Virus record (IMG/VR): IMGVR_UViG_3300029268_002474
Location: 1-22,915 of that record
Source: a virus
Length of the DNA stretch: 22,915 nt
Reading direction: 5' to 3' (one strand)
Below, piece by piece: positions 1 to 22,915 of this stretch (the stretch's first letter is position 1; the number at the start of each line of letters is the position of its first letter). The notes beneath the pieces are model-generated. The model saw nothing but the letters and a program-made list of their open reading frames with translations, was not told the origin of the DNA and did not search any database. Both the position numbers and the translations under genes were made by a program.

Positions 1-1179
1 CTAATGGATTTTATTGCTGCTCTCATTATTCGGCGCGGTTTGGAAAACCTCATCGAAGCGGGCGGCGGCCGCTTCCTGGAGTCCGGGCGCAACATGGCTG
101 TAAGTGTCGAGCGTTATCTGAATGCTGGCATGCCCCAGCCTCTCCTGGACGATCTTGGGATGCACCCCCTGCTTCAGCATCAACGAGGCATGGGTATGCC
201 TTGCGTCGTGCAGCCTGATGTACTTCAGCCCGGTCCGCTTGACCAGCTTGCCCCAGGCATGGGTGATGCTGTTCGGCAGCAGCGGCTTGCCGTCCAGGTG
301 GCTGAATACAAGGTCGTCCTCCCTCGTCATCTTGCCCACAAATGCCCTGTCCAATGCCTGTTTTTCGCGGTGCCCTTTAAGTATCAGCGCGGTTGAAGGC
401 GGGAGCGCTATGGCGCGGCGCCCCCTGGCTGTCTTCGGCTGCTTGAAAGTGAATGTGCCGTCGGCCAGGTGCTGCAAACTGCGGGTTACGTAGGCCTGGC
501 ACAGCGTCAGGTCCACGTCGCACCATCGCAGGGCCAGTACCTCGGACCGCCTCATCCCGCTGGCAAACAGCAGGTGAAACATCGCATAGTATTGCGTCTC
601 TTTGGCAGCTTCCAGGAATCTCCCCAGTTCCTCCGCGCTCCATATTTGCATCTGATTGCGCTGGCTGCGGGGCGGGCTTACCGAGTCGGCAGGGTTGCGC
701 GTCAGCAGCCCCCACTTCATGGCGGTCTCCATGGCGTAATGTATGGCCACGTGGCAATGCCTCACCGTCTGCGGGCTTAAAGCGCCTTTGCCGTCGCACC
801 GGCCGGCCGCCAGTTTTTCCCCGTAGTAGCGCTGCAGGTGTTCCGGCTTTAGCTGTTTCAGCGGGATATTCCCCAGCGAGGGGACGATATGGGAGTGAAC
901 GATATACGAGTACCATTCGGCGGTCTTGGGCGCCAGGTTGGGCCGGATGTAATCCTTCAGCCACCTCTCCAGGAATTCCGCCAGCGTGACCTTGTCCGGC
1001 CTGATAAAGTTCCCTGTATCCAGTTGGTGCAGCAGCTCCGCCAGCTTTTTCTCGGCGTCCTTCTTGGTCCCCTTGACGCTGTACCACTGCTGTTTGTACT
1101 TGCCCGTGGCCGAATCCATACCCATGTTGATGACAACGGTGTAGCTGCCCTTGTACCTCTTGATGATATGCCCTCTCAT
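1..1179 (-). CDS. int: Tyrosine site-specific recombinase (phage integrase)
   Basis: This complete 392-aa protein is a tyrosine recombinase that would catalyse integration and excision of the element. It has an N-terminal AP2-like arm-binding region (about 1-55), a SAM-like core-binding domain (about 64-155) and a catalytic domain (about 175-375). The catalytic set is visible: R210 in GMRRSE, K249 in QPKTARG, H324-x-x-R327 in HDARH, H350 in RLGH and the nucleophile Y360 in DTYSH. All are intact, so it is probably active. The ATG at 1177-1179 and the TAG at 1-3 give the usual length for this family. It is transcribed away from the rest of the element and is divergent from the excisionase-like gene, the usual int/xis arrangement at one end of a prophage. 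The attachment site probably lies just left of position 1, outside the window. Confidence 0.97.
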   Translation of the reverse strand: MRGHIIKRYKGSYTVVINMGMDSATGKYKQQWYSVKGTKKDAEKKLAELLHQLDTGNFIRPDKVTLAEFLERWLKDYIRPNLAPKTAEWYSYIVHSHIVPSLGNIPLKQLKPEHLQRYYGEKLAAGRCDGKGALSPQTVRHCHVAIHYAMETAMKWGLLTRNPADSVSPPRSQRNQMQIWSAEELGRFLEAAKETQYYAMFHLLFASGMRRSEVLALRWCDVDLTLCQAYVTRSLQHLADGTFTFKQPKTARGRRAIALPPSTALILKGHREKQALDRAFVGKMTREDDLVFSHLDGKPLLPNSITHAWGKLVKRTGLKYIRLHDARHTHASLMLKQGVHPKIVQERLGHASIQITLDTYSHVAPGLQEAAAARFDEVFQTAPNNESSNKIH

Positions 1180-1275
1180 TTCACGCCCCCTTTGTGCTTA
1201 ATATGAAACACGGCCGTCGCAGCCGCATTCAACCCGAAGCAGCACCATAAAAGACTGATGCGAATATAACACCAA

Positions 1276-1321
1276 CCTGACAAATCCCCATAGACAAGTA
1301 GCACATATGTACTATTATAAT
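1276..1321 (+). promoter_or_regulatory. Promoter/operator of the xis-replication operon, shared with 9070-9113
   Basis: CCTGACAAATCCCC (1276-1289) is followed by GCACATATGTACTATTAT (1301-1318). The second block contains a near-palindrome, TAGCACATATGTACTA (2 of 16 positions asymmetric), that runs into a -10-like TATTAT/TATAAT (1313-1321). TAGACA at 1291-1296 could be the -35, 16 nt before TATTAT. The same two blocks recur at 9070-9113 with almost the same spacing. The downstream ATG at 1360 has a GGAG ribosome site at 1351-1354. A repressor bound to the palindrome would cover the -10. The match between copies is seen directly; the regulatory role is inferred. Confidence 0.6.
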
Positions 1322-1359
1322 ATACAGGCGAACGGAAATCAATACATATAGGAGTAAAA

Positions 1360-1557
1360 ATGAACGAGGAAAAATTGACCATGACCATCGACGAAGCGAG
1401 CGTCCTGCTCGGGATCGGCCGCAGCCTCGCCTACCAGATGGCCCACAACGGCCAGCTGCCCGTCATCCGCCTGGGCAAGCGTCTCCTGGTGTCCCGCAAG
1501 GCTTTCGAGGCCATGCTCGATGTGAAGCCCGCCGGGATTAAACCACAGGCATCATGA
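1360..1557 (+). CDS. xis: Excisionase-family helix-turn-helix protein
   Basis: This 65-aa protein is almost entirely one MerR/excisionase-type DNA-binding domain. The typical features are TIDEASVLLGIGRSLAYQMA (about 9-28, the helix-turn-helix) followed by GQLPVIRLGKRLLVSRKAF, the wing with the common lP.i.iGkr..v....f pattern. Such proteins bend DNA and direct the integrase towards excision, or act as small repressors. The ATG follows GGAG with a 5-nt gap. The gene is divergent from the integrase, and its stop lies 13 nt before the replication ATPase, so the two are probably co-transcribed from the 1276-1321 promoter. Excisionase is the most likely role given the neighbour; a small transcription factor is the alternative. 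Confidence 0.85.
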   Translation: MNEEKLTMTIDEASVLLGIGRSLAYQMAHNGQLPVIRLGKRLLVSRKAFEAMLDVKPAGIKPQAS

Positions 1558-1570
1558 GTACGGACAGCCG

Positions 1571-2938
1571 ATGCCGAAAATACAGAAAGTGCAGTCAACC
1601 GGGGATAAATCTGAGTCCGAGAAGTTGCCGCAGGTGCCTGTCCCCGGCTTCATCTGCGGCACCACCATCGGCGAGCTGGTCGTCCGCAAGGACGGCTCCA
1701 GCTGCTTCATCATCAAGCGCAAGGGCGCCATATCCACCACCCGCGAGCACCGCACCCCGCACTTCGTCCACGTCCCGCCCGCCGATTCGCTGGCCGGCAA
1801 TATAGTCCACTTTGCCAGCGACTTCGCCCGCTACTGCGACCTGCAGGAACTGTTCAAGCAGACCAAGGCCTATATCAATAAATACCTTGAGCTTCCCCGG
1901 CACTACGATGATATCTCCGCCCTGTACGTCCTGCTGTCCTGGGTGTACGAGTTCGCCCCGTCCCTTCCCTATCTGCGCGTGCTGGGCGACTGGGGTTCCG
2001 GCAAGACCCGTTTCCTGCAGGTTGTCGGCTCCGTCTGTTTCCGCCCCATCTTCGCTTCCGGCGCCGCCACTCCGTCCCCCATCTTCCGCATCCTCGACCA
2101 GTACCGCGGCACGCTGGTGCTGGACGAAGCGGACTTCAAAGACTCTTCTCACTGGACCGACATGGTCAAGATCCTCAACAACGGCTACCGCCCGGGCTTC
2201 CCCGTCCTGCGCTCTGATAAGGTTAACGGCAAATGGCGTCCCCGCGGCTACCAGGTCTTCGGACCCAAGCTTATCGCTACCCGCTTCCGTTTCGCCGACG
2301 AGGCGCTGGAAAGCCGCTGCCTGACCGCTTCCATGCTAACCCTCACCCGCCGCGATATCCCCCGCGTGCTTCCCGCCTCCTTCCAGGATGAGATCGACAA
2401 CCTCCGCTCCAAATTGCTCACCTTCCGCCTGCATAACCTGTTTAAGCTAAAGGGCGGCGATTTCTCCAACGACCTGCTTGAGCCTGACCTACAGCCGCGC
2501 CTTCAGGAGATCCTCATCCCGCTCAAAGTTCTGGCGGGCAGCGACCAGTACCTGTCCGATACCCTGTCCACTTTCATCAAGAGCCAGCAGGAGTCTATTT
2601 ACTGCCGCCGCCGTGAAAGCAACGACGGCCGGGTCCTTGCTGCCATACTTCAGTTACACGAGGAAGATAATGTTCTTACCTCCGATGCCATATCCCTCCG
2701 AGCAAACGAGCTTGATGAGGACGCCCAGATGACCGCCCGCAAGGTAGGCTGGATCGTCAAGCGGCTCGGCTTTGCCAAGCGCCGCCTGCCTCATGATGGC
2801 CGCCATATCGTGGTTTGGGCTGATGATCTGGCCTACCGCTTGGCGGCGCAGTTCGGCATCCCGTTGCTTTCATCCATGTCCCCGGAAAAAACGTCACCAA
2901 CTTCACCATTGTCACCCGTAGCTTCATTAATCGGGTGA
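1571..2938 (+). CDS. Phage/plasmid replication ATPase (AAA+-like, primase-helicase family)
   Basis: This 455-aa protein carries a Walker A loop, GDWGSGKT (139-146), and a Walker B strand, TLVLDEAD (181-188). After these comes a region typical of replicative ATPases of phages and integrative elements (VFGPKLIATRFRFADEALESRC, about 229-250, sensor-like). The C-terminal part (about 350-425, with RKVGWIVKRLGF near 390-401) looks like a winged-helix DNA-binding domain. The probable role is melting or loading at the element's origin. No primase catalytic motif is obvious in the first 100 residues. The protein ends in a low-complexity TSPTSPLSP tail encoded by the iteron-like repeats at 2890-3025, so the origin may be embedded in the 3' end of its own initiator gene. 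It follows xis closely with a weak ribosome site, consistent with coupling. Distant relatives are annotated as DUF927- or DUF3631-like ATPases; I cannot assign the exact family. Confidence 0.75.
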   Translation: MPKIQKVQSTGDKSESEKLPQVPVPGFICGTTIGELVVRKDGSSCFIIKRKGAISTTREHRTPHFVHVPPADSLAGNIVHFASDFARYCDLQELFKQTKAYINKYLELPRHYDDISALYVLLSWVYEFAPSLPYLRVLGDWGSGKTRFLQVVGSVCFRPIFASGAATPSPIFRILDQYRGTLVLDEADFKDSSHWTDMVKILNNGYRPGFPVLRSDKVNGKWRPRGYQVFGPKLIATRFRFADEALESRCLTASMLTLTRRDIPRVLPASFQDEIDNLRSKLLTFRLHNLFKLKGGDFSNDLLEPDLQPRLQEILIPLKVLAGSDQYLSDTLSTFIKSQQESIYCRRRESNDGRVLAAILQLHEEDNVLTSDAISLRANELDEDAQMTARKVGWIVKRLGFAKRRLPHDGRHIVVWADDLAYRLAAQFGIPLLSSMSPEKTSPTSPLSPVASLIG

Positions 2939-3025
2939 CGTTGTTATGCCGGTAAAAAGAACGTCACCCACATTGTCACCCCGAATTCGTATCCGGGGGT
3001 GACGTTGGTGACGTTGGTGACAATG
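2890..3025. repeat. Iteron-like GTCACC/GGTGAC cluster, candidate replication origin
   Basis: Eight exact hexamers fall within 129 bp. GTCACC starts at 2893, 2911, 2963 and 2975; GGTGAC starts at 2934, 2998, 3007 and 3016. A ninth degenerate copy, TTCACC, is at 2902. Most sit in the extended forms AACGTCACC or ATTGTCACC. The left copies are direct and the right ones inverted, and AT-rich DNA begins immediately to the right (from about 3036). The cluster lies directly downstream of a replication ATPase, the usual place for a phage or plasmid origin. Copies at 2960-2982 lie mostly outside coding sequence, which argues that the repeats matter as DNA and not only as protein tails. Confidence 0.6.
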
Positions 3026-3635
3026 TTTCGGTGGGTTTATTAATAGTTTGTTGTCGTCTAGTGGGAACACATAATATATTTATTAAGTCACGCTGTCTAA
3101 GTATCGCGTTTCGCGGGCTTTTCAGTAGCCATTTTATCAAATAAAAATCGGCTGAACAGACTGCTATATGTCCAAAGGTTACTATTCCAATTATTTTTAG
3201 CGCCTGTATATTCGTTATTGTATTAACAATTATCATGTCTTGCCTATACGTTATTATTGCACTTATAATGCATATACCAGTGATACAAATGAAAGGTGCG
3301 ATTGCAGCGCTTATTGCCTGTTGTATTGAGAGTTCGGCCGCATTATCTAAAGCAGAAAACGGGAAAAAACGATGGCACCCCAAATGTGGCCTTTTTCTGC
3401 TATAGATCCATTGAAAAAGGTAGTGGCAAACTTCGTGCGTTGGGAAAATTAAAATCAATGCTAATATTAAAATAATGCACGCATTAAAAATAGGTTGCTC
3501 AATAAGAAAGTAAATCAATAATACGACAAAGAGCAATAAAAAAGGTATGCCATATGGTATGTATTTATCCATAACCGTTTTATCGCGCAGATTTAAAGGG
3601 TCATTAAATATTTGATAACCATCAGGGCATTTCAT
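2976..3635 (-). CDS. DUF3267-like membrane zinc metalloprotease (putative zincin)
   Basis: This 219-aa protein has about four hydrophobic segments (about 27-45, 50-66, 105-128 and 145-170). A zinc-metalloprotease signature, HEVCH (67-71), lies at the end of the second. A conserved-looking acidic residue (D163 in CSADFYL) near the last segment could be the third zinc ligand, as in the DUF3267 'putative zincin' membrane family. That family's substrates are unknown. The ATG at 3633-3635 follows an AAGG ribosome site; a second ATG at codon 22 is possible. The gene is AT-rich and convergent with the replication ATPase. Its last 15 or so residues (TLSPTSPTSPP) are encoded by the iteron-like repeats, so the reading frame runs into the putative origin and its TGA falls inside a GTCACC unit. 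The HExxH motif is clear; the family name is recognised from memory. Confidence 0.7.
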   Translation of the reverse strand: MKCPDGYQIFNDPLNLRDKTVMDKYIPYGIPFLLLFVVLLIYFLIEQPIFNACIILILALILIFPTHEVCHYLFQWIYSRKRPHLGCHRFFPFSALDNAAELSIQQAISAAIAPFICITGICIISAIITYRQDMIIVNTITNIQALKIIGIVTFGHIAVCSADFYLIKWLLKSPRNAILRQRDLINILCVPTRRQQTINKPTETLSPTSPTSPPDTNSG

Positions 3636-3820
3636 TTATACAACCTTTTTACAGTGGATCTCCTGTTTGAATTCTCAGACAATCTTGATTAATTTAAGTA
3701 CAATTATTGCTGTTGCATTGCTTTTGGTATACTCAAATTTATTCATTACGGAAAAGAAGTCGATAGGTGCTACCGGTGGATAGCTATTCATGGTTCATCT
3801 CAACGTATGGCGGGGATTCG

Positions 3821-3991
3821 CTAATTTATAAACTTAACATCCTCGATTTCGAGGTCCAGCCTTTCAATAAATAGCGCTTCTGACCATGTGTCTATTTCAT
3901 CAAGGGCAGCCTCTTCCGCAGTCTCTCTGCTCGGGGCTTCTACACTCATGTCTATCTTCCCTTTGTAAATTACTGTCAAAATGTATTTCAT
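3821..3991 (-). CDS. Small acidic protein, 56 aa, unknown function
   Basis: An ATG at 3989-3991 preceded by GAGGAAAA opens a 56-aa frame ending in TAG at 3821-3823. The protein starts MKYILTVIYKGKIDMSVEAP and continues as an acidic helix (SRETAEEAALDEIDTWSEAL) and a beta-like end (FIERLDLEIEDVKFIN). The good ribosome site, balanced composition and beta-alpha-beta look argue for a real gene. It lies on the same strand as the flanking J-domain and DUF3267 genes, in a stretch otherwise without genes. I do not recognise a family. Size and acidity would fit a small antitoxin-like or DNA-mimic protein, but nothing in the sequence proves this. Confidence 0.65.
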   Translation of the reverse strand: MKYILTVIYKGKIDMSVEAPSRETAEEAALDEIDTWSEALFIERLDLEIEDVKFIN

Positions 3992-4055
3992 TTTTCCTCA
4001 CTTCGGTTCTTTGGAAACAATACAATAACCAAATAATTAAATTAACTGCATTTTT

Positions 4056-4163
4056 TCAAACCAGATTGGCACCTATACCCCTGCACACTTCGCACATTGC
4101 GTCGCAGGCCATAGCGTCTTTATCTGTACCACAGCAACGCCGGCATTTACTATGTCCAACCAT
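4056..4163 (-). CDS. Possible 35-aa cysteine-rich mini-protein
   Basis: The frame runs from ATG (4161-4163) to TGA (4056-4058) and encodes 35 residues with six cysteines: CRRCC at 7-11, C20, C24 and C27. CxxC at 7-10 and CxxC at 24-27 could bind a zinc ion. The ribosome site (AGGA about 11 nt upstream) is weak and an in-frame TGA lies just upstream. It sits between the J-domain gene and the 56-aa gene on the same strand. The cysteine spacing is the only argument for coding, so this is a low-confidence call. Confidence 0.35.
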   Translation of the reverse strand: MVGHSKCRRCCGTDKDAMACDAMCEVCRGIGANLV

Positions 4164-4230
4164 ATTCGATTGCGTCCTGCATCATTTATAATCCCCTGCT
4201 CAATGACACCGTTTGATTAAGCACTGTTTG

Positions 4231-5565
4231 TTAATTACCTCGTTTGGTGATTACCCCGACTTTAGGAAGCATATTAAGTAAACCATTTTTAAATTCTTGA
4301 AAATATGCTGGTGTTATTTCTCTCGATGGTTGGAACAGTACTATAAATAAAATAGTGTGATGTCCCCTTGCAAGATATCTCACTGCCTTGTCTGTAAGCG
4401 TAACAATCTGACTTTTACCTGTGGGACCCTTTATCTCAATTGCAATATGCTCTATGTGGATATCTGGCTGCGATGACCCTTTTCTTTTATTGGACTGGGC
4501 AGGGTGAAATCTGATTTTTAAGTAATTAAAAAGTTCATCATGATACCCGCGTTCTCTTCCATATTGCTTACTTGGTCTGAAATTGAGTATTGCATTCCAG
4601 ACGCTGGCACTTAGGCTGTCAGTCATTTGTCCTGGTGCCCATGTCCATTCGCTAATATTAAGATTGGCAGAATCATGGCTGGATTGCTTAGGTATGTACG
4701 TTGCACTAGTTGGACACCCGTTATATTCTGCGCTGGACTTTTTAGGTATATAACTTGCACTCTTTGATCGTATAGATTGGCTATTGTTAAAGCAATACCG
4801 CCAAAAGCGTCGCGATGTTAATAAAATGCCAATTAATAATAGGGCAATGCCGAATAAGACCATGTCTATCACAGAACCTTTTGCCCATATTTGATATACC
4901 CATGGTATAACGTAGATATAGACTATTAGCGCGATTAATATAACAATCAGAACAAAGACCAGGAAACGGTCGAGGAAATTATTGTTGACAAAATCAGAGG
5001 TTATCCATCTTTGCGTTGACCTAAACCAGGATTTCAATAAGGTAACGAGGACATGGCGAAATTTGTCTGCGAAGATTAGGCTTGCTACTAAGGCACCAAA
5101 TAGCGTGAATAGTACGTACAATATCCAGGTGTTCTGAGTGATGAATAAACCTATAAACGGTGTTAGTACGAATATGGATGCGAGTGCAATATCTGCGACC
5201 AAAAGAATAATTATGGCTATCCGCCGACTGTTCAATCCCCTGCTACTATCTGCTTTATCTTTATATGCGGGGACATATTCAGCTTTATATTTGGGAACAT
5301 CATCGGCCTTGTCTTTTAAACCATATTCGGTCGGATAGAGCTCTCTTTCTAATAGCAAGTCTTGATCATAGCGTTTTCGCCGTGAGGGATCCTTAAGTAC
5401 ATCATAGGCAACCGCTATCTTACTCATGGTCTCTGCGGCAGCGGGCTCATTATTTCTATCTGTAGCGTATTCATCAGCCAGTTTTTTATACGCCGCCTCT
5501 ATGACCTCTGGTTCCGCAGTCGGGCTGACCTGGAGTGTCTCATAATAATCTTCAAAAGTGGTCAT
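4231..5565 (-). CDS. J-like domain, transmembrane region and PD-(D/E)XK nuclease-like domain fusion
   Basis: This 444-aa protein has three parts. Residues 4-69 fold like a J domain (YYETLQVSPTAEPEVIEAAYKKLADEY and AYDVLKDPSRRKRYD are typical), but the HPD loop needed to stimulate Hsp70 reads ATD (34-36). Four hydrophobic helices follow (about 115-140, 146-166, 200-225 and 232-251), with a tandem SA[ST]YIPK[KQ]SS repeat in the linker (269-278 and 287-296). The C-terminal domain has E344, then P367-D368, then E377-I-K379, the spacing of a PD-(D/E)XK nuclease core. A membrane-anchored nuclease tethered to a protein-interaction J module suits a defence effector, but this is inference; a dead J domain may serve only for dimerisation or recruitment. 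It is AT-rich and divergent from the small membrane gene at 5671. Confidence 0.7.
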   Translation of the reverse strand: MTTFEDYYETLQVSPTAEPEVIEAAYKKLADEYATDRNNEPAAAETMSKIAVAYDVLKDPSRRKRYDQDLLLERELYPTEYGLKDKADDVPKYKAEYVPAYKDKADSSRGLNSRRIAIIILLVADIALASIFVLTPFIGLFITQNTWILYVLFTLFGALVASLIFADKFRHVLVTLLKSWFRSTQRWITSDFVNNNFLDRFLVFVLIVILIALIVYIYVIPWVYQIWAKGSVIDMVLFGIALLLIGILLTSRRFWRYCFNNSQSIRSKSASYIPKKSSAEYNGCPTSATYIPKQSSHDSANLNISEWTWAPGQMTDSLSASVWNAILNFRPSKQYGRERGYHDELFNYLKIRFHPAQSNKRKGSSQPDIHIEHIAIEIKGPTGKSQIVTLTDKAVRYLARGHHTILFIVLFQPSREITPAYFQEFKNGLLNMLPKVGVITKRGN

Positions 5566-5603
5566 TGTTTAATTACTCAAATTCCTGAACTGCACCCCAC
5601 CTA

Positions 5604-5629
5604 TTGCCATGACTGGTAGAATTATAGTA
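5604..5629. promoter_or_regulatory. Overlapping divergent promoter candidates
   Basis: The 105-bp gap between the divergent genes at 5565 and 5671 contains ATTATAGTAT (5621-5630). It reads TATAGT on the plus strand and TATAAT on the minus strand, so -10 elements for both directions would overlap. Matching -35 boxes are poor (TTGCCA at 5604-5609 is too close on the plus strand). This is weak but positionally sensible. Confidence 0.3.
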
Positions 5630-5670
5630 TGCCTAAAGCCAATACTCTTGACAAATAGGGTTGAATTATT

Positions 5671-6009
5671 ATGTCGCAACCAACTAACAAATCTATATGG
5701 GAAAGAATCAATAATATCAGCTATAAACTCGGTTTAACTAAATACTGGTGGATACATACTGTTATACTCGTTGTCTTGGCTCTATTAGCAATAGCTTTGT
5801 GTATCTTATTTCCTTGGATTTTACTTTTACCACTCGGATATTTTCTATATACAATCATTAGAGATAAGATAAGAACGAATACGACCCATTATATATATGA
5901 TGATGCCAAAAATACACTTACGCAAGTGAATAAGAATGAATATGAGAATACCATAAAGAAAAGTGGTGCTAATTCGTGGAAAGGGAAAATCACACACAAA
6001 TTGGAATAG
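5671..6009 (+). CDS. Small two-helix membrane protein, 112 aa, unknown function
   Basis: The protein has a soluble N-terminus (1-25), two adjacent hydrophobic helices (about 27-46 and 47-63, forming a hairpin around FPWI) and a basic, hydrophilic C-terminal tail from about 64 with several lysines. The ATG at 5671 has a weak GGG-type site upstream. It is AT-rich like the rest of the cargo block. It is divergent from the J-domain/nuclease fusion and followed 110 bp later by another small membrane gene. I do not recognise a family. The topology fits a small membrane effector or accessory protein, but that rests only on size and neighbourhood. Confidence 0.6.
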   Translation: MSQPTNKSIWERINNISYKLGLTKYWWIHTVILVVLALLAIALCILFPWILLLPLGYFLYTIIRDKIRTNTTHYIYDDAKNTLTQVNKNEYENTIKKSGANSWKGKITHKLE

Positions 6010-6119
6010 ATATATTAAGTGAGTGTATTGGTAAGGTCAAGATAATGAATAAGCTGATTATTATTCTGGTGCGAAAATGGCTGGTCACTTAAAGGATAAT
6101 GGTCATAGTGAGGTGACAA

Positions 6120-6443
6120 ATGTCTGGAATCTATAATTGGTGTAAAGAACATTTGATCTGGACGTACTTCCTTCAGTTGTTTATAGCGTGGGGCATATTG
6201 TTCACGGTAGTATTGCCAACATTTAAGCCACAGGTATTTGAGGCCGGCATGGCAATATATATGATATTTTTTTCGATTACTTTCATTATTGTTAATGCCT
6301 GGATAATATGGCAGAAAGGGCGTAGTTTATGGTGGTTGTTACTAATAGGGTGGTTTTCCCCATTGTGGCTAACAAATAACAACGTTATTAAGCCGAAAAA
6401 GAAAGTGAATAGGCCTTGGTTAGATGACGATGAAAATTTATAG
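6120..6443 (+). CDS. Small three-helix membrane protein, 107 aa, unknown function
   Basis: Three hydrophobic segments are visible (about 13-33, 42-63 and 69-84), then a basic patch (KPKKK, 91-95) and an acidic C-terminus (DDDENL). The ATG at 6120 has a good GAGGTG ribosome site about 5 nt upstream. The gene lies on the same strand as the 112-aa membrane gene and is convergent with the 155-aa gene, with a terminator hairpin between them. No family is recognised. Aromatic residues (W, Y) cluster at the membrane edges, as in genuine small integral membrane proteins, which supports coding. Confidence 0.6.
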   Translation: MSGIYNWCKEHLIWTYFLQLFIAWGILFTVVLPTFKPQVFEAGMAIYMIFFSITFIIVNAWIIWQKGRSLWWLLLIGWFSPLWLTNNNVIKPKKKVNRPWLDDDENL

Positions 6444-6548
6444 TAGGCTGCCAAGCTCTCAATCCAAAGACCACTCGATGGGCCAAAAGACAAGGCAACG
6501 GTCAATTTCAGATTGCAAAAAAAGGATGGTAATCCTTATAAAAACGTA

Positions 6549-6589
6549 CGTAAAGAAAAATAAACAGTAACTTCCCGGTGAGGTTACTG
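6549..6589 (-). terminator. Rho-independent terminator of the Z1 operon
   Basis: On the minus strand CAGTAAC and GTTACTG (arms 6583-6589 and 6565-6571) form a 7-bp stem around an 11-nt loop. A U-rich run follows (complement of 6549-6564). The stem begins 3 nt after the stop of the 155-aa gene. The plus-strand side lacks a U-tract, so termination is mainly for the minus-strand operon. Confidence 0.75.
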
Positions 6590-6591
6590 CT

Positions 6592-7059
6592 TCATATTCT
6601 GGTTGGATCGTTAGACCTTTTAACTTTGGGTTTGGCAAATATTTTTTTCGGATAATCGGTATTGCCGATTTTATAATTCAGTTTACCATCCGTACCTGAC
6701 ACGGAATATTTATGTCCTTCTCGTTTGCTCATGGTGACCCATTTAATTTTATCATCACCGCCAATATGTATTATTGTCGCTAGTTCTTGGTAGCTCAGAC
6801 AACCTATGCCTTTTTCACCGCATATTAGCACGATAAATATATCGGGTATTTTTTTTCGTGTCTCGCTTAATTCTTTGATGTGTTGTGGTGCAAAATTGAA
6901 TCGCCAGGGTGTTCCCACTTTCTCGCTAAATTTCATGTAAACAAATGTCGTATCGTTAATCAGATATCCGTTCTTGCCACTGATTAGTTTTATTGATTCC
7001 AGTCCTCTGTGTATCAGTCGTAACAGTGCTGCCCCATGATACTTTTCATATTTATCCAT
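6592..7059 (-). CDS. 155-aa partner of the Z1 helicase, unknown function
   Basis: The start codon overlaps the end of the Z1 gene by 8 nt (ATGGATAA), so the two are translationally coupled. The protein opens with a helix (YHGAALLRLIHRGLESIKL). Next comes a beta-rich core (GYLINDTTFVYMKFSEK, then PWRFNF, then IFIVLICGEKGIGCLSYQEL). It ends with a segment that looks like a second small module (HKYSVSGTDGKLNYKIG) and a basic tail. N35-D36 with YMK (41-43) and E21 would be compatible with a very small restriction-nuclease fold, but the motif is not strong enough to claim. I recall similar stand-alone proteins of unknown function in diverse bacteria. The operon points to a joint role with the Z1 helicase. 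Confidence 0.75.
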   Translation of the reverse strand: MDKYEKYHGAALLRLIHRGLESIKLISGKNGYLINDTTFVYMKFSEKVGTPWRFNFAPQHIKELSETRKKIPDIFIVLICGEKGIGCLSYQELATIIHIGGDDKIKWVTMSKREGHKYSVSGTDGKLNYKIGNTDYPKKIFAKPKVKRSNDPTRI

Positions 7060-8905
7060 GGTCCTTATTCCTTAAATTTCTATAGAATTTTATATTTGCG
7101 GCATTATGATAATGATATATAATGCGCGCTTGATTCTTGGAGTCCTTTATAACCCTTATATGATGAATTGCGTTGGGATATTGATTCCAATCCGCGCCTC
7201 CAAAAATACCCCGCGGCCTTAAAAGGTCTTCAGTATACGAGTCTGACTCCGCTTGTCGGACTTTTGGGTGGATAGCTATATATCCTTCATATGGTTTACT
7301 TATGGTATTTATGAAGTCGATCAAATATCTCGGCAGGACTTCATCTCCGAATTGTGCGTTAATGGCATCTAATTTTTGTTGATCGGTGACGTTCACATCG
7401 CTGATTATTTTTTCTATTTGATCGGTATACTGGAATAAGCTGAAGTACATCTCGCCTTTATCCATCACGACCGCTTTTTTATCTATGCTGTTATAAGCAA
7501 CCGGGTTAATTCGGGTATCCGCTATCCAAATTGGCGCAACATTTTGGGTTTTAATTGCTGCAAGTGATAAATAATGGTAGACAAAGCACTTATGCCAATC
7601 TTGGTATAATTCGTCGGGTATCCACAATTCAAACAGATTCAAGTATTCCTTTCTGTTTCCGAACATTCTTGCGCGTTGGATGTATGTGTCTTGCTGAAGC
7701 TTCTTTGCTTCTCTTGTAAAAAACATTCCGATCAAGTTGTCGATCGTTAACCCTCTCGAAATAATATTTCCACCGATTATTATAGTGAATAGAAATTTAG
7801 TTTTAGTAGTGTCGAGTCTATCCTTATTCGTGCTGTCTAGCAATTGAATATATTTCTTTCCGTGGTTATCCCTAATAAATACTGCGATTAAATAGGCGTA
7901 GTCTGGTCCATATTTTTCTTCCGCCATTCGGCCAATTTCATCTAAGATCTCTTTGCGTTCCGGATTGTTTTCATCTGCCAAGGTATCGAATATCTTGCTA
8001 ATGATACGTTCATCTTTTTTGTGTTCTTCAGTTGATCCGCTCGTGTGGATCAAGAAAGAACAATGGGCATCTTCGTTGCCCGGCATTTTCATTTTCTCTT
8101 TTAAATCGTTGTTAATGTTTACATATCCAACGTTGACCAGGAAATTTAATAATGCTTCTTTTAGGTATCTTGGTTCATCCCTATTCACATTCTTCTGTTG
8201 GAACTTAGGCGGCGCTGTTGAATCCATAGGAAAAAAATCATCTTTCCCAACGTATAATTCGTGTGGCTCAAAGTAAATCCACTTTCCAGCAATATTATCA
8301 AATGTGCTATTTAAATCTAATCTCGCCGGTGTAGCTGTAACCCCTATATATATTCCGTCCTCGCCCAACAATTTTCCTATCTCATCATTTATCTTGCTTA
8401 TTTTATTTTTATTTATTTTTGTATTTGGCGATGCATAGTCCGCTTCGTCATCTATAATAATCTTATTTTTCTTATTGCCGACACGGTCGTATAGCTTTTC
8501 AAGGTTCCGTGCATTTTTCTTTGATAGTATTATCCAGGTACGATCACCTATAGGTTGTTCAAGGATACGCGTAATTGGTTCCGGAGTGGGATTTATTCCT
8601 GATGATCTGAATCTGTCTAAGTTCTGATCCAATAGTGTTGTACTATCATTTATTAATACAATAATAATCTTATGGCCTTCGTCCAGTAACTTTGCTGCTA
8701 ATGCTATCATCATTGCGGTTTTGCCGCTTTGTGGTTCCCCGTAGATAACAAACCGCTTATTTCCTGATTTTAGGTTACTAATTGCCTCTTGCACAACCTT
8801 CTCAATGTGTTGGGTATTCTTTCCGCTGTTGCGTAAGTAGTCTATTTGCCTCTTATATCTGGTAGATTCGCTTATATAGCTGTCTAATCTATTAACGTCA
8901 AACAA
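7052..8905 (-). CDS. Z1-domain SF2 helicase-like ATPase (short form)
   Basis: This 617-aa protein has a P-loop, GEPQSGKT (56-63), a DEAD-type Walker B (DDEAD, 152-156) and motif III TAT (190-192). It then has the hallmark Z1 region: GGNIISRGLTIDNL (378-391) and a motif-VI-like QRARMFG (410-416) before YLNLFELW. Z1 proteins are known from restriction-like and other defence loci, where they act with nucleases, methylases or GHKL ATPases. Z1 proteins I recall are often larger, and none of those classical partners is here; only the 155-aa gene overlaps it. The start is a TTG (8903-8905) chosen because GGGAGG sits 6 nt upstream (complement of 8912-8917). The gene is AT-rich and clearly foreign in composition to the flanking phage genes. 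Catalytic residues look intact. Confidence 0.9.
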   Translation of the reverse strand: MFDVNRLDSYISESTRYKRQIDYLRNSGKNTQHIEKVVQEAISNLKSGNKRFVIYGEPQSGKTAMMIALAAKLLDEGHKIIIVLINDSTTLLDQNLDRFRSSGINPTPEPITRILEQPIGDRTWIILSKKNARNLEKLYDRVGNKKNKIIIDDEADYASPNTKINKNKISKINDEIGKLLGEDGIYIGVTATPARLDLNSTFDNIAGKWIYFEPHELYVGKDDFFPMDSTAPPKFQQKNVNRDEPRYLKEALLNFLVNVGYVNINNDLKEKMKMPGNEDAHCSFLIHTSGSTEEHKKDERIISKIFDTLADENNPERKEILDEIGRMAEEKYGPDYAYLIAVFIRDNHGKKYIQLLDSTNKDRLDTTKTKFLFTIIIGGNIISRGLTIDNLIGMFFTREAKKLQQDTYIQRARMFGNRKEYLNLFELWIPDELYQDWHKCFVYHYLSLAAIKTQNVAPIWIADTRINPVAYNSIDKKAVVMDKGEMYFSLFQYTDQIEKIISDVNVTDQQKLDAINAQFGDEVLPRYLIDFINTISKPYEGYIAIHPKVRQAESDSYTEDLLRPRGIFGGADWNQYPNAIHHIRVIKDSKNQARIIYHYHNAANIKFYRNLRNKDHG

Positions 8906-9069
8906 TGTTGACCTCCCTGCCTGATCCAGCGCAACAATCGCTCGTCCTCTTCAGCGACCTTTCCACAAGATTCAATTTAGACTATGGATGACCTTACAAT
9001 ACCGCTAATTATCACTAAATACGCATCATAATAGTTCACCATATTAATTTCCGCAACTACCCCCAAGAC

Positions 9070-9113
9070 CCTGACAAAACCCCCTTTTTTAATGTGCACA
9101 AATGTACTATTAT
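9070..9113 (+). promoter_or_regulatory. Late-operon promoter/operator, second copy of 1276-1318 element
   Basis: CCTGACAAAACCCC starts at 9070, and GCACAAATGTACTATTAT (9096-9113) differs from the copy at 1301-1318 at one position. Block spacing is 26 nt here and 25 nt in the other copy. TATTAT at 9108-9113 would place transcription start near 9120, only about 8 nt before the ATG at 9128, so the transcript would be nearly leaderless. The palindrome is less perfect than in the first copy. Confidence 0.6.
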
Positions 9114-9127
9114 GGTAGGCAACGGCT

Positions 9128-9295
9128 ATGTCTCTACTTGAAAAAGCGCTACAGGAACGTAACTACGAGCTGGCAGCTCTGACCATCGTCTACGGCATGC
9201 TCAGAGTGTTACATGATAGAAAAGAAGCAAAGAGGGGCCCCCAGGGGCAACCAGAACGCCCGGAAGCACGGGTTCTACAGCCGGGTCCTCGATGA
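9128..9295 (+). CDS. Small phage protein, 55 aa, first gene of the late operon
   Basis: The frame begins MSLLEKALQERNYELAALTI and continues VYGMLRVLHDRKEAKRG before a proline- and arginine-rich end. The N-terminal half has a convincing amphipathic helix and resembles short proteins I recall upstream of phage packaging genes. The last 83 nt overlap the next gene in another frame, so the C-terminal tail of about 20 residues is probably shaped by that gene's code. The start lies just downstream of the shared promoter with only a weak TAGG ribosome site. Function unknown. Confidence 0.5.
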   Translation: MSLLEKALQERNYELAALTIVYGMLRVLHDRKEAKRGPQGQPERPEARVLQPGPR

Positions 9296-9560
9296 AGCCC
9301 GCAAGGTCCAGCTTGACGAGGCCCGCGAAGTTGAGGGTATTGATGAGGAGATCGCTTTCCTGCGCGTCCGGCTCCTCACGCTCGTGGAAGAGTACCCCGA
9401 GCGCATCGACCTCCAGCTGCTGGCTGCCGCCACCCTTACCCGTATGGTGCGAACCAAGTTCCATATCAGCGCAGGGGGCAACAGGTCGCTCAAGGATGCC
9501 ATCGGCAAGGTGCTGACGGATATCGCCGTCCCACTGGGAATAAAGGCAATCATTCAGTAG
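9213..9560 (+). CDS. terS: Putative terminase small subunit / DNA-packaging protein
   Basis: The 115-aa protein begins with the RGAPRGNQNARKHGFYS motif (7-23), a signature I recall from small phage proteins encoded just before the terminase large subunit. The rest is helical: an acidic helix (about 26-60) followed by IDLQLLAAATLTRMVRTKF. A DNA-recognition role with the adjacent terminase is likely from position and size. The stop lies 3 nt before the large-subunit ATG. The start at 9213 lies inside the upstream 55-aa frame and has only an AGAG-type ribosome site, so translation may depend on coupling. Confidence 0.7.
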   Translation: MIEKKQRGAPRGNQNARKHGFYSRVLDEARKVQLDEAREVEGIDEEIAFLRVRLLTLVEEYPERIDLQLLAAATLTRMVRTKFHISAGGNRSLKDAIGKVLTDIAVPLGIKAIIQ

Positions 9561-9563
9561 CAG

Positions 9564-10922
9564 ATGGAATTACGCCCGTACCAGCAGGAAGTAGCCAGGG
9601 CCATCTTCGGCAGCATCTTGCAGGGGAAAGGCCTCACATTTTCGGTTGAGATCGCCCGGCAGGGCGGGAAGAACGAGCTTTCGGCGCATATTGAGGTGCT
9701 TTTGTTGACGATGTTTATAGCTAAAGGCGGCACTTCCATCAAATGCTCCCCCACCTTCAAGCCGCAGACCCTTATCAGCATGAACAGGCTGAAGGACCGC
9801 CTGGACGACTTCGGCTACGACGGCATCTGGCAGGCCGAGTACGGCTACATCATGAGGCTGGGGTCCGCCCGCCAGGTGTTTCTATCCGCCGATGAAAGCT
9901 CCAACGTGGTCGGCCACACTTCCGACCTTCTTCTGGAAGTGGACGAGTCTCAGGATATCAACCAGGACAAATACTCCAAGGAGTTCCGCCCGATGGCCAG
10001 CTCCACCAATGCCACCACGGTGCATTACGGCACCACCTGGGATGACGGCACCCTGCTCGAGCAGACCAAGAACCTCAACCTTGAGCTTGAGAAAGAGGAC
10101 GGCGTCAGGCGGCATTTCCGCTTCCCCTGGGAGGTGGTCGCCGCCTGCAACCCCGGCTATGCCACCTTCGTGGAGTCCGAGCGCCACCGCCTGGGCGAGG
10201 ACCACCCGCTCTTCCGCACGCAGTACCGCCTCCTGCCCCTTCCCGCCAGCGGACGCCTCTTCAGCCGCACCCAGCTTGCCCGGCTGACCGGCTCCCATTC
10301 CCGCCAGCGGTCGCGTGCCAACGGGACCATCTACGTCGCCGGCATCGACTATGCCGGCCAAGACGAGCAGCTCGACACCCTGGTACTCACCCGCCCGCAG
10401 CGCGACGCTACCGTCATCACTATCGGCGCCGTGGACTTCAACGGCGGGCGTGAGCCGTCGGTCAGGATAGTGGAGCATTATGCCTGGATAGGCACCCCTC
10501 ACCACGAGCTTCATCCCCAGATCGTGGAGCTGGTGCGCAACAAGTGGAACTGCAGCCGCGTCCTGTGCGATGCCACCGGCATCGGCGAGCCGCTGGTCTC
10601 ATTCCTTCAGAAGTCCTGCGGCTCCCGCGTGGTGCCGTTCAAGTTTACGCAGTTCAGCAAGTCGCAGCTCGGCTTTGATTTGATCGCCTTCGTCAATTCG
10701 GGCCGCGTGCAGTGCTATGCCGGCGACGGCAGCCGGGAATTCGCCGAGTTCATGCTTGAGATGGAGAAGGCCCGCAGCCATTACCGCCCTAACCAGACCA
10801 TCAATTTCTATGTCGACCCCCTCGAGGGCCACGATGATTATTTGATGAGCCTGGCCCTGATGTTGAAGGCCAGCGAGACCAGCAGGCCGCGCGTTGCCAC
10901 GGGAGGCCTGCGTGCCGACTGA
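9564..10922 (+). CDS. terL: Terminase large subunit (packaging ATPase-nuclease)
   Basis: This 452-aa protein pumps phage DNA into the prohead and cuts it. The ATPase part shows a variant Walker A, RQGGKN (32-37, lysine K36), and a Walker B, LLLEVDES (122-129). The RNase H-like nuclease part shows its three acidic positions: D262 in GIDYAG, D336 in CDATGIG and D424-D425 in GHDD. Length and domain order fit the family, and all key residues are present. The ATG follows the small-subunit stop by 3 nt without a good ribosome site, implying coupling. Its end overlaps the portal gene start by 11 nt. This anchors the downstream region as a head-assembly module. Confidence 0.95.
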   Translation: MELRPYQQEVARAIFGSILQGKGLTFSVEIARQGGKNELSAHIEVLLLTMFIAKGGTSIKCSPTFKPQTLISMNRLKDRLDDFGYDGIWQAEYGYIMRLGSARQVFLSADESSNVVGHTSDLLLEVDESQDINQDKYSKEFRPMASSTNATTVHYGTTWDDGTLLEQTKNLNLELEKEDGVRRHFRFPWEVVAACNPGYATFVESERHRLGEDHPLFRTQYRLLPLPASGRLFSRTQLARLTGSHSRQRSRANGTIYVAGIDYAGQDEQLDTLVLTRPQRDATVITIGAVDFNGGREPSVRIVEHYAWIGTPHHELHPQIVELVRNKWNCSRVLCDATGIGEPLVSFLQKSCGSRVVPFKFTQFSKSQLGFDLIAFVNSGRVQCYAGDGSREFAEFMLEMEKARSHYRPNQTINFYVDPLEGHDDYLMSLALMLKASETSRPRVATGGLRAD

Positions 10923-12363
10923 TTTCAAGGTGCAGGACCTGGCCCAGCTCGACCGCGAGCGTTTCAGCGCCTACAAGGCAGCCCTTGATTTCTACAACGG
11001 CACGCAATGGAATACCCCGCCCAAGAACCGCAACGACCGCCAGCTCGTATTTAATTACGCCAAGATCGCCGTGGATAAAGTCACCTCATTTTTAATGAAC
11101 GATGTGAATTACTCTTTCCAGCCGTTGGCCGGCGCCGGGTCCCCGCCCACCAATAACACAAGCCCCATCATGGTGCGCACGGAAAAGCAATCCTTTACCC
11201 CCGCTGAAATAGATGCCGCCAAGCGGGCCGAGGATATCATCTACACCGTCAATGACCAGAACAATACTCAGGAGCTGGACTATACCACCGAGATCGATAC
11301 CGCCGTCCTGGGCGACGGCTGCTATAAAGTGACCTGGGATGTTGTTGAGAAGCGCATCCGCATCACGGCGCCGGATGTCAACGGCCTCTTCGCATGGTGG
11401 AAAGGCGACGACCTCAACCAGGTTTATAAGGTCGCCAGCCGCTATCAGCTTTCAGCCGAGGAAATCGAGCTGCTCTATAAAAAAACCATCGCCAGGAAAA
11501 TTGCCACTATTACGGAATTGTGGACTGATAAGGATTTCATGCTGTTTATTGATAACGATATCCTCGAAAAGAAGCCGAACCCTTACGGCTTCATCCCCTT
11601 TGTTATCTTCCCCAACCTTCGCAAGCCCAAGCAGTTCTGGGGCGTGTCTGATATCCCCCCGATGTATGAGCCTCAGCGTGAGCTTAACCGTGCCCTGTCC
11701 CAGCTGTCCCGCATACTCGAGGTTTCCGGCAATCCCATCGCCGTGCTTGAAGGCGTGGATAACTCCGAGGGCATCGTCGTCGGCCCCGGCCAGGTCTGGA
11801 ATATACCCCCGGACACCAAGGCCTACCTGCTTGACCTGCTGCAGGGCGGCGGCATCCGCCTGCATATCGATTTCATTGATCTCATTTACCGCACCACGCA
11901 CGATATCAGCGAGATCCCCCGTGCCGCCTTCGGAGGCGTTAACGCCCAGATGTCAGGCGTCGCGCTCCAGGTGGAGCTGCAAAGCCTTCACCAGAAAGTG
12001 TTGCGCAAGCGCCTTATCAGGACAAATGTTTACAAGCGCCGCAACCAGCTCATTTTAAAGCTGTGGGCAAAGTTTATGAAACAGGATCTGACTCTCACCA
12101 CCCAGCGGGTCCTGTGGGCGCCGGTTATCCCCGCGGACAAGGCCAACGATGCGCAGAACGAACAGCTACTCGTCCAGTCATTCATCCACAGCAGGCGCAC
12201 TGCTATGGACAACCTGGGCGTGCGTGACACACAACTCGAATTTGATATGTGCATGGAGGAACGCAGGGCCATCCTGCAGATGAATAACGAATTTAAAGCC
12301 CAATCCACCCAGGGCGGAGCGAGAGAGCGAAAAGCCGCCCCGGAAATGGAGCCGGTGCTTTAG
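10912..12363 (+). CDS. Portal protein
   Basis: I start this gene at GTG 10912 because a perfect GGGAGG (10901-10906) lies 5 nt upstream; a TTG at 10894 would add six residues. The 483-aa product has the pattern of SPP1-like portal proteins: RLVFNYAKIAVDKVTSFLMN-type helices near the N-terminus (here QLVFNYAKIAVDKVTSF), a beta-rich wing with LGDGCYKVTWD, then VIFPNLRKPKQFWGVSDI and the long stem-crown helices (PRAAFGGVNAQMSGVALQVE). The portal forms the dodecameric DNA channel at one capsid vertex and docks the terminase. Its position directly after the large terminase is canonical. The start codon overlaps the terminase stop. Confidence 0.9.
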   Translation: MPTDFKVQDLAQLDRERFSAYKAALDFYNGTQWNTPPKNRNDRQLVFNYAKIAVDKVTSFLMNDVNYSFQPLAGAGSPPTNNTSPIMVRTEKQSFTPAEIDAAKRAEDIIYTVNDQNNTQELDYTTEIDTAVLGDGCYKVTWDVVEKRIRITAPDVNGLFAWWKGDDLNQVYKVASRYQLSAEEIELLYKKTIARKIATITELWTDKDFMLFIDNDILEKKPNPYGFIPFVIFPNLRKPKQFWGVSDIPPMYEPQRELNRALSQLSRILEVSGNPIAVLEGVDNSEGIVVGPGQVWNIPPDTKAYLLDLLQGGGIRLHIDFIDLIYRTTHDISEIPRAAFGGVNAQMSGVALQVELQSLHQKVLRKRLIRTNVYKRRNQLILKLWAKFMKQDLTLTTQRVLWAPVIPADKANDAQNEQLLVQSFIHSRRTAMDNLGVRDTQLEFDMCMEERRAILQMNNEFKAQSTQGGARERKAAPEMEPVL

Positions 12364-12381
12364 AGATAGGAGGTACAGATC

Positions 12382-12849
12382 ATGGAAAACGAAACCGTAA
12401 CCGCAGGGGTCGCCAACACTATCGAGGCCGCACCCCCTCCGCCCCCCGCAACCCCGCCGGATCTCACCGGGCGCATCGCTTCGCTTGAAGCTTCGCTTGC
12501 GCAGCGTGAAGCTTCCCTGGCGGATGCTGCACAGGCGATTGAATCCCTCAAAAAGGATTTCACCGCCGCCGAAGCCGCAAACGCCGAGGCCGTGGCCGAG
12601 TATCGCAGGCTGGCCGTCAGTTCCAATCCCATCTTCAACCCTGAGCTTTTGGCCGGTAACTCCATCCCCGAGATAAATGCGGCCATGGTCCGTGCCACAG
12701 ACCTCGTCGCCAAGCTTCAAGCCCAGGTCGCAGCCTCCTATAAGGCCACCTCCGTGCCCGCCGGCGCCCCCGAACGGTCGGGACCCGATACGTCAACCCT
12801 ATCACCCGGCGAAAAAATCCGCTATGCAATCTCCCGTGACAAAAAATAA
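12382..12849 (+). CDS. Scaffold-like coiled-coil protein
   Basis: This 155-aa protein has a proline-rich N-terminus (APPPPPATPP, 16-25), a long heptad-like helix (about 28-75, with repeated SLEASLAQREASL) and a lysine-rich C-terminus (RYAISRDKK). It sits between portal and major capsid, where phage scaffolds are usually encoded, and its composition (Ala, Glu and Ser rich, no cysteine) fits one. No protease is encoded nearby, so the scaffold would leave without cleavage or be cut by a host enzyme. A strong AGGAGGT lies 9 nt before the ATG. The role is inferred from position and coiled-coil character. Confidence 0.7.
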   Translation: MENETVTAGVANTIEAAPPPPPATPPDLTGRIASLEASLAQREASLADAAQAIESLKKDFTAAEAANAEAVAEYRRLAVSSNPIFNPELLAGNSIPEINAAMVRATDLVAKLQAQVAASYKATSVPAGAPERSGPDTSTLSPGEKIRYAISRDKK

Positions 12850-12866
12850 CTTAACAGGAGTTTAAT

Positions 12867-13787
12867 TTGGCCACAACTTTAGCCGAATACGCCAAGCTCA
12901 GCAATGACGTCATGAAAGCTGGCGTCATCGAAACCATAATCGTGGATAACCCCCTGTTGCAACTGTTGCCGTGGGTGGAGATCAACGGCAATGCGCTCAC
13001 CTACAACAGGGAATTGTCCATTCCACTCGCCGAATGGCATCAGGCCAACGACGACTGGAGCACCAGCCCGGCGCTCACCTTCACGCAGAAAACAGCCTCC
13101 CTCTACATACTCGGCCAGAACGCCGACGTGGACAACTACGCCAAGCAGACCCGCAGCAATATCAACGACCTGGAGGGCGTAACCGTTGAATTGACCGCCA
13201 AGGCCATACGCAACGAGCTGGAACTGGCCCTGCTCTACGGCAACACCACCACCAACCCCAACCAGTTCGACGGCCTTATCAAGCTCATAGATACCGGCAC
13301 CGCCTCCAACCAGGTCATCGCCGCGGGCGCTACCGGCGGCGTGACCCTTACCCTTTCCCTGGTTGACCAGCTGATTGACGCTGTAATAGGCGGCAAGCCC
13401 GATTTGCTGCTCATGTGCGCCAAGACCCGCCGCAAGCTGACTGACCTTTCCCGTGCCGCTGGCAACAACCTGCAATGGACCAACGTCCTCGGCGCCCAGG
13501 TCGAATCCTACAACGGCATCCCCATCCAGACCAGCAACCTTATCAAGACCGCCCACACACTGTCGGGTTCAGTCGAAACCGCTTATACAGGCGGGGCGTC
13601 CAACACCATTTACGCCATCAAATTCGGCGAGGATGCTGTCTGCGGCCTCACCGGCGGCGGCGGCCTGCAGATAATCAAGATAGGCGACCTGGAAACCAAG
13701 GATGCTTCCCGCACCCGCATCAAGATGTACTGCGGCCTCGTAATGTTTTCACAGCTCAAAGCCGCAGCCCTGATCGGCATAGCCTAA
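12867..13787 (+). CDS. Major capsid protein (HK97-fold-like)
   Basis: This 306-aa protein is the probable shell subunit. Characteristic stretches are an N-terminal helix, VIETIIVDNPLLQLLPW, an E-loop-like region, a central helix (LEGVTVELTAKAIRNELELA) followed by YGNTTTNPNQFDGLIKLI, and the A-domain with GKPDLLLMCAKTRRKL, GIPIQTSNLI and YAIKFGED. This layout resembles coat proteins of siphoviral and podoviral families without a protease-cleaved arm. The TTG start (12867-12869) is supported by AGGAG 6 nt upstream. It is followed by a hairpin-rich 119-bp gap, which could stabilise or limit the transcript of this most abundant protein. Confidence 0.88.
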   Translation: MATTLAEYAKLSNDVMKAGVIETIIVDNPLLQLLPWVEINGNALTYNRELSIPLAEWHQANDDWSTSPALTFTQKTASLYILGQNADVDNYAKQTRSNINDLEGVTVELTAKAIRNELELALLYGNTTTNPNQFDGLIKLIDTGTASNQVIAAGATGGVTLTLSLVDQLIDAVIGGKPDLLLMCAKTRRKLTDLSRAAGNNLQWTNVLGAQVESYNGIPIQTSNLIKTAHTLSGSVETAYTGGASNTIYAIKFGEDAVCGLTGGGGLQIIKIGDLETKDASRTRIKMYCGLVMFSQLKAAALIGIA

Positions 13788-13822
13788 ATAAAATAATTGT
13801 CGTACCCCCTCAGGGAGTCGAC

Positions 13823-13878
13823 GAGGGACGGAGTCCCTCTCGAACTTAAAAACCACCCCCTCTCCGCTGGAGAGGGGG
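13823..13878. repeat. Two adjacent hairpins, dispersed-repeat type
   Basis: GAGGGAC and GTCCCTC (13823-13829 and 13833-13839) form a 7-bp stem with loop GGA. CCCCCTCTCC and GGAGAGGGGG (13856-13865 and 13869-13878) form a perfect 10-bp stem with loop GCT. The second is nearly the same as the hairpin at 14550-14571. Neither has a U-tract, so they look like dispersed host-type repeats and not terminators. They end just before the ribosome site of the decoration gene. Confidence 0.7.
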
Positions 13879-13906
13879 CAGGGGGAGAGGCAAAAGGAGT
13901 TTTAAC

Positions 13907-14314
13907 ATGGCATTAACAGACCCCGGAGTCGGTAGAAAAGTAATACAGGCGCCCAGCCCCTCAGGTGCTACCGTCCTGCTCGCCGCAGCCTGCGAGGAAG
14001 GCGATATCCTCGGTTATTCCACAGGTTGGAAACTTGCCCTGGCTACCGTCGGCAGCGTTATCAACCCCCAGCTTGTGGCCCTTAAAAAGGGAGCTATCGG
14101 CGATTATATCCCCGTGGCCACGGTTTGCGTCGTGCAGGGCTACACGGGGGCAACCCCCGGCGCTCTCATCTACCTGGCCGAAGGTTCCGCCAGCGGAGAT
14201 GTAACCGAAACAGCGCCTACCACCACCAATGACGTCAAAACCGTCATTGGTGTAGCGCTGGATGCAAACACCGTCGCCTTTAACCTGTCCAACGTCATAG
14301 TCCTGTCGGCTTAA
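13907..14314 (+). CDS. Head decoration / capsid-stabilising protein-like
   Basis: This 135-aa beta-rich, Ala/Gly/Thr/Val-rich protein begins MALTDPGVGRKVIQ and contains GDILGYSTGWKLA and VVQGYTGATPGALIYLAEGS. These recall DUF2190-like and other capsid-associated proteins that sit on or between capsomers. Its place directly after the major capsid gene supports a head-decoration role. A clear AAGGAG lies about 7 nt before the ATG. Alternative roles such as a head-fibre base cannot be excluded. No membrane segment or catalytic motif is seen. Confidence 0.65.
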   Translation: MALTDPGVGRKVIQAPSPSGATVLLAAACEEGDILGYSTGWKLALATVGSVINPQLVALKKGAIGDYIPVATVCVVQGYTGATPGALIYLAEGSASGDVTETAPTTTNDVKTVIGVALDANTVAFNLSNVIVLSA

Positions 14315-14352
14315 AGGAGTGACTGCCCTTTAAGTAGCCTCCTCCCTATAGC

Positions 14353-14385
14353 GGGAGCGGCCGGCCCACCCTCCCGGCCGCTCCC
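14353..14385. repeat. Perfect 12-bp GC-rich hairpin after the decoration gene
   Basis: GGGAGCGGCCGG (14353-14364) and CCGGCCGCTCCC (14374-14385) pair perfectly around a 9-nt loop. No U-tract follows, so it could be a transcript-stabilising 3' end, a pause site or a Rho-assisted terminator. It lies 38 nt after the stop of the decoration gene, in the 274-bp gap before the adaptor gene. Confidence 0.6.
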
Positions 14386-14400
14386 CGCAAACCCCGGCCC

Positions 14401-14434
14401 CGTCATTGTGAGGAGCCTGCGACGAAGCAATCTT
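14401..14434 (+). repeat. Dispersed CGTCATTG...GAAGCAATCTT element, copy 1
   Basis: The element starts CGTCATTGTGAGGAGC and ends GACGAAGCAATCTT, with ATTG and CAAT near its ends as inverted repeats. Related copies, some partial, are at 16737, 16765, 19589, 19613 and 21676, always between genes. I recall such palindromic elements from several bacterial genomes; here they probably come from the host. Confidence 0.7.
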
Positions 14435-14516
14435 AAGGCATAGTGGAATTAGATAAATGACAGAATTCGCAACCATGAGAATCGTCTTATACCCTCGTAC
14501 CAAAGAGGGATGTGAT

Positions 14517-14571
14517 GAAGGGGCGCAGCCCCTTCAATCCATAAAATCACCCCCTCTCCTGGGAGAGGGGG
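14517..14571. repeat. Two adjacent hairpins before the adaptor gene
   Basis: GAAGGGGC and GCCCCTTC (14517-14524 and 14528-14535) form an 8-bp stem with loop GCA. CCCCCTCTCC (14550-14559) pairs with GGAGAGGGGG (14562-14571), matching the hairpin at 13856-13878. The tail of the second repeat (GGGGGTGAGGG) provides the Shine-Dalgarno sequence for the ATG at 14589. Confidence 0.7.
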
Positions 14572-14588
14572 AAGGGGGTGAGGGTTAA

Positions 14589-15872
14589 ATGGCCACAACT
14601 TACTTAGCAGACCTCGTGGCTCAACTGCGCACCGACCTGGGCGACCCTTCGGGCGGTACCCCGCGCTGGTCGGACGCCGACCTCCAGCGTGCCGTTGCCC
14701 GCTCGCTGGCCGTTTTCTCAAGCCATCACCCCTATATGCAGAAAGCCACCATCGCCACGCCTTCCGCGGACTATAACGTCAGCCTTGCTACCCTTACAAA
14801 CTGGATTTCCATTGATAGGCTGGAATTTCCCGTCGGCGACAAGCCCCCGACCTTCAAGCCCTACTCCATCATCCAGGACACCCTTTACCTTCAGGAATTG
14901 GGCACCGGCGCCAACTGCTGCATCTACTGGTCGGGCGTCCACACCCTGACGGACGCTTCCCGCACCTTCGAAACGAAGTACAGCGATTTGATCGAGCTTG
15001 GTGCCCTGGCCTTTGCCCTTGAGCAGTATGCCGATGCCACCCTCGCGGGGAAAATAACCACCGCCCTTGAATCCGCCAACACCGCCGTCGCCAAAGTATC
15101 AAGCAAGGTGACTCTGGCGGAAACCGCACTCACCAGCGCCGCGGGCGTGGCCACCGATATCGCAACACAGCTCACAAGCGCGGGAACTCAATTGACCGCG
15201 GCGGTCGCCGCCCTGGCCGCCGCTATCGCCGCGGGCGCAGGCACCATTGACGCCGCCATAGCCTCCAAGCTGACCGACGTCTCCACCCGCGTCACATCGG
15301 CCGGGACCTCCCTCACAGCGGCCACCACCGCCCTCTCAGCGTCAACTACGCGCCTCGGCGCAGCCGTCACGGACCTCGCGGCCGGTGATGACTACATCCC
15401 CACCGCCAATACCGGCGATGACCCCGCAGGCAAGTGGGCGGCTTACGCGGGAAAGGATATTGACTCCGCCAATTCCTACAACCAGCAGGCAGGCGAATTC
15501 ATCCAGCAGGCGTCCCAGCATCTTACCGCCGCCCAGGTGGAGCTTGCCCATATCAAGGCCTTTGACGACAAGCGCAACGCCTACATCGCCACGGGCGCTC
15601 AATACATCGCGGCTGCTTCCGCCTATATCAAGACGGCCTCGGAACTGAACCTCAAACGTGTCGGCTACCTCCAGGCCGCGGGCCGCTACCTCGAAAGCGC
15701 AGGCTCTCACACCCAGGAGGGCCGCCAGCTCCAGCAGATCGCCGCCGGTTACAAGCTGGAAGCCGTGGCCGTCGCAGCACAGGCCAAATCAAAGATGGCC
15801 GCCTTCCAGAAGGAGATCTCCGCGGGTTCAATCGTCAGGAAACTCAAATCCTATCAAATGTCAGTGGAGTAA
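14589..15872 (+). CDS. Head-tail adaptor fused to a long Ala/Ser/Thr-rich helical extension
   Basis: This is a 427-aa protein. The N-terminal 150 residues look like a phage head-tail connector (LVAQLRTDLGDPSGGTPRW, then DADLQRAVARSLAVFSSHHP, with a later YSDLIELGALAFALEQYAD helix). From about 155 to 415 it is almost uninterrupted amphipathic helix, very rich in Ala, Thr and Ser. Apolipoprotein-like short repeats appear, for example ALTSAAGVATDIATQLTSAG and YIATGAQYIAAASAYIKTAS. Ordinary adaptors are less than half this length. The extension could form a needle, a plug or a tape-measure substitute inside the tail. Its ribosome site lies in the upstream hairpin repeat. The adaptor call is reasonable; the function of the extension is open. 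Confidence 0.6.
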   Translation: MATTYLADLVAQLRTDLGDPSGGTPRWSDADLQRAVARSLAVFSSHHPYMQKATIATPSADYNVSLATLTNWISIDRLEFPVGDKPPTFKPYSIIQDTLYLQELGTGANCCIYWSGVHTLTDASRTFETKYSDLIELGALAFALEQYADATLAGKITTALESANTAVAKVSSKVTLAETALTSAAGVATDIATQLTSAGTQLTAAVAALAAAIAAGAGTIDAAIASKLTDVSTRVTSAGTSLTAATTALSASTTRLGAAVTDLAAGDDYIPTANTGDDPAGKWAAYAGKDIDSANSYNQQAGEFIQQASQHLTAAQVELAHIKAFDDKRNAYIATGAQYIAAASAYIKTASELNLKRVGYLQAAGRYLESAGSHTQEGRQLQQIAAGYKLEAVAVAAQAKSKMAAFQKEISAGSIVRKLKSYQMSVE

Positions 15873-15885
15873 AAAATAAATTGTA

Positions 15886-15908
15886 GGGGCGTGCCTTCAG
15901 GTGCGCCC
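15886..15908. repeat. Short hairpin of dispersed GGGGCG...CGCCC type
   Basis: GGGCG (15887-15891) pairs with CGCCC (15904-15908), with an inner CC/GG pair around a small loop. The flank TTGTAGGGGCGTGCCTTCAG resembles repeats I recall as common in environmental genomes. GAGGAG (15909-15914), the ribosome site of the next gene, follows immediately. Confidence 0.5.
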
Positions 15909-15919
15909 GAGGAGAAAAA

Positions 15920-16735
15920 ATGGAAACAACCCCGTTAGACGGTTACAAGAAGATCATCGTCACCCTTATCACCATCATCGCCGGGTCCGTCGGCCTCTTT
16001 ATCACCGACCCGGCCAGGGCCCAGACGGTCGGCCAGTTCATCATCGACGTGATCGGCCCTGCCGCCATCGTTCTGGCAGGCGTCATCTACACCATCGTGC
16101 AGGGCAGCATTGATAAGCAGAAGGTCATAGCCGCCCCCAAGATCGCCGCAATAACCACTGCAAGCGAAGCATCCCCAAAAGCAAGTAGCGCAGCAGCCTC
16201 GCAGCCGGCCGTTGCGCCTTATGTCCCGGCTGCGCCGGTAGATAACTACGTGCCTGTTGATATCGATTCCTTCGTCGGCGCCGCCGAGGAGAATTGCCGC
16301 AAGGACGGCGTTGAAGTTACCCCCGTCAGCCGCGCTTTTTACTTCTATCCCTACATCACCCGCTTTGACCTGCGTGAAGTGCCCCGCGACAAGCGTGTAT
16401 GTGAAGCCAAACGCCTGGTCGACAAGTGTGTCGAGCTTTTCTCGGAGGCCTTCAGGTTCCAGACCAAGCTGCCCAAGCCCCCCACCCCCGCCGAGGCCTC
16501 CAGCTATCACTCCTACATGGCCAAGCTGAAAAAGGAATATGAGAAGGCCAACAACCTCACCTGCTCTGACAAGACCTTCGAGGAGCTGCGCAACCTCATA
16601 GCCTATTTCAACGACCTTTACAACGCCCAGGACGGGCTTGCACAGCTTAGCGGCAAGACCGTGGATTGGTCGATCTACGGCGGCGGCGCTTACACCCCCA
16701 CCCAGGTCGGCTGGGACTACGTGAAATTGCTCTAA
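15920..16735 (+). CDS. Membrane-anchored phage protein, holin-like N-terminus, unknown C-terminal domain
   Basis: This 271-aa protein has two hydrophobic helices (about 11-29 and 40-62) joined by a short polar loop. A charged turn (DKQK) and an Ala/Pro-rich linker (about 75-112) lead to a soluble C-terminal domain of about 155 residues, with four cysteines (EENCRKD, RVCEAKR, VDKCVEL, NLTCSDK), an aromatic patch (AFYFYPYITRFDL) and long helices. The N-terminal hairpin resembles small holins, but holins do not usually carry such a large soluble domain. It may instead be a membrane-bound lysis, superinfection-exclusion or DNA-entry protein. GAGGAG lies 5 nt upstream. It is followed by dispersed repeats, not by an endolysin. 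Confidence 0.55.
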   Translation: METTPLDGYKKIIVTLITIIAGSVGLFITDPARAQTVGQFIIDVIGPAAIVLAGVIYTIVQGSIDKQKVIAAPKIAAITTASEASPKASSAAASQPAVAPYVPAAPVDNYVPVDIDSFVGAAEENCRKDGVEVTPVSRAFYFYPYITRFDLREVPRDKRVCEAKRLVDKCVELFSEAFRFQTKLPKPPTPAEASSYHSYMAKLKKEYEKANNLTCSDKTFEELRNLIAYFNDLYNAQDGLAQLSGKTVDWSIYGGGAYTPTQVGWDYVKLL

Positions 16736-16736
16736 A

Positions 16737-16818
16737 CGTCATTGCGGGAAACGCACTTAGTAACTGTCATTGCGAGGAGCGCAGCGACGCGGCAATCTGA
16801 CCCCCGCCGCGTCGCTGC
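16737..16818 (+). repeat. Dispersed-element copies 2 (partial) and 3, with a 13-bp hairpin
   Basis: A truncated copy starts CGTCATTGCGGGAA at 16737. A fuller copy runs 16765-16800 (TGTCATTGCGAGGAGC to GGCAATCTGA). GCAGCGACGCGGC (16781-16793) in this copy is perfectly complementary to GCCGCGTCGCTGC (16806-16818), giving a 13-bp stem with a 12-nt loop. AGGAGG for the next gene begins at 16832, so the hairpin could influence its translation. Confidence 0.7.
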
Positions 16819-16844
16819 CCCCAAAACTAAAAGGAGGCGGAACC

Positions 16845-17129
16845 TTGCGCAAAGCTAATGACCCCCTGGCTGTAGTCCACCGGGACCGCGGCTGCAATCT
16901 GTCCCCCGCGTGCCTCGAGTGCCATTTGCCCCGCTGTCCCGATGACCGGCCCTACGGCAAGGCGGACATGCGTAAGTCTTCACGGTCTGTCGAGATGTTC
17001 AAGCTGCGCAAGCAGGGTTGGCTGATACGTGAGATCGCGGCGCATTTCAATGTGGTTGACCGCACCGTTTACCGCTCGCTCAGCTTGTTCAAGTCCGCTG
17101 GTGTGAAAGAGGGGCGCCATGCCGGATGA
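16845..17129 (+). CDS. Cys-cluster plus HTH DNA-binding protein
   Basis: I take the TTG at 16845 as start because AGGAGG (16832-16837) lies 7 nt upstream; the longer frame would run through the dispersed repeat. The 94-aa product has a compact cluster C17-x5-C23-x2-C26-x4-C31 (CNLSPACLECHLPRC) that could hold zinc or an iron-sulfur centre. A helix-turn-helix region follows (about 46-85: FKLRKQGWLIREIAAHF, then VVDRTVYRSLSLF). Similar Cys-plus-HTH proteins occur in phages and mobile elements. It is probably a small regulator, unusual inside a structural operon. Its end overlaps the next gene by 11 nt. Confidence 0.7.
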   Translation: MRKANDPLAVVHRDRGCNLSPACLECHLPRCPDDRPYGKADMRKSSRSVEMFKLRKQGWLIREIAAHFNVVDRTVYRSLSLFKSAGVKEGRHAG

Positions 17130-17313
17130 TTTCAACCTGCTCCGCTTCCAGTGCAGCCAGTGCGCTTCCGCCTTGAACCTTGTCGCGGTTGACCGCACAC
17201 GTGACAAAGTAATCAATATCGAGTTCCTCTGCTATCAGTGCCTGATTGAGTCCGGTCTGGTCGCCGCTACCGAGGCGGTGTTTTTGGACGCGATAGGAGT
17301 CAAGTCTTCTTGA
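17119..17313 (+). CDS. Small zinc-ribbon protein, 64 aa
   Basis: Two CxxC pairs, C12-x2-C15 and C38-x2-C41, frame a short beta-rich segment, the layout of a zinc ribbon. The ATG at 17119 has GAGGGG upstream and overlaps the end of the HTH gene. The TGA overlaps the TTG start of the tail gene, so three genes are translationally linked. Function unknown; nucleic-acid binding or a chaperone-like assembly role would both fit. Tight packing and the cysteine pattern support a real gene. Confidence 0.65.
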   Translation: MPDDFNLLRFQCSQCASALNLVAVDRTRDKVINIEFLCYQCLIESGLVAATEAVFLDAIGVKSS

Positions 17314-19076
17314 GAACCTTATCATCCGCCTTCACCACCGCCATGCGGGCGCCATCCCGTACCCCTCTGGTCAAGCTGGAGGTCGCCTCCTTCGGCCACC
17401 CGGCCGCCGTGGCTGCTGCATCCCTGCAGTGGTCGGATTACTTCTGGGAGCTGCTGGTTTCGGACGCCACCGTGGTCGGCAGGCACTCCGTCGCCATGCC
17501 CGCCGATGGCTCTATCTGCCGCGTGCGCAAGGACGGCGTCCACCAGAAGTACCAGCGGGTGACCACCCCGTCGTCCGGCGATGACTGGACCACCTGGGCC
17601 GATTGGGGCGACGGCGTAAGTAACAACCCCATCGCCCTGGCAGCCTATGGTACAGAAGTAATCGCCTTCGACGACGACGGCACGTACCTGTATTACAAGC
17701 GCTCAACCGACAGCGGCGCCACTTTCGGAAACTGGACGGCCATGATGAATACCCGCCCCTGCACCCTCGGCTGCGCAGCCGCGTTCTCAGCCGACGGCAC
17801 TAAATTGGGTGTAGTCCATGCCACCTCGCTTAACGACCCCACTTCGCTCTATATCCAGCGGCGCACCAACGGCACCTGGAGCACGGGCCTCGGCCAGATC
17901 GCGGGCGACCATCTGGTTTCAGCCCTCGCCCTGTACCATGAAGGAGACTGGAATATCCTCGCCCTCCTGCTGGACGGATCGTATATCCGCCTGGCCCGCG
18001 GGGTTTACGGCGACGGCCATGACTATTCCGCGGGCACCTGGTCGGGCTGGACCTATATCAACTCGTACAAGGCGCGGGTGGATTTCAGCGCCGCCATGCA
18101 CCTGCGCATGTTTCACACCGGCAGGGCCGGCCGCTATACCCCCACCTACTACGAGCAGATCAGCGCCGTCCAGCAGATGCAGGCCGCCGACAACCTCGGC
18201 GTGGACGACCCCTACGTCACCTATAATGCCAGCCTCGGGGCGGTGTTCAGCTTCGCCAAGGATAACAAGCCGTGGTTCTACCGCCTGCGGCCGGGCACAG
18301 CCTTCAAGGATAGTGACTGGAGCCGGGCATGGCCCCTTGACGTCGCCGCCACATACGGCCTTGCCCTCTGCTGCGACGGCACCTATCTGTATGCCGCCGC
18401 CCCCAACCAGGTATGGCGCTCAGCCCTTCCGTCCTCCTGGGCGCCGCCAACCGCCGGGACAGGCGAGGGATCCTTCTATGCTATCTCAGCCGCGGATATC
18501 CTTGCCGTCAAGGAAACCGTAAAGCCAATGGCGCCGTCCAAACTTGAGGTCACCCTGGACAATTCCGCCAGTGCTTACGACAGCATCGGCGGCGGTGCCG
18601 CCTCTGCCGTGGGAAAGTTAAAGCGCGGCGCAGAAGTCGCTTTATCCATCGGCTACCATACCGATACCGACCTTTTGTCGGTCGCAGGCAAGTATTTCGT
18701 TGAGAACCTGGCCTATTCCCGCGTCCCGGGCAAGTCCCTTTTCCATATCAATTGCACCGATGCCTGGGGTCTCCTTGAACGCTACTCCTTCAACCGTCCC
18801 GTCTTCTGGAACGAGGCCTCCAACGTCACCACCCTGTATGCCATCATTGAAAAGGTCGTCCAGTCCATCGGCGGGTCCCTCTCTTACGTGTCGAGGTCAG
18901 CCGATATGACCGGTACCTATCCCCGCATCGAAGTGCATACCGGCGAGAACGCAGCTGTCGTTCTCCGCCAGTGCCTCACCCTGGTGCCCGACGTCATCTA
19001 CTTTGTAGGCCTCGCCGGCTATATCGTCAACCCGCTGTCCAACGATGCCGCGTCGTACTATTTGAAGTTTCCATGA
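17310..19076 (+). CDS. Tail-tip protein: beta-propeller plus hub-like C-terminus, apparently truncated
   Basis: This 588-aa protein starts at TTG 17310 (overlapping the previous stop; GGAG about 10 nt upstream). After an N-terminal strand region (about 1-40, PLVKLEVASF), residues about 40-390 contain repeated WG/DG-rich beta units, including an Asp-box STDSGATF (132-139). This indicates a sialidase-like propeller that may bind host glycans. Residues about 400-588 resemble phage baseplate-hub or tail-tip proteins (SKLEVTLDNSASAYDS, then KYFVENLAYSRVPGKSLFHI and NCTDAWGLLERY). The protein stops shortly after YIVNPLSNDAASYYL, where I would expect such proteins to continue. The ORF at 21249 looks like the missing continuation. 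Confidence 0.65.
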   Translation: MRTLSSAFTTAMRAPSRTPLVKLEVASFGHPAAVAAASLQWSDYFWELLVSDATVVGRHSVAMPADGSICRVRKDGVHQKYQRVTTPSSGDDWTTWADWGDGVSNNPIALAAYGTEVIAFDDDGTYLYYKRSTDSGATFGNWTAMMNTRPCTLGCAAAFSADGTKLGVVHATSLNDPTSLYIQRRTNGTWSTGLGQIAGDHLVSALALYHEGDWNILALLLDGSYIRLARGVYGDGHDYSAGTWSGWTYINSYKARVDFSAAMHLRMFHTGRAGRYTPTYYEQISAVQQMQAADNLGVDDPYVTYNASLGAVFSFAKDNKPWFYRLRPGTAFKDSDWSRAWPLDVAATYGLALCCDGTYLYAAAPNQVWRSALPSSWAPPTAGTGEGSFYAISAADILAVKETVKPMAPSKLEVTLDNSASAYDSIGGGAASAVGKLKRGAEVALSIGYHTDTDLLSVAGKYFVENLAYSRVPGKSLFHINCTDAWGLLERYSFNRPVFWNEASNVTTLYAIIEKVVQSIGGSLSYVSRSADMTGTYPRIEVHTGENAAVVLRQCLTLVPDVIYFVGLAGYIVNPLSNDAASYYLKFP

Positions 19077-19084
19077 GGAGTTAA

Positions 19085-19417
19085 ATGATGCAATCACTGC
19101 CCGCTACCCCCCGCCTCCCTTCCCCGTTCATGCGCTGCCCGGTTTGCGGCGGCACCACGTCGCTGGGCGATCACTACGAGCGCGGCATCCGCCATATCTG
19201 CTCTGTCTGCTATTCCTGTGATTGCCTCTGGGACCTGCGCGGCAATCTCATCCGCCGCGGCAAAATCGTGCGCCTTCCCCTTGTACATAACCTCACCCTG
19301 GTTGAGGACGATGCTGAATACAACCCGGCCCTTAAACCCCGCCGCCGTCCCGGCCAGGGCCGCCCGTTCGGTGCCAGGGATAGCCGTCCCCGTAAGAAGA
19401 AGGAGAATTTGATATGA
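19085..19417 (+). CDS. Zinc-ribbon protein with basic tail, 110 aa
   Basis: The N-terminal half has C18-x2-C21 (RCPVCGG) and a dense C39-x2-C42-x2-C45-x-C47 group (CSVCYSCDC), enough for one zinc ribbon with extra cysteines. The C-terminus (about 85-107) is strongly basic (KPRRRPGQGRP, RKKK) and would bind nucleic acid. GAGGAG at 19075-19080 supports ATG 19085 or the adjacent ATG 19088. The gene starts 8 nt after the tail gene and ends with an ATGA overlap into the next small gene. It lies in the cassette that appears to split the tail gene. Function unknown. Confidence 0.65.
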   Translation: MMQSLPATPRLPSPFMRCPVCGGTTSLGDHYERGIRHICSVCYSCDCLWDLRGNLIRRGKIVRLPLVHNLTLVEDDAEYNPALKPRRRPGQGRPFGARDSRPRKKKENLI

Positions 19418-19587
19418 AAGATTTGTTCGTCTGGTTCTGCGTGGCCTTCATCGCCGTGTGCGGCTGCGTCTTAAGCTACCGCTACGGCCTGGCCATCGGG
19501 CAGTCGACATGCCCCGTTAAGTACGCCGTCTGCGAAAACGGCACCTGCGTATTAAGTGATATACCCCCTGTTTACCCGGGTAAATAG
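19414..19587 (+). CDS. Small membrane or exported protein, 57 aa
   Basis: The ATG at 19414 overlaps the preceding stop (ATGA) and has AGGAG 8 nt upstream. The 57-aa product has one hydrophobic helix (about 4-22, LFVWFCVAFIAVCGCVL), then a short outside segment with C33, C40 and C45 and a proline-rich end (SDIPPVYPGK). It resembles a small single-span membrane protein or a spanin-like or lipoprotein-like phage product. The C16-G-C18 context is not a convincing lipobox. It is too short to be picked up by many gene finders but looks genuine. Confidence 0.6.
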   Translation: MKDLFVWFCVAFIAVCGCVLSYRYGLAIGQSTCPVKYAVCENGTCVLSDIPPVYPGK

Positions 19588-19588
19588 A

Positions 19589-19671
19589 CGTCATTACGAG
19601 CGCTTTTTCCCTCGTCATTGCGGTGAGCCGAAGCTGCGAGCCGCAGGCGTGGCAGGGAGCGAAGCAATCTT
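19589..19671 (+). repeat. Dispersed-element copies 4 (partial) and 5
   Basis: A partial copy, CGTCATTACGAGCGC, starts at 19589. A longer copy with a central insertion (CGTCATTGCGGTGAGCC ... GAAGCAATCTT) runs 19613-19671. They fill most of the 107-bp gap between the 57-aa and 106-aa genes. AAGGAG for the next gene follows at about 19680. Confidence 0.65.
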
Positions 19672-19694
19672 ATCGCAATAAGGAGCAATAATTT

Positions 19695-20015
19695 ATGTGG
19701 AAAATCGACAAAGGTAAGTTAACCGGAACCGCCACCGCGTCATACGTCACCGCCCTGGACTGGAATACCTCGGAGCTGGGCGCTAAGACCATACTGCTGG
19801 AAAACACCCATGCCACCCTCACCCTCAAATACAAGCTGCTCGGTTACGCCGTGCAGGATGGCCTCGACATCACCATCGTTGCCGAAACCACCCTCTCCCC
19901 CGCCGAGGTGGCCGAATTCCATTACTCCAACCATTGGGCACGCCTGGTCCTCCAGGTTATAGACGGCACCGGCCATGCCACCTACGCCCTTGATTACGAA
20001 GGCCAGGGAGTCTAA
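19695..20015 (+). CDS. Beta-rich phage virion-like protein, 106 aa
   Basis: The protein is predicted mostly beta: alternating strands in MWKIDKGKLTGTATASYVT, then TILLENTHATLTLKYKLLGY, LDITIVAETTLSP and ARLVLQVIDGTG. No motif is recognised. It lacks cysteine and membrane segments, and looks like a small tail, fibre or collar component. AAGGAG lies about 9 nt before the ATG, and the stop is 2 nt before the next gene, so the two are co-translated. It lies in the cassette between the two parts of the tail-tip gene. Confidence 0.6.
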   Translation: MWKIDKGKLTGTATASYVTALDWNTSELGAKTILLENTHATLTLKYKLLGYAVQDGLDITIVAETTLSPAEVAEFHYSNHWARLVLQVIDGTGHATYALDYEGQGV

Positions 20016-20017
20016 CC

Positions 20018-21007
20018 ATGGCAAACAAATATCATTCAGATGTACAAAACGACCTCTCCACGGTGGACTTCGGCTCAGTCGCCGAGGCGGATATCAACGC
20101 CCAGGTGGACCTTGCCCTTAATACTGCCATCCCGGCCTCAAATGTAGCCAACAGCGTCAATGATGTATTACTCGACCAACTCTCACCACGCCTGCCAGCC
20201 AGCGGTACAATCTGCAAATCACCCACCTACGAGATGTTTACCTATTACCCCAATATTATGGATACCACCGATCTGGAGGCGGCCACAAAGACTATCACAG
20301 CAACCGCCGAGGCATCCGGTACGGTTAATGCCGATTACAGCAAATCTCTTACCCTCCCCATTCCCACTGATGCCCGCCTCGTAATGGCCAGCATTGCCTC
20401 CCGCGTGTCCGTAACCATCGACTCCGACGACGGGACCCATGACCTGCGCTGCAGGGTTTACGTGGACGCCCAGGATGCCAGCCACATGCTTTTCGACCTC
20501 ACATACGCCACCACCGGCAACCAGTTAGCCGTTGTGGGCCTCACCAGCGGAACCATTTTCAATCTGCTCAAAGATGGCGCTGCTCATACCCTCTACTTTT
20601 TCTTCTGGACCCCTGGTAACCATGCGCCGGTTATATCCGTAGTTCAAGCTTGGTACGGTTCAGGCAGTGTCAAAGCATCTGCATGGGGAACAAGGGTACT
20701 CACCTTCACCTCTACCCCTGCCTGTGAGTTACAAGCCCGCATATATCATGTACCACAGGGAACCGGCGGCCAGGGACTTCATTTCGTAATAACTAACACT
20801 GTAGGCAACCAATACGCAGGCCTCTTTGGTACAACTGAGACAGGCCTTGTAGCCTCTTCTTACCCCACTGATTCCGGTTATGCAGGCATGACCTGGCAAT
20901 TACTGCCGGCCGCCTCCCCTGTCTACTTTTGCCTTTACGGCAGCGGCGTAGCTACCTCCGCATACTTTTTCATAGGAATAACTCTCTTTATTAAAAGGTG
21001 GGACTAA
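20018..21007 (+). CDS. Putative tail fibre / receptor-binding protein, 329 aa
   Basis: Residues 1-65 form a helical, polar N-terminus (STVDFGSVAEADINAQVDL, then NSVNDVLLDQLSPRLPA), a common look for a virion-attachment region. From about 75 the protein is Thr/Ser/Gly/Tyr-rich and beta-like, with a jelly-roll or lectin appearance (YVDAQDASHMLFDLTYATTG, then TLYFFFWTPGN). It carries only three cysteines and no enzyme motif. A receptor-binding role is inferred from composition and position. Its TAA overlaps the ATG of the next gene (TAATG), and it begins 2 nt after the 106-aa gene. Confidence 0.5.
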   Translation: MANKYHSDVQNDLSTVDFGSVAEADINAQVDLALNTAIPASNVANSVNDVLLDQLSPRLPASGTICKSPTYEMFTYYPNIMDTTDLEAATKTITATAEASGTVNADYSKSLTLPIPTDARLVMASIASRVSVTIDSDDGTHDLRCRVYVDAQDASHMLFDLTYATTGNQLAVVGLTSGTIFNLLKDGAAHTLYFFFWTPGNHAPVISVVQAWYGSGSVKASAWGTRVLTFTSTPACELQARIYHVPQGTGGQGLHFVITNTVGNQYAGLFGTTETGLVASSYPTDSGYAGMTWQLLPAASPVYFCLYGSGVATSAYFFIGITLFIKRWD

Positions 21008-21249
21008 TGAATGTAATTGACTTGTTCGCCAGCATCCCCGAGGACCAGTACGGCAACATCGCCGTGTCTGACGGAGCCGTCACCATCACCCAGAAAGGAA
21101 AAGCCGTTGTCGTGCTGCTGAAAAGGACAGCCACCGATAACGCCGATCTGACCGACACCGACGGAAAGACGGCCGACCGGGCGCACCTCGAAAAGAACAT
21201 CACCTCACTGAAAACGGTCGCCCAGGTCGCCGCTGAAAAGGCAGGCTGA
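21007..21249 (+). CDS. Small phage protein, 80 aa, unknown function
   Basis: I choose ATG 21007, which forms TAATG with the preceding stop and has AAGGTGG about 5 nt upstream; a GTG three codons earlier is less likely. The 80-aa product has a beta-strand N-terminal half (NIAVSDGAVTITQKGKAVVVLL) and a charged helical C-terminal half (DRAHLEKNITSLKTVAQVAA). It could be a tail accessory or fibre chaperone. It ends with a TGATG overlap into the following tail-hub segment, showing tight co-translation. Confidence 0.6.
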   Translation: MNVIDLFASIPEDQYGNIAVSDGAVTITQKGKAVVVLLKRTATDNADLTDTDGKTADRAHLEKNITSLKTVAQVAAEKAG

Positions 21250-21668
21250 TGGCCGACCCCCTCGCCGGTAGTCACCCCATACTCGAAGCGGCCTATTTCG
21301 TGGAGGCCCCCGACGTCAACCGTGCTTACGTCGTGGGGTCCTCCGCGGCCGGTGCCGAGGTCAGCGGATCAGCTATCACCCAGGCCGACGTTGACCTGGT
21401 CGGCGAGCGGCTGTCAGCCCACCACAACCCCGCCATCCCCACCGCCACCGTCGCCGCAGCGGTAGCCACCGCCCAGCTCGCAAAAGCCCGACTGGACGGC
21501 ATGAGGGCACAGGTCATCATCGCCCCCCATTGCGGCGTAGAACTGTGGGACGTCGTGAATATTACCGACGATATCGCCAACCAGGCCGTCAACTACCGCG
21601 TCACCGGCTACACCCTTGAATTCCGGGCAGGCATTTACCGCCACACCCTCGACCTCTGCGCACCCTGA
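21249..21668 (+). CDS. Tail-hub C-terminal segment, probably split from the 17310 gene
   Basis: This 139-aa protein begins MADPLAGSHPILEAAYFVEA and has DVNRAYVVGSS, a helix-rich middle (about 70-100) and a beta-rich end (YRVTGYTLEFRAGIYRHTLDL). Such stretches (HPIL..., then NR.yVvG, ending with strand-rich YRV.g....f) are what I would expect after the NPLSNDAASY segment at the end of the 588-aa protein. The two may be halves of one ancestral tail-hub gene. It now has its own ATG in a TGATG junction and no stop or frameshift debris, so it could be a functional separate subunit. The link is inference. Confidence 0.55.
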   Translation: MADPLAGSHPILEAAYFVEAPDVNRAYVVGSSAAGAEVSGSAITQADVDLVGERLSAHHNPAIPTATVAAAVATAQLAKARLDGMRAQVIIAPHCGVELWDVVNITDDIANQAVNYRVTGYTLEFRAGIYRHTLDLCAP

Positions 21669-21675
21669 CCTCGCT

Positions 21676-21704
21676 CGTCATTGCGTGCGAAGCGCGGCAA
21701 TCCC
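21676..21704 (+). repeat. Dispersed-element copy 6 (short)
   Basis: CGTCATTGCGTGCGAAGCG followed by CGGCAATCCC is a compact version of the elements at 14401 and 16765. It lies between the last late gene and the convergent sigma-like gene. Confidence 0.6.
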
Positions 21705-21723
21705 CTATTTGATATAGGGTTTT
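21703..21723 (+). terminator. Possible terminator at the end of the late operon
   Basis: CCCTAT (21703-21708) and ATAGGG (21714-21719) make a 6-bp stem with a 5-nt loop, followed by TTTT (21720-21723). It overlaps the last codons of the convergent sigma-like gene. The stem is short, so confidence is moderate at best. Confidence 0.45.
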
Positions 21724-22046
21724 AGCTTTGAAGAGCGTGCCGGGTGGCGTAACCTTCGCATTGCTGATATTTCGATCTGTCCGATTCTTGATTTTGAAAC
21801 ATTCAGCATTTGCCCAACTTCTTTTTGCGTTTTAGTGCGCCCGTCGTTCAAACCGAATCTTTCTATTATGACTGTCCTGGTCCTGGTATCATCCTGTCCT
21901 GAAATGCAGTTGATTGCATTTATCAGGGCATCGTGTAAACTGACCCCGTTGATTTCCTCGCGGTACCGCTCGTTGGTTTCCGGCGGCCAGGGGCCAAATA
22001 TTGCCGCCATTAGCATTGCCTCATTGCTGAACTCTTTTTTCTTCAT
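21705..22046 (-). CDS. Orphan sigma-70 region 4-like DNA-binding protein
   Basis: The start ATG (22044-22046) is chosen over an upstream GTG because GAGG lies about 8 nt before it. The 113-aa protein has an N-terminal segment of about 50 residues without recognised motif. A textbook sigma region 4 follows (about 56-110: VIIERFGLNDGR, then QKEVGQMLNVSKSRIGQIE and AMRRLRHP). Region 2, which binds the -10 element and core clamp, is absent, so it is not a complete sigma factor. It may act as a -35-binding regulator, an anti-sigma-like competitor or a late-gene activator. It converges on the late operon, and its promoter region faces the DUF5678 operon. Confidence 0.85.
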   Translation of the reverse strand: MKKKEFSNEAMLMAAIFGPWPPETNERYREEINGVSLHDALINAINCISGQDDTRTRTVIIERFGLNDGRTKTQKEVGQMLNVSKSRIGQIEISAMRRLRHPARSSKLKPYIK

Positions 22047-22111
22047 GTTTTTCACCTCGCCGGCATTCTAACCCCCCATTATCCACAGGGTCTACAAAAA
22101 CATGTCGCTTT

Positions 22112-22139
22112 TTGACATCCGAGCTTTACCCCCTATATA
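22112..22139 (+). promoter_or_regulatory. Promoter candidate for the DUF5678-protease operon
   Basis: TTGACA (22112-22117) is followed after 16 nt by TATATA (22134-22139), with alternative TATACT at 22138-22143. The -35 is consensus. It lies in the 237-bp gap between the divergent genes, leaving a leader of about 140 nt before ATG 22284. A second AT-rich TATAAT lies at 22155-22160 without a good -35. Confidence 0.5.
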
Positions 22140-22196
22140 TACTAGTAATAAAACTATAATGGTTGATGGTAAAAGGGTTTATGGGAGGTCAAATTG

Positions 22197-22238
22197 ATGG
22201 GTAACGGCAGATTGGTTTATTGCCATCAACTGCGGTAA
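22197..22238 (+). other. Leader mini-ORF (13 aa) upstream of the DUF5678 gene
   Basis: A strong GGGAGG (22183-22188) precedes ATG 22197 at 8 nt. The frame is MGNGRLVYCHQLR and ends with TAA at 22236-22238, 45 nt before the DUF5678 start. A good ribosome site in front of such a short frame suggests a leader peptide or translational control element. I cannot show that it is translated. Confidence 0.35.
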
Positions 22239-22283
22239 CAGATATAATCTTAGATGTACTTCCACTGAAATCGAGGTAGCAAT

Positions 22284-22478
22284 ATGGTTGAGAATACTGA
22301 TTTAAGTGAGATACTGAAAAACTATCCGGACAAATGGGTAGCCCTCTCTGGCGATAGCAGCAAAGTGGTGGGCGTGGCGGATAAACCAGCAGAGGCCCTA
22401 CAGCAGGCTCACGCTAAAAACGAACCCGACCCCATCCTGACCAGAGTTCCAAAGAACTATGGAACCTATATACTGTGA
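22284..22478 (+). CDS. DUF5678-like small protein, 64 aa
   Basis: The sequence has the pattern I associate with DUF5678: YPDKWVALSGDSSKVVGVAD, then an Ala-rich helix (AEALQQAHAKN), then DPILTRVPKNY. It is a small alpha-beta protein of unknown function. GAGG lies 7 nt before the ATG. Its stop overlaps the GTG start of the protease gene (GTGA), so both are made together. I recall DUF5678 genes often being next to retropepsin-like proteases, which suggests the two form a functional pair, possibly as partner and enzyme. Confidence 0.75.
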   Translation: MVENTDLSEILKNYPDKWVALSGDSSKVVGVADKPAEALQQAHAKNEPDPILTRVPKNYGTYIL

Positions 22479-22915
22479 GCGTCCGTTTTAAACTCGATTA
22501 CAGAAAATTTCCCGCGCAGCCTACCGAGCCATTCCCAAGACGAACCAGCGTATCACGACCGGTAATTCCTGTTGCTTTGATAAAGGGTTCTCAACGTGTC
22601 AGGAATTTGGCCTTGATTGATTCGGGTGCCGATTACTGTATTTTCCATGCCGAAATCGGCCAGCAAATTGGCCTCCAAATAGAATCTGGCAAACGCCTTT
22701 CCTTTTTCGGTTCCAGTGGCCAGGAGCAGTTTGCTTTTTTTCACGAGATTAAGCTTGAAGTTGGCGGGCATGAAATATCTTGTTTTGCAGGCTTCTCACA
22801 AGAGTTACAGAGCCTACCATACGGTATTCTTGGTCAGGTAGGCTTCTTTGATAAGTTCAAAATTACCTTTGATTACGAAAAGGAAAAGATAGAGCTACAG
22901 TCCATTGGCGACTAA
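22475..22915 (+). CDS. Retropepsin-like aspartic protease
   Basis: This 146-aa protein has the catalytic signature LIDSGADYCIF (D49-S-G-A52) of clan AA aspartic proteases. It has the second conserved stretch, YGILGQVGFFDKF (116-128), that packs against the active site, and a final strand, ITFDYEKEKIEL. Bacterial members are single-domain and, like the retroviral protease, work as homodimers. The first 30 residues are proline-rich. The GTG start at 22475 overlaps the DUF5678 stop. Substrates are unknown; the paired small protein or host regulators are possible. It lies at the right side of the element and, being less GC-rich than the late genes, could be separately acquired cargo. The catalytic motif is clear. 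Confidence 0.88.
   Translation: MSVRFKLDYRKFPAQPTEPFPRRTSVSRPVIPVALIKGSQRVRNLALIDSGADYCIFHAEIGQQIGLQIESGKRLSFFGSSGQEQFAFFHEIKLEVGGHEISCFAGFSQELQSLPYGILGQVGFFDKFKITFDYEKEKIELQSIGD

Follow-up and report, generated by a model that had tools for sequence, protein, structure and literature searches.

A recurrent pair of a short Z1 ATPase and a 155-aa protein on a temperate phage, probably a CglI-like but distinct type of restriction-modification module

The Z1 gene pair and its surroundings

The window, by which we mean the whole stretch of DNA analysed, is an IMG/VR virus record of 22,915 bp. It contains an integrase (1-1179), terminase subunits, a portal and a major head protein, and is a temperate phage carrying a Z1 gene and a 155-aa partner gene as cargo. 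This cassette lies in an AT-rich block between integrase and terminase (2976..9120, no strand assigned), which has 38% GC against 58% on either side, hence the block was probably acquired recently.

The first gene of the cassette encodes a Z1-type SF2 helicase/ATPase of 617 aa (7052..8905, minus strand) and the second, on the same strand, the 155-aa partner (6592..7059). The ORF coordinates and the sequence place an 8-nt overlap of Z1 stop and partner start, ATGGATAA, at 7052..7059 (minus strand), which likely couples the translation of the two genes; overlapping Z1-partner junctions were also seen in three homologous loci (L042, L048 and L057). Past the partner stop the operon ends in a hairpin that resembles a terminator and has a U-rich tail (6555..6590, minus strand, -12.3 kcal/mol, z -2.8). 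The original prediction of a two-gene operon with an 8-nt overlap, its own terminator and intact helicase motifs agreed in all these points with what we found.

Z1 ATPases are frequent in defence loci. The Z1 protein of the window consists of a DEAD/ResIII core, a Z1 domain and a C-terminal domain, as judged from Pfam matches to Z1 (2.9e-26, residues 248-440) and ResIII (3.6e-11, residues 35-195), and it also matches the PADLOC model Helicase_II (2.6e-52). Walker A (GEPQSGKT, 56-63), DDEAD (152-156), TATP (190-193), GGNIISRGLT (378-387) and QRARMFG (410-416) are all present, and the key SF2 motif residues are invariant in an alignment of 19 Z1 proteins. The predicted structure is that of an SF2 motor, with the type ISP restriction-modification (R-M) enzyme LlaBIII as the best Foldseek match and PriA and HsdR also listed; no nuclease fold was seen in the C-terminus of this model, the C-terminal part of which is of low confidence. 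The gene starts with TTG at 8905, preceded by a GGGAGGT ribosome-binding site, and its homologue in L042 has ATG at the equivalent position.

Two other genes of the cargo block are of note, both on the minus strand. The first (4231-5565) encodes a 444-aa protein that has a J-domain (PF00226, 2e-15), a number of hydrophobic segments resembling TM helices and, in its C-terminal part, the motif PD...EIK (QPDIHIEHIAIEIKGPTG); from its sequence it is possibly a membrane-bound DnaJ-nuclease fusion and a candidate second defence gene of the block. The other (2976-3635) encodes a 219-aa putative zincin membrane peptidase of the DUF3267 type (5.6e-11). At the end of the record a truncated ORF (22475-22915, plus strand) with a weak match to retropepsin-like aspartyl proteases may stem from host DNA or be a gene at the edge of the phage.

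The partner family and its association with Z1

The 155-aa protein matches the PHROG_28860 profile (7.7e-16) over residues 5-142, nearly its full length, and is thus a member of this family, for which PHROGs assigns no function; the Z1 pairing and the fold are described here. Searches against Pfam, NCBIfam and PADLOC gave no match, and the comparison with the sequences of solved structures gave nothing usable. The AlphaFold model (pLDDT 85.5, pTM 0.81) is suggestive of a degenerate PD-(D/E)XK/Hjc-like fold with an alpha-beta-beta-beta-alpha-beta core: the ten best Foldseek matches in the PDB are Hjc resolvases and PvuII, with a best E of 5e-3 (Hjc, TM about 0.4) and TM of about 0.3-0.5 overall, and among the viral matches are annotated Holliday junction resolvases and, lower in the list, RecU. 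While the predicted fold resembles that of Hjc/PvuII-type nucleases, there is no detectable sequence similarity to them and the acid of the (D/E)xK motif is absent. By alignment, the acid slot at position 41 is hydrophobic or aromatic in 19 of 19 homologues and never acidic. K43, W52, F54 and G122 are invariant (19/19), and position 5 is acidic in 18 of the 19. Canonical metal-dependent cleavage is therefore unsupported, and the protein would be a derivative of the fold that binds DNA, or else use a rearranged site. Three other identities were considered. A B3 DNA-binding fold was dropped as Foldseek returned Hjc and PvuII and no B3 proteins, the modified-base reader YTH gave weak Foldseek matches (TM about 0.26), and the label Helicase-DUF2290 was dropped since the partner has no Pfam match.

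The survey of partner homologues proposed with the original prediction showed that Z1 directly adjoins the partner in 25 of 28 homologous loci outside the window, hence the pairing is far beyond chance. These 25 loci comprise 13 from a scan of a genome collection, nine from sampled genomes, two viral contigs (L048 and L058) and one Nostoc plasmid. In the collection scan, seeded with an alignment of the window partner and three plasmid homologues, Z1 was found immediately downstream of the partner at all 13 loci. An independent HMM search of 296 genomes of the Nitrospirota phylum and 194 cyanobacterial genomes gave 11 positives, two of them already known, and Z1 stood beside the partner in nine of ten loci inspected; a further sample of 147 genomes added one new pair (G521) and a 54-residue partner fragment without Z1 (G519, the same locus as L056). 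This fragment, a Salimicrobium locus (L004) and L038 (the same as G287) are the three loci that have no Z1, so the possibility that homologues occur mostly without it is not borne out. Partner-positive genomes are sporadic (7/296, 4/194 and 7/147 in the three samples), where it should be noted that sampling by genome covered the Cyanobacteria and the Nitrospirota phylum only. Both partner-Z1 and Z1-partner orders were seen along with one divergent pair (L045), and many junctions overlap; adjacency is thus kept and order is not. Scans of viral DNA with the single partner or Z1 sequence gave no matches, nor did alignment A1 on the viral contigs, and the viral pairs were recovered only after the alignments included closer relatives. 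Tblastn with the partner found none among the INPHARED phages.

In a Z1 tree of 42 rows the window protein falls in a clade with L058, L048, L042, L057 and L045 (100/100), and all six members have the partner. Z1 proteins adjoining PLD endonucleases form a separate clade (100/100), in which the PLD labels of the unannotated N. gonorrhoeae plasmid row L007 and of some viral rows were assumed from similar-looking neighbours. Partner-linked Z1 proteins make up three deep groups, and the tree shows no single clade uniting them. The partner tree is weakly resolved, with a window group (77/84) and a cyanobacterial group (96/98), and its groups mostly match those of Z1 with modest support. A profile of the window-clade Z1 run against 396 and 386 genomes had as high scorers G179, G521 and G413, all with the partner, and G031, where the Z1 gene has a frameshift/stop and a methylase of the same family is present without the partner. 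The alternative, in which a Z1 protein of such a size is invariably found with different partners, hence failed, as six of the seven window-clade genes found are paired and the seventh is broken.

Methylases and restriction genes beside the pair

DNA methyltransferases (MTases) are carried by eight pair loci, including three of the closest relatives of the window. Five loci of the Nitrospirota phylum have an m5C MTase and a Vsr gene beside the pair (L044, which equals L011, L043, L041, L040 and L039); those of L043 were identified from the sequence, without a Pfam scan, and in L041 the set consists of MTase, a 285-aa gene and Vsr. Within the window Z1 clade, L042 has an SPPY-type N4/N6 MTase 19 nt upstream of Z1, the phage contig L048 has a Z1-partner-MTase operon with 4-nt overlaps, and L057 has a divergent N6_N4 MTase (5.6e-35) together with BsaWI-like and XRE/HTH genes. 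A single MTase family, with 40-44% identity, includes those of L042, L048 and L142, the last being a broken Z1 locus without the partner. No Vsr gene was seen beside the L042 pair on a contig that ends upstream, and restriction there would need Z1 and partner unless another gene supplies it. This layout is a mild argument for cutting by the partner (or by Z1), although the acid is missing.

Other restriction and defence genes were observed near some of these loci. The BsaWI-like endonuclease match in L057 is weak and is fused to an HTH, next to an XRE controller-like gene (L057:4993-6389), possibly a nested second R-M system. On the Salimicrobium plasmid (L004:2986-5387) the partner homologue without Z1 is preceded by an N-6 DNA methylase that seems to contain a specificity region and is followed by a type I R-M operon, hence members of the family may also act together with R-M systems of other types. 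The viral contig L058 has a DncV-like CD-NTase beside other probable defence genes in a CBASS-like set (L058:2874-6117). In three cyanobacterial loci the bare partner-Z1 pair lies near an hflX-like gene, named by its sequence (L014:12281-13870, L015:11669-13258 and L046:11368-13083), and this neighbourhood is perhaps an integration hotspot.

With Holliday junction resolvases as the closest folds of the partner, the pair could be imagined as a helicase and a junction-binding protein for repair or recombination of phage or host DNA, with no part in defence. We consider this very improbable, since DNA methylases, Vsr and R-M genes are repeatedly linked to the pair, its distribution among the sampled genomes is sporadic, and it is located on plasmids and phages, in the window within DNA of foreign composition.

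Pairs that have no methylase are those of the window, the viral contig L058, L045 and all cyanobacterial loci with adequate flanks. No homologues of the relatives' methylases, of Vsr or of the PLD enzyme were found within the window. The view that the pair is without classical neighbours, and forms a minimal two-gene system, thus describes the window copy, which has no methylase, Vsr or PLD gene, but does not extend to the relatives, and the family as a whole makes more sense as the restriction component of R-M systems. As the window record is likely incomplete, a methylase could lie elsewhere in the phage.

The recurrence of methylase-free pairs with intact ORFs and motifs would also suit a stand-alone antiphage system that senses phage DNA, its modification or a replication intermediate without a methylase mark, the 155-aa protein being the reader and Z1 the motor or effector, and the methylase-linked versions a separate branch that co-opted it. 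The predicted Hjc-like fold would fit recognition of branched DNA, and a CD-NTase gene lies near the L058 pair. However, a DNA MTase stands next to the pair or to Z1 in the window-clade loci L042, L048 and L057 and in the broken L142. Since these relatives all carry one, the methylase link seems to be ancestral or repeatedly useful in the clade, and we regard the stand-alone system as possible but rather unlikely.

It might also be speculated that the phage acquired the restriction genes of an R-M operon, that the methylase was lost and that the pair is now non-functional or unexpressed. The missing methylase, the TTG start and the degraded Z1 locus of the relative L142 are in line with this, but both ORFs are full length with every conserved motif and invariant residue, a good ribosome-binding site, a coupled overlap and a terminator are in place, and the methylase-free layout is preserved in other lineages. 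An inactive remnant therefore appears improbable.

Relation to known systems and possible role

The closest characterised relatives of the window pair are the CglI and NgoAVII R-M systems, made up of an m5C MTase, a PLD-B3 endonuclease (R) and a DEAD-Z1 ATPase (N/H), in which a heterotetramer cleaves unmethylated sites in an ATP-dependent manner. In these systems DNA and the endonuclease subunit stimulate the ATPase activity of the Z1 subunit, and cleavage needs ATP hydrolysis (PMC4267653); for CglI an R2N2 complex is supported and translocation has been proposed (PMC4267653, PMC5737866). This classical set of short Z1, PLD-B3 endonuclease and m5C methylase was missed in the list of Z1 partners given with the original prediction (PMC4267653). 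Like these systems, the pair has a Z1 ATPase of about 615-630 aa next to a DNA-acting partner gene, the DEAD, Z1 and C-terminal layout with intact SF2 motifs, a methylase in related loci, and occurrence on phages and plasmids. Unlike them, it has neither a PLD (RE_NgoFVII) nor a B3 domain, the partner being of another fold and 155 aa; no PLD nuclease was matched among the window genes scanned, and tblastn of the window with the PLD-B3 enzyme gave none. Further, the m5C MTase, present in related pair loci, is absent from the window, whose nearest kin have the N4/N6 type, and the window Z1 and the PLD-associated Z1 proteins occupy different clades (100/100 each).

A second comparison is MZA, composed of a GHKL ATPase, Z1 and a DUF4420 PD-(D/E)XK protein, in which a PD-(D/E)XK-like protein likewise accompanies the Z1 ATPase. 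Its Z1 (MzaC) is however 740-950 aa long and comes with a GHKL (MutL-like) ATPase gene and a DUF4420 protein of about 340 aa; neither of these genes was found among the window genes scanned. The MzaC model scores the window Z1 far under its cut-off (55 vs 1500 bits), and the two fall in separate clades. In the open-licence literature we found no published description of the Z1/155-aa pair, and the biochemistry of Z1 ATPases located there is for the PLD-B3 type (CglI, NgoAVII) only.

As the pair recurs beside DNA methylases, it appears to be the cleaving part of an R-M system of a kind not yet described, used against rival phages. We favour, with some reservation, that it is the restriction half of a CglI-like ATP-dependent R-M system in which the PLD-B3 endonuclease has been replaced by a degenerate PD-(D/E)XK protein of about 150 aa. 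Z1 would be the DNA-dependent ATPase/translocase in the role of the H/N subunit, and the 155-aa protein would sit on it as the DNA-engaging subunit, the foremost candidate to recognise and/or cleave unmodified DNA. By analogy to CglI and NgoAVII, we infer that the two form a complex in which the 155-aa protein, bound to the Z1 ATPase, targets unmodified DNA; the role in defence is likewise putative. In the relatives the DNA methyltransferase of the same operon would mark self, and the phage may carry the module as cargo for superinfection exclusion, with no methylase linked to it; self-protection would then depend on a methylase of the host, on phage sequence beyond the record or on another means of telling self from non-self.

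A more daring variant, which we hold to be doubtful, is a minimal two-protein restriction enzyme of a Z1 translocase and a 150-aa PD-(D/E)XK protein whose active site is rewired. On phages and in cyanobacteria it would need no methylase linked to it, and self would be told by host methylation from unlinked methylases or by DNA structure.

Taken as the restriction half of an R-M system, the module is recurrent and probably a CglI-like but distinct R-M type, not a categorically new one. It would pose the question of how a restriction module is tolerated without its own methylase. If the reading is true, the compact pair found across phages, cyanobacteria and the Nitrospirota phylum, with or without methylases, would represent a further class of ATP-dependent restriction enzyme, and an unannotated phage protein family would gain a testable role.
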